Positions 1 through 64,000 of a stretch of 64,000 nucleotides of DNA are shown one piece after another. How positions within the stretch are numbered: position 1 is the first letter of the stretch; every line of letters starts with the position of its first letter. The position numbers were made by a program, and so were the translations under genes. The notes under the pieces were generated by a model, which did not search any database, had not been told where the DNA came from, and worked only from the letters and a program-made list of their open reading frames with translations. The stretch is from Caldimonas mangrovi (GTDB taxonomy: Bacteria > Pseudomonadota > Gammaproteobacteria > Burkholderiales > Burkholderiaceae_C), in assembly GCF_023721835.1 (NCBI RefSeq), contig NZ_JAMKFE010000001.1:186001-250000 (forward strand). Direction: 5' to 3'.

Positions 1-104
1 ACACTGTCGGACAGCCTGTATTCGGCCAGGCCGAGGTGCCCGTCCACACGGGCCTCGAAGCGGTGTGCACCCGGGTTGTGTATCACGTCGACGGACTCTT
101 CCAT
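1..104 (-). CDS. GNAT-type N-acetyltransferase, N-terminal part (runs off left edge)
   Basis: An open frame on the minus strand begins with ATG at 104 and stays open to the window edge (34 codons visible). The visible residues include RFEARVDGHLGLAEYRL, which resembles the first strand pair of the small YjdJ/NATD1-like GCN5-related acetyltransferases (about 90-100 residues in full). Those proteins use acyl-CoA, but the acyl-CoA loop lies outside the window, so activity cannot be judged. No strong ribosome-binding site precedes the ATG. The 268 bases between it and the next gene hold no convincing frame. Confidence 0.55.
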   Translation of the reverse strand, partial: MEESVDVIHNPGAHRFEARVDGHLGLAEYRLSDS

Positions 105-372
105 GAGCGATGTAGCGGTAGGAGCAATGCCTCGACTGTAGCGGCGTCCCGACACACCTGCTGGCTGCAGGGGCGCCGCGACCCACTCCCCGCCGGCGCC
201 GTGGCCCTTGCGGGATGCCGCCCCTGCGGGGCAGTGTTCGGCGTACGCTTGTGAGCGGGTTCACCCGCTGCAGAAGGCGGCGGCTGCGACTTCGTCGCGC
301 GGTGCGCTGCAGCAAAGCCGCAGGCGCGCCGTTTGCACTTCGACGGGTGACCGACATGCCAGGAGGTGTTCC

Positions 373-729
373 ATGAGCGAGCTTGTCGCCGGTAGCCGAG
401 ACCTTCGTCACCCGTTGCGGTTTCGCACACTGCTGTACCGCTACTGGTTCTTCGCGTGGCTGTTCCGCGACGTCGGGCGCGGCTCGCTGTTCGAGCGCGC
501 GGCGGCATGGCGCCATAACCAGGCGCAGGCCCGCTGGCTGCCGACCTACATGCGGCGCTGGGGCATCGCCGGCGTGGCAGCCTTCGTGCTGGGCGCCGCC
601 GTCGAGCAACTGGGTGGCGCCGCCTTGCTGGCGGCGCTTTTTTTCGTGCCGTCGGCCATCACGGTGCCGGTCAATGCCGTGATCGGCGCGGCCTGGCTCG
701 GCCTGAAGCTGCTGCCCGCGCCTGTGTGA
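373..729 (+). CDS. Small membrane protein of unknown function
   Basis: A 118-residue protein that I do not recognise. The ATG at 373 follows AGGAGG at 361-366 with ideal spacing, which fixes the start. The N-terminal half is basic and aromatic (RFRTLLYRYWFFAWLFRD). Two hydrophobic stretches at about residues 60-77 and 80-112, rich in Gly/Ala/Val, are likely membrane helices. It stands alone, facing the convergent amino acid transporter operon. No catalytic motif is visible. It is probably an inner membrane protein. Confidence 0.6.
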   Translation: MSELVAGSRDLRHPLRFRTLLYRYWFFAWLFRDVGRGSLFERAAAWRHNQAQARWLPTYMRRWGIAGVAAFVLGAAVEQLGGAALLAALFFVPSAITVPVNAVIGAAWLGLKLLPAPV

Positions 730-892
730 CGTGAACCGCCCCTGCGGCCCACAGGCGCGCCCTGCCGGCCGCGCCAGGCCGGAGGTCAGCCTTTCAAGAG
801 GCGGCGCTGCTGGACCGGCAGAGCCTCACGCCTCGGCATCACTCGCACGGCAGGCCGTGCATGGCCGCATGGAGAGCGCCCGCGGTGAACTT

Positions 893-1663
893 CTACGTGT
901 CGAGAGCGCCGAGAAACTGACGCAGTTCCGGCGTGCGCGGGTGGCCGAACAGCTCATCGGGCGCGCCGGCCTCGTGAATGCGGCCGGCGTGCATGAACAG
1001 CACGCGGTCGGCCACCTTGCGCGCGAAGTTCATCTCGTGCGTCACCATCAGCAGCGTCATGCCTTCGTCGGCCAGTGACTCCACCACGCGCAGCACGTCT
1101 CCCACCAGCTCGGGGTCGAGTGCCGATGTGATCTCGTCGCACAGCAGCACGGCGGGCTCCATCGCCAGCGCGCGCGCGATCGCGACGCGCTGCTGCTGGC
1201 CGCCGGAGAGCTGGTCGGGGTAGGCGTCGAACTTTTCGCCCAGGCCGACGCGGGCGAGCAGCCGGCGCGCCTGGTCCTGCGCGGCGTGGGCATCGCGCTG
1301 CTTGACCAGCGACGGCGCCAGCATCACGTTGCGGCCGACCGTGAGGTGCGGGAACAGGTTGAAGCTCTGGAAGATCATGCCGACACGCTGTCGCAGGCCG
1401 CGCATCGCGCGCGCGTCGCCGTGCAGCAGCGGCTGGCCATCGACCGTGAGTGCACCTTCGTCGAAGCTTTCCAGTCCGTTGACGCAGCGCAGCAGCGTGC
1501 TCTTGCCCGACCCGCTCTTGCCGATGATGGCGATCACCTCGCCGGGCTCGACCGCGAGATCAATGCCCTTGAGCACCTCGTGGGTGCCGAAGCGCTTGCG
1601 CAGCGAAGCGATCTCGACCAGCGGCCGCGCCGAGGCGCCAGCGACTCCGTCAACGCCTGACAT
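893..1663 (-). CDS. Polar amino acid ABC transporter, ATP-binding protein (GlnQ/HisP type)
   Basis: The 256-residue ATPase that powers uptake by the two permeases encoded upstream. It has Walker A GKSGSGKST at residues 48-56, the Q-loop in MIFQSFNLFPH, the ABC signature LSGGQQQR near residue 158, Walker B AVLLCDEITSALD, and the switch His in MVTHEMNFAR. This is the classic polar amino acid (PAAT) ATPase pattern and length. Its start overlaps the end of the adjacent permease gene by 14 bases, which indicates translational coupling. It is the last gene of the operon. The exact amino acid transported cannot be read from the sequence. Confidence 0.93.
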   Translation of the reverse strand: MSGVDGVAGASARPLVEIASLRKRFGTHEVLKGIDLAVEPGEVIAIIGKSGSGKSTLLRCVNGLESFDEGALTVDGQPLLHGDARAMRGLRQRVGMIFQSFNLFPHLTVGRNVMLAPSLVKQRDAHAAQDQARRLLARVGLGEKFDAYPDQLSGGQQQRVAIARALAMEPAVLLCDEITSALDPELVGDVLRVVESLADEGMTLLMVTHEMNFARKVADRVLFMHAGRIHEAGAPDELFGHPRTPELRQFLGALDT

Positions 1664-2300
1664 GCAATCTCCTTTCGAGCGTGCGGCTCCAGGCCGACAC
1701 CGGGTAGCACAGCGCGAAATACATCAGCGCCACGCAGCTGTAGACGGCGAACGGACGGAAGGTGGCGTTGGTGATCATGGTGCCGGCCTTGGTCAGCTCG
1801 ACGAAGCCGATCACCGACGCGAGCGCCGTGCCCTTGACCACCTGCACCAGGAAGCCCACCGTCGGCGGTATGGCGACGCGCAGCGCCTGCGGCAGGATCA
1901 CGTGCCGCAATTGCTCGCCGAAGCTCAAGGCCAGGCTTTGCGCCGCCTCCCACTGGCCCTTGGGCACCGCCAGCACGCAGCCGCGCCAGATCTCGGTCAG
2001 GAAGGCGCTCGTGTACAGCGTCAATGCGACGCCGGCGGCCGTCCACGCCGACACGTCGACGCCGAACAGTGCGATGCCGAAGTACGCGAGAAACAGCTGC
2101 ATCAGCAGCGGCGTGCCCTGGAACAGTTGGACGTAGCCCGCCACCAGCGGCTCGGCTCCGCGCAGCTTCGCCAGTCGCGCAACCAGCAACGCCAGCCCGA
2201 GCAGCCCGCCGCCCAGGAAGGCGATCAGCGACAGCGCCACCGTCCAGCGTGCGGCCAGCAGCAAGTTGCGCAGGATGTCCCACAGCGTGAACTCGACCAT
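1650..2300 (-). CDS. Polar amino acid ABC transporter permease (second subunit)
   Basis: A 216-residue inner membrane permease of the His/Glu/Gln/Arg family. The start is ATG at 2300 (MVEFTLWDIL); the frame is open further upstream but that part lies over the preceding permease gene in another frame. The EAA loop that docks on the ATPase is visible as QWEAAQSLALSFGEQLRHVILPQALR. Several hydrophobic helices with PLLMQLFLAYFG are typical of the family. It lies 5 bases downstream of the first permease stop and overlaps the ATPase gene, so it sits in the middle of the operon. Confidence 0.9.
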   Translation of the reverse strand: MVEFTLWDILRNLLLAARWTVALSLIAFLGGGLLGLALLVARLAKLRGAEPLVAGYVQLFQGTPLLMQLFLAYFGIALFGVDVSAWTAAGVALTLYTSAFLTEIWRGCVLAVPKGQWEAAQSLALSFGEQLRHVILPQALRVAIPPTVGFLVQVVKGTALASVIGFVELTKAGTMITNATFRPFAVYSCVALMYFALCYPVSAWSRTLERRLHVRR

Positions 2301-2305
2301 CGCGA

Positions 2306-2965
2306 TTACCGGTGAAAGATGAAGCGGGGGCCGGCCCAGTTGAGCGCACGCCGTAGCGCGATCGCGAGCACCAGATAAAGGCCGGTCGCGACGATGAAGG
2401 ACTCGAAGCCGCGGAAGCTTCGGCTCTGGATCAGGTTGGCCGCGTACGACAGCTCTTCGGTCGCGATCTGGCCGCACACCGCGGAGCCGAGCATCACGAT
2501 GACGATCTGGCTGACCAGCGCAGGCCACACCTTCTTGAGTGCGGGCGGCAGCACGACACGCGTGTAGACCTGCCAGCGGTCGAGCGCGAGGCTCATTGCC
2601 GCTTCAATCTGTCCGCGCGGCGTGGCCTGCACGCCGGCGCGTACGATCTCGGTGGCATAGGCCCCGAGGTTGATCACCATGGCCAGCACCGAGGCGACCT
2701 CGGGCGAGAGTCTGACTCCCAGCGCCGGCAGCCCGAAAAAGATGAAGAAGAGCTGCACGATGAACGGTGTGTTGCGGACCAGCTCGACGTAAGCGCCGAC
2801 GGCCAGGCGCAGCGGCATTGCGCCGTCGGACCGCGCCCACGCGCATGCGACGCCGAGCAGGGCGCCGAGCGCGGCCGATACTGCGGTCAGCGCCGCCGTG
2901 ACCGCGACGCCTTGGGCCAGCAGCGGCCACTCGGCGAGCACGACACCGAAATCGAGTTCGACCAT
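2306..2965 (-). CDS. Polar amino acid ABC transporter permease (first subunit)
   Basis: A 219-residue permease starting at ATG 2965. The hallmark NTPFIVQLFFIFFG segment and the EAA loop (QIEAAMSLALDRWQVYTRVVLPPALK) are both present. It is homologous to the downstream permease, so the transporter core is a heterodimer rather than the homodimer found in GlnP-only systems. The gene begins 18 bases after the binding-protein gene ends, within one operon running from the GntR regulator to the ATPase. Confidence 0.9.
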   Translation of the reverse strand: MVELDFGVVLAEWPLLAQGVAVTAALTAVSAALGALLGVACAWARSDGAMPLRLAVGAYVELVRNTPFIVQLFFIFFGLPALGVRLSPEVASVLAMVINLGAYATEIVRAGVQATPRGQIEAAMSLALDRWQVYTRVVLPPALKKVWPALVSQIVIVMLGSAVCGQIATEELSYAANLIQSRSFRGFESFIVATGLYLVLAIALRRALNWAGPRFIFHR

Positions 2966-2983
2966 CTGCGGCCCTGATCCGGC

Positions 2984-3766
2984 TTACTGGGGCAGTTCAC
3001 CGGCCGGGCGACCCAGCCATTTGCGTGCCAGCTTGTCCAGCTCGCCGTCCGTCTTGGCCTGCGCGATGATCTCGTTGACCTTGTTGCGCAACTTGTCTTC
3101 GCCCTTGGCGACGCCAATGAAGTTGGGCGAGTCCTTCAGCACGAACTTGTACTCGGCCCCGAGTTGCGGGTTCTTCGAAATCATGTTGCCGGCGACCGAG
3201 GCGCCGGTCGCGATCAGCTGTACCTGGCCGGAGACGAAAGCCGAGACCGTCGCGTTGTTGTCCTCGAAGCGCTTGATGTCGGTGCCGGCGGGGGCGATCT
3301 TGGTCAGTTCCATGTCCTCGATCGCGCCGCGCGTGACCGAGACCGACTTGCCGGTCAGGTCCGCGACGCCCTTGATGGAGAGCGTCTTGGGGCCGAACAC
3401 CGCCTGGAAGAAGGGCGAGTAGGCGGCCGTGAAGTCGATCACCTTCTCGCGCTCGGCGTTCTTGCCCAGTGTCGAGATCACGAGGTCGGCCTTGCGCGTC
3501 TGCAGGTAGGGGATGCGGTTGGTGCTGGACACCGGCACCAGTTCCACCTTCACGCCGAGCCTGGTCGCGACGTGGCGCGCCATGTCGACGTCCAGGCCCT
3601 GGGGTTGCAGGTCGGTGCCGACGAAGCCGTAGGGCGGAAAGTCGGTCGGCACCGCGATGCGGATCTGGCGCGACTTCATCACGTCGTCGAGCGCGGTCTG
3701 GGCAATGGCGCCGGCGGCCGCAGCGAGCGCGACGGCACCCAGTGCGAGGGATCGAACGAACTTCAT
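2984..3766 (-). CDS. Polar amino acid ABC transporter, periplasmic binding protein
   Basis: A 260-residue family 3 solute-binding protein. ATG at 3766 follows GGAGAGGTGCT, and the first 22 residues form a signal peptide ending in AIAQ. The mature part has the family pattern: RIAVPTDFPPYGF, GLDVDMARHVATRLGVKVELVPV, and KADLVISTLGKNAEREKVIDFTAAY. It should capture a polar amino acid in the periplasm and deliver it to the two permeases. Its ATG overlaps the stop of the upstream GntR gene by four bases (ATGA), so regulator and transporter are translated from the same transcript. Confidence 0.92.
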   Translation of the reverse strand: MKFVRSLALGAVALAAAAGAIAQTALDDVMKSRQIRIAVPTDFPPYGFVGTDLQPQGLDVDMARHVATRLGVKVELVPVSSTNRIPYLQTRKADLVISTLGKNAEREKVIDFTAAYSPFFQAVFGPKTLSIKGVADLTGKSVSVTRGAIEDMELTKIAPAGTDIKRFEDNNATVSAFVSGQVQLIATGASVAGNMISKNPQLGAEYKFVLKDSPNFIGVAKGEDKLRNKVNEIIAQAKTDGELDKLARKWLGRPAGELPQ

Positions 3767-4536
3767 AGCACCTCTCCAAGATAGGTTGAATCGGACGGGT
3801 CGTCCGTGCGGGGGCGAGTCTTGCCGCCACCACGGGCAGCAGGGGCGGTGGTGGCATCGCCGGTGCCCTTGGCGACCGGCTGCAGTGCATCGCGCAGCCG
3901 GGCCAGAGGGTCTTGCGAGGTGTCGGCGCGCAGGCCGGCTTGCACGTTGTCCAGGTGTGCGGCCATCAGCTGCTCGGCCAGCGCCGCGTCGCCGCGTTCG
4001 AGCGCTTCGACGATACGCACGTGCTCCTCGCAGGACTGCTCGGCCTGATGCGACGACTGGTAGAGCATCGCGATCAGCGTGGTGCGTGCAGTGAAGTCGC
4101 GCAGCGTCTCTGCCAGCAGGCCGTTGCCGATGCATTCAGCCAGGCAGACGTGGAAATCACCGAGCAGGAAACTGCGCGAGCCGACGTCGTGACCCTTCAG
4201 CGCGGCTTTTTCGCGGTTCACGTGGCTCTTCAGCTGCTTCAGTGCCGCGGGGGCGATGCGCGGCAGGTGCCGGATCATGCCGAGTTCCAGCACCCGTCTC
4301 GCCTCGAAGGCTTCGCGTGCTTCGTCGAGCGATGGCTCGATGACGTACCAGCCGCGGCGTGCGCTCACCGTGACGATGCCGCGCGCGGCGAGCCGTGTCA
4401 GCGCTTCGCGGACCAGCGTGCGGCTGCAGTCGAACAGCATCGCCAGTTGCTGCTCGCCCAGTCGCGTTCCGGGCGCGAGCCGCTGCGCCAGGATGGCTTC
4501 GACGATGCGGTTGGCGATGGTGGCGGAGGTGGTCAT
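3763..4536 (-). CDS. GntR-family (FadR/FCD type) transcriptional regulator of the transporter operon
   Basis: A 257-residue regulator. The winged helix lies in the first 75 residues (recognition helix around SRTLVREALTRLAARG). An all-helical FCD effector domain follows, with the usual metal or effector His residues in GDFHVCLAE, EEHVRIVEALERGD and MAAHLDNV. ATG at 4536 is the best start; codons further upstream run through the operator region. It heads the operon, and its stop overlaps the binding-protein start. Two copies of a 12-bp palindromic core lie upstream (4578-4589 and 4740-4751), so it most likely represses its own operon and is released by the transported compound or a metabolite of it. 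Confidence 0.88.
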   Translation of the reverse strand: MTTSATIANRIVEAILAQRLAPGTRLGEQQLAMLFDCSRTLVREALTRLAARGIVTVSARRGWYVIEPSLDEAREAFEARRVLELGMIRHLPRIAPAALKQLKSHVNREKAALKGHDVGSRSFLLGDFHVCLAECIGNGLLAETLRDFTARTTLIAMLYQSSHQAEQSCEEHVRIVEALERGDAALAEQLMAAHLDNVQAGLRADTSQDPLARLRDALQPVAKGTGDATTAPAARGGGKTRPRTDDPSDSTYLGEVL

Positions 4537-4574
4537 GGTGCGTTCCCGGACGAGCCGGTACGCAAGGGCCATGC

Positions 4575-4592
4575 CATCTTGCATACAAGATG
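4575..4592 (-). promoter_or_regulatory. Candidate GntR operator, promoter-proximal copy
   Basis: The sequence CATCTTGCATACAAGATG has 7-base inverted arms around a 4-base centre. It sits 39 bases upstream of the regulator ATG at 4536. Its core CTTGCATACAAG is the exact reverse complement of the core of the second site at 4740-4751, and it matches the TTGTATACAA-like sites known for FadR-subfamily GntR proteins. The position suits repression by blocking RNA polymerase. Confidence 0.7.
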
Positions 4593-4734
4593 GGTGCACC
4601 ACGCACGTGCGAAACATGGCTGTCGTGCACACGCAATGGGCGTGCATGCTGCGCCGCGCACGGCTTTGTGGCAGGCGCCGGCCGGGCGGGCTTGCAGCCT
4701 GCCGTCGTGGTGTATCGGTGCGGAATCCGGTTCA

Positions 4735-4756
4735 CACGGCTTGTATGCAAGCCGTG
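4735..4756 (-). promoter_or_regulatory. Candidate GntR operator, distal copy
   Basis: A perfect inverted repeat with 9-base arms (CACGGCTTG and CAAGCCGTG) and a 4-base spacer. The core CTTGTATGCAAG equals the reverse complement of the proximal site. It lies 162 bases from the proximal copy, just beyond the end of the proQ-like gene. The matching centre, unlike a simple hairpin, argues for a protein-binding site; the pair could support looping. It could also form an RNA hairpin at the 3' end of the upstream gene. Confidence 0.6.
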
Positions 4757-4762
4757 CGGCTG

Positions 4763-5485
4763 CTACGGGCGGCTCTTGCCGCGCGGGCGATCGGACGGAC
4801 GCGGGCCGCGGTCGCGCCTGGGCGGCGGGGGGCTGGCCTCGCGCAGCAGCCGGTCGAGCTGCACCGGATGCATCTTGCGTTGCTCGGCGAACGCCGCGAC
4901 GCTGAGGCCGCTGGCACGGAAGCTCGACAGCAGTTCGGCGAGGAACTGCTGGCGCTCTTCGCGCTCACGGCGCGCGGTGTCGAGTTGCTCGTCGAGCTGC
5001 TGCGGGTCCACGCCCTTGAGCACGCAGAAGTTCTCGCGCGTCAGTGTGGTGCCTTCGAAGTCGCGCAGCAGCCCGGCGCGGAAGTTGCGCTGTGCATGCG
5101 CCTGCGCACGCTCGGCCTGCTCCTGCGCGCGACGTTCGTCGTGCCGCTCGCGTCGCTGCGCCAGCGCCTGCAGCGCGATCTGGCGGTGCTCTTCGCTCAG
5201 TTCGCCGGCCGGCTGGCCGTCGAGGTCGTAGCGATGGGTTCCGGTGCTGACCGCACGCAGATAGGCATCGCTCATCGTGTAGCGGCGCAGGAAGGCCGAC
5301 AGCGTCTGCTTCGAAAACGTATCGGGGCTGCGCTCCTGGATATCGGTCTGGATGCGCAGCTTCAAGGGTTTGGGCTTGCCGCCGAACAGCGCCGGAAAGC
5401 GCTCCTTCAGCAGCGAGGCGCATTCAGCGACGGTCATGCCGGGGGGCGGGTCGCTCGGGGCGCTGGGGCTCGGTTCGGGATTCAT
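4763..5485 (-). CDS. proQ: ProQ/FinO-domain RNA chaperone
   Basis: A 240-residue protein with a ProQ/FinO domain at about residues 17-115 (LLKERFPALF, PLKLRIQTDI, LRRYTMSDAYLRAV, HRYDLDG). This fold binds structured RNAs and small RNA 3' ends. It is followed by a long charged region rich in Gln/Arg/Glu, likely helical (about residues 115-190), and a basic Pro/Arg tail (RRDRGPRPSDRPRGK). The start is ATG at 5485. Some betaproteobacterial ProQ-like proteins are short; this one carries a sizeable C-terminal extension. It is transcribed alone. Confidence 0.85.
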   Translation of the reverse strand: MNPEPSPSAPSDPPPGMTVAECASLLKERFPALFGGKPKPLKLRIQTDIQERSPDTFSKQTLSAFLRRYTMSDAYLRAVSTGTHRYDLDGQPAGELSEEHRQIALQALAQRRERHDERRAQEQAERAQAHAQRNFRAGLLRDFEGTTLTRENFCVLKGVDPQQLDEQLDTARREREERQQFLAELLSSFRASGLSVAAFAEQRKMHPVQLDRLLREASPPPPRRDRGPRPSDRPRGKSRP

Positions 5486-5567
5486 CCGGGATGCGGGATA
5501 TGAGTGCGGTGCGTATTGTGAGGCCACCCGGGCCGGCGCGCACGGATTCGCTGGAACAGGAGAAGGA

Positions 5568-5599
5568 GGGCAGGGCAGCGGGAGTCCGCCGCCCTGCCC
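5568..5599 (-). terminator. Hairpin at the 3' end of the membrane-protein gene
   Basis: Perfect 9-base arms GGGCAGGGC (5568-5576) and GCCCTGCCC (5591-5599) lie 14 bases beyond the stop of the minus-strand gene at 5614. There is only a weak pyrimidine tail (TCCTTCTCC), so it may be an imperfect intrinsic terminator or an mRNA-stabilising hairpin. Confidence 0.45.
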
Positions 5600-5613
5600 A
5601 CCGACGAGGGTGC

Positions 5614-6678
5614 CTACGCCGCCTTCTTGGCGTCCTTCTTCAGCCACAGCATGGCCGCGAGGGATGCACAGATGACGACACTGCCACCGGCCTGCGCCAG
5701 CGCCTCGTGCCACTGCGGCCGTTCGACGAACGAGCCGGCGAGCACGAAGCCGATCGGCGTGGCCAGCACCGCAACGATGCCGTTCACGGCCTGGTTGCCG
5801 CTCTGCATGCCGTTGGCGTGCTGCCACGCCCACGAGTAGCCGGCGTAGACCAGCGAACCGAGGACCAGCGCTACCAGCGGCAGCGGTTCGAAGTGGACCT
5901 CGATCCGCGCACCGGTGATCGGTCCCGTCGACAGCACCAGCGCGTACAGCGACGTCACGGTCACGCCCAGCCACAGCGTGGCCTTGGTCGTGATCGCGTG
6001 GTCAACCGACCGGTCCGCCGGCAGGTCGCGCTTCTCGGCCGCGGTGATCCGTTCCTGCAGGAACGGCACGCATGCCCTCAGCGCCACCACCACCGCCAGC
6101 CAGCCGATCCACGGATTCAGCAGGCCGGACGGATCCATCTCGAAGGCGACCAGCACGCCGACGCCGCAGCCGGCGACCGGGAGCAGCAGCAGGAGCTGCT
6201 TGCCCACCCGGCGGCGAGGCTTGCTGCGCAGCCGCTTGCCGATCTCGAGCGTGGTCTTGATCGCCGAAGTCACAGCGCCCACCAGCGCCGTCGCCATCGA
6301 CGCATAGCCGACGGACAGCTTGTCGTTGAGCAAGCCTTCGATCGACACGGCCAGCAGCACGAAAGCTGCCGCGGTCATGCTCGCGCGGGCAACGTACAGA
6401 AGTTCGCTGCCTTTGCGCACACGCCAGCCGACGCTGCGCCAGCCGCTGTTGCGCTGGCGCTTGGCCGCGCGGCGCTTCCACGCCAGCACGGAGACGAACA
6501 CCAGCGCCACCACAGCGAACTGCGGCAGCACCTGCGCCGTCTTCGCGAGCACCGCGGGCCAAAGCCCCGTGCCTGCGAAGATCGACGCACTGATGGCGAG
6601 CAGGATGGGTGCCACGGCGCGTGCCACCGTGGCGATGAACGCGAAGAGCGCGCTGGCGAACCAGGTCTCGTCACGCAT
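5614..6678 (-). CDS. Polytopic inner membrane protein of unknown function
   Basis: A 354-residue protein that I cannot assign to a family. It starts at ATG 6678 and has about eight to ten hydrophobic segments, among them FAFIATVARAVAPILLAISA, VLPQFAVVALVFVSVLAW, QLLLLLPVAGCGVGVLVAF and GIVAVLATPIGFVLAGSF. Basic loops (WKRRAAKRQRNSGWR, KRLRSKPRRRVGK) probably face the cytoplasm. It ends in a lysine-rich tail. No transport or catalytic signature is visible. It is transcribed alone; the 221 bases upstream contain no other gene that I can support. Confidence 0.65.
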   Translation of the reverse strand: MRDETWFASALFAFIATVARAVAPILLAISASIFAGTGLWPAVLAKTAQVLPQFAVVALVFVSVLAWKRRAAKRQRNSGWRSVGWRVRKGSELLYVARASMTAAAFVLLAVSIEGLLNDKLSVGYASMATALVGAVTSAIKTTLEIGKRLRSKPRRRVGKQLLLLLPVAGCGVGVLVAFEMDPSGLLNPWIGWLAVVVALRACVPFLQERITAAEKRDLPADRSVDHAITTKATLWLGVTVTSLYALVLSTGPITGARIEVHFEPLPLVALVLGSLVYAGYSWAWQHANGMQSGNQAVNGIVAVLATPIGFVLAGSFVERPQWHEALAQAGGSVVICASLAAMLWLKKDAKKAA

Positions 6679-6989
6679 GGACCATCACCCCTTTCAGAGG
6701 GTCTTGTTGTTGGTCGTTGTCGATGGGGACCGTGCGATGGGCCGGACGTGTGGCCGGCACCCTGCTTCTCGACGCTCCTCAAGGGTGAGTCGCGTCTCGA
6801 AAGCCGCCTGGGTATAGGCGGCATCGCCCGCTCACAAGGCATGAGACGGGGTTCGAGTGCTCCTTTAGAGGTAGCTGTCGGATGCCACGCTGCTGACACA
6901 TGCGGGCTTCACCATGCCAGCCGGGGCGACCTGCGCATGCATCGGCCCGCGGTGCTCGCAGGCGGCGGGGCCGCATGCACGCATGCGGC

Positions 6990-7442
6990 ATGCGAAGATC
7001 GCTGCTCATGCGCTCGATGCCCCGCCGACCCCATCAAGCCGCTCGCCCACGCAAGGGCGGCATGCGCCGTCGTGCTCAAGCAGGGCATGCCGACCTTGGC
7101 GCCGTGGCGGCGTTCGCCCTGCTCTATGCCGTGGCCGTGTTCCAGTGGCAGGTTCCCGGCTGGACGGTGGGGATCTACATCGTGGCCAGTGCGACGGCCC
7201 TTTGGCTTTACGCTGCCGACAAGCACGCTGCGATGAGGGGGCGCTGGCGCGTTCCGGAAGCGACCCTGCTGTGGGTCGGCTTGGCGTGTGGTTGGCCCGG
7301 CGCCATCATGGCGCAGCGACTGCTGCGCCACAAGACGCGCAAGACATCGTTCCAGGCGGCGTTCGCTGCCACGGTCGCGCTCAATGTCGCGGGGTTCGTG
7401 CTGTTGGCCACGCCGGCCGGGCGCAGCGTGCTCGGCTGGTGA
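6990..7442 (+). CDS. DUF1294-family small membrane protein
   Basis: About 150 residues. The C-terminal 110 residues match the DUF1294 pattern: a hydrophobic helix (VAAFALLYAVAVFQW), a short loop with YAADKHAA, then RVPEATLLWVGLACGWPGAIMAQRLLRHKTRKTSFQAAF and a last helix. In related proteins this domain is often fused to a cold-shock domain; here only a basic N-terminal stretch precedes it. The true start is uncertain: ATG at 6990 or 7017 fit best, and neither has a strong ribosome-binding site. The function of the family is unknown. Confidence 0.7.
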   Translation: MRRSLLMRSMPRRPHQAARPRKGGMRRRAQAGHADLGAVAAFALLYAVAVFQWQVPGWTVGIYIVASATALWLYAADKHAAMRGRWRVPEATLLWVGLACGWPGAIMAQRLLRHKTRKTSFQAAFAATVALNVAGFVLLATPAGRSVLGW

Positions 7443-7451
7443 CGCTGCCCC

Positions 7452-8249
7452 TCAGAGCGCGCGGGGCTCGGCACGCACCGGCACGAGCCGATTCGCACGG
7501 CGCACCGGACGCACGTGGCGCGCCAGTTCGCTCCATGCGGCCAGTGCATCGGCATACAGCGGGTGGTCGTCGAGCAGACGTTGCAGCAGCGCCCTGGCTG
7601 CGTGCGGCTCGCCCAACAGCGTGAGCGCACGTGCCAGCCCGAGCCGGGCCCATGGCAGTGCGCGCGACGCCAGCACGGCCTCGTACATCTCGCGCGCAGC
7701 GAACGGATCGCCCCGGTCGAGGTGCAACTGTGCGGCCAGCCGCAATGCCTGAACCCAGTAAGGCGCGCGTGTGGCATGACGGCCCCGGCACAAGCGGTCG
7801 ACCTCGGCGTGGCGGCCCTGCTGCAACGCGGCGATCACGTCAGCCAGCGCATGCTGCCGCTGGCGCGCCTGGGCGAGGCGCTCGCCCAGCGCATGCTCGG
7901 TGCACGGAAGCTGCAGGCAGGCGTCGGCCAGTTCCAGCGCCTCGACATGCCGCACGCGCACCGGATCCGGGCAGATCAGCACCACCATTGTGGACGCCGG
8001 CAGCAGGCCGGCGGCCCTGAGTGTCGCGAGGTTGCTCGAACGCCCGGCGGACGCTGGTACTTCGGTGCAGACCACGATATCGCGCGGCGCGACTCGCAGC
8101 AGCTCCTGCGCTTCTTCGGCCACGGGGCAGGTTTGCACCTGGCCGATGCCCAGGTTGCGCAGCATGGCGGAGACGATGCTGCGCCAGGCGGTATCGCCGT
8201 CGATGACCAGGGCTGTTGCATTGCCGATCTCTGCGTCGAGCGCCTGCAT
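7452..8249 (-). CDS. Receiver-like domain plus TPR protein
   Basis: A 265-residue protein. Residues 1-115 look like a response-regulator receiver (ATALVIDGDTAWRSIVSAMLRNLG, then PRDIVVCTEVPAS, then a VLICPD strand), but the phosphoacceptor position reads VVCTE rather than a conserved Asp and the acidic pocket is reduced. The C-terminal half (about 130-250) is a run of helical TPR-like repeats (QALRLAAQLHLDRGDPFAAREMYEAVL, LGLARALTLLGEPHAARALLQRLL). Intact relatives fuse a receiver to TPRs; this copy is probably a phosphorylation-independent adaptor. It starts at ATG 8249 and is convergent with the DUF1294 gene. Confidence 0.65.
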   Translation of the reverse strand: MQALDAEIGNATALVIDGDTAWRSIVSAMLRNLGIGQVQTCPVAEEAQELLRVAPRDIVVCTEVPASAGRSSNLATLRAAGLLPASTMVVLICPDPVRVRHVEALELADACLQLPCTEHALGERLAQARQRQHALADVIAALQQGRHAEVDRLCRGRHATRAPYWVQALRLAAQLHLDRGDPFAAREMYEAVLASRALPWARLGLARALTLLGEPHAARALLQRLLDDHPLYADALAAWSELARHVRPVRRANRLVPVRAEPRAL

Positions 8250-8458
8250 GGAAGCTCCTCAACAGTGCCACGGCCCTGGGGCGCCGGGGGAGCACGCACC
8301 GCGACGACATGACGCGGCCGGCCCCTGACTTCTGATGCGGGTGCACTACGGGCATGCCGGGCGCACCTGAGCAGGCTCTATGCTCGCCGAGCTTGGTTAC
8401 AAGCGATACCTGTCGACCTTCGCAGGGCGTCCTGCGGGTGCCTCTCAGGGATGGTCCC

Positions 8459-8500
8459 AGTTCATGTTTAGTTCATTGTTCGTAATAATTCATTAACCCG
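8459..8500 (+). promoter_or_regulatory. AT-rich promoter region of the sugar-binding protein gene
   Basis: A sharply AT-rich island in GC-rich surroundings, with three TTCAT repeats (8461, 8472, 8489) and a TAATAA -10-like hexamer at 8483-8488. The -35 match is poor, so activator dependence is likely. It lies 33-74 bases upstream of the ATG at 8533. Confidence 0.4.
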
Positions 8501-8532
8501 CCATACGGCAGGGCGAGAGCGGTAGGAGACCC

Positions 8533-9795
8533 ATGAGATCAAGCGCATGTGCCCGCTGGGTGCAGGGTTCGGTGTTGTCTTTCGCGTTGCTGGCCTCTGT
8601 CGCCGCGCCGGCCGGACAGGTGGAGGTGCTGCACTGGTGGACCAGCGGCGGCGAGGCCCGCTCGGTCGCCGAGTTGAAGCGTCTGCTCGCGGCCGATGGC
8701 CACACATGGCGGGATTTCGCGGTGGTCGGCGGTGGCGGCGACAGTGCCATCAGCGTGCTGCGCTCGCGCGTGCTGGCCGGCAACCCGCCGGCCGCGGCGC
8801 AGATCAAGGGTCCGGCGATCCAGGAGTGGGGCCGCCTGAACGTGCTCGCCAATCTGGACGAGGTGGCCCGGCGGCAACAGTGGGACGCCCAGCTGCCGCG
8901 CGTCGTGGCCGAGGTGATGAAGGTCAACGGCCGCTATGCGGCGGTCCCGGTCAATGTGCACCGGGTGAACTGGCTGTGGATCAACCGGCAGGCGTTGCGC
9001 AAGGCCGAGGTCCGCGCGCCGACCAACTGGGACGAGTTTTTCGAGGTGGCCGAGAAGATGCGCAAGGCGGGCATCGTGCCGCTCGCGCATGGCGGGCAAC
9101 CGTGGCAGGAGTTCACCACCTTCGAGGTGGTGGCGCTCGGCGTCGGCGGCGCCGACTTCTATCGCCGCGCCTTCGTGCGGCTCGACCCGCAGGCGCTGCA
9201 CAGCGACACCATGGCGCAGGTGCTGGCGACCTTTCGGCGCATCAAGGGCTACACCGATGCCGGCGCACCGGGGCGCGACTGGAACGTCGCCACTGCGATG
9301 GTGATCCGCGGCGAGGCCGGCATGCAGTTCATGGGCGACTGGGCCAAGGGAGAATTCCTGGCGGCTGGCAAGGCACCGAACAAGGATTTCCTGTGCGTAT
9401 CGGCACCCGGCACGTCGCGCGCCTTCATCTTCAACGTCGACAGCTTTGCCATGTTCCGGCTCAAGGATGCGCAGGCGACGCAGGCGCAGCATGCGCTGGC
9501 CGCGACGATCATGAGCCGCGAGTTCCAGGAGGCGTTCAACCTCAACAAGGGGTCGATCCCGGTGGGCACCGGCGTCGACATGGGTCGCTTCGACCTGTGT
9601 GCGCAGGAGTCCAGCGCGTACTTCGTCGCGTCGAACATGGTCAACGCGCTGGTGCCGTCGGTGGCGCACAAGATGGTGCAACCGGATGCGGTGGAAGCCG
9701 CGTTGCGCGAGGCGGTCGCCGCATACTGGAACAACGATCGCATGAGCGCCGAGCAGGCCATGCAGCGATTTGCCGCCGTGGCACGGCCCAGATGA
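8533..9795 (+). CDS. Sugar ABC transporter periplasmic binding protein (family 1, glucose/mannose type)
   Basis: A 420-residue family 1 solute-binding protein. ATG at 8533 follows TAGGAGACCC. A signal peptide covers about residues 1-27, then VEVLHWWTSGGEARSVAELKRLL, the family opening motif. Later segments (AAVPVNVHRVNWLWIN, GQPWQEFTTFEVVALGVGG, AGMQFMGDWAKGEF, NKGSIPVGTG) resemble the GtsA/glucose-binding group. It should bind a monosaccharide or small oligosaccharide in the periplasm. No sugar permease or ATPase gene accompanies it here; the next gene is convergent and belongs to another system, so it is an orphan at this locus. Confidence 0.88.
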   Translation: MRSSACARWVQGSVLSFALLASVAAPAGQVEVLHWWTSGGEARSVAELKRLLAADGHTWRDFAVVGGGGDSAISVLRSRVLAGNPPAAAQIKGPAIQEWGRLNVLANLDEVARRQQWDAQLPRVVAEVMKVNGRYAAVPVNVHRVNWLWINRQALRKAEVRAPTNWDEFFEVAEKMRKAGIVPLAHGGQPWQEFTTFEVVALGVGGADFYRRAFVRLDPQALHSDTMAQVLATFRRIKGYTDAGAPGRDWNVATAMVIRGEAGMQFMGDWAKGEFLAAGKAPNKDFLCVSAPGTSRAFIFNVDSFAMFRLKDAQATQAQHALAATIMSREFQEAFNLNKGSIPVGTGVDMGRFDLCAQESSAYFVASNMVNALVPSVAHKMVQPDAVEAALREAVAAYWNNDRMSAEQAMQRFAAVARPR

Positions 9796-9835
9796 AACGG
9801 CCGCGCACGACGCGCGGCCGTCGTTCTGGCAAGCG

Positions 9836-10981
9836 CTATTGCATCGAGACGACCGGCACCAGCCGGCCCTGCTCGAAGTTGTAGACCGTCACCGGCGACG
9901 ACTTCAGGTCGTGCTTGTCGTCGAACGCATAGGTGGCCGCGACTCCCTGGTAGCTGCCCTTGGCGATCACCGGTGCCACTTTGGCGGGGTCGGCCGAGCC
10001 TGCCTGACGGACCGCGTCGGCGATCAGGTGCGTCGCGTCGTAGAACGCCACGGCATAGGTCAGCGGTTCGCGCTTGTAGGCCTTGCGGTACTTCTCGACG
10101 AAGGTCTGTCCGCGGGCGTCCTTGCTCAGCAGTGCGCCACCTTGCGTGCAGAAGACGTTCTGCGCCGCACCGGCGGACAGCTTGGCGGTTTCGAGCGAGC
10201 AGATGCCGTCGCCGCCGAGGAACGGCGCCTTGATGCCCAGCGAGCGCATCTGCCGCAGCATCGGACCCGCTTGTGCGGAATAGCCGCCGAAGAACAGGGC
10301 GTCCGGCGTCTTGGCCTTGATGGACGTCAGTGCCGCGGTGAAGTCGGTGGCCTTGTCCGAGGTGTATTCCTGCGCCACGACGGCAAGGCCGTGGGCCTTG
10401 GCTTCTTTCGCGAACTCGTTCGCCACGCCCTGCCCGTAGGCGGTGCGGTCGTCGATGATCGCGACCCGCTTCGCCTTCATCTGCTGCGCTGCATAACGCG
10501 CCATCATCGTGCCCAGCTGGGTGTCGCTGGCGCCCACGCGGAACAGGCGCGAATGCCCTTGCGTCGTGACCTTGGGGTTGGACGCCACCGTCGCGACCAC
10601 CATGCCTGCTTCGTGGTACACGCGGGAGGCCGGCATCGTCACGCCGGAGTTGTAGGGCCCCACGATGAACTTCACGCCGCTGTCGGCAAGCTTCTGGGCC
10701 ACGAGCACGCCTTGCCGCGGATCAGCGGTGTCGTCCTCGTACACCAGCTCGAACTTCACCGTCTTGCCGTTCAGTGTGACGGGCCGGGCGTTCAACTCCT
10801 CGATGGCCAAGCGGGCACCGTCGAGATTGTCCTGGCCATAGGCCGCCTGGGGACCCGACAGTGGGCTGCTCAGTCCGATCCGTACCACGTCCTGGGCCTG
10901 TGCGCCCCCGGCAAGCACCGCGGCAGCGGCCGCTGCAAGCACGGCAGGGACCACGCGGGCCCGCCATTTCCTGTCTGACAT
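9836..10981 (-). CDS. Branched-chain amino acid ABC transporter binding protein (LivJ/K family), second copy
   Basis: A 381-residue periplasmic-binding protein of the leucine/isoleucine/valine type (Peripla_BP_6). ATG at 10981 follows GGAGAACGAT. The signal peptide ends near AGGAQAQ, then VRIGLSSPLSGPQAAYGQDN, GARLAIEELNARP and VKFIVGPYNSGVTMPASRVYHEAGM. It lies downstream of the livK-like gene but behind an intrinsic terminator and 279 bases of spacer, so it probably has its own promoter. It may feed the same Liv permease with a different specificity. Overall similarity to the neighbouring binding protein is only moderate. Confidence 0.88.
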   Translation of the reverse strand: MSDRKWRARVVPAVLAAAAAAVLAGGAQAQDVVRIGLSSPLSGPQAAYGQDNLDGARLAIEELNARPVTLNGKTVKFELVYEDDTADPRQGVLVAQKLADSGVKFIVGPYNSGVTMPASRVYHEAGMVVATVASNPKVTTQGHSRLFRVGASDTQLGTMMARYAAQQMKAKRVAIIDDRTAYGQGVANEFAKEAKAHGLAVVAQEYTSDKATDFTAALTSIKAKTPDALFFGGYSAQAGPMLRQMRSLGIKAPFLGGDGICSLETAKLSAGAAQNVFCTQGGALLSKDARGQTFVEKYRKAYKREPLTYAVAFYDATHLIADAVRQAGSADPAKVAPVIAKGSYQGVAATYAFDDKHDLKSSPVTVYNFEQGRLVPVVSMQ

Positions 10982-11208
10982 ATCGTTCTCCATCCTTGTT
11001 AGAAGCTGCATGCCGCTAAGGGCGCGCGGGCGGGTGGTGCGGCCCGGGGTTCGGTCGCTGCCACGCGGCAATGCGGTCGCGGCGCGCCTGCCGTGAATTC
11101 TGTCGAAGGTCGGAAGACGATTTCTCTATTTTCTGGCGCTTTCTGACACTATCTGTCGACTGATATCTCCGCTCGCGGAGGTTGTGCCGGCGACAAGTCG
11201 TTGCTGCG

Positions 11209-11236
11209 AAAGAAAAAGCCGCGCGCTGCGCGGCTT
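11209..11236 (-). terminator. Intrinsic terminator at the end of the liv operon
   Basis: On the minus strand, AAGCCGCG and CGCGGCTT arms (11216-11223 and 11229-11236) form a GC-rich hairpin followed by TTTTTCTTT. It starts 25 bases beyond the stop of the binding-protein gene at 11261, in the right orientation to end liv transcription. Confidence 0.8.
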
Positions 11237-11260
11237 CCTGGTGCCGGGGACGAGGCGCTC

Positions 11261-12427
11261 TTATTTCTGCGCCAGCTCGCGCAGTGTGACCTGCCGCACC
11301 TTGCCGTTCTCGACCACGCCGACATAGGTGTTGGCAAGCGAGCCGCCTTTCTCGTCGACGCCCTCGAGGTCGTTGGGGTTGTACTTGCCAGGCAGCGTCT
11401 TGAACGCCTCGTTCATCTTGGCGCGGATCGCGGTGGCGTCGGTCACGTTGCCTGCCAGCTTCATCGCCTGCGCCGCGGCGTGCACGGCGGTGTAGTTCAG
11501 CGACACCTCGGAGCTGGGGTCGCGGCCCGGGTTGGCCTTGCGGAAACGCTCGACGAAGGCCTTGGGGTCGGGGCGCGTGTCCTCCACCAGCGGCAGCACC
11601 CCGATCGAGCCCTCCAGCGGCGCGTAGCCACCGGTCACCTTCGCGATCTCGTCCATCTTGGCCTGGTCGATGATGACGAATCCGCCCTTGAAGCCGAGTT
11701 CACGCGCCTGCTTGACGACCAGGCCGGTCGGCTCGGAGGCACCGCCGATGAACATCACCTCGGGCTTGCTGGCCATCACGCGGCTGACACCGCTGTAGAA
11801 GTCGGTCGACTTGTTGTAGGACATCGGGTTTTCGGCCACGACCTTGCCGCCGGCAGCTTCCCATGCCGGCTTGAAGGCGGCCGTCCAGGCCTTCGCGTAA
11901 TCGTGGTCGGCGTTCGCGATGGCCAGCGACTTGCCGTACTTGGCCATCGCGTGGTTGATGAAGGGTTGCACGTAGCCGGTGAACTCGGGCGGGATGCGGA
12001 TCGTCATCTTGTTGCCGCGCGCGGTGATCTGCGGCACGCTGGTGTACGACAGCAGCATGAAGTTGGAGCGCTCGTTGAAGGCCTGCAGCGCGAAGCTGCC
12101 GCCCGAGTGCGGCACCAGAATCGCCGGCGTCTTGTGCTCCTGCACCAGGCGTTGCGCGTTGATGGCGGATTCGCTCGGGTTGTACTTGTCGTCCAGCGCG
12201 ACGATCTCGAGCTTGTACTTCTTGCCGCCGACCTCGAAGCCGGCCGCGTTGATCTCGTCCACGGCCATCTGCATGCCGGTCAGCACGTTCTTGCCGTACA
12301 GCGCGGCGCCGCCGCTCAAAGGACCGGAATAGCCGATCTTGACGACGTCCTGCGCGAGCGCGCCGGTGGCCGCAAGGCCGAAGGCGAGGGCGGCGGCCAG
12401 CGGCCGGAGCGAGAACTTGGATGCCAT
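11261..12427 (-). CDS. livK: Branched-chain amino acid ABC transporter binding protein (operon copy)
   Basis: A 388-residue periplasmic-binding protein. ATG at 12427 follows GGAGACTGTCACC. The signal peptide (LAAALAFGLAATGALA) is followed by VVKIGYSGPLSGGAALYGKN, MQMAVDEINAAGFEV and KTPAILVPHSGGSFALQAF. It is the last gene of the liv operon, 53 bases after livF, and is followed by a terminator. It supplies branched-chain or related amino acids (amides and aromatic acids are also possible in this family) to LivH/LivM. Confidence 0.88.
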   Translation of the reverse strand: MASKFSLRPLAAALAFGLAATGALAQDVVKIGYSGPLSGGAALYGKNVLTGMQMAVDEINAAGFEVGGKKYKLEIVALDDKYNPSESAINAQRLVQEHKTPAILVPHSGGSFALQAFNERSNFMLLSYTSVPQITARGNKMTIRIPPEFTGYVQPFINHAMAKYGKSLAIANADHDYAKAWTAAFKPAWEAAGGKVVAENPMSYNKSTDFYSGVSRVMASKPEVMFIGGASEPTGLVVKQARELGFKGGFVIIDQAKMDEIAKVTGGYAPLEGSIGVLPLVEDTRPDPKAFVERFRKANPGRDPSSEVSLNYTAVHAAAQAMKLAGNVTDATAIRAKMNEAFKTLPGKYNPNDLEGVDEKGGSLANTYVGVVENGKVRQVTLRELAQK

Positions 12428-12480
12428 GGTGACAGTCTCCTTCGTATGGAAAGCGGTAAGGGGCGACATGTGCGCGGTGT

Positions 12481-13188
12481 TCACGCGCCGATGTAGGCGC
12501 GTCGCACGGCGTCGTTGTTGAGTAGCTCGTTGCGGCTGCCTTCCATCACGATGCGGCCGCTCTCGATCACGTAGGCGCGGCTTGCGATCTGCAGCGCCGC
12601 ATACGCGTTCTGTTCGGCCAGCAGCACGGTGGTGCCGGCCCGGTTGATCTTCTGGATCACCTCGAACACCTGCTTGACGACCAGCGGCGCCAGGCCCAGC
12701 GATGGCTCGTCGAGCAGCAGCGCCTTGGGCCGGCCCATCAGCGCACGGCCGATCGCGACCATCTGCTGCTGCCCGCCGCTGAGCGAGCCGGCGGCGTCGT
12801 CCTTCTTCTCGTGCAGGATGGGGAAGAGCGAGAACACTTCTTCCAGCGTGCGCGCGATGCCCTTCTTGTCGCGCCGGTGCACGTAGGCTCCGAGCAGCAG
12901 GTTCTTCAACACCGACATGCCGGGGAACAGCTTGCGGCCCTCCGGACAGTGCACCACGCCCTGCTCGACGATGCGCGACGGCTTCTGCCCGGTGAGCTCT
13001 TTGTCGCCGAAGCGGATGCGGCCGCCGGCAGCCTTGTTCAGCCCGCTCACGGTGAGAAAGATCGAGCTCTTGCCGGCGCCGTTGGCCCCGAGCAGCACCA
13101 CCAGCTCGCCTTCGTTGGCGTGCAGGCTGACGCTGTTGAGCGCCCGGAAGCTGCCGTAGTTGAGCGAGACGTCCTCAAGCCGCAGCAT
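12481..13188 (-). CDS. livF: Branched-chain amino acid ABC transporter ATP-binding protein LivF
   Basis: A 235-residue ATPase of the LivF group. It opens [22 protein letters not shown], with Walker [10 protein letters not shown], signature [16 protein letters not shown], Walker [15 protein letters not shown] and [23 protein letters not shown], all standard for LivF. Its ATG at 13188 lies inside the last 14 bases of livG, so the two ATPases are translationally coupled. It energises the LivH/LivM permease as a heterodimer with LivG. Confidence 0.95.
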
Positions 13189-13939
13189 GCTCGCTCCCCA
13201 GGTAGGCCTCGATCACGTGCGGGTTGGCGCGGATCTCGGCCGGCGTGCCTTCGGCGATCTTCTCGCCGTAGTTGAGCACCATGATCTTGTCGGCCAGGTT
13301 CATGATCATGTCCATCTTGTGTTCGATCAGGCAGACGGTCAGGCCGTTGCCGACCATCTTGCGGATCAGCGCCGCGAGGCCGACCGTCTCTTCGGGGTTG
13401 ACGCCGCCGGCCGGCTCGTCGAGCAGCACCACGCTCGGGCCGGTGGTGAGCGCCAATGCGAAGGCGACGCGCTTGCGCTCCTCCTGGGAGATGTCGGCCG
13501 CGACGCGGTTCGCCACATGGCTCAGGCCGACAAAGTCGAGGGCCTGCTCGGCCTTCTCGCGGCAGGCGCGTTCCTCTTCGCGCAACCGCTTGGTGCGGGC
13601 GAGCACGTCCCACAGGCCGGAACGCGTGCGCAGCCGGTGCCCGACGATCAGGTTGTCGAGCACCGTCGCGCGATCGAACAGGGCGGTCGTCTGGAAGGTG
13701 CGCGAGATGCCGAGCTGCGCCATGCGGTCGGCACCGGCTCGCGTGACGTCCTGGCCTTTGAAGGTGATGCGGCCGTCGCTGGGCAGGTGCACGCCGCTGA
13801 TCAGGTTGAAGAAGGTGGTCTTGCCGGCCCCGTTCGGGCCGATGATCGCGTTGATTTTGCCGGTCTCGATGGTGACCGACACGTCGCGCACGGCCGTCAG
13901 GCCGCCGAAGCGCTTGGTGAGTTTTTCGATCTCAAGCAT
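13175..13939 (-). CDS. livG: Branched-chain amino acid ABC transporter ATP-binding protein LivG
   Basis: A 254-residue ATPase. Walker [10 protein letters not shown]; LivG-typical [21 protein letters not shown]; signature in [19 protein letters not shown] (degenerate, as is common in LivG); Walker [16 protein letters not shown]; and [32 protein letters not shown] at 13939 follows GGAGGGCAGCC and overlaps the end of livM by 8 bases. It pairs with LivF. Confidence 0.94.
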
Positions 13940-14942
13940 GGCTGCCCTCCTGGGCGGCGACCGGCTTGGGCGGAGGCGGGGTGGCGGCCGGGGTTCGGCG
14001 TGCGGCGTGGCGGGCGCGCCATTGCAGCCAGGTGCCGACGATGCCGTGCGGCACGAAGATCACCAGCAGGATCAGGATCGGTCCGAACACCACGAAGCGG
14101 TACTCCTGCAGGAACTGCAGGTATTGCGTGAGCCACGGCATGATCAGCGAGCCGAGCAGCGGCCCGAGCAGCGTGCCGATGCCGCCGACCAGCATGTACA
14201 TCGTCATGTCGAAGGTGTGCTCCACCGCGGCGACCCCGGGGCCCAGGAAGCGCACGAAGCCGGCGTACAGACCCCCCGCCATGCCGGCATAGAACACCGA
14301 CAACATGAAGGCCAGCACCTTGTTGCGCATCAGGTTGATGCCCAGCGACTCGGCCAGCTCCTCGCTGTTGCGGATGGCCTCGAAAGTGCGGCCCAGCAGC
14401 GAGTGCACGATGCGGTGCATGGCCCACATGCCGACCACCAGGAAAAACAGCACCAGGTAGTACAGCGAGCGCGGCGACTCGAACTCCAGCGGGCCGATGG
14501 GCGACGGCGCGGGGATGCCGATGATGCCGACCGTGCCGTGCGTCAGGTTTTCCCATTTCTCGATGACGAGGTACATGATGTAGCCGACGCACAGCGTGAA
14601 GATCGAGAAGTAGTGGCCCTTGAGCCGCAGCGAGACGATCCCGATGAAGAATCCCAGCACGGCCGCGACGACGCCCGAGAGCGCGAATGCGACCCAGAAC
14701 GGCACGCTGTGGTCGACCGTCAGGATGCCTACCGTATAGGCCCCCACCGCCATGAAGCCGGCATGTGCCAGGTTGAACTGGCCGGTGTAGCCGGTGATCA
14801 GGTTCAACCCCACGGTCGCGAGCGCGAAGATGTAGGCGGTCGACATCACCGTGAGGTGGTAGTCGTTGCCCGCCACGAACGGAAACAGCAGGGCCAGCAG
14901 CAGCAACAGGCTCCAGCCGAGCTTGCCTTCGAAGAGCTTCAT
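13932..14942 (-). CDS. livM: Branched-chain amino acid ABC transporter permease LivM
   Basis: A 336-residue permease with about ten hydrophobic segments. It includes the LivM hallmark LNLITGYTGQFNLAHAGFMAVGAYT and the cytoplasmic EAA-like loop LLGRTFEAIRNSEELAESLGINL. The start is ATG at 14942, one base after the livH stop. The open frame continues far upstream, but that part lies over livH in another frame and is not coding. It forms the membrane pore with LivH. Confidence 0.93.
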   Translation of the reverse strand: MKLFEGKLGWSLLLLLALLFPFVAGNDYHLTVMSTAYIFALATVGLNLITGYTGQFNLAHAGFMAVGAYTVGILTVDHSVPFWVAFALSGVVAAVLGFFIGIVSLRLKGHYFSIFTLCVGYIMYLVIEKWENLTHGTVGIIGIPAPSPIGPLEFESPRSLYYLVLFFLVVGMWAMHRIVHSLLGRTFEAIRNSEELAESLGINLMRNKVLAFMLSVFYAGMAGGLYAGFVRFLGPGVAAVEHTFDMTMYMLVGGIGTLLGPLLGSLIMPWLTQYLQFLQEYRFVVFGPILILLVIFVPHGIVGTWLQWRARHAARRTPAATPPPPKPVAAQEGSHA

Positions 14943-14944
14943 GC

Positions 14945-15814
14945 TCAGCGCACTCCCTTGGTGAACAGTCCCTGCGGACGGAATGACAGGATCACCACCA
15001 GCATCGCGAAGGCGATGATGTCCTTGTAGTCGGGCGAGAGGTAGAAGGCGCCGAAGCTCTCGGCGAAGCCGATGATCAGCCCGCCGACGATGGCGCCCGG
15101 CACGCTGCCCATGCCCCCGAGGATGATGATCACGAAGGCTTTCGTGATCACCAGGTGGCCCATCGCCGGGTAGATCAGATTGATCGGCGCATACAGTGCC
15201 GCGGCCACGGCGGCCAGCGCACCCGAGATCGCGAAGGTCAGCATGGCGACCTTGTTCGCGTCGATGCCGACCAGCGCCGCGCCTGCGCGGTCCTGCGCCA
15301 TGGCAATGATGGTGGCGCCGGTGACCGTCTTTTTCAGGAACAGGTGCAACGCCACCATCAACCCGAAGGCCGCTGCGATGATCAGCAGGCGCTGCATGGG
15401 CGCGATGAGGCCGGCGAACTCCACCACGTTGCCGTACGGCGTGTCCATGCGGTGGAAGTCGGCGCCCCACAGGGCCTGCGCGCCCGCCTCCAGGAACAGC
15501 AGCAGGCCGATGGCCGCGATCATGTGGTGCAGGCCCGGTGCGTGGCGCAGTGGGTGGAACACCAACCGCTCGGCCAGCACGGCGATCAGGGCGACCACCA
15601 CCGCCGCGCCGGCCATTGCGGCCCAGTAGTTGAAGCCTTGCGCGCTGATCAGATAGAAGGCTGCATAGGCGCCCGCCATGTAGAACGCGCCATGGGCGAA
15701 ATTCGGCACGTGCAGGATGCCGTAGACCAAGGTCAGGCCGAGCGCGACCAGACTGTAAATACCCCCCAGCGTGAGGCCGTTCAATACCTGCTGGAAAAAC
15801 AGCTCCAAAAACAT
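14945..15814 (-). CDS. livH: Branched-chain amino acid ABC transporter permease LivH
   Basis: A 289-residue permease, first gene of the liv operon. It shows QQVLNGLTLGGIYSLVALGLTLVYGI at the N terminus and the EAA-like TIIAMAQDRAGAALVGIDANKVAML, both LivH hallmarks. The ATG at 15814 is directly abutted by AAGGAG, which is too close for a ribosome-binding site. The TTG at 15808 (third codon) has the proper spacing to that AAGGAG, so translation may really start there and give MELFFQQVLNG. Confidence 0.93.
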   Translation of the reverse strand: MFLELFFQQVLNGLTLGGIYSLVALGLTLVYGILHVPNFAHGAFYMAGAYAAFYLISAQGFNYWAAMAGAAVVVALIAVLAERLVFHPLRHAPGLHHMIAAIGLLLFLEAGAQALWGADFHRMDTPYGNVVEFAGLIAPMQRLLIIAAAFGLMVALHLFLKKTVTGATIIAMAQDRAGAALVGIDANKVAMLTFAISGALAAVAAALYAPINLIYPAMGHLVITKAFVIIILGGMGSVPGAIVGGLIIGFAESFGAFYLSPDYKDIIAFAMLVVILSFRPQGLFTKGVR

Positions 15815-16140
15815 CTCCTTGATTTATTCGCACACAGGCGCAGCAACACCCCGCGCGCAGCCGACGGCGGCACGAAGAAAATCGAATGGCATCGAAGCAA
15901 AAGGGTCCGGTCCGGCGACTTTGTCACGCGCTCCGAGGAGCGTCAATCCATCTTTGGTTGGTCAGTTCTGCACAAAGGAACTGGAGGCCTGGGATTTCTA
16001 CGGATATCGGAATCAGGGCCCTGTGAATTCCACGCTGCAGCTCGATGATGTTCAGCGTGGTCGGGACGAGAAGCGTTTGTCGCAACCTGTTTCGATATTC
16101 GATTTGAAACGGACGGCACCCGCAGAAAATGTTTCGAGGT
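15815..16140 (-). promoter_or_regulatory. Intergenic region carrying the liv operon promoter
   Basis: These 326 bases hold no frame that I can support. They lie between the 3' end of the SDR gene and livH, so they must contain the liv promoter on the minus strand. A TTGACG hexamer is present on that strand (15942-15947) but the -10 at the expected distance (CAAAGT) is poor. The half near 16140 is clearly more AT-rich. I see no clear repeat or terminator. Confidence 0.4.
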
Positions 16141-16902
16141 TTATCGAATCATGTATCCACCGTCGGCCACGATCGTTTGCCCGGTCATATAGCGCCCCGC
16201 GGCGCCGGCCAGCATCACGGCGATGCCGGCGATGTCTTCCGGCTCGCCGATGCGGCGCAGTGGCAGTTCACGTTCCACCAGCGCGCGCACCCGCGGGTCT
16301 TCGTGTATCGCGCGGGCGAAGTCGGTGCGCACGACGCCGGGCGCAATGCAGTTGACGCGGATGTTGTCCGGGCCCCATTCGACGGCCAGGTTGCGCGCCA
16401 GCTGCATATCGGCGGCCTTCGAGACGTTGTAGGCGCCGATGGTGGTCGATCCATGCAGACCACCGATCGACGAGATGATCACGATCGCGCCGTCACGGCG
16501 GTCGGCCATGTCGGGGCGCACCAGATTGCACAGCCACAGGTTGCTGAGCACGTTGTTGCGCATGATCTTGTCGAACACCTCGTCCGTCAGCCCGCTGCTG
16601 GGGCCGTAGTAGGGGTTGGTGGCGGCGTTGCAGACGAGGATGTCGATGGGCCCCCAGTGTCCGCGGGTCTCGGCGACCAGCGCCTCGACCTGCTCCTTGC
16701 TGGAGATGTTGGCGGGGATGGCGATCGCCTCGCCGCCTTCGGCGCGGATGGCGGCGGCTGCTGCTTCGCAGGCGTCGGCCTTGCGGCTGGAGATCACCAC
16801 CCGGGCACCGCAACGGGCCAGGTTCTCGGCAATGGAACGGCCGATGCCGCGGCTGGAGCCGGTGACGATGGCCACCTTGCCGTCGAGGCGGAACAACTGC
16901 AT
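16141..16902 (-). CDS. SDR-family NAD(P)-dependent dehydrogenase/reductase
   Basis: A 253-residue classical short-chain dehydrogenase. ATG at 16902 follows AGGAGACAAGACTC. Motifs: cofactor loop TGSSRGIGRSIAE (GxxxGxG) near residues 14-26, the Arg-rich turn SSRKADACE suggesting NADP(H) preference, NAATNP, the catalytic Ser in IISSIGGLHG, YxxxK as YNVSK, and the C-terminal GQTIVADGGYMIR. It resembles the FabG-like/DHRS4-like oxidoreductases. The substrate cannot be inferred from the context. A palindrome at 16923-16946 lies just upstream. Confidence 0.88.
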   Translation of the reverse strand: MQLFRLDGKVAIVTGSSRGIGRSIAENLARCGARVVISSRKADACEAAAAAIRAEGGEAIAIPANISSKEQVEALVAETRGHWGPIDILVCNAATNPYYGPSSGLTDEVFDKIMRNNVLSNLWLCNLVRPDMADRRDGAIVIISSIGGLHGSTTIGAYNVSKAADMQLARNLAVEWGPDNIRVNCIAPGVVRTDFARAIHEDPRVRALVERELPLRRIGEPEDIAGIAVMLAGAAGRYMTGQTIVADGGYMIR

Positions 16903-16922
16903 GAGTCTTGTCTCCTGAGCAT

Positions 16923-16946
16923 GCGGGCGTGTGCATGCACGCCCGC
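16923..16946. repeat. Palindrome upstream of the SDR gene
   Basis: 9-base arms GCGGGCGTG (16923-16931) and CACGCCCGC (16938-16946) around TGCATG, 21 bases upstream of the SDR start codon. It could be an operator or a 5' UTR hairpin. A second inverted repeat, GGTCTGTC/GACAGACC, lies at 16980-17003 toward the next plus-strand gene. Confidence 0.4.
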
Positions 16947-17055
16947 TGGAGACGCTAAGGTAAGAGCCTTCGGCTCGAAGGTCTGTCTCGGAAGGGACAG
17001 ACCCGTGTGCACGCCCTGACCCGGCCCCACAATGGGGTCCACCGCGGAGGGCGAG

Positions 17056-17667
17056 ATGGACTACATCAAGGAAATCGAACGGATACAGCGCGAGCAGGAG
17101 CAGGCCATCCGCGCAGCGCAGGCAAAGGCCGAGCAGACGGCACGTGCGGCGCTGGCCGGTGGCACGACCGCGGCGGTCGCCGCGCCGGCGCCGGCCCGAC
17201 CCGCGTCGCGTGCAAAGCCGCCGTCGCGTTCTCCCGGCGAGGTCGAACATGCCGCCACCCGGGCCTTGTCGTCGACGCCGCCGGCGGTGCGTGCCTTTGC
17301 CGCCCGCGTGGCTCGCCGCGTGCTGCTGATTCCGGTTTTGGTCGCGCTCGCATTTGTCGTCGAGGGGGCAATGGGTGCGTGGGACGGCTACTACCTGCAC
17401 CCCGGCGAGCTGGTCGCGGTGGTGGTGCCGTTGCTGATCATCGCCGGCCTGCTGAAACTGCGGGCGCGCCTGGCGGACCCCCAGTCCTGGACCCGGGTGG
17501 CCACGGCGCCCGGCATGCAGGCCGCACAGGGCGTGATCGGCCGCTGGGTGGTGATCGTCATCGTGCTGATCATCGCGTCGGCAGTGCTCGAGGACGTCTT
17601 TCCCGGTGGCCTGCCGGTCGGCCAGTGGCTCGGGTGGCCGGCACCGCCGTCCTCGCCGGGCGTGTGA
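17056..17667 (+). CDS. Membrane protein with N-terminal coiled coil, unknown function
   Basis: A 203-residue protein. ATG at 17056 follows GGAGGGCGAG. Residues 1-40 form a likely coiled coil rich in Glu/Gln/Ala (IKEIERIQREQEQAIRAAQ), followed by a Pro/Ala-rich linker. Three hydrophobic helices follow at about 96-115, 123-141 and 165-188 (VVIVIVLIIASAVLEDVF). I do not recognise a family. Its TGA overlaps the next ATG (TGATG), so it is coupled to the RNA 2',3'-cyclic phosphodiesterase gene, although nothing suggests a shared function. Confidence 0.65.
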   Translation: MDYIKEIERIQREQEQAIRAAQAKAEQTARAALAGGTTAAVAAPAPARPASRAKPPSRSPGEVEHAATRALSSTPPAVRAFAARVARRVLLIPVLVALAFVVEGAMGAWDGYYLHPGELVAVVVPLLIIAGLLKLRARLADPQSWTRVATAPGMQAAQGVIGRWVVIVIVLIIASAVLEDVFPGGLPVGQWLGWPAPPSSPGV

Positions 17668-18206
17668 TGTCCGGTGTTTCGCCGCCGCCCGCGTCGCCTG
17701 CCCGGTTGTTCTTCGCGCTGTGGCCCGACGAGGCCGTGCGGCGCGAACTGGTGGCGATCCAGGACGCCTGGCAATGGCCGCGCAGCGCGCGGCGGGTGCC
17801 GCCCGGCCGCCTGCACCTGACACTGCACTTCCTGGCACAGGTGCCGGCCTTGCAGGTGGCGGCATTGATGCGGCAGGCAGACGTGCCGCTGGCGCCCTTC
17901 GAGCTGACGCTCGACGCCGCGGGCCTGTGGCCGGGCGGCGTGGCGTGGCTGAGGCCAAGCACGGCGCCTGCGGCTTTGCTCGACCTGCAGCGCCGCCTCG
18001 GTGCCGCGCTGCAGGCGTTCGGCTGCGAACTCGACACGCGTGCCTACGAGCCGCATGTCACGCTGGCGCGCGACGCACGCGCCGCGATGCCGCCTGCCGG
18101 CGTGCAGGTGCGCTGGCAGGTCGATGGCTACGCGCTGGTCGAGTCGCGTTTGGAACCACCCGGCGGGTACACGGTGCTGCGTCGCTACGGTGCGGGTCAG
18201 CCGTAG
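17667..18206 (+). CDS. thpR: RNA 2',3'-cyclic phosphodiesterase (2H family)
   Basis: A 179-residue member of the 2H phosphoesterase superfamily (old name: 2'-5' RNA ligase). Two HxTx catalytic motifs are present: HLTL at residues 50-53 and HVTL at 130-133. The opening RLFFALWPDEAVRREL and GVAWLRP are typical of bacterial ThpR. The enzyme hydrolyses 2',3'-cyclic phosphate RNA ends. Its ATG overlaps the stop of the preceding gene. It converges on the thioesterase gene with a 10-base overlap. Confidence 0.9.
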   Translation: MSGVSPPPASPARLFFALWPDEAVRRELVAIQDAWQWPRSARRVPPGRLHLTLHFLAQVPALQVAALMRQADVPLAPFELTLDAAGLWPGGVAWLRPSTAPAALLDLQRRLGAALQAFGCELDTRAYEPHVTLARDARAAMPPAGVQVRWQVDGYALVESRLEPPGGYTVLRRYGAGQP

Positions 18207-19024
18207 ACGGCCACCACCTGGTAGCCGTGCGCCGCGAGCCGCCCCCCGGGCGTCCATAGCCGGGTGGTTTCGTTGACGTAGCCGCCGGCGGCGGCCCGGG
18301 TGTCCTTGTCGATGCGCCAGAAGCCGCTGCAGTCGTCGTCGGTCGCGTCCGGCACCGCGAGTTCCAGCGCCCAGGTGACCGAGCTCGCCGGGCCGCGCTG
18401 TGCGAGCCGCGTCAGGGCCGGCGTCGGTGCCGCGTCGGCCAGCATCACGGCCAGCAGTTCGTGGGCGGCCGGTTGCGGGTCCTTCAACCGGACGTGGATG
18501 CGCGAGTGCCAGAAGTCGCCGCCGGTGAAGGGCGGCTGCCCTTCGGCCCAGCGGAAGTCGAGATGCTGCGTGAAGTTGGGTGTCACGCCGGGCAGGAAGG
18601 GAAGGGCCGGCAGATCGGCAGCACGGCGCTCGACCTCGGGCTGGGCAGGCTCCAGGGGCGGTAGCGCCGTGGTGCGTTGCACGCCGAACACCGCGAGCAG
18701 CACCGCGGCGGTCTGCCCCTGCTGCGTTGCCGTCGCCTGCAGCTGACGCAGATTGCGGCCCTCACGGAGCACCTGTACCGAGACATCCATCGTGCCCAGG
18801 CCGACCGGGCCGACGAAGCTGGTCTGCAGCGCCAGCAGCGCCACATGGCCGTCCCAGGCACTGCCTGCCACGTCGCGCATCGCCTGCACGGCGCACGCGG
18901 CGATCAGTCCCCCGAAGGTGGTGCGGCCTTGCAGCCAGTCGTCAGAAATATCGAAGCGGACAACGGCCTGATCGGGTGCAGTGCGCCGTGCGATCAGTTC
19001 GGAAAAAGGCGTTGTGGGGTTCAT
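18197..19024 (-). CDS. Acyl-CoA thioesterase family protein (double hot-dog, TesB-like)
   Basis: A 275-residue protein with the double hot-dog layout. The N-terminal domain contains the helix-capping segment LQGRTTFGGLIAACAVQAM and strands with VGLGTMDVSVQVLREGRNLRQLQATATQ. The C-terminal domain ends GGYVNETTRLWTPGGRLAAHGYQVVAVYG, the typical thioesterase terminus with the active-site region ADAAPTPAL. It likely hydrolyses acyl-CoA esters. ATG at 19024 is preferred over a TTG three codons earlier. Confidence 0.82.
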   Translation of the reverse strand: MNPTTPFSELIARRTAPDQAVVRFDISDDWLQGRTTFGGLIAACAVQAMRDVAGSAWDGHVALLALQTSFVGPVGLGTMDVSVQVLREGRNLRQLQATATQQGQTAAVLLAVFGVQRTTALPPLEPAQPEVERRAADLPALPFLPGVTPNFTQHLDFRWAEGQPPFTGGDFWHSRIHVRLKDPQPAAHELLAVMLADAAPTPALTRLAQRGPASSVTWALELAVPDATDDDCSGFWRIDKDTRAAAGGYVNETTRLWTPGGRLAAHGYQVVAVYG

Positions 19025-19084
19025 GCGGGACAAGCGAGCGGTCGTGGACCGGCCGATTGTGCCGGGCGCCGCTGTCAGGCGCTG

Positions 19085-19987
19085 TCACCTGCGTACCGGC
19101 TGTTCCTCCTCGCGGTCGTACTGGTAGGGCGACAACTTGGCGCCGCAGTGCCGGCAGTAGTTGGCGTCGGCGGCCTGGTCCTCGGTGAGGCAGGCGTGGC
19201 AGGTGCGCGTCGTCACCGGGCGCCGCCGCATCGACGTCATCTCGGCAGTCACGATGCCGGTCGGCACCGCCAGCGTGCCCCAGCCGAGCAGCATCATCAG
19301 CGAGGCGATGAAGCGACCGGCGTTCGTCTGTGGCGTGATGTCGCCGAAGCCGACGGTGGTGAGCGTCGTGATGGCCCAGTAGACCGAGGTCGGAATGTTG
19401 GCGTAGCCGTGCTCTGGCCCCTCGACCACGTACATCAGCGTGCCGAGCACCAGCACCACCATCAGCACGAAGCTCAGGAAGATTAGGATCTTGCGCCGGC
19501 TGTTGGCGAGCGCCCGCGACAGCAGGCGGTACTCGATCGCGTATTCCGTCAGCTTGAACACGCGGAAGATGCGCAGCAGCCGCAGGATACGCACGTCCAT
19601 CAGCAGGTGCAGCTCGGGCACGAGTGCTGCCAGATAGGCCGGCAGGATCGCGAGCAGATCAATCACGCCGAAGAAGCTGCGCGCGTAGCGCCATGGGCGG
19701 CGCACGCAGACGAGCCGGGCTATGTACTCGATCGTGAACAGCAGCGTGAAACACCATTCGAGCACGTCGAACCAGCGGCCGTGGCGCTGGTGCAAAGCCT
19801 CGACGCTGTCCAGCATGACCACCGCGACGCTCAGCAGGATGGCGGCGATGAGGACCACGTCGAACAGCTTGCCGGCGCGGGTGTCGGCTTCGAAGATGAT
19901 GGTGTAGAGCCTGAGCCGCCAGCCTTGGAGCGGCTTGCCGAACTGCTCGGCGTCGGACGGGATGGGAGAGGCCGTATCGGTCGTCAT
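19085..19987 (-). CDS. Voltage-gated-type potassium channel with C-terminal zinc ribbon
   Basis: A 300-residue six-helix ion channel. Helices S1-S3 lie between about residues 41 and 122. S4 carries R133, R136, R139, R142 and K145 at every third position, the voltage-sensor pattern. The pore loop has the K+ filter TVGFGD at 211-216, between S5 (ILIFLSFVLMVVLVLGTLM) and S6 (FIASLMMLLGWGTLAVPTGIVTAEM). Unusually, the cytoplasmic tail holds a four-Cys ribbon, CHAC at 263-266 and CRHC at 278-281, ending CGAKL. The channel is probably tetrameric and K+-selective; the ribbon may mediate assembly or metal sensing. Confidence 0.88.
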   Translation of the reverse strand: MTTDTASPIPSDAEQFGKPLQGWRLRLYTIIFEADTRAGKLFDVVLIAAILLSVAVVMLDSVEALHQRHGRWFDVLEWCFTLLFTIEYIARLVCVRRPWRYARSFFGVIDLLAILPAYLAALVPELHLLMDVRILRLLRIFRVFKLTEYAIEYRLLSRALANSRRKILIFLSFVLMVVLVLGTLMYVVEGPEHGYANIPTSVYWAITTLTTVGFGDITPQTNAGRFIASLMMLLGWGTLAVPTGIVTAEMTSMRRRPVTTRTCHACLTEDQAADANYCRHCGAKLSPYQYDREEEQPVRR

Positions 19988-20042
19988 GCGAGGGGCGGCG
20001 GGCCGGCGCGTCGACGGCCCGCGTCTGGGATTGGCGTGCGGC

Positions 20043-20450
20043 TCAGCCGAGATCGTGACGGTCCACCGAGATCGGACCCGGGCCGAAGGCGGCCACGAAC
20101 AGCAACCCGCCAGTGATCGCCAGATTCTTGTAGAAAGCGATGCTCTGTGCCATCTGCTCGGCCGGTGGCAGGGCCCAGAAGTTGTGGAAGAACATGGCAG
20201 CCAGCAACGCGAACACCGCGAGCACCAGCGCTGCCCAGCGCGCTTTCAGGCCCAGCAACAGCGCCAGCCCGGCCACGACCTCCACCGCGATGGTGCCTCC
20301 AGCCAGCACCGGCGGCAACGGCAGCCCCTTCGAGGCGATGTAGCCGACGGTGCCGTCGAAGTTGCTGATCTTGCTGAATCCCGACGGCACGAACATCAGT
20401 GCCAGCAGCACCCGGCCCATCAGCGGGCCGAATTTTTCGATGAAGCCCAT
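20043..20450 (-). CDS. DoxX family membrane protein
   Basis: A 135-residue four-helix membrane protein. ATG at 20450 follows CCGGAGGAACCAGAC. The family pattern is clear: GRVLLALMFVPSGFSKISNF, LAGGTIAVEVVAGLALLLGLKARWAALVLAVFALLAAMFFHNFW and a last helix LAITGGLLFVAAFGPGPIS. DoxX proteins are widespread, often linked to redox or thiol stress, and without a settled activity. The gene stands alone between the channel and the oxidoreductase. Confidence 0.88.
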   Translation of the reverse strand: MGFIEKFGPLMGRVLLALMFVPSGFSKISNFDGTVGYIASKGLPLPPVLAGGTIAVEVVAGLALLLGLKARWAALVLAVFALLAAMFFHNFWALPPAEQMAQSIAFYKNLAITGGLLFVAAFGPGPISVDRHDLG

Positions 20451-20531
20451 GTCTGGTTCCTCCGGTCGGTGGCGACGCCACGGCGGCGCGCGCTGGGCCT
20501 AGCATAGAAGCGTCGTCCCGTGCGCGCAACG

Positions 20532-21602
20532 TCAATGCGCCAATCTGGGCACCGGCAGTTCGTGGCGTGCGGCATGGCTGTGCAGCCCGGCTTCGATCAG
20601 GGCCATCACCTGCATGGCTTGCGCGGCCGGCACCGGGTTGGGCGTGCCGTGCAGGATCGCGTCTCGCACCGCGGCGTAGTAGGCAAGGTAGTTGCCTGGC
20701 AGCGTGGGGCGTTGCTGCGCCGCCTCGACGGTCGACTCCGGGAGGGTCAGCAATCCGTCAAGGGGGTCGTGGCCCCAGTCGCCCAGGACGTCCAGTTGCG
20801 GGCGCGCGCCGGCCTTGAGGCGATCCTCCTGCGGGTCGAGCCCATGCTTGACAAAACTTCCACGCGTGCCGTGCACGGTGAAGCGCGGTCCGACCGCCGG
20901 CACCAGCGCGCTCGCGTGCAGGATCACGCGCAGCCCTTCGTGCAGTCCGCCATAGCGCAGCTGTGCGTGGAAGTAGTCGTCCGCCAGCGCGCCGTCGCGT
21001 TGCAGTGCGAGGTCGAGCCAGATCGCCTCGGGCAGCCCGAACAGCTGCAGCGCCTGGTCCAGCAGGTGCGGCCCCAGGTCGTACCACAGCCCGCCGCCGC
21101 CGGCGGCCCGCTCGCGCCAGCGGGCGCGCACCTGCGGCCGGTAGCGATCGAAGTGCGATTCGAAATGCACGACACGCCCCAGCAGTCCCGAGCCGAGCAG
21201 GCCTTGCAGGGTCAGGAAGTCCGCGTCCCAGCGACGGTTGTGAAACACCGACAGCACGCAACCTTTTGTGCGCGCCAGCGCCTCCAGCTCCTGCGCCTCC
21301 ACCAGCGTCACGGTGAAAGGCTTGTCGACAACCACATGCTTGCCGGCCAGCAACGCGGCCTTCGCCAGCGCATGGTGCGTGTCGTTCGGTGTCGGCACGA
21401 CCACCAGATCGATGTCATGGCGCGCGACCAGCGCCTGGGCATCGGGTTCGACCGGCAACGCGGGCCAGTCGGCGTGCACCTTGGCGGCGTCGCTGCTCGA
21501 GACGGCAACGAGTTGCAGTCCCGGCACGCCGGCGATCAGCGGGGCGTGGAAAGTTTTGCTGGCATAGCCGTAGCCGATCAGGCCGACGCGAAGGACGCTC
21601 AT
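20532..21602 (-). CDS. Gfo/Idh/MocA family NAD(P)-dependent oxidoreductase
   Basis: A 356-residue protein. The N-terminal Rossmann domain opens RVGLIGYGYASKTFHAPLI. The family signature VDKPFTVTLVEAQELEALA (the EKP-like motif, here DKP) lies near residue 95, and the C-terminal domain holds the substrate site (WRERAAGGGGLWYDLGPHLLDQALQLFG, with the conserved His). It resembles the YdgJ/YhhX group. Such enzymes oxidise or reduce sugars and related polyols; the substrate is unknown. It starts at ATG 21602. Confidence 0.9.
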   Translation of the reverse strand: MSVLRVGLIGYGYASKTFHAPLIAGVPGLQLVAVSSSDAAKVHADWPALPVEPDAQALVARHDIDLVVVPTPNDTHHALAKAALLAGKHVVVDKPFTVTLVEAQELEALARTKGCVLSVFHNRRWDADFLTLQGLLGSGLLGRVVHFESHFDRYRPQVRARWRERAAGGGGLWYDLGPHLLDQALQLFGLPEAIWLDLALQRDGALADDYFHAQLRYGGLHEGLRVILHASALVPAVGPRFTVHGTRGSFVKHGLDPQEDRLKAGARPQLDVLGDWGHDPLDGLLTLPESTVEAAQQRPTLPGNYLAYYAAVRDAILHGTPNPVPAAQAMQVMALIEAGLHSHAARHELPVPRLAH

Positions 21603-21634
21603 GACGTGTGGCGGGCGGTTGGGGCAGCCGAAGC

Positions 21635-22198
21635 TTAACCCGCAGCCGCCCGATAGCGGTCGAAGCGCGGCCGGGCCAGCGCCACCAGCATCGCGACGCC
21701 GGTGTAGAGGCCGACCAGCTGCGTGATTTCGATCAGGGTCGCGTCGTCGAAGTGGCGCCGCGCCTGCTCGAACGCCTCGTCACTGACATCCAGCCGCTGC
21801 ACCAGCCCGTCGACGAGCGCGGCGACGGCGCGTTCTGCCGGCGACCACAACGTCTCGTTCAGCGCGGTTTGGCGCAGGTCGTCGATCTGTTGTGGAGTCA
21901 GTCCCGTGCGCTGCGAGATCGTTTGCTCGTGCAGGCTGAACTCATAGGCGTTGCGGCTGGCGGTGCAAGTGCGCAGGATCACCAGTTCGCGCAGTGCCGG
22001 TGCCAGCGCACCGCGGTCGAGCAGCCCGGTGGGGCCGAGCAGACCGCTGTCGACCAGGTGCTCGAACAGGCCTTCGTTGCGTGCGACGGTCAGGAAGATC
22101 TGCGGCGCAGGCATGCCTTGGGGCAACAGGCGGCGCAGCCGGTCGGCGATGCCGGCAGGCAGCGGGGCGGACAAGGGGTCGATGCGAGGGGTGGTCAT
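21635..22198 (-). CDS. Carboxymuconolactone decarboxylase family protein
   Basis: A 187-residue all-helical protein of the CMD/AhpD superfamily. The core motif is ALRELVILRTCTASRNAYEFSLHEQTISQRTGLT, with the conserved Glu, Cys and His, followed by AERAVAALVDGLV and LIEITQLVGLYTGVAMLVALARPRF. AhpD-like members act in peroxide reduction and others in aromatic degradation; this sequence has a single Cys in the motif and no CxxC, so a peroxidase role is doubtful. It starts at ATG 22198 and is divergent from an HxlR regulator, with paired operators between them, so it is probably that regulator's target. Confidence 0.8.
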   Translation of the reverse strand: MTTPRIDPLSAPLPAGIADRLRRLLPQGMPAPQIFLTVARNEGLFEHLVDSGLLGPTGLLDRGALAPALRELVILRTCTASRNAYEFSLHEQTISQRTGLTPQQIDDLRQTALNETLWSPAERAVAALVDGLVQRLDVSDEAFEQARRHFDDATLIEITQLVGLYTGVAMLVALARPRFDRYRAAAG

Positions 22199-22217
22199 GA
22201 GGGGTTCCTGTCGTAAA

Positions 22218-22234
22218 GCTACTAAATCAGTAGC
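22218..22234. promoter_or_regulatory. Candidate HxlR operator, site 1
   Basis: Inverted repeat GCTAC-N7-GTAGC (GCTACTAAATCAGTAGC). It lies 20 bases upstream of the decarboxylase-family start at 22198. The same arms and the same 7-base spacing recur at 22256-22272, 38 bases away centre to centre. Confidence 0.65.
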
Positions 22235-22255
22235 GTTTGCAGCATAGCAGCGATC

Positions 22256-22272
22256 GCTACAAAATGCGTAGC
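22256..22272. promoter_or_regulatory. Candidate HxlR operator, site 2
   Basis: Inverted repeat GCTAC-N7-GTAGC (GCTACAAAATGCGTAGC), identical in arms and spacing to site 1. It lies 20 bases upstream of the hxlR-type ATG at 22293. The two sites flank the short divergent promoter region symmetrically, each 20 bases from a start codon. Confidence 0.65.
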
Positions 22273-22292
22273 AACCGGAGGTCAACCGAATC

Positions 22293-22640
22293 ATGAGCAA
22301 ACTTCCCCGCGCTCAGGCGCCATTCGCCAAGCAGGCGATCAACGCCGCCATCGACCTGTTCCACCGGCGTTGGGTGCTGCGCATCCTGTGGGAGCTGCGC
22401 GGCGAGCCGCTGACCTTTCGTGCGCTGCAGGAGGCCTGCAGCGAAGTCTCGCCGACCGTGCTGAATCAGCGGCTGAAGGAACTGCGCGAGGCTCAACTCG
22501 TCGACCACCTGAGCGGGCAGGGTTACGCGCTCAGCGCGCAGGGCCGCATGCTGCTGGTGGCGATGGAGCCGATGATGGCGTGGGCCGTGCAGTGGTGGCG
22601 CGAGCGGGTCCAGCGTCCCTCAAGTCCCTTGCGGGAATGA
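22293..22640 (+). CDS. HxlR-family winged-helix transcriptional regulator
   Basis: A 115-residue one-domain MarR/HxlR-type regulator. ATG at 22293 follows CCGGAGGTCAACCGAATC. The winged helix covers almost the whole chain: KQAINAAIDLFHRRWVLRILWELRGEPLTFRALQEACSEVSPTVLNQRLKELREAQLV and the wing GYALSAQGRMLL. The usual N-terminal sensing Cys of HxlR proteins is missing (the only Cys is in the recognition region, EACSEVS). It is divergent from the carboxymuconolactone decarboxylase-family gene, with symmetrical operator copies between the two. Confidence 0.88.
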   Translation: MSKLPRAQAPFAKQAINAAIDLFHRRWVLRILWELRGEPLTFRALQEACSEVSPTVLNQRLKELREAQLVDHLSGQGYALSAQGRMLLVAMEPMMAWAVQWWRERVQRPSSPLRE

Positions 22641-22773
22641 AAGCGATGGCGCGTTTGCCGGGGCCAGGCGCAAACCATGGCGAGACCGGGTGGTATCGCG
22701 AGGATTTGCAACGACCCCCGGCGCGCGAAGACGCGCTTTCACGCAGGATTGGGAGGCGCTGTACTCGACTTGA

Positions 22774-23460
22774 TCACTGCAGCGCGTGCAGCACCAGGCG
22801 CGCCACTTCGGCCGACGACTGCGGGTTCTGTCCGGTGATCAACTGACCGTCGCGCACCGCGAACGGTTGCCAGTTCGCAGCTTTCTCGAAGTGCGCCCCC
22901 AGCTCGCGCAGGCGGCTCTCGAGCGTGAAGGGCACGCTGTCCATCTGCCCGGCGGCGCGTTCCTCGTCGTCGGTGAACGCATTGACGCGCTTGCCGGCCA
23001 CGAGCGGCTGCCCGTCGGGCCGCCGGGCGCTCACCAGGCCGGCCGGCCCGTGGCAGACCGCCGCGACCACCTTGCCGGCCGCATAGGCGCTTTCGACAGC
23101 GCGCGTCACGCCGACGTCGCCCGGCAGGTCCCACATGGTGCCGTGGCCGCCAGGGAAGAACACCGCGTCGAAGCCGCTGGCGTCGAGTTCGCTCACGCGC
23201 CGCGTTGCTTTCACCTTGCGTTGCACGGTTTCGTCGGCCAGGAAGCGCTCGACGACGGCGTCGTTCTCGCCGCGTGGCTTGAGGCTGCCCGGATCGATCG
23301 GCGCGGCGCCGCCTTTGGGGGACGCGATCTCGACCTCGTGGCCGGCGTCGACGAATGCGAAATACGGTGCGGCCAGTTCCTCGGCCCACAGGCCGGTGGG
23401 TCGGGCCGTCTCGCCCATGCGGTCGTTGGACGTGACGATGATCAGGATGCGTCGGGTCAT
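22774..23460 (-). CDS. DJ-1/PfpI superfamily protein (Hsp31-like, class I glutamine amidotransferase fold)
   Basis: A 228-residue protein. It opens RRILIIVTSNDRMGET. The nucleophile elbow is AAVCHGPAGLV with the conserved Cys and adjacent His, and DAVFFPGGHGTMWDLP and ASPKGGAAPIDPGSLK are typical of the larger Hsp31-like branch rather than the short DJ-1 branch. Members act as glyoxalases or in protein quality control. ATG at 23460 follows AGGAGCCCTTC. It is divergent from a LysR regulator, which is a likely controller. Confidence 0.87.
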   Translation of the reverse strand: MTRRILIIVTSNDRMGETARPTGLWAEELAAPYFAFVDAGHEVEIASPKGGAAPIDPGSLKPRGENDAVVERFLADETVQRKVKATRRVSELDASGFDAVFFPGGHGTMWDLPGDVGVTRAVESAYAAGKVVAAVCHGPAGLVSARRPDGQPLVAGKRVNAFTDDEERAAGQMDSVPFTLESRLRELGAHFEKAANWQPFAVRDGQLITGQNPQSSAEVARLVLHALQ

Positions 23461-23591
23461 GAAGGGCTCCTTGCTGTGAGATCGAATGTCCGCGGGGGCA
23501 AATCCCGTGCGGGCGACCCATGGACTGTAGGAGACCCACGGCATGCCATAAAGTCCTGCCACGGCACTTCATCAATTACACGTTGTTATCA

Positions 23592-24515
23592 ATGACCCGT
23601 AGCTTCGACCCGATCCAGCTCGGTAGCATCGAAATCTTCTGCAAGGCGGCCGAGCTCGGCGGTTTCACGCCGGCCGCCGAGGCGCTTGGCCTGACGCCGC
23701 CGGCGGTCAGCCGGTCGGTCCAGCGCCTCGAAGCCCGCCTCGGCGTGCGGTTGTTTGCCCGCACCACCCGCCGCGTCAGGCTGACCGACGACGGCAGGCT
23801 CTACTACGAGCAATGTCGGCAGGCCCTGGCGCAGATCGAGGAGGCCCAGCGTGCGCTGTCGGGGCAGCGCGGCGAAGTGCGCGGCACGCTGCGCGTCAGC
23901 GTGCCGTCCACCTACGGTCACCACCGGCTGCTGCCGCGGCTGCCGCTGTTCCTGCAGCGCCATCCCGAGGTGTCGGTCGACGTGCAGATCGCCAACCGCA
24001 ACGTCGATTTCATCGAGGAGGGCTATGACGTGGCCATTCGGCGCGGCGAGCCGCAGGACACACGCCTGGTCGCACGGCTGCTGGAGCATGCCACGCTGGG
24101 GGTGTTCGCATCGCCCGACTACCTGCGGCGCCACGGCACGCCGGGCACGCTCGACGACCTGGACCGGCACCTGTGCATCCAGTTCGTGCTGCCGAGCACC
24201 GGCCGGGCGTTGCCGTGGTACTTCCGCGATGGCGGGCAGGACGTCGAGCGCCGCGTTGCCAGCCGGCTGTGCTGCCTCGAGGATGTGGTCGGCTGCCTGA
24301 ACCTCGCCCGTTCGGGCGGCGGGCTCGCGCAGGGCTATCACTTCGTTGCGGCCACCGACCTGGCGCGGGGCGCGCTGCTCGAGGTGCTGCAAGGCCACGG
24401 CGGGCGCAGCTGGCCCTTCTATGCGCTTTATCCACAGCACCGGCATCTTTCTGCACGGGTGCGGGCTTTTGTCGATTTCCTGCTCGAGGACGTGGCCGCA
24501 GCAGGCAGACGCTAG
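23592..24515 (+). CDS. LysR-family transcriptional regulator
   Basis: A 307-residue LTTR. The N-terminal helix-turn-helix reads SIEIFCKAAELGGFTPAAEALGLTPPAVSRSVQRLEARLGVRLFARTTRRVRLTDDG, followed by the periplasmic-binding-like effector domain (GTLRVSVPSTYGHHRLLPRLPLFLQRHPEV). The length and features match the CrgA/DsdC-type group common in Burkholderiales. ATG at 23592 has an AT-rich upstream stretch (about 23568-23591) that probably contains the promoter. It is divergent from the DJ-1/PfpI gene, its most likely target. Confidence 0.92.
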   Translation: MTRSFDPIQLGSIEIFCKAAELGGFTPAAEALGLTPPAVSRSVQRLEARLGVRLFARTTRRVRLTDDGRLYYEQCRQALAQIEEAQRALSGQRGEVRGTLRVSVPSTYGHHRLLPRLPLFLQRHPEVSVDVQIANRNVDFIEEGYDVAIRRGEPQDTRLVARLLEHATLGVFASPDYLRRHGTPGTLDDLDRHLCIQFVLPSTGRALPWYFRDGGQDVERRVASRLCCLEDVVGCLNLARSGGGLAQGYHFVAATDLARGALLEVLQGHGGRSWPFYALYPQHRHLSARVRAFVDFLLEDVAAAGRR

Positions 24516-24550
24516 CACGGGCACACTGCAGGCATTGCCACAGCAGGGAT

Positions 24551-25942
24551 ATGGACATGCCGACCAGCGCAGCATTCGATCTCGTCGTCATCGGGGGCGG
24601 CAGCGGCGGGGTGCGCGCTGCACGGCTGGCAGCGCAGCGCGGCGCCCGGGTGGTGCTGGTCGAAGGCCAGCGGCTGGGCGGGACCTGCGTCAACGTCGGC
24701 TGCATCCCGAAGAAGCTCTACAGCTATGCGTCGCATTACGCGCAAGCCTTCGAAGAGGCGCGCGGTTACGGCTGGCAGGTGGACCAACCGATGTTCGACT
24801 GGGGCCGGTTGCGCCGTCAGCGTGCCGTGGAGATCGAGCGTCTCAATGGTGTCTACGAGCGCCTGCTGCAGGACGCCGGCGTGCAGGTGCGCCGGGGGTG
24901 GGCGCAACTGGTCGACGCACATACCGTGCGCATCGGCACGCACGACGTGTACGCCGAGCGCATCCTCGTCGCCACCGGCGGGGCGCCGCGGCGGCCGCCC
25001 TTCGAAGGGGCGGAACTGGCACTGTCGTCCGATCAGCTGTTCGACGTCGAGCCATTTCCGCGGCGTCTTGCCATCGTCGGCGGCGGCTACATCGGCTGCG
25101 AGTTCGCTTCGATCTTTCACGGCCTTGGAGCGCAGGTCACGCTGCTGCAGCGCGGCGACCGGCTGTTGCCCGGCTTCGACGACGAGATGGCGCGCTTTGT
25201 CGCGAGCGAACTGGGCAAGAAAGGCATTGCTCTGCGGTTCGGGGCTTCGGTGCAGCGGGTGTCGCGGCACGCCGCAGGGCTGGAGATCCACGTCGGCGAC
25301 GGCGATCCCTTGCAGGCGGATGCCGTGCTGCTGGCCACCGGTCGCGCGCCCCGCACGGAGGGCCTGGGTCTCGAGGCGGCCGGGGTGCAGATGACCGACC
25401 AGGGCGCGATCGAGGTCGACGCGCACTTTCGCACCAGCGTGCCGTCCGTGTTCGCCATCGGCGATGTCGTCGACCACCGCGCGCTGACGCCGGTCGCGCT
25501 GCTGCAGGCCGGTGCGTTGGTCGACCGCCTTTACGGCTGCGGCAACGAGGCCCCCCGCGAGATGCGCTACGACGATGTGCCGACCGCGGTCTTCTGTGAC
25601 CCGCCCGCGGCCAGTGTCGGCCTGACCGAAGCGCAGGCGCGCGAGCGACACGGCAAGCTGCGCATCTACCGCTCCGAATTCCGGCCGTTGCGCCATACGC
25701 TCACCGGCAGCGACGAGCGCGCCTTCATGAAGCTGGTGGTCGACGATGCGACCGACGTGGTGCTTGGCGTGCATCTCGTTGCACCCGAGGCTGCCGAAGT
25801 GATCCAGGGTTTTGCGGTCGCGCTGAAGGCGGGGGCCACCAAGGCGCTGTTCGACAACACCGTGGCCGTGCACCCCACGGTGGCCGAGGAACTGGTGCTG
25901 ATGCGTGAGCGCCACTGCAGCGGCGGCAGCAGCGTCGCGTAA
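24551..25942 (+). CDS. gor: Glutathione-disulfide reductase
   Basis: A 463-residue FAD/NAD(P) disulfide reductase. FAD motif VIGGGSGGVRAARLAA; redox pair C46 and C51 in GGTCVNVGCIPKK; NAD(P) motif AIVGGGYIGCEFASIFHGLG; a second FAD motif SVFAIGDVVD; and the C-terminal catalytic His in AVHPTVAEELV. Length and motifs fit glutathione reductase, which regenerates GSH from GSSG with NADPH. ATG at 24551 is weakly preceded by CAGGGAT. The next gene starts 10 bases after its stop, so the two may be cotranscribed. Confidence 0.92.
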   Translation: MDMPTSAAFDLVVIGGGSGGVRAARLAAQRGARVVLVEGQRLGGTCVNVGCIPKKLYSYASHYAQAFEEARGYGWQVDQPMFDWGRLRRQRAVEIERLNGVYERLLQDAGVQVRRGWAQLVDAHTVRIGTHDVYAERILVATGGAPRRPPFEGAELALSSDQLFDVEPFPRRLAIVGGGYIGCEFASIFHGLGAQVTLLQRGDRLLPGFDDEMARFVASELGKKGIALRFGASVQRVSRHAAGLEIHVGDGDPLQADAVLLATGRAPRTEGLGLEAAGVQMTDQGAIEVDAHFRTSVPSVFAIGDVVDHRALTPVALLQAGALVDRLYGCGNEAPREMRYDDVPTAVFCDPPAASVGLTEAQARERHGKLRIYRSEFRPLRHTLTGSDERAFMKLVVDDATDVVLGVHLVAPEAAEVIQGFAVALKAGATKALFDNTVAVHPTVAEELVLMRERHCSGGSSVA

Positions 25943-25952
25943 GCTGTCGGCC

Positions 25953-26810
25953 ATGTCCACCCATCAACCTCGATTGATCGACGTGCATGGCCAGCCGGCC
26001 GTGCACCTGCGTGCGCCTGACGGTGCTCAAGCCATCGTGCTGTTGCACGGTGCCCAGGTGGTGTCCTGGGTCCCGGCCGGCGGCGAGGAACGCCTGTACT
26101 TGTCCGAGGCGTCCGGTTTTGCCGACGGCCAGGCGGTGCGCGGCGGCGTGCCGGTGATCTTCCCGCAGTTCGAGCAGCGCGGCCCGCTGCCACGGCACGG
26201 GTTCGCCCGCACCCGCCGCTGGGAACTGCAGCGCACCGACACTGGCCGCGACGATGCCATCGCGGTGCTGCGGCTGTGCGACGACGAGCGCACCCGGGAG
26301 CAATGGCCGCACGCCTTCGGAGCCGAGCTGACCGTGGCGGTCGGCGGCACGCGCCTCGACGTCGAACTGGAGGTCGAACACCGGGGCGAGGCGGACGCCC
26401 CGGCCTTCAGCTTCACCGCGGCATTGCATACCTATCTGCGCGTGCGCGAGGTCGAGGAGACGCGTCTCGAAGGGCTGCGCGGGCTGCGTTATCACGACAA
26501 CGTGCGGGGCAGCGAGAGTGTGCAGGATCTTTACGCGCTGTCGATCGACGACGAAGTCGACCGCATCTACTTCGACGCGACCCGTCCGTTGCAGCTGCAA
26601 GAGCCGCATCGCACGTTGACGATCGAATCTCAGCAGTTCCCCGATGTCGTCGTCTGGAACCCCTGGCAGGACAAGACGGCCCGGCTGGCCGACCTGCCGC
26701 CGCTGGGATTCCGGCGCATGCTGTGCGTCGAAGCCGCAGCGATCGGCCGGCCCATCGTGCTTGCACCCGGCGAGCAGTGGTGGGGTCGGCAAACCCTTGT
26801 CGCCGGCTAG
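25953..26810 (+). CDS. D-hexose-6-phosphate mutarotase (aldose 1-epimerase family, YeaD type)
   Basis: A 285-residue galactose mutarotase-fold protein. Typical segments: HGAQVVSWVP, RGGVPVIFPQFEQRGPLPRHGFARTRRW with the catalytic His, and FTAALHTYLRVREVEETRLEGLRGLRYHDN with the second His. The YeaD group interconverts the anomers of glucose-6-phosphate. The start at ATG 25953 lies 10 bases after the glutathione reductase stop. Linkage to glutathione reductase would make sense through NADPH supply from glucose-6-phosphate, but that is inference. Confidence 0.9.
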   Translation: MSTHQPRLIDVHGQPAVHLRAPDGAQAIVLLHGAQVVSWVPAGGEERLYLSEASGFADGQAVRGGVPVIFPQFEQRGPLPRHGFARTRRWELQRTDTGRDDAIAVLRLCDDERTREQWPHAFGAELTVAVGGTRLDVELEVEHRGEADAPAFSFTAALHTYLRVREVEETRLEGLRGLRYHDNVRGSESVQDLYALSIDDEVDRIYFDATRPLQLQEPHRTLTIESQQFPDVVVWNPWQDKTARLADLPPLGFRRMLCVEAAAIGRPIVLAPGEQWWGRQTLVAG

Positions 26811-26940
26811 CAACAAACGCCGCCGTGCTGTCAGCGGGCTCCGACATCGGCGACCAGCTGCTGCTGACAGCAGCGCCGCGGGCCTCCCCCTACATTGAGT
26901 CCATCGACTGGTTCAGTCGTCCGAAACAGAAGGACTCGTC

Positions 26941-27243
26941 ATGGCCGCTGGATTTCTCGCCGTGATCGGCACCGTGCTCGTCGGGACCGCGACGGCCGGG
27001 GTGGTCGCCTTGGAGGTGAAGAACCACCCAGGGGCTGTCGCCACGCAGAGCATCCGGCTGGTGCGATGCGTCGGTGTGCGCGAGGAGTTCTCGCCGCTGT
27101 TGGGTCGCACCCAGCCCGTCTGGGTACTGAGTCGCAGCGGTGGCTCACCTGAGGCGGTTTGCCGTGAAGGTGCGGCGTCGCGCGAGGCAGTTCGCTTCGA
27201 GCGTACGCCGGGCCACCAGGGACATCCCCGCGTGCTCGTCTGA
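26941..27243 (+). CDS. Possible small membrane-anchored protein
   Basis: A 100-residue frame that I do not recognise. ATG at 26941 follows AGAAGGACTCGTC, a usable ribosome-binding site. Residues 4-25 (GFLAVIGTVLVGTATAGVVAL) form one hydrophobic helix, and the rest is basic and polar with no motif. The codon pattern is GC-rich like its neighbours. It could be a genuine small protein or a chance frame. The region from 27244 to 27492 holds no gene that I can support and presumably carries the next promoter. Confidence 0.35.
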   Translation: MAAGFLAVIGTVLVGTATAGVVALEVKNHPGAVATQSIRLVRCVGVREEFSPLLGRTQPVWVLSRSGGSPEAVCREGAASREAVRFERTPGHQGHPRVLV

Positions 27244-27492
27244 GAGCGCCTGAACCTGTAGACCTGTTTGGCGCGGCGGTTGTCGGGTGATCCATCCGGC
27301 GGCAGGCCGCGACGAAAGCGGCAGCCGTGGGGCGCCCGCAGCAGGAGGCCGACAGCCGCGGCGGGCGGGAGCCCGTCCGGTGACCGGCCGGTGGTCGAGC
27401 CAGGGAGGAACCCATGGGCCGGCCTTTTGTGCCAACCCGCCGCTGTTGGCTTCAGCCCGGCGCGGTGACTTCGACTCAACGGAAGGAGAGCA

Positions 27493-27978
27493 ATGATGAA
27501 AGCACTGACCTTGATGGGGACCCTTGCCGCCGCCGTGGCGTTGACCGCCTGCAACCGTGCCGGCGAAGACACCACTGCCGCACGTGACGATGATTCGGTC
27601 GTTGCCCAGGCCGAACAGCGCAGCGAGGCAATGGGCGACCGTGCCGGCGAAGCGGCGCGCGATGCCGGCAACGCGATGGAGCGTGGCGCCGAACGCGCCG
27701 GCAACGCGGTGGAGCGCGGCGTCGAGAACACCGGTGATGCGATCAGCGATGCCGCGATCACCGCGTCGGTCAATGCCGAGCTGGCGCGCGACAACGACTT
27801 GAGCGCGCTGGGCATCGACGTCGACACCGAGAACGGCCGGGTGACGCTGTCGGGCACGGCACCCAACGACGCGGCGCGTGAGCGCGCGACGCAACTGGCC
27901 TCGTCGGTGCGTGGTGTGACGAGCGTCGACAACGGACTGCGCGTCGAGAGCAATGCCAACGCGCGTCCGGCGCAGTAA
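27493..27978 (+). CDS. BON-domain lipoprotein
   Basis: A 161-residue protein starting with a double Met at 27493 after GGAAGGAGAGCA. A lipobox (VALTAC, lipidation Cys at residue 20) marks an outer or inner membrane lipoprotein. Residues 35-85 are low-complexity Ala/Glu/Arg/Gly repeats (GNAMERGAERAGNAVERG). A BON domain follows at about 90-155 (DAAITASVNAELARD, VDTENGRVTLSGTAPN, RGVTSVDNGLRVE). BON proteins bind phospholipid and help envelope stress tolerance. An intrinsic terminator follows. Confidence 0.88.
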   Translation: MMKALTLMGTLAAAVALTACNRAGEDTTAARDDDSVVAQAEQRSEAMGDRAGEAARDAGNAMERGAERAGNAVERGVENTGDAISDAAITASVNAELARDNDLSALGIDVDTENGRVTLSGTAPNDAARERATQLASSVRGVTSVDNGLRVESNANARPAQ

Positions 27979-28002
27979 GCGAGAGCACTCTGGAGAAGAT
28001 TC

Positions 28003-28028
28003 GCCGCCCCTGACGGGGCGGCTTTTTT
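28003..28028 (+). terminator. Intrinsic terminator after the BON lipoprotein gene
   Basis: Arms GCCGCCCC (28003-28010) and GGGGCGGC (28015-28022) form a strong hairpin followed by six T residues at 28023-28028. It lies 25 bases after the stop at 27978. Confidence 0.88.
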
Positions 28029-28042
28029 ACGGTGCTTGCCGC

Positions 28043-29083
28043 TCAGTCCTGAGCCACTTTCAGGACCAGCTTGCCGAAGTTCTCGCCGGTGAACAGCTTC
28101 AGCAAGGTCTCTGGAAACGCCTGCACGCCGCCGTCGACGACGTCTTCCTTGGACTTCATGCGGCCGTCCTTCAGGTAGCCTGCAAGTTCAGCGACCGCGA
28201 GGGGGTAGCGGTCGGCGTAGTCGAACACCACGATGCCTTCCATGCGCGCCCGGTTCACCAACAGCGACAGGTAGTTCTTGGGGCCCTGCACCGGGGTGGT
28301 GTTGTTGTATTGCGAGATCGCGCCGCAGATGATGATGCGCGCCTTGCGATTGATGCGGGTGAGCACCGTGTCGAGGATCTCGCCGCCGACGTTGTCGAAG
28401 TAGATGTCGACGCCCTGCGGGCAGTGCTCCTTCAGCCCGTCCTTTACGGCACCTGCCTTGTAGTCGATGCAGGCGTCGAAGCCGAGTTCGCTGACAACCC
28501 AGTCGCACTTGGCCCTGCCGCCCGCGATGCCGACCACCCGGCACCCCTTGATCTTTGCCAGCTGCCCGACCGTCTGGCCGACCGCCCCCGCGGCGCCCGA
28601 TACGACCACGGTCTCACCGGGCCGGGGTTGCCCGACGTCCAGCAGGCCGAAGTAACCGGTCATGCCCGGCATGCCGAGCACGTTGAGCCATTGGGTCTCG
28701 CTGCCCGCGCGCAAGTCGATGCGCGCCAATCCGGCGCGCTTGATCTGGTCGGCGGAAAAGCTCGCGACCTCCTGCACGCCGAGGCTGCCCATGACATGGC
28801 TGCCGACCGCGAACTGGTCGTTCTTCGACGCGAGCACGCGACCGACGCCGCCGGCACGCATCACCTCGCCGATGCCCACCGGCGGAATGTAGGACTTGCC
28901 TTCGTTCATCCAACCGCGCATTGCGGGGTCGAGCGAGAGGTACAGCGTCTTGACGACCACGCCGCCGTCGGCGGGCTCGGCCACGGGCTCGGTGGTGAAC
29001 TCCCAGTTCTCGCGCGTCGGTTGCCCGGTGGGGCGGGACGCGAGGCGGACCTGGTGGTTGGCGAGGGAGGCGAGGGTGCTCAT
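28043..29083 (-). CDS. NADP-dependent MDR oxidoreductase (CurA / leukotriene B4 dehydrogenase-like)
   Basis: A 346-residue zinc-free medium-chain reductase. It opens NHQVRLASRPTGQPTRENWEF. The cofactor motif is GETVVVSGAAGAVGQTVGQLAKIKGCRVVGIAGG, with the DAVID-like FDACIDYKAG and GVDIYFDNVGGEILD segments of the 2-alkenal/curcumin reductase group. It likely reduces alpha,beta-unsaturated carbonyls with NADPH. ATG at 29083 follows GGAAGGACACCG. No zinc ligands are present, as expected for the subfamily. It lies downstream of the KaiC module on the same strand but with a 63-base gap and its own ribosome-binding site. Confidence 0.9.
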   Translation of the reverse strand: MSTLASLANHQVRLASRPTGQPTRENWEFTTEPVAEPADGGVVVKTLYLSLDPAMRGWMNEGKSYIPPVGIGEVMRAGGVGRVLASKNDQFAVGSHVMGSLGVQEVASFSADQIKRAGLARIDLRAGSETQWLNVLGMPGMTGYFGLLDVGQPRPGETVVVSGAAGAVGQTVGQLAKIKGCRVVGIAGGRAKCDWVVSELGFDACIDYKAGAVKDGLKEHCPQGVDIYFDNVGGEILDTVLTRINRKARIIICGAISQYNNTTPVQGPKNYLSLLVNRARMEGIVVFDYADRYPLAVAELAGYLKDGRMKSKEDVVDGGVQAFPETLLKLFTGENFGKLVLKVAQD

Positions 29084-29146
29084 CGGTGTCCTTCCGGCTG
29101 CTGCTGCATGTGACCGAATCACACCATACTCGCTTGCTGCCGGCCG

Positions 29147-29530
29147 TCACCTAGGCGACGGCTGGCCGGGCTCGGGCGCGAGCAACCGGTCGATGAGTTC
29201 CAGTGCCTTCTCGATGTTGTAGGGCTTGCGCAGGAAGGCGTCGTAGCCGGTGAAATGCTCGCGCACTGCTTCCTCCTGCAGGCTGCTGTTCATCAGGATG
29301 CGCAGGTCGCGCGTGGCAGCGGTGGCACGCAACGCGCGGCCCATCTCGGCGCCGTTCATCACCGGCATCATGAAATCGAGGATCACCAGGTCGGGCTTCA
29401 GTTCGATCACCTTGTCCAGCCCCTGGCGTCCATTGGAAGCGCAGTAGACCCGGTAGCCTTCGTCCTGAAGGATCAGGCTGAGTACCTCCGCGTTGGCCAG
29501 CTCGTCATCGACGACAAGGACGGTCTTCAA
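29147..29530 (-). CDS. Single-domain response regulator of the KaiC-like module
   Basis: A 127-residue stand-alone receiver. Acidic pair D8/D9 in VLVVDDE, phosphoacceptor D52 in LVILDFMMPVMNG, and the conserved Lys in AFLRKPYN are all present, so it should be phosphorylated. No ATG is available outside the upstream gene; TTG at 29530, preceded by CAGGG, gives normal receiver length and sits 19 bases after the KaiC-like stop. With the kinase and ATPase upstream it forms a three-gene phosphorelay unit. The output partner is not in the window. Confidence 0.85.
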   Translation of the reverse strand: MKTVLVVDDELANAEVLSLILQDEGYRVYCASNGRQGLDKVIELKPDLVILDFMMPVMNGAEMGRALRATAATRDLRILMNSSLQEEAVREHFTGYDAFLRKPYNIEKALELIDRLLAPEPGQPSPR

Positions 29531-29549
29531 GTGTGAACCCTGTTGAAGC

Positions 29550-31037
29550 TCAGGTGGGCAGACCGGGCCGCGAGGGCGATGCGTTCGCATCGACCGGGCT
29601 CGCCGAGGGAATGACATCGCCATCGGCCGTGTAGCGGCCCGCGACCGACAGACCTGCGGCCGTGATCACCATCTCGTGCAGTCCGGGGTCGAAATCGCTG
29701 TCGCGCATTTTCGTGACCGTCAGCAGGCGCTTGACCTGGCCACAGTGCTCGACGAAGCGCAGGTACAGCAGATTGTCGACAAAGGCGGATACGCCATAAG
29801 GCGTGCTGACAACGCTGGAGACGACGTCGCGGGTTTCCAATGTCATCAGTACGCAGGCGCCCAACCGGCGCAGTTCGTTGACCAGGCACGAGAAGAAGCG
29901 GCCGGTGCGTTCGGGATGGGTCGAGGCCTCGAAGAAGCCGGACAACCCGTCGATCACGAGCCGGCGCGTGCCTTGTTCCCGTACGGTGGCCAGCAGCCGG
30001 TGGGCCAGTTCGTCAAGGACGTACTCGCCTTGCGGCAGCCACGTGAAGCGCAGCGCTCCCTCGGCTTCCGGCGTGCGCAAATCCAGCCCCAGCGCGGTGG
30101 CCTTCATTCTCAGACGAGCCGGCGACTCGAAGAAGCCGAACATCAGGCCCGGCGCGTCGGTGCTGCTGCGCGAAAGGTAATGCAGTGCCAGCGAGGTCTT
30201 GCCGGTACCGGTGGAGCCGATGACCACCGTGGCGCTCGCACGCGGCAGGCCCCCGGCGCTCAGCAGCGCGTCGAGCGACGGCACCCCGGTGCTGGTCGTG
30301 CCGTCCAGCGGCGCGGGCTCGGCCGGCTGGCCATACAGCGCTTCGATGCGGGGAAACACCTCGAGCCCGTCATCGGTGATGCGAAACGCGTGCTTGCCAC
30401 GCAGGGGGCCGGCGCCGCGGAACTTGCGCACCTGGATGGTTCGCTCGGCGCGGGCGTCGTAGAGGCGGTCTTCCAGCTCGATCAGCCCGTCCACCATGGT
30501 GTGTTCGGCGTTGACGCGTTGCATGCTGCCACTGGTCAGCAGGAACACCGTGCAGCCGTGGAAGACCGCGCTGGTCTGCACCTCGTGGATGAATTTCTTC
30601 AGCGCGCCGTCGGTCTCGGCCGCTTCGGCGGCGGCCACCAGGCCGTCGAGCACCAGCACGCTGACGTTGCGCGCGCGCATTTCGCGTCGCAGCACGCTCA
30701 TCAGGCCCTTCAGCCCTTCGGTTTCCAGGTCGTGGAAGGCGCTGATGTACGACAGCCCGTTGGGAATTACCGACTCGTCGAAGAAGCTGAGGCCGCGGAT
30801 GTGCTGCAGCATGCGCGAATGCGATTCGGCCAGCAGTGTCACGTAGACGGCGCGGCCGCCGTCGGCGGCATGCCGATAGCACAACTGGTTCGCAAGTATC
30901 GTCTTGCCGCTGCCGGGGTGGCCCTGAACGATGTAGACGCCCGAGCGGAAGAAGCCGCCGCCGAGCAGCACGTCGAGGCCGGGGATCCGGCTCGGCACGC
31001 GCTCGAGCGCGAGGACATTGGACGAGGTGGCGCTCAT
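29550..31037 (-). CDS. KaiC-like double RecA-domain ATPase
   Basis: A 495-residue protein with two RecA/KaiC domains. Walker A motifs are GHPGSGKT at 39-46 and GSTGTGKT at 274-281; Walker B strands are VSVLVLDGL and TRRLVIDGLSG. The catalytic Glu regions (LLAES at 69-72 and FFESP near 303) carry a single Glu instead of the EE pair of cyanobacterial KaiC. No KaiA or KaiB is nearby. Such proteins accompany histidine kinases in many non-photosynthetic bacteria and are thought to act as signalling ATPases rather than as a clock. ATG at 31037 overlaps the kinase stop (ATGA). Confidence 0.9.
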   Translation of the reverse strand: MSATSSNVLALERVPSRIPGLDVLLGGGFFRSGVYIVQGHPGSGKTILANQLCYRHAADGGRAVYVTLLAESHSRMLQHIRGLSFFDESVIPNGLSYISAFHDLETEGLKGLMSVLRREMRARNVSVLVLDGLVAAAEAAETDGALKKFIHEVQTSAVFHGCTVFLLTSGSMQRVNAEHTMVDGLIELEDRLYDARAERTIQVRKFRGAGPLRGKHAFRITDDGLEVFPRIEALYGQPAEPAPLDGTTSTGVPSLDALLSAGGLPRASATVVIGSTGTGKTSLALHYLSRSSTDAPGLMFGFFESPARLRMKATALGLDLRTPEAEGALRFTWLPQGEYVLDELAHRLLATVREQGTRRLVIDGLSGFFEASTHPERTGRFFSCLVNELRRLGACVLMTLETRDVVSSVVSTPYGVSAFVDNLLYLRFVEHCGQVKRLLTVTKMRDSDFDPGLHEMVITAAGLSVAGRYTADGDVIPSASPVDANASPSRPGLPT

Positions 31038-31840
31038 GAGGAGGGTGCTGGGTTCGAGGAATGATCCATGGCATGGCCCGCATGGCGGCGTGGCAGCCGA
31101 AGCGTGAACCGGCAGCCGGCCGCCGGGCGGCTGTCGAGCGAAATGTTAGCGCCCAGCGCTTCGGCGAGCTTGCGTACGATCCACAACCCCAAGCCCGAGC
31201 CGCTGCCGTTCGTTCCCGTGCGCCCGACGGTGAACTTGTCAAAGATGCGCCGCTGCTCGGGCTCGGCGATGCCTCGACCGTCATCGGCGACGTGCAGCAT
31301 GACCCAGTCCCGCTCGGCGGGCTCGAGCGTCAGGGTCGCATGGCGGCAGCCCGAGTGCTTGAACGCGTTGACGAGCAGGTTGCCGATCACCTGTTCGAGT
31401 GCGAGCGGGTCCGTCTGCACCAGGCACTGCGGCGGGCCTTCGAACTCCAGGTCGACGCGGTGATAGTCCGCCTCGGAACGCAGTGCGTCGATCAACTGCC
31501 GCAGCGTGAGGCCCAGGTCCACTTCGCGCACCGCGAGCGGATAGGCCTTGGCATTCAGGCGGCTCAGGTCGAGCAGCACGCCCAGACGCTCTGCGTAGCG
31601 GGACAACAGGTTCTCGGCCTTGTCGAGACGCGCAGCAATCTCGGTCTGCTGTCTTGCCTGCGCCGCAAGGCGGGCCGCGGCGATCTGCAGTGTCAGTACG
31701 TGCAAGGGATTGCGCAGTTCGTGCGAAGCGACCGCCAGCAGTTCGTCGCGCTCGCGGATCTCTTCGTGCAGGCGATCGATCTCGGCCAGCGCATCGTGCA
31801 ACGCAGCTTCCGTCGAGGACCCGGGCGACTCGATCTCCAT
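31034..31840 (-). CDS. Soluble sensor histidine kinase of the KaiC-like module
   Basis: About 268 residues with no membrane helix. A short coiled coil (ALHDALAEIDRLHEEIRERDELL) leads into the H-box VASHELRNPLHVLTLQI; the ATPase domain has N-box EQVIGNLLVNAFKHSGC, G1 VADDGRGIAEPEQ and G2 GSGLGLWIVRKLAEALGA. No PAS or GAF sensor domain is attached, so the input is probably a protein, perhaps the KaiC-like ATPase itself. ATG at 31840 is chosen; a TTG at 31906 is possible. Its stop overlaps the ATPase start, so the module is translationally coupled. Confidence 0.88.
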   Translation of the reverse strand: MEIESPGSSTEAALHDALAEIDRLHEEIRERDELLAVASHELRNPLHVLTLQIAAARLAAQARQQTEIAARLDKAENLLSRYAERLGVLLDLSRLNAKAYPLAVREVDLGLTLRQLIDALRSEADYHRVDLEFEGPPQCLVQTDPLALEQVIGNLLVNAFKHSGCRHATLTLEPAERDWVMLHVADDGRGIAEPEQRRIFDKFTVGRTGTNGSGSGLGLWIVRKLAEALGANISLDSRPAAGCRFTLRLPRRHAGHAMDHSSNPAPSS

Positions 31841-31944
31841 GGCGTATGGCGGCGCTCGCAGTGGTGGGGCGCCCGAGTCTAGCGCCAACCACGGCGTCGA
31901 CACCAACGCCCGTGCGAGAAAGCAAACGGCGTTCCCGTGCCCGC

Positions 31945-32871
31945 TCAGGCCTTCGCGGCGGCCTTGGTGTCCTTCTTCGCGTCTTTCTTCACGTCGGCCG
32001 GCGCTGGTGCAACTGGCAGCTGCACCGGGCCGCGCGGCACGCGGCGGTCGGCGCAGTCTTCGTCGCTCAGGCGGTCCAGTGCCGCTTCACGCGCCTCGTT
32101 GAGGAAGTCGAGCATGATCGGCGAGCTGTCGGCCAGCGCGCTGCGGTCGTGGTGGAACTCCGGATGCCACTGGACACCGCGCGCGTAGCCATCGCCGGTC
32201 CAGCGGATCGCCTCGACGATGCCGTCGACCGTGGAGATCGCCTCCACCTCGATCTGGCGCCCGAGCTTGTGCACGGCCTGGTGATGGATGCTGGTGACGC
32301 GGATGCGCGAGCCGGTCGGGTAGAGCTTGGCGAGCTGCGTGTTCTGCAGGAAAGTCACCTCGTGCTCGAACTGGTCGTACAGCTCCGGGTCCACGTGCGC
32401 GTGCGCGGCCGAACACTGCGTCTGCACGTCTTGGTAGAGCGTGCCGCCGAAGGCCACATTGAGCAGTTGGCAGCCGCGGCACACGCCGATCACCGGCTTT
32501 TGCTGCTGCAGGAAGGCTCGCAGCAATGCAAGTTCGTAGCGGTCGCGCACCGGGTCGCCGCTCCATCGCGCATCGAGCGGCTCCTCGCCGTAGCTCTGCG
32601 GCGCAACGTCGGCGCCGCCCTGGAGCACCAAGCCGTCGAGTTCGTTGACGTAGTCGAACACCGAGAGATGGCGCGCCGCGCGCCGACTGTCCTCGGCGAC
32701 CGCCGGGATCATGAAGGCGACCGCCCCATGCTCCATGATCCAGTGGGCGAGCGATTGCTCGAGGTATTGCAACGTCTTGTTGCGAAAACCCAGCTCCGGC
32801 GGGACTTGGTACATCAGTCGTGCCGAGATGCCGATGCGCAAGGGGCGGGTCGGCTCGGGGGGTGGGGTCAT
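31945..32871 (-). CDS. Gamma-glutamyl-GABA hydrolase family protein (peptidase C26)
   Basis: About 308 residues with a class I glutamine amidotransferase fold. Oxyanion region DGLVLQGGADVAP, nucleophile Cys in VIGVCRGCQLLNVAFGG, and the catalytic His/Glu in GVQWHPEFHH. It matches the PuuD family that splits gamma-glutamyl bonds, for example in putrescine degradation. ATG at 32871 has GGAG nine bases upstream; ATG at 32886 is an alternative. The last 15 residues (VKKDAKKDTKAAAKA) form a Lys/Ala/Asp tail unlike PuuD. No polyamine genes are adjacent. Confidence 0.87.
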   Translation of the reverse strand: MTPPPEPTRPLRIGISARLMYQVPPELGFRNKTLQYLEQSLAHWIMEHGAVAFMIPAVAEDSRRAARHLSVFDYVNELDGLVLQGGADVAPQSYGEEPLDARWSGDPVRDRYELALLRAFLQQQKPVIGVCRGCQLLNVAFGGTLYQDVQTQCSAAHAHVDPELYDQFEHEVTFLQNTQLAKLYPTGSRIRVTSIHHQAVHKLGRQIEVEAISTVDGIVEAIRWTGDGYARGVQWHPEFHHDRSALADSSPIMLDFLNEAREAALDRLSDEDCADRRVPRGPVQLPVAPAPADVKKDAKKDTKAAAKA

Positions 32872-33114
32872 GCGTACGGTCTCCATGGCTGCGGCAGGGC
32901 CGGGCGGCTTTCATGCCGGAGCAAATCATGGGCCGATCGTACTGCGTGTCGCACCCCCTCGGGGCCGAGGGGGCCCGTGAACGATGTCACGCTTGTCAAT
33001 ACTCGTTTGCACCAGGGTGCGCGCATTCAGCCGACTTTAAGCGGTTCGCCACGGGGCCCGAAAAACGGCTTCCTAGAATCGCCCCCCTCGCAACCCACTC
33101 AACCCGGAAAAAAC

Positions 33115-34248
33115 ATGCGATTTCGCCTACTCGGCGCGGCTCGCCGCCTGCGCCAATTGTTGCTCGGAGTGACCGCGGCCGCCGCGATGAATGCGCACGC
33201 CGACGTGATCGTCGGGCAGGTGGCGCCGTTCAGCGGACCCCAGGCCGTGACCGGGCGCGCCATCCATGCCGGAGCGAAGCTGTATTTCGATGCGGTCAAT
33301 GCGCGCGGCGGTGTCAAGGGCCAGCGCATCCGCCTTGTCACACGCGATGACGCGCAGAAGGCGGACGAGACGGTGCGGCTGGTCAAGGAACTGATCGCCC
33401 AGGAGGCTCCGGTGGCGATGATCGGTACGGTCGGCACCACCAACCTCGAGGTGCTGGCGCGCGACGGCGTGCTCGACAAGAGCCGCGTGTCCATGGTCGG
33501 CGCAGTATCGGGCGCGGCCAGCGTGGCCTCGGCGCGCGGTCTGCACGTCGTGAAGGCGAGCTACCACGACGAGATCGCAAGGCTGTTCAGCCAGCTGTCG
33601 CAGCTGGGCCTGAAGCGCGTCGGCGTGGTCTACCAGGACGACGGCCTGGGACAGGACGTGCTGACCGGCGCCGAGAAGGCCGCGCGGCAGCACGGCATCA
33701 CGCTGGTCGGGCGTGCGGCCTACCCGCGCAACACCACCGACGTCGGCGGGGCGGTGACCGGCATGCTGAAGGCGGGTCCGCAGGTGATCTTTCTGGGCGC
33801 CACGACGGCGGCGGGCATCGAATTCGTGCGCCAGTACGGCGAGGCGGGTGGCCCGGCAACGATGTACGGCATGTCGATCATCGACACCGAGGCGCTGCTG
33901 AAGAAACTGGGCCCCGAACGGGCGCGCGGATACGCGTTCTCGGTGGTGCTGCCGCTGGCGACGAAGACCGACCGTGAGGTCGTGCGCGAGTACCTGCGGC
34001 TGCGCGGCGCTTCGCAGGACGCCAACCTCTCGGCACGATCGATCGAGGGTTTCATCGCCGCGAAGGCGCTCGTGAAGGCCTTGGACAAGGCACAGCGCTT
34101 CACGCCCGAGGCCGTGACCGCGGCGCTGGAGTCGACCGCCGAACTCGACGTCGGCGGCTACCGGCTCGACTTCACGCAGCGCGAACGCACCGCATCACGC
34201 TACGTCGACTTCGCGATGATCGGCGACGGCGGCAAGATCGTTCAGTGA
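33115..34248 (+). CDS. Branched-chain amino acid-type ABC transporter binding protein, third copy
   Basis: A 377-residue Peripla_BP_6 protein. ATG at 33115 has no strong ribosome-binding site. The signal peptide is in residues 1-28 (basic start, LLLGVTAAAAMNAHA), then DVIVGQVAPFSGPQAVTGRAIHAGAKLYFDAVNARGGVKGQ, VAMIGTVGTTNLEVLARDG and VGVVYQDDGLGQDVL. It differs clearly from the two Liv-region binding proteins and has no permease genes nearby. In Burkholderiales such orphan binding proteins are frequent and often serve solutes other than branched-chain amino acids. Confidence 0.88.
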   Translation: MRFRLLGAARRLRQLLLGVTAAAAMNAHADVIVGQVAPFSGPQAVTGRAIHAGAKLYFDAVNARGGVKGQRIRLVTRDDAQKADETVRLVKELIAQEAPVAMIGTVGTTNLEVLARDGVLDKSRVSMVGAVSGAASVASARGLHVVKASYHDEIARLFSQLSQLGLKRVGVVYQDDGLGQDVLTGAEKAARQHGITLVGRAAYPRNTTDVGGAVTGMLKAGPQVIFLGATTAAGIEFVRQYGEAGGPATMYGMSIIDTEALLKKLGPERARGYAFSVVLPLATKTDREVVREYLRLRGASQDANLSARSIEGFIAAKALVKALDKAQRFTPEAVTAALESTAELDVGGYRLDFTQRERTASRYVDFAMIGDGGKIVQ

Positions 34249-34276
34249 GCACGCGTGTGGCGGCACAATCGCAGCC

Positions 34277-34498
34277 ATGCTTCTCATCGATTTCGAATTG
34301 CGCGGCGAGTACATCACGCTCGACCGCCTGCTGAAGGCCACCGGCCTCGCCGACAGCGGCGGCGAGGCCAAGGCCATGGTGGCCGCCGGCAAGGTCCAGG
34401 TCAACGGCCAGGAAGAGTTGCGCAAGACGTGCAAGTTGCGCCCCGGCCAGGTGGTGCAAGTGCATGGCGCGCGGGTGCGCGTCATAGCAGGCGCGTGA
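34277..34498 (+). CDS. S4-domain RNA-binding protein (YbcJ-like)
   Basis: A 73-residue protein made of a single S4 fold: ITLDRLLKATGLADSGGEAKAMVAAGKVQVNGQEELRKTCKLRPGQVVQV. It matches the YbcJ/YaaA-like family of small S4 proteins; related domains bind structured rRNA or tRNA. The start at ATG 34277 lies 28 bases after the binding-protein stop. Its 3' end overlaps the convergent cupin gene by 17 bases. Confidence 0.88.
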   Translation: MLLIDFELRGEYITLDRLLKATGLADSGGEAKAMVAAGKVQVNGQEELRKTCKLRPGQVVQVHGARVRVIAGA

Positions 34499-34994
34499 GA
34501 TCGGGCTGCAGGCGCTGCAGCGCGTCTCGGGCGTCGGCCTGCTCACGCATGAAGGCGAAGTCGGCGAACTCGAAGCCGGGCCCCACGGTCGCCGCGGTGT
34601 AGCAGAACTCGCCGCAAGGCTCGGCTGCCTGCCACCAGCCGCGCTCCACGACGTGGCGTGGGACGGTCACCACGCTGGCCGTATCGAGATCGACCGCGGT
34701 GACGCGGTCCAGCGACGGCGGCATCAGCCACAGCCTCAGGCGAGAGCCTTCGAGCAGATGCCACACCTCGTCGGAATCCACACGGTGCCAGGCGCTGAAC
34801 TGGCCGGCGGCAAGCAGGAAATCGATGGTCGTCAGGGCGCGCCGCACCGGGCGGGCGTCGTCGGGCGCCACCGTCGCCGTCGAGCGGAACACCTCGCGGA
34901 AGTAGCCGCCTTCGGGATGAGGCTGCAGCCCGAGCAACTGTACCAATTCACCGGCGCGGCCGGCAGGGCGATCGAAAGACGGAATGTTCGGCAT
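34482..34994 (-). CDS. Cupin-fold protein, DUF985 family
   Basis: A 170-residue single-domain cupin. The family pattern is GLQPHPEGGYFREVFRS, TTIDFLLAAGQFSAWHRVDSDEVWHLLEGSRLRLWL and VERGWWQAAEPCGEFCYTAATVGPGFEFADF. The HRVDSDE segment carries probable metal ligands. Structures of the family show sugar-nucleotide-epimerase-like cupins, but activity is unproven. It starts at ATG 34994. Confidence 0.85.
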   Translation of the reverse strand: MPNIPSFDRPAGRAGELVQLLGLQPHPEGGYFREVFRSTATVAPDDARPVRRALTTIDFLLAAGQFSAWHRVDSDEVWHLLEGSRLRLWLMPPSLDRVTAVDLDTASVVTVPRHVVERGWWQAAEPCGEFCYTAATVGPGFEFADFAFMREQADARDALQRLQPDLTRLL

Positions 34995-35078
34995 GGCGGG
35001 TGCAGATTGTGCGCTGCGCGCAGCGCTGACCGGGAGTTGTTACAGTGCGGGACATCGTTTTTGCAACGCGAGAGCGCC

Positions 35079-35822
35079 ATGACCCTGCCGCCGCCCTACA
35101 CCGAGCTGTCGCTCCTCGAGTCGGATCTGCGCAATGAAGGTTATGCGGTGCTCGGTGCGGCGGCCTTGTGCGAGTGGTTGTCGACCGACTTGGCGACGCT
35201 GGAACCGCTGCACGCGTCGTGGAGCCGCTTGCCGCCCGACACCTACCTGCGCGACGGTGGCCGCTACCGTCGGCGCCGGCACTCGTGCTTCATTGCCTGC
35301 GGCCCGGAACTGACGGAAGTGCCGCATCGTGCCCACTGGCAGCCGGTGGAATACAACGCCCTGCATGGCGGTCTGGAGCGCTGGTTCGAACCGATCGAGC
35401 CGGCAGTGATCGAGCAGCCGGTCTGGTCGGCACTGCTGCAGCGCCTGGCCGCCAGCTGCACGGTGCTGAAGCCCCAGGTGGACCGCTGGTACGTCGAGGC
35501 GCACCAGTTCCGCATCGACACCACCGACGGCATCGGCCGGCCGACGCCCGAGGGTGCGCACCGCGACGGAGTGGATTTCGTCGCGGTGATGCTCGTCGGC
35601 CGCCACGGCGTGAAGGGCGGCGAGACGCGCGTGTTCGAAGCGCGCGGCCCGAACGGCCTGCGCTTCACGATGAGCCAGCCCTGGACGCTGTTGCTGCTGG
35701 ATGACGAGCGTGTGGTCCACGAGACCACGCCCATCCAGCCGGTCGCCGAGGGCGGCTGCCGCGACACGCTGGTGCTGACGTTCCGGCAAGGCGGTTTCCA
35801 GGGCCCCGCCGCGCGCACGTGA
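35079..35822 (+). CDS. 2-oxoglutarate/Fe(II) dioxygenase family protein (2OG-Fe_Oxy_2)
   Basis: A 247-residue protein. The facial triad is visible as HRDGVDFV (HxD) near residue 166 and a downstream His in RVVHETTPIQP; the closing Arg lies in CRDTLVLTFRQ. The fold and motif context (QFRIDTTDGIGRPTPEGAHRDG, GGETRVFE) match the family that includes bacterial free amino acid hydroxylases such as isoleucine dioxygenase. The substrate here is unknown. It starts at ATG 35079 and converges on a DUF3606 gene one base beyond its stop. Confidence 0.8.
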   Translation: MTLPPPYTELSLLESDLRNEGYAVLGAAALCEWLSTDLATLEPLHASWSRLPPDTYLRDGGRYRRRRHSCFIACGPELTEVPHRAHWQPVEYNALHGGLERWFEPIEPAVIEQPVWSALLQRLAASCTVLKPQVDRWYVEAHQFRIDTTDGIGRPTPEGAHRDGVDFVAVMLVGRHGVKGGETRVFEARGPNGLRFTMSQPWTLLLLDDERVVHETTPIQPVAEGGCRDTLVLTFRQGGFQGPAART

Positions 35823-35823
35823 A

Positions 35824-36015
35824 TCACGGTGTCGTGTGACTCGCCAGGTATTCGCGCACCGCGAGCGCCTGGTGCCCCACCGCTTCGACCGCGCGTCGTA
35901 CGTCGTCGGCAGTGACGCCGAGTTCGGTCACCCAATACTCCAACTCGCTTTCCTCATCGATGTCCACGGCGACCCGTTCGTGGCCGGCGCGCTCGTAGAT
36001 TTCGGCTGCAATCAT
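35824..36015 (-). CDS. DUF3606-family small protein
   Basis: A 63-residue protein. ATG at 36015 follows CAGGAGAACGCC, a strong site that decides the start over upstream in-frame codons. The chain reads as one helical unit with ELEYWVTELGVTADDVRRAVEAVGHQALAVREYL, the DUF3606 pattern. The function is unknown. The region upstream has nested inverted repeats (GCGTCAGGC at 36030-36038 with GCCTGACGC at 36064-36072) that could regulate it. Confidence 0.85.
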   Translation of the reverse strand: MIAAEIYERAGHERVAVDIDEESELEYWVTELGVTADDVRRAVEAVGHQALAVREYLASHTTP

Positions 36016-36230
36016 GGCGTTCTCCTGATGCGTCAGGCGGTCGTGCAGGCAGCGGGCGTGCCTGCCTGACGCGCGGCCCGTCACCGATACGAGCGGCGCC
36101 GGCGGTACGAGTTCCCGCGTCGACTGCGCGAAGCTGCCCCTTCGGCGCTGAGGCGGCAAGCCTCATGCCGCGCCGAGATCGCGCGGGACCAGCGCTTGCT
36201 GGTGGCTGCGGTCAACCGACGGAGACCGCC

Positions 36231-37652
36231 GTGGCCATCGACGCCCTGCTGCTGTCGCGCATCCAGTTCGCCTGGGTGGTGGCGTGGCACATCCTGCTGC
36301 CTGCCTTCACGGTCGGGCTGTCGTGCTATATCGCGACGCTCGAGGTGCTGTGGTGGATCAGGAAGGACCCTGTCTATCAGCGGCTTTCGGCCTTCTGGAT
36401 CAAGATCTTCGCGGTCTCGTTCGGCATGGGCGTGGTGTCGGGCATCGTCATGCCCTTCCAGTTCGGCACCAACTGGAGCCGCTTCTCGGCGCAGGTGATG
36501 GACGTGGTCGGCGCGCTGATGGCCTACGAGGTGCTGACGGCCTTCTTCCTCGAGGCGGCCTTCCTCGGCATCTTGCTGTTCGGGCGCAAGCTGGTGCCGC
36601 AATGGGCACACGTGTTCGCGGCAGTCATGGTGGCACTCGGCACGCTGCTGTCGTCGTTCTGGATCCTGGCCGTCAACAGCTGGATGCAGACGCCGCGCGG
36701 CCATGAAATCGTCGACGGCCGCTTCATCCCGATTGACATGCTCTCGGTCATGTTTACGCCCTCGTTCCCGTACCGGCTGTCGCACACGGTGGTGGCCTTC
36801 CTGGTGACCACGGCCTTCGTGATTCTCGCCGTCGCGGCGGGCTACCTGCGCCGGCGCCGTCACCTGGCCGAGAGTCGTGTGATGCTGAAGATGTCGCTCG
36901 GCTTCCTCAGCGTGACGGTGCCGTTGCAGATCCTGATCGGCGACCTGCATGGACTGAACACGCTGGAGCACCAGCCGGCCAAGGTGGCGGCCATGGAAGG
37001 TCTGTGGGAGACGGGGCGGCGCGTGCCGGCCTCGCTGTTCGCCGTTCCGGACGAACAGGCCGAGGTCAACCGCTTCGAGATCGCAATTCCCGCGCTCGGC
37101 AGCTTGTACCTCACGCACGAGTGGGACGGCGAGGTGAAGGGCCTGAAGGAGTGGCCGCGCGAGGACCGGCCGCCGGTCGCGATCGTGTACTTCGCGTTCC
37201 GGGTGATGGTGGGCATGGGCTTGCTGATGCTCTTGATCGTCGTGCTCGGCTGGGTCCTGCATTTCCGTGGCCGGCTGTATGACGCGCCCGGCTACCTGCT
37301 GCTCGCACACCGGGCGATGCCGATCGGTTTCGTTGCGGTGCTCGCAGGCTGGACCGTCACCGAGGTCGGCCGCCAGCCGTGGACCGTCTATGGCCTGCTG
37401 CGTACGGCCGACTCGGTGACGCCGACGCTGACCGTCACGGACGTGTCGTTGTCACTGGCCACCTACGTCGTGGCGTATTTTCTGATCTTCGGCGGCGGCT
37501 TCGTGCTGCTGCGCCGCATGGTACGTGCCGGGCCAAAGACCGCCGAGCAAGACGAGAGCCGCGAGCCCGAGGCGCGGCCGGCGCGCCCCCTGTCGGCCGT
37601 CACCCATTCAGCCACACCGGCGCCACGGCAGGAGGCCGACGATGCAACTTGA
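36231..37652 (+). CDS. cydA: Cytochrome bd-type ubiquinol oxidase subunit I (cyanide-insensitive CIO type)
   Basis: A 473-residue membrane subunit that oxidises quinol and carries the haems. It starts at GTG 36231 after GGAGACCGCC (MAIDALLLSRIQFAWVVAWH). H20 in AWHILLPAF matches the haem b595 ligand, the His in YRLSHTVVAF a b558 ligand, and VGRQPWTVYGLLRT is the conserved GRQPW motif. It is shorter than E. coli CydA (522 residues), consistent with a short Q-loop as in CioA. It is in an operon with subunit II; their frames overlap by 11 bases. Confidence 0.93.
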   Translation: MAIDALLLSRIQFAWVVAWHILLPAFTVGLSCYIATLEVLWWIRKDPVYQRLSAFWIKIFAVSFGMGVVSGIVMPFQFGTNWSRFSAQVMDVVGALMAYEVLTAFFLEAAFLGILLFGRKLVPQWAHVFAAVMVALGTLLSSFWILAVNSWMQTPRGHEIVDGRFIPIDMLSVMFTPSFPYRLSHTVVAFLVTTAFVILAVAAGYLRRRRHLAESRVMLKMSLGFLSVTVPLQILIGDLHGLNTLEHQPAKVAAMEGLWETGRRVPASLFAVPDEQAEVNRFEIAIPALGSLYLTHEWDGEVKGLKEWPREDRPPVAIVYFAFRVMVGMGLLMLLIVVLGWVLHFRGRLYDAPGYLLLAHRAMPIGFVAVLAGWTVTEVGRQPWTVYGLLRTADSVTPTLTVTDVSLSLATYVVAYFLIFGGGFVLLRRMVRAGPKTAEQDESREPEARPARPLSAVTHSATPAPRQEADDAT

Positions 37653-38649
37653 TCTGGTGCCGCTGTGGGCCGCGATCCTCGCGCTTGCGGTGTTCATGTA
37701 CGTGCTGCTCGACGGCTTCGACCTTGGCGTCGGCATGCTGTTCGCGCTGCGGCGCGACGCGACCGACCGTGACCTGATGGTCGCCTCGGTGGCCCCGATC
37801 TGGGACTTCAACGAGACCTGGCTGGTCCTCGGCGTGGGCGGCCTGCTGGCGGTGTTCCCGCTCGCATTCGCAGTGGTGATGCCGGCGCTGTACTTTCCCG
37901 TCCTCGTGATGCTGCTGGGCCTGCTGTTTCGCGGCGTGGCCTTCGAGTTCCGCGAGGTGGAGGGCGCACGCCGCGGCATCTGGGACCGCGGCTTCTTCTG
38001 GGGGTCGCTGCTCGCGACCTATGCGCAGGGGGTCGTGCTCGGCAATTTCGTCACCGGCTTTCCGGTGCAGGGGCGGCAGTTCTCGGGTACCAGCTGGGAC
38101 TGGGTCTCCGCCTTTCCGCTGCTCGCGGGTGTGGGGCTGATCTTCGGCTACGCCCTGCAGGGCGCGACCTGGCTGGTGATGAAGACCGAAGGCGAGCTGC
38201 AGGCCTGGGCGCGCAAGATGGCGCGCCGCTGTCTGTGGGGTGTGCTGGCCTTCATCGCGCTGATCAGCTTGTGGACGCCGTTGGCCGAGCCTCGCATCGC
38301 CGAGCGTTGGTTCAGCTGGCCCAACCTGGCGTATCTCTCGCCGGTGCCGGCGCTCACGGTGGTGCTCGCTTGGCTGCTGCTGCGGGCCTTGAGGCGCGGT
38401 GCCGAGGTGCTGCCCTTCGTTTGCTCCATGGGGCTGTTCTTCCTGGCCTTCACCGGGCTGGTCATCAGCCTGTGGCCCTACGTCGCGCCGCCGTCGATCA
38501 CGCTGTGGGACGCCGCGGCCGCCCCCAAGTCTCAGGCGTTCATGATGATCGGTACGATGTTCCTCCTGCCGGTGATCCTGATGTACGTGTTCTGGTCGTA
38601 TTGGGTGTTTCGTGGCAAGGTCAGGGCCCACGGCTATCACTCGATGTAA
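37642..38649 (+). CDS. cydB: Cytochrome bd-type ubiquinol oxidase subunit II (CIO type)
   Basis: A 335-residue polytopic partner of subunit I. ATG at 37642 follows GGAGGCCGACG and lies inside the last codons of cydA. Typical CydB segments: AVFMYVLLDGFDLGVGMLFALRRDATDRDLM, PIWDFNETWLVLGVGGLLAVFPLAF and VISLWPYVAPPSITLWDAAAA. The enzyme is a proton-motive, high-affinity terminal oxidase useful at low oxygen and under sulfide or cyanide stress. No convincing CydX or DUF2474 small subunit follows. Confidence 0.93.
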   Translation: MQLDLVPLWAAILALAVFMYVLLDGFDLGVGMLFALRRDATDRDLMVASVAPIWDFNETWLVLGVGGLLAVFPLAFAVVMPALYFPVLVMLLGLLFRGVAFEFREVEGARRGIWDRGFFWGSLLATYAQGVVLGNFVTGFPVQGRQFSGTSWDWVSAFPLLAGVGLIFGYALQGATWLVMKTEGELQAWARKMARRCLWGVLAFIALISLWTPLAEPRIAERWFSWPNLAYLSPVPALTVVLAWLLLRALRRGAEVLPFVCSMGLFFLAFTGLVISLWPYVAPPSITLWDAAAAPKSQAFMMIGTMFLLPVILMYVFWSYWVFRGKVRAHGYHSM

Positions 38650-38776
38650 TTTCTACAGTGCCGTGCGGCGTGAGGAATTGCCGCCGCGGCGGAAGTACCC
38701 GACCTTTTTGCTGCTGTTGCTGCTCTTGCGGGGAACCGAATGAGGTCTCATATGGTCCTTCTCCTCCGAGACCCCC

Positions 38777-40699
38777 ATGAAGTCCTTCAAGACCTGGCCC
38801 CGTTGGGCGCAATACCTCGCCGGCACCTCTGCCGGCATTCTTGTGCTGGCCGCCGCCGTGGCCATGGACTACCACACGCAGGCTCCGGCATCGGCGCAGA
38901 AGACCGAGCTGGCGCAGCGGTTCGAGCGTGACGCACGAGCCTGGCTGGACCACCCGCGCGATGTGTCGGAGTTCGAGCGGGCGCTGCAGCAAGGCGGCGT
39001 GAAGGCTGTCGGCGTCGACGGGCGCCGCGTCCTGGTGACGACAGCGGCCGGCGAGCGTTACAGCACCGAACTGCTGTCGCAGCAGGACGGCCTGGGATCG
39101 CGTCTGGAGGCCTTGAGCCGCGAACATGGCTTCGCGTTGACGCCGATCCGGGTCGACGAGCGCGGTACCGCCGCGAAGATCGTCGACAGCGCCGGCAATG
39201 TGATGCAGCGCCTCGCCGGGCTGCTGACCGTGGCGGTGATGGGCCTGATCGCGGTCTACCTGGTGCGCCAGACGCAGGGTGGGGGCGGCAAGGCACAGCT
39301 TGCCGAGAAACCGGACACCTGCTTCGACGACGTGATCGGCTCGTCCGAGGCGAAGGCTGCGTTGCAGCAGGTGACCGCCTTCATGCGCAGCCCCGACAAG
39401 TACCTCGCGCTCGGCGCCAAGCCGCCGCGCGGCGTGCTGCTCGAAGGGCCTCCCGGCACCGGCAAGACGCTGCTGGCGCGCGCGTTGGCCGGCGAGTGCG
39501 GCGCCAACTTCATCGCCGTCGACGGTTCCTATTTCTCCAGCATGTTCTACGGCGCCGGCATCACCAAGGTGCGCGAGCTGTTTGCGACCGCACGCAAGCA
39601 TGCGCCGTGCATCGTCTTCATCGACGAGTTCGACGGTATCGGCAAGCGCTCGACCGGCGCCAAGGTGGCCGGCGGCGGGCAGTCGGAAGAAAACCGCATC
39701 ATCAACAAGCTGCTGGTCGAGATGGACGGCTTCGCGGCGGCCGAGAACGTTGTGGTGATCGGGGCGACCAACCACGTCGGCAACGTCGACGAGGCGTTGA
39801 AGCGGCCGGGGCGTTTCGACCTGGTCGCCCGTGTCGCGCTGCCCAATGTCAACGACCGGCGCGAGCTGTTCAAGCTCTGTCTGGCACGCGTGAAGGCGGC
39901 GCCCGGCATCGAGGTCGAGACGCTCGCGCGCTCCAGCACCGGCCTGTCGCACGCCGACATCACCAATGTCGTCAACCGCGCCACCGTGCTGGCGGCCGAG
40001 ATCGGCAGCGACCATGTCCTGCAGGAGCACCTGCACCGCGCGCTCGAAACCCACCAACTGGGCGGCGAGGTCTCCAGCGTCAAGGCGATGTTCACGCCCG
40101 AAGCACGCCATCGCATCGCGATCCACGAGAGCGGCCATGCCGTCGTCGCGCACGTGCTGAAGGCGGGCACCGTCGAACGCGTGACCATCGAGCCGCGCGG
40201 TCACGCACTGGGGGTGACCTTCGTAACGCGGCCGAACGAAGTGCCGCTGTACGGCGAGCAGGAGCTGCATGCGCGGCTGGGCATGATGCTGGCGGGTCGG
40301 GAAGCCGAACTGATGACCTTCGGCAACACCACCTCCGGTGCATCGGACGACCTCAAGCGGGCCTCCGAGCTTGCGATCGAGATGGTCAGCTCGATGGGCT
40401 TCAGCACCGAGTTCGGTCTGCTGAGCCTGCAGGGCGTGCCCGAAAAGCTGGTCGGGCCGCACATTCAGGAAAAAGTGCTGGCCGAAGCCAGGGTGCTGCT
40501 CGACCGTGCGCAGGCGTTGTGTCGCGAGGCGCTGCACCAGCATCGGGAGTCGCTGCAGGCGCTGACCGATGCGCTGCTGCGCGACGAGACGGTCTCCGGC
40601 CTGTCGCTGCAGGTGCTGCTGCCGCAGGGAGGCGAGGAGCCGGTGCCGCACGCACCGGCACTGCGTGTCGCGATGGACGGTGCCAGCCATCCGCTCTGA
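38777..40699 (+). CDS. FtsH-like membrane AAA+ zinc metalloprotease
   Basis: A 640-residue protein. TM1 at about 12-30, a periplasmic domain of about 110 residues, TM2 at about 146-164, AAA module with Walker A GPPGTGKT at 224-231, aromatic pore loop FYG at 257-259, Walker B IVFIDEFDG, arginine fingers in RPGR at 343-346, then protease site HESGH at 450-454 and the distal Asp in SGASDDLKRA. All catalytic parts are present. Departures from housekeeping FtsH are FYG rather than FVG, FDL after the arginine fingers, and a short tail. It is probably a second, specialised copy. It follows cydAB with 127 bases between. Confidence 0.9.
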   Translation: MKSFKTWPRWAQYLAGTSAGILVLAAAVAMDYHTQAPASAQKTELAQRFERDARAWLDHPRDVSEFERALQQGGVKAVGVDGRRVLVTTAAGERYSTELLSQQDGLGSRLEALSREHGFALTPIRVDERGTAAKIVDSAGNVMQRLAGLLTVAVMGLIAVYLVRQTQGGGGKAQLAEKPDTCFDDVIGSSEAKAALQQVTAFMRSPDKYLALGAKPPRGVLLEGPPGTGKTLLARALAGECGANFIAVDGSYFSSMFYGAGITKVRELFATARKHAPCIVFIDEFDGIGKRSTGAKVAGGGQSEENRIINKLLVEMDGFAAAENVVVIGATNHVGNVDEALKRPGRFDLVARVALPNVNDRRELFKLCLARVKAAPGIEVETLARSSTGLSHADITNVVNRATVLAAEIGSDHVLQEHLHRALETHQLGGEVSSVKAMFTPEARHRIAIHESGHAVVAHVLKAGTVERVTIEPRGHALGVTFVTRPNEVPLYGEQELHARLGMMLAGREAELMTFGNTTSGASDDLKRASELAIEMVSSMGFSTEFGLLSLQGVPEKLVGPHIQEKVLAEARVLLDRAQALCREALHQHRESLQALTDALLRDETVSGLSLQVLLPQGGEEPVPHAPALRVAMDGASHPL

Positions 40700-40782
40700 C
40701 TGCCGAGGCGCGTGCCTCGCCGTCCCTTGGCGACGGCTCAAGGCGCCCGGGACGGGCCGGGAACCCTTCAACGGCGGGCGCT

Positions 40783-41148
40783 TCAGCCGCCCGCCTTGTC
40801 CATCGGCTTGGGCGCCCAGTCGTTGCCGACCTCACCGCGCACCGTCTCGACCAGTTCGCTCACCACCTGAGCCGGCACCAGCCGGTCGAAACGGTCGTGC
40901 AACAACCGGTCGGCGTGGTAGGGGCCTCCGTTGGTGTACAGGAAGCCGCCGTCCTTGTCATGCGGCGTGGCAAGGTTCGGGTCTTCGTAGCGGGTGGCGA
41001 ACCAGCGCCACATCGCGGCCTTCTGCAACACCGGCTGCGCCGAACGCAGCCAGGCTTCGTTGACGTCGAACACGGGCGAGTCGACGGTACCCGCCTCAGC
41101 CGGCAAGCTGACGACGCCGTGATCGGCAATCCGGTCTGCAACTGCCAT
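40783..41148 (-). CDS. Conserved-looking protein of unknown function
   Basis: A 121-residue protein that I do not recognise. ATG at 41148 follows AAGGAGCCAGACA, a strong site. The chain is soluble and mixed: VFDVNEAWLRSAQPVLQKAAMWRWFATRYED, DKDGGFLYTNGGPYHADRLLHDRF, LVPAQVVSELVETVRGEVGNDW. The aromatic-rich centre and even codon use argue for a real gene. No signal peptide or Cys residues are seen. Its stop overlaps a GC-rich hairpin (40773-40780 with 40787-40795) shared with the end of the protease transcript. Confidence 0.65.
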   Translation of the reverse strand: MAVADRIADHGVVSLPAEAGTVDSPVFDVNEAWLRSAQPVLQKAAMWRWFATRYEDPNLATPHDKDGGFLYTNGGPYHADRLLHDRFDRLVPAQVVSELVETVRGEVGNDWAPKPMDKAGG

Positions 41149-41264
41149 TGTCTGGCTCCTTGTTGTTTCCATCGACCTTCATCGAGCAAGCCGCGCACCC
41201 GGCTTCATAATCGATGTCTCCTGTTCCCGTGGAACCCGATGACCTCTGGAACGCTCATAGAGAG

Positions 41265-41546
41265 ATGCAAACGATGCCGACCTTCTTCCGCCGCTTCTCC
41301 CTGTCCGTTCTGAGCGTGCTGGCCGTGCTGGCCGGTGCCCTGTTCGCCGTGAGCCTTTTCGCGGCCGGGCTGCTCGCTATGCTGGGCATCACGGCGTGGA
41401 GCCTGTTGCGGGGTCGCAGGCCGGCAAGCGTGCGCTGGCGCACCGCCGGAACGATGCGGGCCCGGGCTGCGCCAGGCGATGCGGACGTGGTCGACGTCGT
41501 CGTGCGCGAGGTACAGGGCCCGGAGCGCCGGCTGATGCGCGACTGA
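41265..41546 (+). CDS. Small inner membrane protein
   Basis: About 93 residues. ATG at 41265 (after AGAG) is preferred to ATG at 41214. Residues 8-45 form one long or two short hydrophobic helices (FSLSVLSVLAVLAGALFAVSLFAAGLLAMLGITAW), followed by a basic segment LLRGRRPASVRWR and a polar tail (VVDVVVREVQGPERRLMRD). I do not recognise a family. It lies just upstream of the lipid kinase gene and may be cotranscribed. Confidence 0.6.
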   Translation: MQTMPTFFRRFSLSVLSVLAVLAGALFAVSLFAAGLLAMLGITAWSLLRGRRPASVRWRTAGTMRARAAPGDADVVDVVVREVQGPERRLMRD

Positions 41547-41577
41547 CGCAGGAACACCCTTTGCTTCATCGGGCCTG

Positions 41578-42594
41578 ATGGTCCGTCCCTTGCTTTTCAC
41601 TCCCACGTCACCGGCAGCGGGTGGCAGCGCTGGCCCGGCAAGTGGCCCCGCCGAGCAGCACGCCGCACCGAGCCGCGGGCCGTTGATCGTCGTGATGAAC
41701 ACGCACTCGGGCTCGGGCGACCGGCACCGCACGCTGGCGACGCTGGCGGGGGTGTTCGGTGAAGCCGGCGTGCGGCACGAGGTGATGCAGGTCACACGGC
41801 CCAAGCAATTGAGGACGGTGGCGGCGAACGCGGTCGCTCTGGCTGCCCGGGAGGGTGGTACGGTGGTCGCTGCGGGCGGCGACGGGACGATCAATACGGT
41901 GGCGCACGCAGTGCTCGATACCGAGCTGCCCTTCGGCGTGCTGCCGCACGGTACGTTCAACTATTTCAGCCGCACGCACGGCATTCCGACCGACGTCGAA
42001 GGCGCTGCGCGCACGCTGGTGACCGGCACGCCGCGGCCGGTGCAGGTCGGCCGGCTGAACGAGCGGCTTTTCCTCGTCAATGCGAGCCTGGGCCTCTACC
42101 CGCGACTGCTCGAAGAACGCGAAGCCTACAAGCGACGTTACGGCCGTACGCGCTGGGTCGCGCTGTGCTCGGGCTTGCTGACGCTGCTGCGCGAGCATTG
42201 GCAGGTGCTGCTGCGCGTCGAACACGAAGGCGAACCGAGATTGCTCAAGACGTCGACGTTGTTCGTCGGCAACAACGCATTGCAACTGGCACAGATCGGA
42301 ATCGATGACGCGCCGGTGGTGGCGCAGGGGCAACTGGTCGCACTGAGCGTCAAGACTGGTGGCCGCTGGGCCATGCTGGGCCTGCTGCTGCGTGGCGCCG
42401 TGGGCCGGCTGGGCAGCGCCGACCAGGTTGCCAGCTTTGCGTTCAGGCATCTGGAGGTCGAGCCGGTGCTACGTCGCGCTCGCCCGGTGAAGATGAAGGT
42501 GTCGGTCGACGGCGAAACCCAATGGATGTCGACGCCGCTGGTGTTCGGCGTCGAGCCCAAGCCGCTGTGGCTGATCGTGCCACCGGCTGCATGA
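41578..42594 (+). CDS. Diacylglycerol/lipid kinase family protein (YegS-like)
   Basis: A 338-residue soluble lipid kinase. An Ala/Pro-rich N terminus is followed by the catalytic domain: LIVVMNTHSGSG, the ATP-binding GGDGTIN starting at residue 100, and PFGVLPHGTFNYFSRTHGIP (the usual LPxGTxN). The C-terminal beta domain carries FLVNASLGLYPRL. It probably phosphorylates a diacylglycerol or related lipid. The frame overlaps the next gene by ATGA, so it is coupled to the phosphoesterase. Confidence 0.9.
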   Translation: MVRPLLFTPTSPAAGGSAGPASGPAEQHAAPSRGPLIVVMNTHSGSGDRHRTLATLAGVFGEAGVRHEVMQVTRPKQLRTVAANAVALAAREGGTVVAAGGDGTINTVAHAVLDTELPFGVLPHGTFNYFSRTHGIPTDVEGAARTLVTGTPRPVQVGRLNERLFLVNASLGLYPRLLEEREAYKRRYGRTRWVALCSGLLTLLREHWQVLLRVEHEGEPRLLKTSTLFVGNNALQLAQIGIDDAPVVAQGQLVALSVKTGGRWAMLGLLLRGAVGRLGSADQVASFAFRHLEVEPVLRRARPVKMKVSVDGETQWMSTPLVFGVEPKPLWLIVPPAA

Positions 42595-43424
42595 CGACAC
42601 TGCTGCACCTGTCCGACACGCACTTCGGCACCGAGCGCGCCGACGTGATGGAGGCGCTGGTGCGCTTCACTCACGAGCAGCGGCCGAACGTCGTGGTGCT
42701 GTCCGGCGACATCACCCAACGGGCCCGACGTGCCCAGTTCGCTGCTGCGCGGCACTTCCTGGACCGGCTGGCAGCCCCGGCCACGCTGGTCATTCCCGGC
42801 AACCACGACATCCCGCTGTTCAACCTGCCGGCTAGGCTGCTGCGGCCCTACGGCAACTACCAGCGCGCGTTCGGCACCGAGCTGGAACCCAGCCACGAGA
42901 CGCACGACCTGCTGGTGATATGCGTGAACACCACGCGTGCGCGGCGGCACAAGGACGGCGAGCTCAGCGAACAGCAGGTGGCGCGGGTGGCGCAGCGCCT
43001 GCGCGCGGCCCGCAGCGAGCAGTTGCGTGTGGTGGTGACCCATCAGCCGGTGCACGTGACGCGTCTGGAGGACGAGGAGAATCTGCTGCACGGTCACCGC
43101 GAAGCGGTGCTTGCCTGGGCCGAAGCCGGGGCCGACCTGATGCTCGGCGGGCACATCCATCTGCCCTATGTGCGGCCGCTGGCGGACAGCGTCGCAGGTC
43201 TCGCGCGACCGCTATGGTGTCTGCAGGCCGGCACAGCCGTGTCGCACCGCGTGCGCGGCGGCATTCCGAATTCCGTCAACCTCGTGCGCTACGCACCGAC
43301 GGTGCGGTCCGGCGCCTGCATCGTCGAGCGCTGGGACCATGCCGCCTCGACGCGGCGCTTCGAGCGGGAAAGTCGCCTGGAGATCCCGCTGTCGCGTGGC
43401 GACACGCCGGCAGGTCGTCCGTGA
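42591..43424 (+). CDS. Metallophosphoesterase (calcineurin-like)
   Basis: A 277-residue binuclear metal phosphoesterase. The full motif set is present: LSDTHFG (D-x-H), VVLSGDITQ (GD), VIPGNHDIP (GNHD), VVVTHQPVH (H) and MLGGHIHLPY (GHxH). It resembles the 3',5'-cAMP phosphodiesterase/Icc-like branch. The start at ATG 42591 overlaps the lipid kinase stop. The substrate may be a phospholipid or nucleotide; pairing with a lipid kinase hints at lipid phosphate turnover, which is inference. Confidence 0.9.
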   Translation: MTTLLHLSDTHFGTERADVMEALVRFTHEQRPNVVVLSGDITQRARRAQFAAARHFLDRLAAPATLVIPGNHDIPLFNLPARLLRPYGNYQRAFGTELEPSHETHDLLVICVNTTRARRHKDGELSEQQVARVAQRLRAARSEQLRVVVTHQPVHVTRLEDEENLLHGHREAVLAWAEAGADLMLGGHIHLPYVRPLADSVAGLARPLWCLQAGTAVSHRVRGGIPNSVNLVRYAPTVRSGACIVERWDHAASTRRFERESRLEIPLSRGDTPAGRP

Positions 43425-43457
43425 GCATCGAGCGGAATCGGCGGGCGACCGCAAAGA

Positions 43458-43486
43458 AAAACGCCGGGAGCGTGTCCCGGCGTTTT
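43458..43486. terminator. Bidirectional intrinsic terminator
   Basis: Perfect 12-base arms (AAAACGCCGGGA and TCCCGGCGTTTT) around GCGTG. T-rich tails occur on both strands. It lies between the phosphoesterase stop at 43424 (plus) and the Tim44-protein stop at 43506 (minus), so it can end both transcripts. Confidence 0.9.
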
Positions 43487-43505
43487 CTCTTTCAGGTGTG
43501 AGGCC

Positions 43506-44417
43506 TCACGCGTATTGCTGTATTCCAGCAATGGCCCACTCCCGACTGCCGTCATTCGGCTTCACGAGGTGCCAGACCTCGTCAAACGGCTCGGCGACGC
43601 CGCCTTGTTCCTCGCGGATCAGGCCGTGGTAGCGCACGCTGACGATGTCGCGGCCGTCCTCCTGCGCGAAATCGACGATCTGTGCATCCAACTGCACGAC
43701 GTCGGTCTGCTGTGCCGCTTCCTGGCGGTCCTGCAGATCAAGTCGGGCGGTGGCGAACATTTCCGGCGTCGTGAAGCGGCGCAGGTCATCGAGGTCGCCG
43801 GCGTCGTTGGCGGCTTGCAGACGGATGAAGATCATCTTGGCGATGCGCTCGAAAGCCGCGACGTCGAAGCCGGTCGGCACCTGCAGGGTGGGTGCGGTGA
43901 CGGCAGCCGGGGCGCCGCCGCCGGCCAGAGGCGGCATCTGCCGCTCGGATGCGCCGAACGCGCCGCTGGGCTGCTGGCCTGCTGCGGCGTACTGCATGCG
44001 CGGGCCGGCGGGCTGGCGCTGCGCCCCGGAAAAGCTGCGCATCAGCCAGCGCACGACGAAGATCCCGCCCAGCACCAGCAGCGCGAGCATCAGGAAGTTC
44101 GCGAACTCGGCGCCCAGGCCGAGATGGCTCATCAGTGCAGCGAGGCCGAGGCCGGCCGCCAAGCCGGCGATCGGCCCCATCCATGAGCGTCGGCCCGCAG
44201 CCTGCGCGCCGGCAGCGGCTGCACCGGGGGCGGCGGACGGGCTGGCCTGGTTGTTGTCAGGGGTGGACTGCTTCGGCGGCGTGCTCGGCGCCTGCCGCGG
44301 CGGCAGTTGCCGACTCATGCCTCCGCCGCCCAGACGTTTGGCGTCCACCTCGGGCGTGCCCAGCGCGAGGCCAAGCCCCATGACGACGGCGAGCAAGCCG
44401 GCGAACAAAGTTTTCAT
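43506..44417 (-). CDS. Tim44 domain-containing membrane protein
   Basis: A 303-residue protein. A signal or anchor sequence at 1-22 (LFAGLLAVVMGLGLALG), a Gly-rich LGGGGMSRQLPP segment, a Pro/Ala/Gln linker, two helices at about 83-125 (IAGLAAGLGLAALMSHLG, FANFLMLALLVLGGIFVV), then the Tim44-like domain at about 185-300 (FERIAKMIFIRLQAANDAGDLDDLRRFTTPEMFA). This layout is the standard betaproteobacterial Tim44/TimA-like protein, likely acting at the inner membrane; the role is unclear. ATG at 44417. Confidence 0.87.
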   Translation of the reverse strand: MKTLFAGLLAVVMGLGLALGTPEVDAKRLGGGGMSRQLPPRQAPSTPPKQSTPDNNQASPSAAPGAAAAGAQAAGRRSWMGPIAGLAAGLGLAALMSHLGLGAEFANFLMLALLVLGGIFVVRWLMRSFSGAQRQPAGPRMQYAAAGQQPSGAFGASERQMPPLAGGGAPAAVTAPTLQVPTGFDVAAFERIAKMIFIRLQAANDAGDLDDLRRFTTPEMFATARLDLQDRQEAAQQTDVVQLDAQIVDFAQEDGRDIVSVRYHGLIREEQGGVAEPFDEVWHLVKPNDGSREWAIAGIQQYA

Positions 44418-44538
44418 CTTCGGTACTCCTGTGGGTGAGGCCGGGTGGCGTTCCAGCGGTATCGCTGATGGTAGGGAGAATGCACATCGGGCGGCCCGAT
44501 GGACATGGGGGCGGTAAGGGCAAATGCAAGGGCAGCGT

Positions 44539-46920
44539 TCAGGAACGACGCATCCAGTTTTCGAACTCGACGGCCGGCAGCGGGGCGCTGATCAGATCGC
44601 CTTGCAGTTCCTCGCAGCCCTGGGTCGCCAGGAAATCGAGCTGCCGAGTTGTTTCGACCCCTTCGGCGATCACGCTCTGGCCCAGGCTGTGCGCCATCTG
44701 AATGATGGCACGGACGATGGCCGCCGCATCCTGGGCGTGAGGCAGATCCTGTACGAAGGAGCGGTCGATCTTGACCTTGTCGATGGGCAGTTCCTTGAGG
44801 TGGCGCAGCGAGAAGTATCCGGTGCCGAAGTCGTCGACTGCGATGCGAATGCCCAGCGCCTTCAGGCGGGTGAGCTTGTGCATGACATCGGGCAGGTCGT
44901 CCATCAGCATGCGTTCACTCAATTCGAGTTCCAGTGCTTCGCCGGGCACGCCCTCTTCCTGCAGCACGCGCTCGACCGCCTCGACGAAGCCGGCCGACTG
45001 GAACTGCACGGTCGACAGGTTCACCCCGATCGGCGCACCTGTCAGCCCCGCCGCCCGCCAGCCCCGCGCACAGCGCACCGCTTCGCGCAGCACCCATTGG
45101 CCGAGCGGCAGCATCAGCCGCTGCTGCTCGGCCACCGGAATGAAGCGGTCCGGGTAGAGCAGGCCCTGCTGAGGATGATTCCAGCGGATCAGCGCTTCCG
45201 CGCCGACCAGGGCCTGGTCGCGTGTGCGCACCTGGGGCTGAAAGTGCAGCACGAATTCGTCGCGCTCAAGCGCCTGCACGAGCTGGCTTTCCATCACCAG
45301 CGCGTCGTAGGCCGTCTGCACCATGGCCGGGTCGAAGAACTGGTAGTTCGCACGGCCGCGTGACTTGGCCAGGTACATCGCGCTGTCGGCATGCTTGATC
45401 AGTTCCGCCGGCGATTGCGCGTCGCCGGGAAACATAGCGACGCCGATCGACGGTGTCACCGAGATCAGCCGCCCGTCGGCATCGACAGGAACCTCGATCG
45501 CCGCAAGCAGCTTGCGCGCGACGTCCTCGACATCGTGCCGGTGCCGCGCGTGGGGCAGCAGCACCATGAACTCATCGCCTCCGAAGCGCGCGACACGGTC
45601 GGTGGCGCGCAGCGTGTCGGTCACGCGCACGGCGATCGTCTGCAGCAACTTGTCGCCGGCCAGATGACCGAGCGAATCGTTGACGCGCTTGAAGTCGTCG
45701 AGGTCGATGAACAGCAGTGCCATCTGCTCGTTGGTCGTCCGGGCGAGCGCCATGCGACGGTCGAGGTGCTCCATGAACGACATGCGGTTCGGCAGCCCGG
45801 TCAATGCGTCATGGTGCGCGAGGTGGTGGATGCGCGCCTGTGCTGCGTGGCGGTCGCGGATATCGCGCACGATGGACATGCGCAGCCGCTCACCGTTGCG
45901 CTCCATCGTGCGGCCGATGAACTCGACCGGCACGCGCTCGCCGTCACGGGTGACGATCTCGCTTTCGTAGGTGGCGTCTTCGCCGGAATCCCACACAGCG
46001 ATCACGCGGGCGTGGTACTCCACCGGAACGAACTCGAGCGTGTGGCGCCCGAGCAGCTCCTCGAAGGCGTAGCCGGTGAGACGGCACACGGGCGGGTTGA
46101 CGTCGGTGATGATGCCGTCCTGGTGGAACACCACGCCTTCGGCGCTGGCCTGCATGAACTTGGCGAGCCGCTCCTCGGATTCGCGCACCGCCTGCTCGGC
46201 GAGCCGGTGCTTGGTGATGTCGACGATCAGTACGAACGCGGCCATCGGTCGGCCGCCGGCGTCGAGGTGAGGCAGCAGGCTGACCTCGATCCACTGCGGG
46301 CTGCCGTCGGGCATGGCACGCCGCCGTTCGTACGACACCGGCTGCCGATGTCGCAGCATGTGGTCGACGTAAGGCTGGATGTGGCACGTTGCCTCTTCGC
46401 CGATGACTTCGGAGAAGGTGTGGCCGATGATGGAGCGTTCGTCCCAGCCGAAGCTGTGTGCGTACTGCTTGTTGGCAAACACGCAGCGGAAATGCTCGGC
46501 TTCGTAGTACGCGATCAACGCCGGGACATTGTCGGCCGTCAGCCGCAGCAGGTCGGACTGTGCGCGTGTGGCGAGCTCCGCCTGCCGGCCCGCAGAGCCG
46601 TCGTCGAACAGGCACACGTGCAACCCCAGGTGCGGCACCCAGTGGCCCGCGCCGTGAAGACGGCAAAGCCGGTCGTCGACCTGCAAGCTCAGTGGCAGCG
46701 AGAAGTCGACCGGCTGCGCGAGCGCGCGCTGCAATGTCGCGCGTGAGGCGGGCTCCCAGCGGTCCAGCCAGTCATCGAGCTGGTCCAGGCCGGCGTAGCG
46801 GACGAGAGCCGGGCTGAGATGGAGCGGCGCGCCGGTCGAACGTGCGACCGCGATCATCCTGGGCAAAGGCGCCCAGTCGAGGGGGGCAGCATGATCCGGT
46901 GCAGGGGTGACTGCAGCCAC
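44539..46920 (-). CDS. PAS-PAS-GGDEF-EAL cyclic-di-GMP signalling protein
   Basis: A 793-residue soluble protein starting at GTG 46920. An N-terminal degenerate sensor region leads to PAS domains at about 125-245 and 250-370 (LTGYAFEELLGRHTLEFVP). GGDEF follows (FGGDEFMVLLP), with an intact inhibitory I-site RxxD (RATD) five residues before it, and then EAL (GAEALIRWNHP, VNLSTVQF, ELSERMLMDD, VDDFGTGYFSL, KIDRSF, EGVET). Both catalytic sites look intact, so it could make and degrade c-di-GMP. A PilZ receptor is encoded about 9 kb away. Confidence 0.9.
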   Translation of the reverse strand: MAAVTPAPDHAAPLDWAPLPRMIAVARSTGAPLHLSPALVRYAGLDQLDDWLDRWEPASRATLQRALAQPVDFSLPLSLQVDDRLCRLHGAGHWVPHLGLHVCLFDDGSAGRQAELATRAQSDLLRLTADNVPALIAYYEAEHFRCVFANKQYAHSFGWDERSIIGHTFSEVIGEEATCHIQPYVDHMLRHRQPVSYERRRAMPDGSPQWIEVSLLPHLDAGGRPMAAFVLIVDITKHRLAEQAVRESEERLAKFMQASAEGVVFHQDGIITDVNPPVCRLTGYAFEELLGRHTLEFVPVEYHARVIAVWDSGEDATYESEIVTRDGERVPVEFIGRTMERNGERLRMSIVRDIRDRHAAQARIHHLAHHDALTGLPNRMSFMEHLDRRMALARTTNEQMALLFIDLDDFKRVNDSLGHLAGDKLLQTIAVRVTDTLRATDRVARFGGDEFMVLLPHARHRHDVEDVARKLLAAIEVPVDADGRLISVTPSIGVAMFPGDAQSPAELIKHADSAMYLAKSRGRANYQFFDPAMVQTAYDALVMESQLVQALERDEFVLHFQPQVRTRDQALVGAEALIRWNHPQQGLLYPDRFIPVAEQQRLMLPLGQWVLREAVRCARGWRAAGLTGAPIGVNLSTVQFQSAGFVEAVERVLQEEGVPGEALELELSERMLMDDLPDVMHKLTRLKALGIRIAVDDFGTGYFSLRHLKELPIDKVKIDRSFVQDLPHAQDAAAIVRAIIQMAHSLGQSVIAEGVETTRQLDFLATQGCEELQGDLISAPLPAVEFENWMRRS

Positions 46921-46990
46921 AGGGGAATCCTTTCGTCCGCTCTCGGCAGGGAAGAGACCGGGTCATCATAGCGGTCACCCTTGAGCAAAG

Positions 46991-47030
46991 GCTCCGCCCG
47001 GACCCCCTCGACAAGGGGTCCGGGCGGAGC
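46991..47030 (-). terminator. Very stable hairpin after the glycine-zipper gene
   Basis: Perfect 16-base arms (46991-47006 and 47015-47030, beginning GCTCCGCCCGG) with an 8-base loop. It lies 30 bases beyond the stop at 47060, in position to end that transcript before the GGDEF-EAL gene. The tail CCTTTGCTC is only weakly T-rich. Similar loops elsewhere in the genome would instead suggest a dispersed repeat. Confidence 0.6.
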
Positions 47031-47059
47031 AGGCCAGGGCAGCAGGCCCTGCGTGCGGC

Positions 47060-47284
47060 TCAGCGGTCCTTGCGACCGGTCTGGTTGCCGATCACGCCGC
47101 CCACCGCTGCACCGCCGATGGTGCCCGCCGTGCTGCCACCCGTCAGCACCGAGCCGGCCACACCGCCGACGCCGGCGCCGATCGCGGTATTGCGGTCGCG
47201 CTCGCTCATGCTCGAGCAACCTGCCAGCGCCAGCCCCAGGGCAAGAGCGGAAGTCGTCTTGGCGAGGATCTGCATGCTTTTCAT
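47060..47284 (-). CDS. Glycine-zipper 2TM lipoprotein
   Basis: A 74-residue protein. ATG at 47284 follows CAGGAGAGATGCC. Lipoprotein signal ALGLALAGC with lipidation Cys near residue 23. The mature part is a glycine zipper (NTAIGAGVGGVAGSVLTGG, TIGGAAVGGVIGNQTGRKDR), the OsmB/SlyB-like 2TM pattern. Such proteins insert in the outer membrane and are linked to envelope stress. Confidence 0.87.
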   Translation of the reverse strand: MKSMQILAKTTSALALGLALAGCSSMSERDRNTAIGAGVGGVAGSVLTGGSTAGTIGGAAVGGVIGNQTGRKDR

Positions 47285-47419
47285 GGCATCTCTCCTGTAC
47301 AACTCGGTATCGAAGCCAGAAACACTCGTGGCTCGAACATCAGCGTAGGTGTCGGGTGCCGCTGGCGCCGTCGGCCGGGGCCAGATTCGGATGTCGGCCT
47401 GGGCCTACAGGGTCTGTCG

Positions 47420-48478
47420 CTAGCCGAGGCAGATGCCCAGCCCCCGGGCGGCCTGCAGCAGCGGATGATCCGGCGGCACGGTGCGGTTGCGCCCCGCCAC
47501 GTCGCCCAGCGGCACCTCGGTGCAGCAGCTGCCCTCGAGCGCGACCATGTGGCCGAAGCGACCCTGGGCCACCAGCTGGGCTGCGTGGTAGCCGAAGCGC
47601 GTTGCGAGCACGCGGTCGAAGGCCGTCGGTGAACCGCCGCGCTGCAGGTGGCCGAGCTGGGTCGAGCGAACCTCGCTGCCGAGTCGCTGTTGCAACTGCT
47701 CGCGCAGCAGGTGGCCGACGCCGCCCAGCCGCAACGGGTCCGGGCTGTCTGCCAGCCGCGCCTGCACGGTCATGCCTGCACCGCGGGCGTGCGTGCCTTC
47801 GGCCACGCAGACGATCGTGTAGCCCTGCACCGCCTCGCGCTCGCGGCAGCGCTGCACGACGGCATCGAGGTCGTAAGGGCGCTCCGGCAGCAGGATCACG
47901 TCGGCGGCGCCGGCCATGCCGGCTTCCAGCGCGATCCAGCCCGAGTAACGGCCCATCGTCTCGACGATCATGACGCGCCCATGGCTTTGCGCGGTGGTCT
48001 CGAGCCGCTCGATGGCATCGGTGACGACGGCGACCGCACTGTCGAAGCCGAAGCTGCGCTCGGTGTGCATCAGGTCGTTGTCGATGGTTTTCGGGACGCC
48101 GACGATCGGCAGCCCGAGCTGACCGAAGCGGTGCGCGATGCTCATGCTGCCGTCGCCACCGATGACGACCACCGCGTCGAGGCCGAGTTCACGCACGTAG
48201 TCCATCACCTGCGCCGAGCGGTCCACTCCGCCGGCGCCGACATAGCGAAACGGGTCGGCCCGGTTGTGCGTGCCGAGGATGGTGCCGCCCAGGTGCAGAA
48301 TGCCGCTGACCTCGCGCAGCCCCAGCGGTCTCACGCGGCGCTCGACCAGGCCGAGGAAGCCGCGCTCGATGCCGGTGACTTGCGCGCCGCATTCGTTGAC
48401 GAGCGCCTTCGTGACCGCGCGGATCACGGCGTTGAGGCCGGGACAGTCGCCGCCGCCGGTCAGGACGCCGATGTGCAT
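47420..48478 (-). CDS. 6-phosphofructokinase, ATP-dependent by signature (G/K type)
   Basis: A 352-residue PFK. It opens MHIGVLTGGGDCPGLNAVIR. GGDGS at 107-111 has Gly (G110) at the position that is Asp in PPi enzymes, which favours ATP, while PKTIDND at 129-135 has Lys (K130) as in PPi and group III enzymes. This mixed signature is known from ATP-PFKs of the actinobacterial type. The substrate site METMGRYSG and the C-terminal LGHLQRGGSPTAFDR are standard. It phosphorylates fructose-6-phosphate in glycolysis. The start at ATG 48478 lies 16 bases after the flavin reductase gene. Confidence 0.88.
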   Translation of the reverse strand: MHIGVLTGGGDCPGLNAVIRAVTKALVNECGAQVTGIERGFLGLVERRVRPLGLREVSGILHLGGTILGTHNRADPFRYVGAGGVDRSAQVMDYVRELGLDAVVVIGGDGSMSIAHRFGQLGLPIVGVPKTIDNDLMHTERSFGFDSAVAVVTDAIERLETTAQSHGRVMIVETMGRYSGWIALEAGMAGAADVILLPERPYDLDAVVQRCREREAVQGYTIVCVAEGTHARGAGMTVQARLADSPDPLRLGGVGHLLREQLQQRLGSEVRSTQLGHLQRGGSPTAFDRVLATRFGYHAAQLVAQGRFGHMVALEGSCCTEVPLGDVAGRNRTVPPDHPLLQAARGLGICLG

Positions 48479-48494
48479 GTCGGTTTCCCGTTGT

Positions 48495-49082
48495 TCACAG
48501 GCGTTTGGCCTCGAAGGCCTCGCCGATCGCGAAGAACGCGCCGCCGGCCACGTAGTGCAGCGTGCGCAGCGAAGGATCGGTGGTGTCGTCGTAGTGCCAG
48601 CGCCCCTGCGAGAACACACGCTCGTCGGCTTGCGCCGCGACCACCTCGCCGATGAACAAGTCGTAGCTGTGTTCGTTGTGGGGCTCCGGGATCACGCGGC
48701 ATTCGAGCCAGCCGACGCAGCCCTCGAGCAGCGGCGCATCGATGCGGCCGGCCGAGAAGGTCTGCAAGCCGTAGCGCGCGAACTTGTCGTCGCCAGCGCC
48801 TTGCATCAGCTCGCGGCCGGATGCGCTGCCGACGGCGAGTGTCGCGTCTGCCAGTGCGCGGCATGGGACGTTGAGCGCGAAATGCCCCGAGGCTTCGACC
48901 AGCTCGCGCGTCCAGGTCGACTTGTCGATGATGACGATCACCTTCGGCGGGTCGAAGTCCAGTGGCATCGACCAGGCCGCTGCCATCACGTTGCGGCGTC
49001 CGGCGTGTGCGCTCGTGACGAGCACCGTGGGGCCATGGTTGAGCAGTCGGTAGGCTTTGGGCAGTTCGACGGGCAGGCGCAT
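48495..49082 (-). CDS. Flavin reductase family protein (FMN-binding split barrel)
   Basis: A 195-residue protein. Typical segments: GPTVLVTSAHAGRRNVMAAAWSMPLDFDPPKVIVIIDKSTWTRELVEASGHFALNVP and GVGWLECRVIPEPH with HSYDLFIGEVVAAQADERVF. The family binds FMN and reduces it or uses it with NAD(P)H. It starts at ATG 49082, about 30 bases after the phosphatase stop, and the phosphofructokinase follows after 16 bases, so the three minus-strand genes may form one operon without an obvious common pathway. Confidence 0.87.
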   Translation of the reverse strand: MRLPVELPKAYRLLNHGPTVLVTSAHAGRRNVMAAAWSMPLDFDPPKVIVIIDKSTWTRELVEASGHFALNVPCRALADATLAVGSASGRELMQGAGDDKFARYGLQTFSAGRIDAPLLEGCVGWLECRVIPEPHNEHSYDLFIGEVVAAQADERVFSQGRWHYDDTTDPSLRTLHYVAGGAFFAIGEAFEAKRL

Positions 49083-49115
49083 GCGGGCCAGTCTAGCGGC
49101 GACGCCGAGGTGCCG

Positions 49116-49607
49116 TCAGAACCAGTTCACAAAGCCGGACTGGCTGGCGTTCTGAGGATTCGATCCGGCGTCGCGCACCCGCTGCAGCGCCTGCTCGGCC
49201 GTCAGGCCGAGCCGCTTCAGCACACACGCGGCAGCCGAGCCGGTGCGGCCCATGCCGGCGGCGCAATGCAGCATCGCCGAGTGACCGGCCTGCAGCTGGA
49301 CAGCCAGTCGTTCGATGCCGGTGCGAAAGCCGACCGGGTCGTCCGGCAGCCCGAAATTGCGCATCGGCAGGTGCATCCATTCGAAAGGAAGAGAGCCCTG
49401 CATCAGTGCGAGTTCATAGTCCGGTGACAGCGAAGCGAGTTCGTCGCGCGGGGTCAGGCAGACGACCAGGCCGAGGCGGGCTTGCGCGGCCTGAGCAAGG
49501 AAATGCGTCCACGGCTCGAAGCGACCGGGCATCGCCGACAGCCAAAGCCGGCCGCGAGCGGACGCAGGCAGGGCCACTGCGCGCAGGCTCACGGCACGGG
49601 TCTCCAT
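49116..49607 (-). CDS. Dual-specificity/tyrosine phosphatase-like protein
   Basis: A 163-residue protein with the CX5R loop HCAAGMGRTG (C115, R121), the signature of cysteine phosphatases, and a candidate general acid Asp at 89-90 (GLPDD). ARGRLWLSAMPGRFEPW at the N terminus is like the cyclin-dependent-kinase-inhibitor-3/KAP-like bacterial group. It should dephosphorylate protein tyrosine or another phosphoester. It starts at ATG 49607. The 156 bases from there to the cysE leader promoter contain no other gene. Confidence 0.85.
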   Translation of the reverse strand: METRAVSLRAVALPASARGRLWLSAMPGRFEPWTHFLAQAAQARLGLVVCLTPRDELASLSPDYELALMQGSLPFEWMHLPMRNFGLPDDPVGFRTGIERLAVQLQAGHSAMLHCAAGMGRTGSAAACVLKRLGLTAEQALQRVRDAGSNPQNASQSGFVNWF

Positions 49608-49763
49608 CGGCCCAGGTCGTCGAGCACCGGCAAGGCGGCCGTCAGCACGAGCAGCAGCGCGCGAGGCGGCGCAGGAAGTGAAGCGGCATGGCAGGGAAGG
49701 CGTTTCGTTGCAGAGGGATCGCCGATAGTGTGCACTGCCCGAAGGGCCATCGGCACAGGCCGT

Positions 49764-49793
49764 TTGACGGCCGTGGTCGCACCTTCTTACACT
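49764..49793 (+). promoter_or_regulatory. Sigma70-type promoter of the cysE leader transcript
   Basis: -35 TTGACG (49764-49769), 18-base spacer, -10 TACACT (49788-49793). Five and four of six bases match consensus, good for GC-rich DNA. The expected transcription start is the A at about 49800, which is the A of the leader-peptide ATG, so the leader message would have no 5' untranslated region. Confidence 0.65.
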
Positions 49794-49799
49794 GCCGCC

Positions 49800-49901
49800 A
49801 TGTCAGAACGCCTCCGCGCTTCCGTTTGGGCCACCGCCGCTGCCGGCGCGGCGGGCTGTTGTCGTTGCTGTCGATGCGCGCCGCGGGGGCTCGTCTCCTA
49901 G
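49800..49901 (+). CDS. Cysteine-rich leader peptide of the cysE attenuator
   Basis: A 33-codon frame, ATG at 49800 to TAG at 49899-49901, directly upstream of serine O-acetyltransferase. Codons 20-26 read Cys-Cys-Arg-Cys-Cys-Arg-Cys (49857-49877). Three of the five Cys codons are TGT and the Arg codons are CGT and CGA, choices that are uncommon in this GC-rich DNA and would favour ribosome pausing. An intrinsic terminator begins 23 bases after the stop. No Shine-Dalgarno precedes the ATG, consistent with leaderless translation from the promoter above. The peptide itself probably has no function; translating it would report cysteinyl-tRNA supply. The frame is directly visible; the regulatory role is inferred. 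Confidence 0.75.
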   Translation: MSERLRASVWATAAAGAAGCCRCCRCAPRGLVS

Positions 49902-49924
49902 CGAACGCCCCGCCGGCGTTCCCC

Positions 49925-49961
49925 AAGGCCGCAGCGCACATGCCCTGCGGCCTTTTTGTTT
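49925..49961 (+). terminator. Attenuator terminator between the Cys leader and cysE
   Basis: Perfect 10-base arms AAGGCCGCAG (49925-49934) and CTGCGGCCTT (49945-49954), 10-base loop, then TTTTT and GTTT. It ends 23 bases before the cysE ATG, so every transcript from the leader promoter must pass it. An upstream hairpin GAACGCC/GGCGTTC (49903-49909 with 49915-49921) follows the leader stop codon and could switch with GCGGGG/CCCCGC pairing (49883-49888 with 49908-49913). Confidence 0.88.
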
Positions 49962-49984
49962 CTCTACAGCATACGGAGCGGTCG

Positions 49985-50818
49985 ATGACTTCACTTTCGC
50001 TGGCACTGCCGGCCCATGCGGTGGTGCAGCCGGCCCGGTCGGACGACGGGATGCCCGGCGTCTGGCAGCGGGTGCACGAGGAGGCCCATGAACTCATGGC
50101 GACCGAGCCGTTGCTGCGCCGCCGCCTGCAACGCCTGCTCGATGCCGGCTCTGCCAACCGGATGCTCGCGCTGGTGCTGTCGCGCCGGCTCGCCGATGAC
50201 GATCTGCCGGAAGCCGGCCTGCACGCCCTGATGCTCGACGTGCTGGCCGACGATGCGGGCCTGGTCGAGATGGCTGCGCACGATCTGGCTGCGGTGACGA
50301 GCCGCGACCCGGCGTGCCCCGGCGCGCTGCACGTGCTGCTGAACCTGAAGGGTTTCCACGCGCTGCAGGCGCACCGCGTGGCTCACCGGCTGTGGCTGCA
50401 TGAGCGCCGCGACCTGGCGCATGCGCTGTCAGGCGCGGTCGCCGCGAGGCTGTCCATTGACATCCACCCGGCCGCGCGCATCGGCAGTGCGGTGATGCTC
50501 GATCATGCCAGCGGCATCGTGATCGGCGAGACCGCGGTGGTCGACGACGAGGTCTCGATCCTGCAGGGCGTCACGCTAGGAGGCACCGGCAAGGAGCATG
50601 GCGACCGGCATCCGAAGGTGCGCCGCGGCGTGATGATCGGGGCTGGCGCGAAGGTACTCGGGAACATCGAGATCGGTGCGATGAGCAAGGTGGCTGCCGG
50701 TAGCGTGGTGCTGGAGGCGGTGCCGCCACACTGCACGGTCGCCGGGGTGCCGGCCCGCGTGGTGCGTCGCCACGGCGAGGGCCATGTGCCGGCCTGTGAA
50801 ATGGATCAAGGGTTCTGA
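49985..50818 (+). CDS. cysE: Serine O-acetyltransferase
   Basis: A 277-residue CysE, close to the E. coli length. The N-terminal helical SATase domain (WQRVHEEAHELMATEPLLRRRLQRLL) precedes the left-handed beta-helix of hexapeptide repeats (about 150-260) with the catalytic His in MLDHASGIVIGET and the substrate loop GGTGKEHGDRHPKV. It makes O-acetylserine from serine and acetyl-CoA, the first committed step of cysteine synthesis. ATG at 49985 follows CGGAGCGG. The gene is preceded by a Cys-codon leader and a terminator. Enzyme-level feedback by cysteine is usual for the family; transcript-level attenuation would add a second control. Confidence 0.94.
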   Translation: MTSLSLALPAHAVVQPARSDDGMPGVWQRVHEEAHELMATEPLLRRRLQRLLDAGSANRMLALVLSRRLADDDLPEAGLHALMLDVLADDAGLVEMAAHDLAAVTSRDPACPGALHVLLNLKGFHALQAHRVAHRLWLHERRDLAHALSGAVAARLSIDIHPAARIGSAVMLDHASGIVIGETAVVDDEVSILQGVTLGGTGKEHGDRHPKVRRGVMIGAGAKVLGNIEIGAMSKVAAGSVVLEAVPPHCTVAGVPARVVRRHGEGHVPACEMDQGF

Positions 50819-50847
50819 GCGGCCAGCGCTCGCGGTCCGGCGATCGC

Positions 50848-51387
50848 TCAGACGGGCGCCAGCGCCCGGTGAGGCGCAGCGGGCAACTCGACGCCGATGG
50901 CGTCTCCGGGCACGACCGTACCGCTCTTCAGCACGACACCCATCACGCCCGCCTTGCGCACCAGGCGGCCGTGCTCATCGCGGCCCAGCACGGCCCCCAG
51001 GAGCCCGGCACGGAAGCGGTCGATCTGCACGCACGGATTGCGCAGGCCGGTGATCTCGACGAGAGCCGAGCTGCCGAGCTGCAGCCGGGTGCCGCTCGGC
51101 AGCGCCAGCAGGTCCAGGCCCCGCGTGCAAACGTTCTCGCCCAACTCTCCCGGGCCGACGGCATGGCCCATCGCGTGCAACTCGTCGAAAAGTTCGGCAT
51201 GCAACAGATGCACCTGGCGCAGGTTGGGCTGGGTCGGGTCCTTTGCGACGCGGGAACGGTGCCGCACCGTCACGCCGAGGTGGGCGTCGCCCTCGACGCC
51301 AAGACCGGTCAGCAACTCGATGCGCGGGAGGACGACCTTGCTGAATCGGTGTCGTGCACAGGCGCTGACCGAGAGGACGCTTGCCAT
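50848..51387 (-). CDS. MOSC domain-containing protein
   Basis: A 179-residue protein. The MOSC (molybdenum cofactor sulfurase C-terminal) pattern is clear: ASVLSVSACARHRFSK, GVEGDAHLGVTVRHRSRVAKDP, LHLLH-like VHLLHAELFDEL, LGENVCTRGLDLLALPSGTRLQLG and the conserved Cys in GLRNPCVQIDRF. MOSC proteins bind molybdenum cofactor or carry sulfane sulfur; small forms like YiiM reduce N-hydroxylated compounds. The start at ATG 51387 lies 10 bases after the RHH-like gene, so they are likely cotranscribed. Confidence 0.87.
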   Translation of the reverse strand: MASVLSVSACARHRFSKVVLPRIELLTGLGVEGDAHLGVTVRHRSRVAKDPTQPNLRQVHLLHAELFDELHAMGHAVGPGELGENVCTRGLDLLALPSGTRLQLGSSALVEITGLRNPCVQIDRFRAGLLGAVLGRDEHGRLVRKAGVMGVVLKSGTVVPGDAIGVELPAAPHRALAPV

Positions 51388-51397
51388 GCCGGCCTTT

Positions 51398-51673
51398 TCA
51401 GCTGTCCCGCTCGAGCGACCGGCCGAGCAGGTCGGCCACCAGGTCGTCCAGCTTCGTGCCTTGGGCTTCGGCCTGCTTGCGCAGTTGCGCGACGAGATCG
51501 CCAGGCAGCTTGACGGCAAAAGGCACCAGCCCCATGGCCTGCTCCCGGCGTCGCCGCTCACGCCGATCGGGCACCGCCGTCGACGCCGCGCCGAAGCGGC
51601 TCGGAACCCCCGCCTGCTTCATCTGGCCGGCGATTTTCAGGGCCTTGTTCTTTTCGAGGTCGGTTTTTTTCAT
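51398..51673 (-). CDS. Small basic protein with ribbon-helix-helix-like C terminus
   Basis: A 91-residue protein starting at ATG 51673. The N terminus is Lys-rich (MKKTDLEKNKALKIAGQMKQ), the middle has RRERRRREQ, and the C-terminal 40 residues (VPFAVKLPGDLVAQLRKQAEAQGTKLDDLVADLLGRSL) have the strand-helix-helix layout of RHH DNA-binding proteins. No toxin gene is adjacent. It may be a small regulator or nucleic-acid-binding protein. It is divergent from the AI-2E transporter gene with only 27 bases between starts. Confidence 0.7.
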   Translation of the reverse strand: MKKTDLEKNKALKIAGQMKQAGVPSRFGAASTAVPDRRERRRREQAMGLVPFAVKLPGDLVAQLRKQAEAQGTKLDDLVADLLGRSLERDS

Positions 51674-51700
51674 CGGGATCTGCCTTGGTCAGGAGGCGAC

Positions 51701-52780
51701 ATGATCGCCCAAGTGTGCCCAGCCGCGTCACGGGCAGGCCGATTGCTGCATGATGGTGTGTCTGCCTCGCCGCCCTTTTCCCAGCGCCTGCTGCTCACGC
51801 TCGTTGTCGTGGCAGGCGTGCTGCTCGCATGGAATCTGCGCGAAGTGATCGTGCTGGTGTTCGCCGGCTCGGTGGTGGCTGTCACGCTCACCGCCTTCGG
51901 CCGGCCGCTGCGGCGGTACTTCGGGCTGTCGCGCCGGGTGGCTTTGGCGGCGGTGCTGGCCGCGCTGGTGGCCGTCCTGGGCCTGGGCATCTGGCTGATC
52001 GGCCCGGCACTTTCGGAGCAGTTCGAGCGCCTGCGCGAAGAGCTGCCACGGGCGGTCGATGCGGTGGGGGGCTGGCTCGACAGCAACGCACTCGGTGCGG
52101 CGCTGCGCGACGCCTGGAACGGGCTCAAGGCCGACGGGGTGCCATGGAGCCGGGTCGCCAGCCTCGCCAGCGTCACACTCGGGTCGCTGGCGACCTTCGG
52201 CCTGGTGATCGTGCTCGGCATCTACCTTGCGGCCGACCCCACCACCTACCGGCGTGGCGTGGTCCGCCTGCTGCCGCCCGAACGCCGGGGCCTGGTCGAT
52301 GGTGCGCTCGGCAGCGCCGGCGAGAGCCTGCACCGCTGGCTGGTCGGGCAGGGCGTGTCGATGCTGGCGGTCGGCATGCTGACCACGCTGGCGTTGTGGG
52401 CCATCGGCATGCCGCTCGCCCTGGCGCTCGGCGTGATCGCGGCGGTGCTCGACTTCGTGCCGTTTTTCGGCCCCATCGTCGCGGGCGCGCTGTCGGTGCT
52501 GCTGGCGTTCATCGAGGGACCGCAGACGGCGCTGCAGGTGGCGATCGCCGTCATCGCGATCCAGCAAGTCGAGGGCAACGTGCTGATGCCGCTGGTGCAG
52601 CGCTGGGCCGTGGCGCTGCCGCCGGTGCTGGCGCTGCTGTCGGTGGTGATCTTCGGTGTGCTGTTCGGGCTGCCCGGCGTGCTGCTCGCGACGCCCATGA
52701 TGGTGGTCGCCATGTCGCTGGTCGACTCGCTCTACCTTCAGACTTTCATCGAGACGCCTTCGTCCCGGGGGCCGGACTGA
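51701..52780 (+). CDS. AI-2E family transporter (PerM-like)
   Basis: A 359-residue membrane protein. ATG at 51701 follows AGGAGGCGAC. About eight hydrophobic segments; the family pattern includes [60 protein letters not shown] near the C terminus. Members are proposed to export autoinducer-2 or act as Na+/H+ antiporters; the name does not prove substrate. The 3' end overlaps the convergent sugar dehydrogenase gene by 35 bases. Confidence 0.9.
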
Positions 52781-54077
52781 CGCGCCAGATGACGTTGCCG
52801 ACGTCGTCGGCGACCAGCAACGCACCGCGGCCATCGACCGCCAGCCCCACGGGTCTGCCGAGCGCGTTGCCTTCCGCGTCGAGGAAGCCGGTCAGCACGT
52901 CGACGGGCCGGCCGGCAGGCTTGCCGTCGCGAAACGGCACGAAGATCACCTTGTACCCGCTCGGTGGACGCCGGTTCCATGAGCCGTGCTGGCCCACGAA
53001 CATGCCTTCGGTGAACGGAGCCGGCAGCCTGGCGCCGCCGGACCATGCCAGGCCGAGCGACGCGGTGTGCGCACCGAGCGCGTAGTCAGGCACGATGGCT
53101 CGCTGCACCAGGTCGGGCCGCTGCGGTTGCACGCGCTCATCGACATGGCCGCCGTAATAGCTGTAGGGCCAGCCGTAGAAGCCGCCGTCACGCACCGAGG
53201 TCATGTAGTCGGGCACGAGGTCGCTGCCGATCTCGTCGCGCTCGTTGACCGAAGTCCACAGTGTTGCGGTACGCGGCTCCCAGGCGAGGCCGACGGGGTT
53301 GCGCAGCCCCGAGGCGTACACCCGTGCGTTGCCGGTGGCGCGGTCGATTTCCCAGATCGCGGCGCGGCCCTCTTCCTGCTCGAGTCCGTTCTCGGCCACG
53401 TTGCTGTTGGAGCCGACACCGGCGTACAGCTTGCCGCCGTCGGGGCTGGCGATCAGGCTTTTCGTCCAATGGTGGTTGAGCGGCCCGCCGGGCAGCGGCG
53501 CGAGCAGGGTGCCTGGTGCCGTGATGCGGGTTTGTCCCGGCGCGTAGGGAAAGCGCAACACGGCGTCGGCATTGGCGACGTAGAGGTCCTGCCCGACCAG
53601 CGCCATCCCGAACGGCGAGTTGAGCCCCTCGAGGAAGACCGAACGATGATCGGCGGTGCCGTCGCCGTCGGTGTCGCGCAGCAGCGTGATGCGGTTGGCA
53701 CTCGGTACGCCAGCGCCGGCGCGCTTCATCACCTGTTTCATGACCCAGGCGCGCAGGCCCTTGTTCTCGGGCTTGGGCGGCGCATTGGTTTCGGCGACCA
53801 GCACGTCTGCGTTGGGCAGCACAAGCAGCCAGCGCGGGTGGTCCAGGCCTTGCGCGAAGGCCTGCACCTGCGTGCCGGGCGCGCTGACAGGGGCGGTCCC
53901 CTCGGGCCAGCCCCTGGCCGGGGCGATGTCGACGGTCGGGATGAGGCTCTTGGCGGGCGGCGGCAGCGTCGGTTGCGGGCCGATGCCGGCATCGACCGGC
54001 AGCTTCGCGTTTTCACAGGCGCACAGCGCCAGCACGAGCACTCCGAGGGCCCAGGGCAGGGGATGGAAAAGCGACAC
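52746..54077 (-). CDS. PQQ-dependent sugar dehydrogenase-type lipoprotein (sorbosone dehydrogenase-like)
   Basis: A 443-residue beta-propeller protein. GTG at 54077 follows CCGGAGATCGCC and gives a lipoprotein signal ending LALCAC (lipidation Cys near residue 20). The propeller carries family segments [84 protein letters not shown] and [23 protein letters not shown]. It resembles YliI-like/sorbosone dehydrogenases that oxidise aldose sugars with PQQ. An ATG at 54119 is a less likely start. Confidence 0.87.
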
Positions 54078-54173
54078 GGCGATCTCCGGTAGGCACGAGG
54101 TGCGAGCAGCACGTGCCATTCCCGCGGGGCAAACCCGGGTGGCGCGCTCGGCTGGGCAGCCTATAACTGAGGG

Positions 54174-54207
54174 GGTCGCCGCGGGTGCGGCGCGGCGGAC
54201 CTTTTTT
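54174..54207 (+). terminator. Intrinsic terminator immediately before the PilZ gene
   Basis: Arms GGTCGCCGC (54174-54182) and GCGGCGGACC (54192-54201) with one bulge, followed by six T residues (54202-54207). It lies 24 bases before the PilZ ATG and points into it. No plus-strand gene lies upstream for more than 1.3 kb, so it probably terminates the PilZ gene's own leader. A TATAAC -10-like hexamer occurs at 54162-54167. Confidence 0.7.
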
Positions 54208-54231
54208 GTTCGACCCCACAGGACGCGAGCC

Positions 54232-54675
54232 ATGAGACAGTTCATCCGGCATCCCGTGAGCGTGCCCATCGAGGTCAAGACCGACCGCCATGAGCCGCAA
54301 CGGGCCGTGCACACACATGACATCAGTCTCGGCGGGTTGGCTTTCGTGGCCGACGAGCCGCAGGCACCGGGCGCCGAACTCGGTCTGCGCATCGGCTGCG
54401 TGCAGCCGCCGTTCGAGGCGCGTGCCCGCGTCGTCTGGTGCCGCCCGCATGCGGCCAATGGCAGCGCCGAAGCCTATGAACTGGGCGTCGCCTTCCTCGA
54501 TCCGCAGGACGTGTTCCTGGCCCGCATGGTCGAGCAGATCTGCTATATCGAGGACTACCGGCGCGAAGTGCTGCGCTGCGAGGGGCGCGAACTGACGTCC
54601 GAGGAAGCCGCCTTCGAGTGGATCGATCGCTATGCCGCCGACTTCCCGGTACAGCGGCACATGCCGATGCACTGA
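54232..54675 (+). CDS. PilZ domain c-di-GMP-binding protein
   Basis: A 147-residue single-domain PilZ protein. The c-di-GMP motifs are RQFIR (RxxxR, residues 2-6) at the extreme N terminus and [10 protein letters not shown] (DxSxxG) near residue 29. The C-terminal part ([47 protein letters not shown]) continues the barrel and adds helices. It should bind c-di-GMP, probably linking to motility or envelope functions. ATG at 54232 follows AGGACGCGAGCC. An intrinsic terminator sits between any upstream promoter and this gene. Confidence 0.88.
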
Positions 54676-54686
54676 GCGGCGGCGGG

Positions 54687-56120
54687 TCAGCGGGCCTCGG
54701 CGACGATGCGGCCCAGGCGTCTCAGCGCCTGCCCCAGTTCGGGCGTGGGCGGCAGGCCGCAGTTGATGCGCAGACAGTGGTCGAAACGCCTCGAGTTCGA
54801 GAACATCAGGCCGGGCGCAACGCGTATGCCTTCGTGCAGTGCCGCGTCGAATACCGATTCGGACGGCGTACCGGGCGGCAGCTCCAGCCACAGGTGCACG
54901 CCGCCGCGGGGCTGGCTGAGGCGGGTTCCCTGCGGAAAACCGGCCGCGATGGCCGCGGCCATCCAGTCGCGATGCCGACGCAGGCGAGCGCGCAGCCGCT
55001 GCAAATGTCGCTCGAAGCTGCCGCTGCCGATGAAATCGGCCGCCGCCAGCTGGGACAGCACCTCGTTGCCGCGCGACTGGGTGAACTTGAGCATCTCGAT
55101 GCGCGATCGCCACCGGCCCGGCAGCACCCAGCCGAGCCGCATGCCGGGTGCCAGCACCTTGTGCAGCGAGGCGCAATGGATCACGTTGCCTGTCGTGTCG
55201 AAGGACTTCGCGGCGGGCAACGGTGTGTCGGCGTCGTACAGCGGGCCGAAGGTGTCGTCTTCGATCAAGACGATGTCGTGCGCTTCGCACCACTGCACCA
55301 ACTGCCGGCGGCGCTCGGCGGGCATGGTGGCGCCGAGCGGATTCTGCAGGTGCGGCACGAACACGACGGCGCGTATGCCCTCATAGGACGCGGCGGCGAG
55401 GTCCAGGGCCTCGAGCGACAGGCCGGTGTGGCCGCTGGTGGGGATTTCCAGCGCGCGCAGGCCCAGGCTTTCCAGCAACTGCAACAAGCCGTAGTAGGCC
55501 GGTGACTCGATCGCGACCACGTCGCCCGGCCGCCCCACCGCTCGCAGCGCGAGCGCCAGCGCCTCGGTGCCGCCATGGGTCACGATCACCTCGCGTGGCG
55601 CCGTGACAATGCCGGACGACAGCAGGTGCTTCGCCACCGCGGCGCAGAAGGCCGGATGGCCGGTATGAGGCACCGACTGGCCCCACAGCGCAGGCTCCCG
55701 GCGCAGCGCCCGCACGCTGGCGGCGCGCAACGCTTCACACGGATAGAGCGGTGCCGAGGCTGCCGCGCCGCCCAGGTTGAAGCGCACCGGCGCCAGCCGT
55801 CCCCGCACGACGACAGACGACACCCGCTCATGGATGCCGACATACTGCGCCGGGTTAGGCAGGACCGCTCGCGGCTCCGGGACCGGTTCAAGGCGGGGCC
55901 GCACCGAGGACTGCACGAAATATCCGGAACGCGGCCGCGCTTCAAGCCAGCCCAGCGATTCGAGGTGCCGGCAGGTCTGCAGCGCGGTCGACAGGCTGAC
56001 GCCATGGCGTTCGCTCAGCACACGCAGCGCCGGCATGCGGTCGCCGGGGCGCAGCGTGCCGGCCTCCATGGCCTGTCGGTAGTGGCCGGCGAGTTGGAGG
56101 TAGAGCGGCTGGCTGGGCAT
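54687..56120 (-). CDS. MocR-type regulator (GntR winged helix fused to PLP aminotransferase domain)
   Basis: A 477-residue fusion. Winged helix at about 1-70 (LYLQLAGHYRQAMEAGTLRPGDRMPALRVLSERHGVSLSTALQTCRHLESLGW), linker, then a class I aminotransferase fold with VIVTHGGTEALALAL, PAYYGLLQLLESLG, NPLGATMP and the PLP Lys in SLHKVLAPGMRLGW. MocR regulators sense PLP or amino-compound ligands. ATG at 56120 has no clear ribosome-binding site. It is divergent from a PLP-dependent dehydratase gene with 151 bases between, so that gene is the most likely target. Confidence 0.9.
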   Translation of the reverse strand: MPSQPLYLQLAGHYRQAMEAGTLRPGDRMPALRVLSERHGVSLSTALQTCRHLESLGWLEARPRSGYFVQSSVRPRLEPVPEPRAVLPNPAQYVGIHERVSSVVVRGRLAPVRFNLGGAAASAPLYPCEALRAASVRALRREPALWGQSVPHTGHPAFCAAVAKHLLSSGIVTAPREVIVTHGGTEALALALRAVGRPGDVVAIESPAYYGLLQLLESLGLRALEIPTSGHTGLSLEALDLAAASYEGIRAVVFVPHLQNPLGATMPAERRRQLVQWCEAHDIVLIEDDTFGPLYDADTPLPAAKSFDTTGNVIHCASLHKVLAPGMRLGWVLPGRWRSRIEMLKFTQSRGNEVLSQLAAADFIGSGSFERHLQRLRARLRRHRDWMAAAIAAGFPQGTRLSQPRGGVHLWLELPPGTPSESVFDAALHEGIRVAPGLMFSNSRRFDHCLRINCGLPPTPELGQALRRLGRIVAEAR

Positions 56121-56271
56121 CGTGGAGGCAATCCGACTGTGGCGCCCGGCATCGTAGCGGACATGGGTGCGGGCGCTGCTGTTCCGGTGCGATCCGGGCG
56201 CGCCTGTGCCTGTCGCCATGCAGCGTCTGGCCTTAGGCTGTGATCTGTCCGGTACAACGCGGAAGCCTCCG

Positions 56272-57252
56272 ATGAACGAACTCCCGATTTCCTTCGATGA
56301 CGTGGCACGTGCCCATGAACGGCTGCATGGGGTGGTGCACCGCACGCCGGTGTGGACCTCCGCGACTGCGGACGCACTGACCGGTGCGCGCCTGTTCTTC
56401 AAGTGCGAGCACCTTCAGCGCATGGGCGCGTTCAAGATTCGCGGCGCCTACAACGCGATCGCGCAGTTCACGCCGCAGCAGCGCAACGCAGGTGTCGTGA
56501 CCTTCTCGTCGGGCAACCACGCGCAGGCTATCGCGCTCGCGGCGCGCCTGCTCGGCGTGCGAGCCGTGGTGGCGATGCCGGCGGACGCGCCGCAGGCCAA
56601 GCGCGACGCGACACGCGGCTACGGTGCCGAAGTGCGCAGCTACGACCGCTATGCGGAAGACGGCCAGGCGGTGGCGTCCCAGTTGGCGCGCGAGGACGGG
56701 TTGACGCTGATCCCGCCGTTCGACCACCTGCACGTGATGGCAGGGCAGGGGACGGCGGCGAAGGAATTGATCGAGGATGTGGGCGAGCTCGACCTCCTGC
56801 TGACGCCGGTCGGTGGCGGCGGCCTGTTGTCGGGCTGTGCCGTGACGGCGCGGGCGATGAGCCCGGCCTGCCGCATCGTGGGCGTCGAGCCGGAAGCCGG
56901 CAACGACGGACAGCGCAGCCTCGCGGCCGGCGCCATCGTGCGCATCGAGACGCCTCGCACCGTTGCCGATGCGGCGCAAAGCCGCTATCTGGGCGAACAC
57001 CCGTTTCAGGTGCTGCGGCAACTGGTGCAGGGCATCTTGACAGTCACCGATGGCGAGATCGTCGAGGCGATGCGCTTCGTCGCCGGGCGGATGAAGGCGG
57101 TGGTCGAACCGACGGGCTGCCTCGCGGTGGCCGCGGTGCTGGCGAACAAGATCGATGTGCGTGGACAGCGTGTCGGCATCGTGCTGTCGGGCGGGAACGT
57201 CGACATGGCGCGGTACGCGGCGCTGCTGGCCGGTGGCGCTCAGCCGGCCTGA
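56272..57252 (+). CDS. Threo-3-hydroxyaspartate ammonia-lyase / threonine dehydratase-like PLP enzyme
   Basis: A 326-residue fold type II PLP enzyme. The PLP Lys lies in FKCEHLQRMGAFKIRGAYNA; the phosphate loop in TPVGGGGLLSGCAV; FSSGNHAQAIALAARLLG is the Asn loop. There is no C-terminal ACT regulatory domain, so it is not biosynthetic IlvA. The QRMGAFKIRGAYNA motif is typical of the serine racemase / 3-hydroxyaspartate dehydratase branch, which gives oxaloacetate plus ammonia. Threonine or serine deamination remains possible. ATG at 56272 follows GGAAGCCTCCG. Confidence 0.87.
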   Translation: MNELPISFDDVARAHERLHGVVHRTPVWTSATADALTGARLFFKCEHLQRMGAFKIRGAYNAIAQFTPQQRNAGVVTFSSGNHAQAIALAARLLGVRAVVAMPADAPQAKRDATRGYGAEVRSYDRYAEDGQAVASQLAREDGLTLIPPFDHLHVMAGQGTAAKELIEDVGELDLLLTPVGGGGLLSGCAVTARAMSPACRIVGVEPEAGNDGQRSLAAGAIVRIETPRTVADAAQSRYLGEHPFQVLRQLVQGILTVTDGEIVEAMRFVAGRMKAVVEPTGCLAVAAVLANKIDVRGQRVGIVLSGGNVDMARYAALLAGGAQPA

Positions 57253-57731
57253 GCCTCGGTGCAGTTGGTGCACAGGCCCTTGATCTCGACCGAGCCGACG
57301 TGGAAGCCGGCGACGCTCTTGCGCAGCCGCTTGCCGAGCGCCGCGAAGGCTTCCTCGTCGTGCCACTCGGTGACCTGGCCGCACTGCGCGCACACCAGCA
57401 TCATCGCGTGGTGGTGGACATGCTCTCCATTGCAGACGACGAACGCATTGATGGCATCGACGCGATGGACGAGTTCCTGCTCGATCAGAAATTCGAGTGC
57501 CCGGTAGACGGTGGTAGGCGCCACGCGGCCATGGCGCGCACGCATGTCGTCCTGCAGGTCGTAAGCCTTCGCCGAGCCTTCGCGCAGCAGCAGCAGTTCC
57601 AGCACTTCGCGGCGCAAAGCCGTGAGCTGTGCCCCGCGGGCCCGGCAATGGGCGTCGGCGGCGGCAAGCTCGCGCGCCAGCGCATCGGAAGAACGCTGGG
57701 AAGCGGTGTTCGGGGCAGAAGCGGCAGTCAC
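57240..57731 (-). CDS. zur: Fur-family zinc uptake regulator
   Basis: A 163-residue Fur-family protein. N-terminal winged helix (LTALRREVLELLLLREGSAKAYDLQDDMRARHGRVAPTTVYRALEFL), then metal sites: HVHHHAMMLVCAQCGQVTEW with CxxC, and a second CTNC near the end; HEE/HDEE supplies further ligands. It is the last gene of the outer-membrane barrel-znuA-znuB cluster, so it is called Zur rather than Fur. GTG at 57731 is assumed as start; no strong ribosome-binding site is visible. It probably represses the operon through the palindrome at 60642-60655 when zinc is plentiful. Confidence 0.9.
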   Translation of the reverse strand: MTAASAPNTASQRSSDALARELAAADAHCRARGAQLTALRREVLELLLLREGSAKAYDLQDDMRARHGRVAPTTVYRALEFLIEQELVHRVDAINAFVVCNGEHVHHHAMMLVCAQCGQVTEWHDEEAFAALGKRLRKSVAGFHVGSVEIKGLCTNCTEAQAG

Positions 57732-57741
57732 GCAAGCGAGT

Positions 57742-58518
57742 TTAATGGCGACCTGCGGAAAGTTCGCGCGGCGGCTGCGCGCCGCGCATCCGTGCCGCGG
57801 CGACCACGCAGCCCGCCAGCATCAGGGCGAGCACGATGCACGGTCCGCTGGGCAGATCCCACCCCAGCGAGGCGAGCAGCCCGGCACCGTAGGCCAGGCT
57901 GCCGAGGCCGACCGCTGCCAGACCCGACGAACGGGTGCCGCCACCGAAGGCGAGCGCCGGCACGATGAGCGTCGCGAACACGAGGTACAGGCCGAGCAGC
58001 GGCACCGACAGGCTGACGAGCACCGCGAAGCACGGGTAGAACAGCCACCCCTGAGCCCAGAGCCGCGGACGCACGAAGTGCAGCACCAGGAAGGGCAACG
58101 TCGCCACCGCCAGGGGGGCGAGCCGCGTCCAGTCGGCCCACAGCACGTCGCCGGACAGCATCGCCGACAGCTTCTGCCCGCCGCGCGGGTCGGCGCTGAC
58201 CCACAGCAGCGCAATCACCGCGCCGGCCACATAGACGAGGCCGATCAAGGCCTCGCGCCGTGCCGGCCAGCGCTCGCCCAGCCAGGCGACGAGTGCTGCT
58301 CCGCCCAGCGCGGCACCCGTGCCGGCCAGCCACCCGGTGATGCCGTCGTCGGCCAGCGAAGACGCCACCAGCACGCCGAGCGCGGCCACCTGCGCAATGG
58401 CCAGGTCGATGAAAACGATGCCTCGCTTGAGCACCTGCTCGCCGAGCGGCACGTGCGTCAGCAGCGTCAGCACGCCCGCGACGAGCGGCAGCACCAGGAT
58501 GGACAGGTCGTTGTTCAT
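57742..58518 (-). CDS. znuB: Zinc ABC transporter permease ZnuB
   Basis: A 258-residue membrane permease of the ABC-3 family, with about eight hydrophobic segments. Hallmarks: the opening LVLPLVAGVLTLLTHVPLGEQVLKRGIVFIDLAIAQVAALGVL and a late stretch GLYLVFATLIVPALAF. ATG at 58518 overlaps the znuA stop (ATGA), so binding protein and permease are coupled. It carries zinc across the inner membrane, but the partner ATPase gene znuC is not in this cluster. Confidence 0.9.
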   Translation of the reverse strand: MNNDLSILVLPLVAGVLTLLTHVPLGEQVLKRGIVFIDLAIAQVAALGVLVASSLADDGITGWLAGTGAALGGAALVAWLGERWPARREALIGLVYVAGAVIALLWVSADPRGGQKLSAMLSGDVLWADWTRLAPLAVATLPFLVLHFVRPRLWAQGWLFYPCFAVLVSLSVPLLGLYLVFATLIVPALAFGGGTRSSGLAAVGLGSLAYGAGLLASLGWDLPSGPCIVLALMLAGCVVAAARMRGAQPPRELSAGRH

Positions 58519-59408
58519 GGCTTCGGCTTGGCAGCGGCGCGCAGCAGCTCGTCGATCAGCGTGTCGTACAGGCCCTCCAGTGTCCGTGCCGGCCCGTCGG
58601 GCGTGACGGTGGCCGGCAACACCAGCAAGGGCGTGCCGATCTGGCCGACCAGCCATTGCCCCGCCTGGGGGTCCTGGTACAGCGCCTGCACGACGGCCGC
58701 CGGTGGCGTGTCGCGCACACGCTGCAAGACCTGGCGCAGATGCGACGGTGTCGGCGGCAGACCGGGTTTGGGTTCGAGATCGGCGACCTGTTCGATGCCG
58801 AGCCATTCCCACAGGTAGGAGAAGGCGGTGTGCTGCGCGACGACCGCTGTGCCAGCCAAGGGGCCGGCCTTGTCTTCCCAGGCCTCGATGCGACGATCCC
58901 AGTCGGTGGCCCAGGCGCGGTGGCGGTCACGATAGATGGCGGCGTTCGCCGGATCGACGCGAGCCAGCCGGTCGGCCAGCGCCGAGGCCACCTGTTTCAG
59001 ACGCCGGGGATCGAGGTGGAGGTGCGGGTTGCCCTCGGCATGCACGTCGCCCATGCTGCGGTCGACGTGCTCGTGAGCATGCGCCAGATGCACCACGCTC
59101 GCGGCATAGAACATCCCGGCACGCCCCTCCTGCACGCTGGCGTTGCCGGCGCGTTGCTGAAGCACCGGCAGCCAGCCCGCTTCGAGCGACGCGCCGGTGC
59201 ACACGGCCAGCTGGGCGCGGCGCAACGCACTGATCAGCGCGGGCCTGGCCTCGATGTGATGCGGGTCTTGACGCGCGTGGGTTGCAGACGTGACGCGTGC
59301 ATCGGGTGCCAGCGCCTTGACCAGCGCTGCCCATTCGGGCTCGCAGGTGAAGACATCGAGCGCCTGCGCGCTCGACAGCGGTACGAGCCACATCAGTGTG
59401 GCCGCCAT
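58515..59408 (-). CDS. znuA: Zinc ABC transporter periplasmic binding protein ZnuA
   Basis: A 297-residue cluster A-I binding protein with signal peptide (WMAATLMWLVPLSSAQA). Metal ligands are in DPHHIEARP and in the His-rich loop HLAHAHEHVDRSMGDVHAEGNPHLHLDP, then VVAQHTAFSYLWEWLG and the C-terminal PLLVLPATV region. The His-rich loop is typical of zinc-specific ZnuA. ATG at 59408 with AGGATCTGG upstream is preferred over GTG at 59432. It lies 7 bases after the outer membrane protein gene. Confidence 0.9.
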   Translation of the reverse strand: MAATLMWLVPLSSAQALDVFTCEPEWAALVKALAPDARVTSATHARQDPHHIEARPALISALRRAQLAVCTGASLEAGWLPVLQQRAGNASVQEGRAGMFYAASVVHLAHAHEHVDRSMGDVHAEGNPHLHLDPRRLKQVASALADRLARVDPANAAIYRDRHRAWATDWDRRIEAWEDKAGPLAGTAVVAQHTAFSYLWEWLGIEQVADLEPKPGLPPTPSHLRQVLQRVRDTPPAAVVQALYQDPQAGQWLVGQIGTPLLVLPATVTPDGPARTLEGLYDTLIDELLRAAAKPKP

Positions 59409-59415
59409 CCAGATC

Positions 59416-60618
59416 CTAGAACGAGTGCGCACCGTGGGCTCCCAGGCTCATCACGTACTGCAGCTGCAGCGAGTTCGCGGCGTCGTCGAAATCGCCACGG
59501 TCGCGCTGCCGCGTCCATTGCACGCGCAGCGTCGAGAAATGCGAGCGTTTCCATGCCAGAGACAGGGCGGTTTCCTGCAGGTGGCCGGCATGGAAATGGT
59601 CGTCGTGAGGCTCGCGCACCTTCAGGTCGTCGAAGCGCACGCCGGCTTCCCACTGAGGCAGGAAGCGGTAGACGGCAGACACGTACCAGGCCCGGTGCAC
59701 ATCGCCCGCACCGGCATGCTCGTTGATATCGGTGACGCGTGCGTACTCGGCCGAAAGCCGCAATTGCCGCTCGCGGTTGTTGCCGTCGGGCGCCCATTTC
59801 CACACGCCGTCGGCGATCACCATCTTGCCGCCGGTGTAGCGGGCGCCGTGCGCGTGCTCGTGAGCGTGCTCGTCTTCGTCCTCTTCCTCCTCATGGTGAG
59901 GCTCCAACCGATTGCGCAGGTAGGCCAGGCCGACCTGCCAGCTGTGACTGCTGCCCAGGTCGCCGCCGACCTTGGTCGACAGTGTCCATGCGCCGACGCG
60001 CAGGTCGCGCTCGGGCTCGGACACCAACTGCTTGCCGGCAAGAATCTCGAACCCGGTGCGCCAGTACAGCTCGGTGGGCGCGGTCCAGTTCACGCGCAGG
60101 CCGGTGTCGAACCAGTGGCTGCCGAGGAAGGCGCGGTACAGCAGCGGCCGCTCGACGAAATCATCGCCGTGGCTGTGCAGTTCATTCAGGTACCCCACCT
60201 GGGACAGGAACCGTCCGCCGCGCACCTGCAGGCCGGCCGGCAGCCGCGTCGTCTCGACAAAGGCTTCCTCGAGTTCCAGTTCGGTCTCGCTGTCATGCGT
60301 GTGCACCGCGAGCGTGGCGCGCCCTGTGAACACGTCGTCGATGCTGGCGCCGGCCGTCAATTCGGTGTGGCCCAGCGCGAAGCCCTTGTCGCGGCTGCCG
60401 AGCGCCAATTCGCGTGAGCTGTAGGCCCCGTCGAGCACCAGGCCCAGCTGTATCGGTGAGACAGGTGATGGGTTCGTGGCAGCGGGCTGCGCCAACGAGA
60501 GCGGCGCCGCGAGCGACAGCGCCGCACCGACAAGCTGCGGCAACTTCAGGGGAAGCGGGAAAAAGCGCGACGCTGGCTGTACGCCTGGGCAGAAACGGGT
60601 CGTCAAGAAGTCCTCCAT
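59416..60618 (-). CDS. Zinc-regulated outer membrane beta-barrel protein
   Basis: A 400-residue protein with a signal-like stretch at about 20-43 (PLPLKLPQLVGAALSLAAPLSLA) and a C terminus of alternating strands ending in LQYVMSLGAHGAHSF, with the terminal Phe typical of barrels. An acidic and His-rich segment (EEEEDEDEHAHEHAHGAR) near the middle, plus HDDHFHAGHL later, suggest metal binding in extracellular loops. It is first in the zinc operon, 23 bases after the Zur palindrome. It may help zinc cross the outer membrane. Start ATG 60618 has no strong ribosome-binding site, so the N terminus is uncertain. Confidence 0.8.
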   Translation of the reverse strand: MEDFLTTRFCPGVQPASRFFPLPLKLPQLVGAALSLAAPLSLAQPAATNPSPVSPIQLGLVLDGAYSSRELALGSRDKGFALGHTELTAGASIDDVFTGRATLAVHTHDSETELELEEAFVETTRLPAGLQVRGGRFLSQVGYLNELHSHGDDFVERPLLYRAFLGSHWFDTGLRVNWTAPTELYWRTGFEILAGKQLVSEPERDLRVGAWTLSTKVGGDLGSSHSWQVGLAYLRNRLEPHHEEEEDEDEHAHEHAHGARYTGGKMVIADGVWKWAPDGNNRERQLRLSAEYARVTDINEHAGAGDVHRAWYVSAVYRFLPQWEAGVRFDDLKVREPHDDHFHAGHLQETALSLAWKRSHFSTLRVQWTRQRDRGDFDDAANSLQLQYVMSLGAHGAHSF

Positions 60619-60641
60619 TGCGGGTGGTGCGTAGAGTCGGC

Positions 60642-60655
60642 AATGTTATAACATT
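60642..60655 (-). promoter_or_regulatory. Zur box upstream of the zinc operon
   Basis: Perfect 14-base palindrome AATGTTATAACATT in otherwise GC-rich DNA. It matches the core of known Zur boxes (TGTTATAWTATAACA-like) with a shorter centre. It lies 23 bases upstream of the barrel gene ATG, an ideal position for zinc-dependent repression. Confidence 0.85.
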
Positions 60656-60780
60656 ACATCATTTTCCGCGGCCGCTCCTGCGTGTCTGCCACGTGCCGCC
60701 CCCCTCGGCCACAATGGCCGGTCCCGGCCCGGACGCGATGTCTTGTCGCATCTGGCGGGCCGGGACGACGAAGGTGGTGC

Positions 60781-63582
60781 ATGCGCAATGTTTCGCTTCG
60801 CCGGCGGCTGCTTGTGCTGGCTGCGGCCGGCATCCTCCCGCTCGCGCTGATGTCCGGGCTCGGCTTGCTGGCGCTCGCCCAGCAGCAGCGCGAGCAGGCG
60901 GGCCGCGCCGGATTGAGCCTGACCCGGGCGATGGCGACGGCGGTCGACGCCGAGCTGCGCCGCTCGGCCTCGGTGCTCGCCTCGCTGGCGACTTCGCAGC
61001 CGCTGGACGTCGCCGATACGGCCGGCTTTCTCGAACTCGCGCGACGTGTTCAACAAACCCAGCCGGAATGGCTGTCGGTGATCCTGGCGAATCGCTCCGG
61101 GCAAGCGCTGGCCAACACCGGCTTTGCGCCCGGTGCGCCGCTGCCTCCGCTCACGGAGCCGGCCAGCTTCAACGAGGTGCTGCGCACCGGCAACTGGGTG
61201 GTCGGGCCGATGGCCGCCGGTCCCCGGGGCAGCTTTGGCGTGGCGGTGCGTGTGCCGGTGGCACGCGATGGCGAGCTGCGCTACGTGCTGACCGGTGTGG
61301 TGCGACCACAAGCCATCCTCAAGGTCATCCAGCGGCAGCGCATTCCCGACGACTGGGTGGTCACCGTGCTCGATGCGCGCGGCGTCTGCGTCGCACGCTC
61401 ACGCGGGCAGGAGCGCTACGTCGGCAAGCCGGCATCGCCGTCGCTGCTGCAGTTGATGGCCTCGGCGGGAGCCGAAGGCGCGGGAGTCACGCGCACGCTC
61501 GAAGGCGAGGCGGTCTACACCGGCTTCACCCGGCTGGCCGATACCGGCTGGGTGGTGGCGATCGGCATCCCGGCCTCTGCCGTCGAGGCCGCTGGCGATC
61601 GCTCGCTTGCAGCCTACGGCGGCGGCCTGCTGCTGTCGCTCGTTCTCGGCGGGCTGGCGGTGATGCTGGTGGCGCGCAGCATCAACCGTCCGATCGTCGC
61701 ACTGCGCAGGGCCGCGCAGGCGCTCGGACGCGGCGAAGCGCAGACGATACCGTCGACAAGCGACATACGCGAACTCCAGGAACTCGGGCATGTGCTCGAA
61801 GCCTCGGCCCGGCAACGTGCGCAGGCACAAGCCCAGCGCGACGAACTGCTGGCCGCCGAGCGCCATGCCCGCGACGCCGCCGAACAGGCCCGCCGTCGAC
61901 TCGAACTGCTGGCGGCCGCAGGCACGCGCCTGTCGCACGCGCTGGAGCAAAGCACCGCACTGGAGGCGATTGCAGCGATCATCGTCCCGGGCGTGGCCGA
62001 CTGGTGCCGCGTCGACCTGCTCGACGAGAACGGCGAGCTGCGGCGCGCGTTGACCCACCACAGCGACCCCGAGAAAGCGCGCCGTGGCGCCGAACTGGCC
62101 GAGGTCCTGCGCGCAGCGCCGACGCAGATGGCGTCAATGGCCTGGGTCGTGCAGACAGGCCGCTCGCACGTCGGCTGTTGCGCCTCGCCCGGCGAACTGC
62201 AGGGCGCAACCGATCCGGATCTGCAGGCGTTTGCCCGGGCCATCGGGCTGCGCGCCTACTTCGTGGCGCCCCTGATCGCGCGCGGGCGCACGCTGGGCGC
62301 GATTGCGGCACTGCAGGCCGAGTCGGGGCGCGACTTCAGCCAAGACGACTGCGCCCTGGTGTCCGAGCTCGCTCACAGAGCCGCGCTGGCGCTCGACAAC
62401 GCCCGCTTGTATGCCGAGGCCGAGGCGGCGCTGCGCGAGGCGCAGCGGGCGCACCGGGCGAAGGACGAGTTCCTCGCGATGCTCGGGCACGAGCTGCGCA
62501 ATCCGCTGGCGCCCATCGTCACGGCACTGCACCTGATGAAGTTGCGCGACCCGGGTGAGGCCGGCGGCGTCGAACGCCGCATCATCGAGCGGCAGGTCTC
62601 CCACCTGTCGCGCCTGGTGGACGACCTGCTCGATGTCTCTCGCATCACGCAAGGCAAGGTGCAGATCGAGCGCGAGCATGTCGACATGAAGGACGTCGTC
62701 GCGCGGGCGATCGAATTGACGCAGCCGGTGCTGCAAACCCGGTCCAAGCCGCTCGAGCTGCACCTGCCCGAAGGCGCCGCTGCGGTCTGGGGCGACCCGG
62801 TACGGCTCGCGCAGGTGTTGTGCAACCTGCTGATCAACGCCGCGAAGTTCACGCCTGCAGATCGCGCCATCCGCCTGATGCTCCAGATGGAGGGGGCCGA
62901 GGTGGTCACCCGTGTCGAGGACGAGGGCAGCGGCATTGCGCCGGAGCTTCTGCCGCGCGTGTTCGATCTCTTCGTGCAGGGCGAGCAGCCGCTGTCGCGT
63001 CATGTCGGTGGCCTGGGGCTCGGGCTGGCGATCGTGCGCACGCTGGTGCAGATGCACGGCGGCAGTGTCGACGCGCACAGTGACGGGCCGGGGCGGGGCA
63101 GCTGCTTCGTCGTGCGGCTGCCCGCTGCGCCGCAGCAGGCACCGAGCGTCATTGCACCGACGGTCACCGCGCAGCCGGCCGGCGGGGCCTCGGTGCTGGT
63201 GGTGGATGACAACGCCGATGCCGCCGAATCCCTCGCCTTGCTGCTGGACGCCCTCGGCTACCAGACGCGCGCGGCTTTCGACGGTGCGTCGGCGCTGGCC
63301 GTGCTCGAAACTTTCGTGCCGCGAGTGGCGCTGCTCGACATTGGCCTGCCGGGCATGGACGGCTACCAGCTGGCGCGCCGCCTGAAGGGTGACGCTCGGC
63401 TGGCGGCGTTGAAGCTGGTGGCGCTGACAGGCTACGGCACCGACGCCGACCGCCGGAGGGCACGCTCCGAGGGCTTTGACGCGCACCTGGTGAAACCAGT
63501 GCAGGTCGAGCAGCTGCTGGCGGTGCTCAACGAGCTGATCGGCACGGCGCCGGCGGCCGTGGCGGGCCGCGCGCCGCCGTGA
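60781..63582 (+). CDS. Hybrid sensor histidine kinase (Cache-HAMP-GAF-HisKA-HATPase-REC)
   Basis: A 933-residue membrane kinase. TM1 about 9-32, periplasmic Cache-like sensor to about 280, TM2 about 283-305, HAMP to about 355, coiled coil, GAF at about 390-555, HisKA with H570 in [13 protein letters not shown], HATPase ([39 protein letters not shown]) and a C-terminal receiver with D853 in [13 protein letters not shown]. All phosphotransfer residues are intact. It starts at ATG 60781. No response regulator gene with an output domain is adjacent. The ligand of the Cache domain is unknown. Confidence 0.9.
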
Positions 63583-63655
63583 TGCAGCATTGCGATCGGT
63601 CTTCACCGGTAGCTGGTTGCGCTGCACGGCCTTGGCCGATGCGCGCTGGGCGGCG

Positions 63656-63991
63656 TCAGCCTTCGTTGCGCTCGGCCGCCGGTGCGGCCAGTACGATGTC
63701 GGCCACCGGATAGGCCACACAGGGCAGCACCCAGCCTTCGAGCTTCTCCTCGCGACTCAGCCCGGGCCATTCCATGCGATAGCGGATCTCTCCTTGCAAC
63801 AGCTGGCAGATGCAGGCGCGGCACGTGCCGTTGCGGCAGGAACTCGGCAGGCGGATGCCGGCCGCGCGCGCCGATTGCAGCAAGGTGACGTCGGGAGACG
63901 CCACGAAACACCAACCCGACGGCAGGACGAGCGCCGAGGGTGGCGGTGCTTCAGGCCTTGGCAAAGCGCAGCAGGGAGTGGCAGTAACCAA
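63656..63991 (-). CDS. [2Fe-2S] ferredoxin-like protein (possibly incomplete at the right edge)
   Basis: About 111 residues with a plant-type [2Fe-2S] motif: Cys ligands in SCRNGTCRACICQL (CX4CX2C) and a fourth in GWVLPCVAYPVADIVL. The frame is open to the window edge; TTG at 63991 is the only clear start inside, so the true N terminus may lie outside the window. It is an electron carrier or the ferredoxin end of a reductase. The cysteine spacing is normal. Confidence 0.8.
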   Translation of the reverse strand: MVTATPCCALPRPEAPPPSALVLPSGWCFVASPDVTLLQSARAAGIRLPSSCRNGTCRACICQLLQGEIRYRMEWPGLSREEKLEGWVLPCVAYPVADIVLAAPAAERNEG

Positions 63992-64000
63992 TGTCGTCGC

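Follow-up and report, generated by a model that had tools for sequence, protein, structure and literature searches.

In Caldimonas mangrovi, a serine O-acetyltransferase gene (cysE) is preceded by a promoter, a short open reading frame with clustered cysteine codons and a terminator, an arrangement that is very probably a ribosome-mediated transcription attenuator sensing charged tRNA-Cys. The product of CysE, O-acetylserine, commits serine to cysteine, and the best-known control of CysE is feedback inhibition at the enzyme level. Our reading is drawn from the sequence, that is, from the parts, their order, their conservation, a copy of the terminator 3' arm within the leaders of the loci taken as a set, and a bias toward TGT codons. 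We hold the dependence of transcription attenuation on Cys codons with high confidence and the exact antiterminator with moderate confidence at best.

Under the proposed mechanism, RNA polymerase would start at or beside the leader ATG, as the promoter spacing suggests, with a ribosome following behind it. With Cys-tRNA in ample supply, the ribosome would reach the stop codon and sequester the leader segment behind the Cys codons, and the terminator would form. With Cys-tRNA in short supply, the ribosome would instead wait at the Cys codons, the segment behind them could pair with the terminator 5' arm, and once that arm is paired the terminator would fail and cysE would be transcribed.

The leader region in the window

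The locus lies in a stretch of 64,000 nucleotides, hereafter the window, and its features are collected in Table 1. An earlier note on this DNA had described a good promoter, a 33-codon frame with CCRCCRC at codons 20-26, a terminator with perfect 10-base arms and a T tract, and cysE downstream, and every one of these parts is present. The promoter is the only promoter-like site in 49500-50900, a region for which 50 shuffles give a mean of 0.0 sites (sd 0.1). Its -10 box ends 6 nt upstream of the leader ATG, so the transcript probably begins at or beside that codon, and there is no Shine-Dalgarno-like motif in the 20 nt 5' of it. In a locus of the same genus, L005, both promoter hexamers and their spacing are identical, and the Cys-rich C-terminal part of the leader is retained.

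Table 1. Features of the cysE leader region, in window coordinates
Feature	Position	Strand	Basis
Sigma-70-type promoter-like site TTGACG-18-TACACT	49764..49793	+	promoter scan
Leader ORF, 33 codons, probably leaderless	49800..49901	+	ORF and spacing analysis
Regulatory Cys codons TGT TGT CGT TGC TGT CGA TGC	49857..49877	+	sequence; shuffles
Candidate antiterminator strand	49875..49889	+	pairs with 49920-49933, first-Cys fold, -30.5 kcal/mol
Spacer hairpin, stop codon to terminator	49903..49921	+	fold, -10.3 kcal/mol
Intrinsic terminator, perfect 10-nt arms, loop 10, T tract	49925..49961	+	sequence, fold
cysE, serine O-acetyltransferase with SATase_N	49985..50818	+	Pfam, NCBIfam

The leader reads MSERLRASVWATAAAGAAGCCRCCRCAPRGLVS, with Cys at codons 20, 21, 23, 24 and 26. 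A stop-free cluster with at least five Cys in seven codons arose in one of 20000 shuffles of the 377-base intergenic stretch, read on its plus strand. Similar clusters nonetheless occur elsewhere in the window. Across its six frames, four further clusters of at least five Cys in seven codons are found, at 38709 and 40602 on the plus strand and at 57604 and 14908 on the minus strand. Besides, the exact degenerate CCRCCRC pattern occurs at three places in the genome versus one for a reversed control, the other two places being inside long ORFs. Because similar clusters occur elsewhere in this GC-rich window and genome, the Cys cluster alone is not enough, and the weight of the evidence is carried by position and conservation.

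The terminator consists of arms AAGGCCGCAG and CTGCGGCCTT around the loop, followed by TTTGTTT, with a folding energy of about -22 kcal/mol; the built-in terminator scan missed it because its loop limit is 8. A weaker hairpin stands at the spacer position in L005. At gathering scores, Rfam gave no riboregulator family in the window or in 22 other loci, the sole match among them being a tRNA in L149, and a relaxed scan of 49700-50000 returned three matches far below gathering (17.3/50, 16.2/70 and 14.7/41 bits).

The downstream gene is cysE, as had been claimed, its product matching Pfam SATase_N and Hexapep and scoring above the cut-off of NCBIfam cysE TIGR01172. It appears to stand alone, since its nearest neighbours are all minus-strand genes: upstream, a flavin reductase (48495-49082) followed by a DSP-type phosphatase (49116-49607), and downstream, a MOSC gene (50848-51561). 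No recognised plus-strand gene lies just 5' of the terminator, in line with the earlier statement that it has no other gene to end.

The window cysE is an extra copy: its genome, G000, also carries a shorter cysE (C50:168886), which encodes 251 aa, shows no SATase_N in the family scan and scores above the NCBIfam cut-offs for both cysE and EpsC. A second cysE match (E about 1e-36 to 1e-40) was found in five of the six attenuated-cysE genomes examined (G000, G129, G644, G665 and G698), the copy of G000 being the only one of the five that was family-scanned; in the sixth, the incomplete MAG G535, other cysE matches reach only near 1e-20. No Cys-rich short ORF lies within about 490 nt upstream of the match at these five second copies, and the Cys-rich frames found farther 5' are inside apparent upstream genes. 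Since the attenuator would govern an extra cysE in most of the genomes examined, the attenuated copy is probably a shortage-induced O-acetylserine reserve.

Conservation before cysE and a second target in cysS

The earlier note had proposed comparison with relatives as a check, and had named the lack of a conserved Cys-rich frame or terminator in close relatives as grounds against its reading. The part order is shared by 11 cysE loci, and the same-genus genome G129 keeps both elements: its locus L005 carries the promoter, a leader ending AGCCCRCRCGPRGRFSSW and a terminator before a 72% identical cysE. Nine further loci with the arrangement (L055, L056, L057, L059, L061, L063, L064, L065 and L067) were drawn from 80 genome-contig loci kept for the window CysE, with MSKPVVSTLICCRRRPEGLAD and MNRPDVSNLIIVACCRAQPEGLAD as typical leaders; by record name, seven of the nine belong to Oxalobacteraceae genera, one is a Burkholderiales MAG and one is given only as a Proteobacteria MAG. 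Across the 11 loci, four pairs of the terminator stem have changes on both sides.

In a CysE tree of 38 rows, all 11 attenuated CysE proteins fall in one clade of 16 (support 100/98), and the leader label requires three changes, a value as low being reached in none of 500 shuffles. Five members of this clade (L058, L060, L062, L006 and L007) are without a leader. Seven of nine genomes of the genus have no close CysE of the window kind, their best matches being at most 50% identical, and in L034 and L035, from two other species of the genus, CysE falls outside the clade and no such leader was seen.

A relaxed scan for an ORF plus terminator over 134 loci gave ten other matches, none directly 5' of a same-strand cysE; the closest of them, in L030, stops some 440 nt short of the match. 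These ten off-cysE matches, together with the CCRCCRC-like DNA elsewhere in the genome and window, are what a chance meeting of a GC-rich intergenic Cys cluster with an unrelated terminator would have in its favor, yet the conservation of the part order in 11 cysE loci and its presence before cysS make such a coincidence scarcely credible.

This second target emerged from a covariance model, R1, built from the 11 cysE leaders. Run over 399 genomes of the order, R1 gave matches in 37 places in 36 of them at an E value of 0.01 or less, and the 31 places inspected held four true Cys leaders: the window, the MAG of L059 (found again as L135), L137 and L138, the last two of which precede cysS. On the genome of the window the model gave eight matches at E up to 5, and in the seven besides the window no Cys leader was recognised. 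On the family, it matched three of 329 genomes at 1e-4, the window and G129 being true and L243 resembling a coding repeat; on the class, it matched seven of 274 genomes, the window match being the sole one of the seven to stand before a gene recognised as cysteine-related. R1 is weak for diverged cysS leaders.

The L138 CysS, which scores above the cut-off of TIGR00435 (cysS), served as a protein query over 300 genomes, from which 30 returned loci were inspected. Twelve of the CysS matches listed are 57-100% identical to it (lineage 2), the others 34-42%. A Cys-rich short frame precedes 11 of the 12 lineage-2 genes listed (all but L180), and nine of the 12 have both frame and terminator, the terminator being absent in L174, L175 and L180. 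Among the 18 ordinary cysS genes inspected, in contrast, three have a Cys-motif frame, one has a terminator and none has both (9/12 versus 0/18, Fisher p 1.5e-5). In the class sample, lineage-2 cysS occurs in two of 274 genomes, neither with a Cys leader. For cysS, a general rule that attenuation falls on extra copies was rejected: only three of the 12 genomes (G213, G324 and G425) have a second match at E up to 1e-50, and nine show the lineage-2 gene alone. With the part order conserved before cysE and found again before cysS, the earlier proposal of a candidate attenuator gains support.

The leaders of L174 and L175 end in CYCCCC and RCCC right before the stop codon, with no terminator found upstream of cysS, and may perhaps represent a translational version of the control. 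These two lineage-2 loci, lacking a terminator by the rule used, are one ground for supposing that the Cys leader acts through cysE translation or Rho access rather than through the intrinsic terminator. The available text of two sources adds to it: cysteine genes of M. smegmatis are said to be under translation attenuation (PMC13236596), and Seliverstov 2005, reporting Cys leaders that lack conserved terminators, pointed to Rho (PMC1262725). A hairpin of terminator type, followed by a T tract, is present in the window and 19 other loci, however, and the stem is kept by two-sided changes among the 11 cysE loci, which leaves this route unlikely.

The 20 loci with leader and terminator (11 cysE, 9 cysS) also formed the set for the analyses of start sites and codons. 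Under a rule requiring the best -10-like hexamer of the 80 nt upstream of the ATG to lie 5-9 nt from it, 10 of the 20 leaders look leaderless, versus 67 of 1242 long ATG frames in the loci (p 5e-8); four of the 20 regulated genes show this spacing at their own presumed start. The ten comprise seven of the nine cysS loci together with the window, L005 and L059. Of the remaining eight cysE loci, seven have their best -10 hexamer 46-70 nt upstream, and L067 has it at 21 nt. By the rule used, none of the 20 leaders has a Shine-Dalgarno-like motif.

Across the same loci, Cys codons are TGT over TGC by 47 to 23 in the leaders versus 16 to 77 in the downstream genes (p 8e-11). A rarer codon at the regulatory positions suits an attenuator, and RNA structure could be an alternative reason for the TGT preference. 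This bias operates at the codon level and thereby weighs against a leader peptide or terminated RNA acting in trans, or a Cys-rich peptide sensing metal or redox state, with control by Cys-tRNA secondary. Such an activity has a parallel in S. meliloti, where, in the text available, trans action is described for both an attenuator RNA and the leader peptide it encodes (PMC7298713). Apart from Cys, however, the peptides differ widely between loci, and both target genes serve cysteine supply and charging; we therefore regard a role of this sort as very improbable next to attenuation governed by Cys-tRNA.

Pairing between leader and terminator

With the first Cys codon of the window leader in the ribosomal A site, the segment 49875-49882 pairs in the fold with 49927-49933 inside the terminator 5' arm, the structure being closed by a helix of 49885-49889 and 49920-49924 that encloses the spacer hairpin. 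A ribosome placed at the stop codon, with RNA extending to the T tract, gives the terminator fold (-22.0 kcal/mol). At the later Cys codons the picture varies: a ribosome with the second or fourth in its A site leaves the 5' arm paired mainly to the spacer, one at the third leaves it nearly free, and one at the fifth leaves it paired with 49890-49899.

As one possible switch, the earlier note had offered the pairing of 49883-49888 with 49908-49913. This helix does form in the second- and fourth-Cys folds and partly in the third, and the free full-length leader also contains it in full, together with an intact terminator; since the two are compatible, it is not an antiterminator by itself. If anything, the folds suggest that it would hold the leader strand off the arm when no ribosome is present. 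The pairing of 49875-49882 with 49927-49933 is the better antiterminator candidate of the two, as far as the modelled structures go. At single-locus level, however, the window strand 49875-49889 pairs no better than shuffles, and the footprint model gives a 5'-arm sequestration of 0.66 when stalled, 0.62 for shuffles, 0.55 at the stop and 0.11 at the third Cys codon. The exact antiterminator in the window is thus uncertain; folding energies single out none, in the window least of all.

Pairing between the leader, taken from the first Cys codon to the stop, and the 5' arm of the same locus beats the shuffle mean at 19 of the 20 loci (mean z -1.32); many single loci are not significant, and L172 is worse than shuffles (z +1.63). 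When arms were swapped between loci, the summed longest stretch shared with the 3' arm fell from 112 to 96 (p 0.0001), and the control region, the leader before the Cys codons, gave p 0.51; related sequences in this test are not independent, and the control region has the same relatedness. The effect held for the cysS loci alone (p 0.0001) and for 11 thinned loci (p 0.0032), and it was not significant for the 11 cysE loci on their own (p 0.15), whose arms show hardly any variation. A swap test on duplex energy was weaker (p 0.03 for all 20, 0.04 for cysS and 0.16 for the thinned set). A copy of the terminator 3' arm within the leaders is hence supported for the loci as a set only, and is carried by cysS, as judged from these sequence comparisons.

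In the footprint model over the 20 loci, sequestration of the 5' arm is higher in the stalled than in the stop state (0.57 versus 0.29, p 0.0005), partly because more RNA is free when the ribosome is stalled. By the footprint partition function, stalled sequestration over these loci is no higher than with shuffled leaders (0.59, p 0.43). Since the stalled state does not beat shuffles, footprint folding was rejected as proof of a switch.

Related leaders and known attenuators

The enterobacterial trp, his and leu attenuators combine regulatory codons, alternative pairing and a terminator. They differ from the window in that its leader carries Cys codons and no Shine-Dalgarno-like motif, and in that they govern a biosynthetic operon whereas the window region precedes a single extra gene. 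Mycobacterial polycysteine short ORFs have reportedly been described by Canestrari 2020 as leaderless, according to the title; the promoter spacing of the window, one of 10 such loci among the 20 by the strict rule, would fit a start of this kind. The mycobacterial leaders and the window are alike in clustered Cys codons, a short frame and cysteine genes as targets. In the portions of the sources available, however, the mycobacterial leaders are without conserved terminators (PMC1262725) and the cysteine genes are under translation attenuation (PMC13236596), whereas the window leader is followed by an intrinsic terminator.

The nearest known relative, from the available text, is uORFC-8-2 of Rhodobacterales cysS, a short ORF with tandem Cys codons and a U-run terminator for which ribosome-mediated attenuation was proposed, and in which a stem holds the Cys codons (PMC8632094). 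Compared by description, the two are alike in tandem Cys codons, the terminator and the cysS target, which here belongs to other loci; uORFC-8-2, though, is from Alphaproteobacteria and, as described there, precedes cysS only, whereas the leaders described here precede cysE and a divergent cysS lineage in the order of the window. The S. meliloti trpL attenuator, in the text available, has a transcript that begins with the leader ATG, and a terminator (PMC7298713); a start at the leader ATG, probable in the window, and a terminator are the points of likeness, with Trp codons and a trpE(G) target there, and Cys codons and cysE in the window. Among the matches listed in open-licence PMC literature, we found no Cys attenuator before cysE or in Burkholderiales, and none with a second-copy target or on lineage-2 cysS. 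Within the literature searched, the kind is already known, and what is new is the target, the lineage and the setting.

The searches also returned short leaders upstream of a transporter gene, in L140, L145, L147, L148 and L159 as well as in L244-L247 and L249. Most of them have at least one Trp codon (for example MPSFIAIRPNHPLPCVIRMVWRRSVRGPESVSA), mostly with a GGCCnCAG-type terminator; the transporter is Pfam EamA in L145, L159 and L247, the three scanned, and was assigned by eye in the others. In L145, L147, L148 and L159, the -10 box lies 6-7 nt before the leader ATG. The L249 leader, MFNVIHSRQAVICATPKLMWCVRCCCPGKTI, has Trp and a CCC run; it comes from another family of the class, and the gene behind it was judged EamA-like by eye. 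Rfam gave no match in the six EamA-type leader loci scanned. From their sequences, these leaders are candidate Trp attenuators. Similar leaders (for example MNYPSSIPMLNIACRRAKRVWHLAIVPRAESG) with a terminator occur in L139, L141 and L150, the gene that follows in L141 and L150 being Pfam chorismate mutase type II and below the NCBIfam isochorismate lyase cut-offs. In L149 and L152, a short frame and terminator precede rtcB (Pfam RtcB in L149; by eye in L152).

A broader reading, for which we would put the chances slightly short of even, is that an order-wide family of leaderless-uORF attenuators exists in which the sensing codon is exchanged: Cys for an extra cysE and a separate cysS lineage, and possibly Trp for the chorismate mutase-like gene and EamA, the Cys members on cysE activating a reserve copy only in cysteine shortage. 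The layout proposed for such a family, put forward just as tentatively, would be TTGAC, about 17 nt, a -10 box, 6 or 7 nt, ATG, a short frame and a GGCCGCAG-type terminator.

If the attenuator reading is true, the cell would read the charging of Cys-tRNA directly and add a second CysE copy only when cysteine is scarce. With this device also present on a separate cysS lineage, one signal would link the synthesis of cysteine to its charging. As natural variants, the 20 loci would allow the antiterminator rule and the leaderless start to be tested directly.
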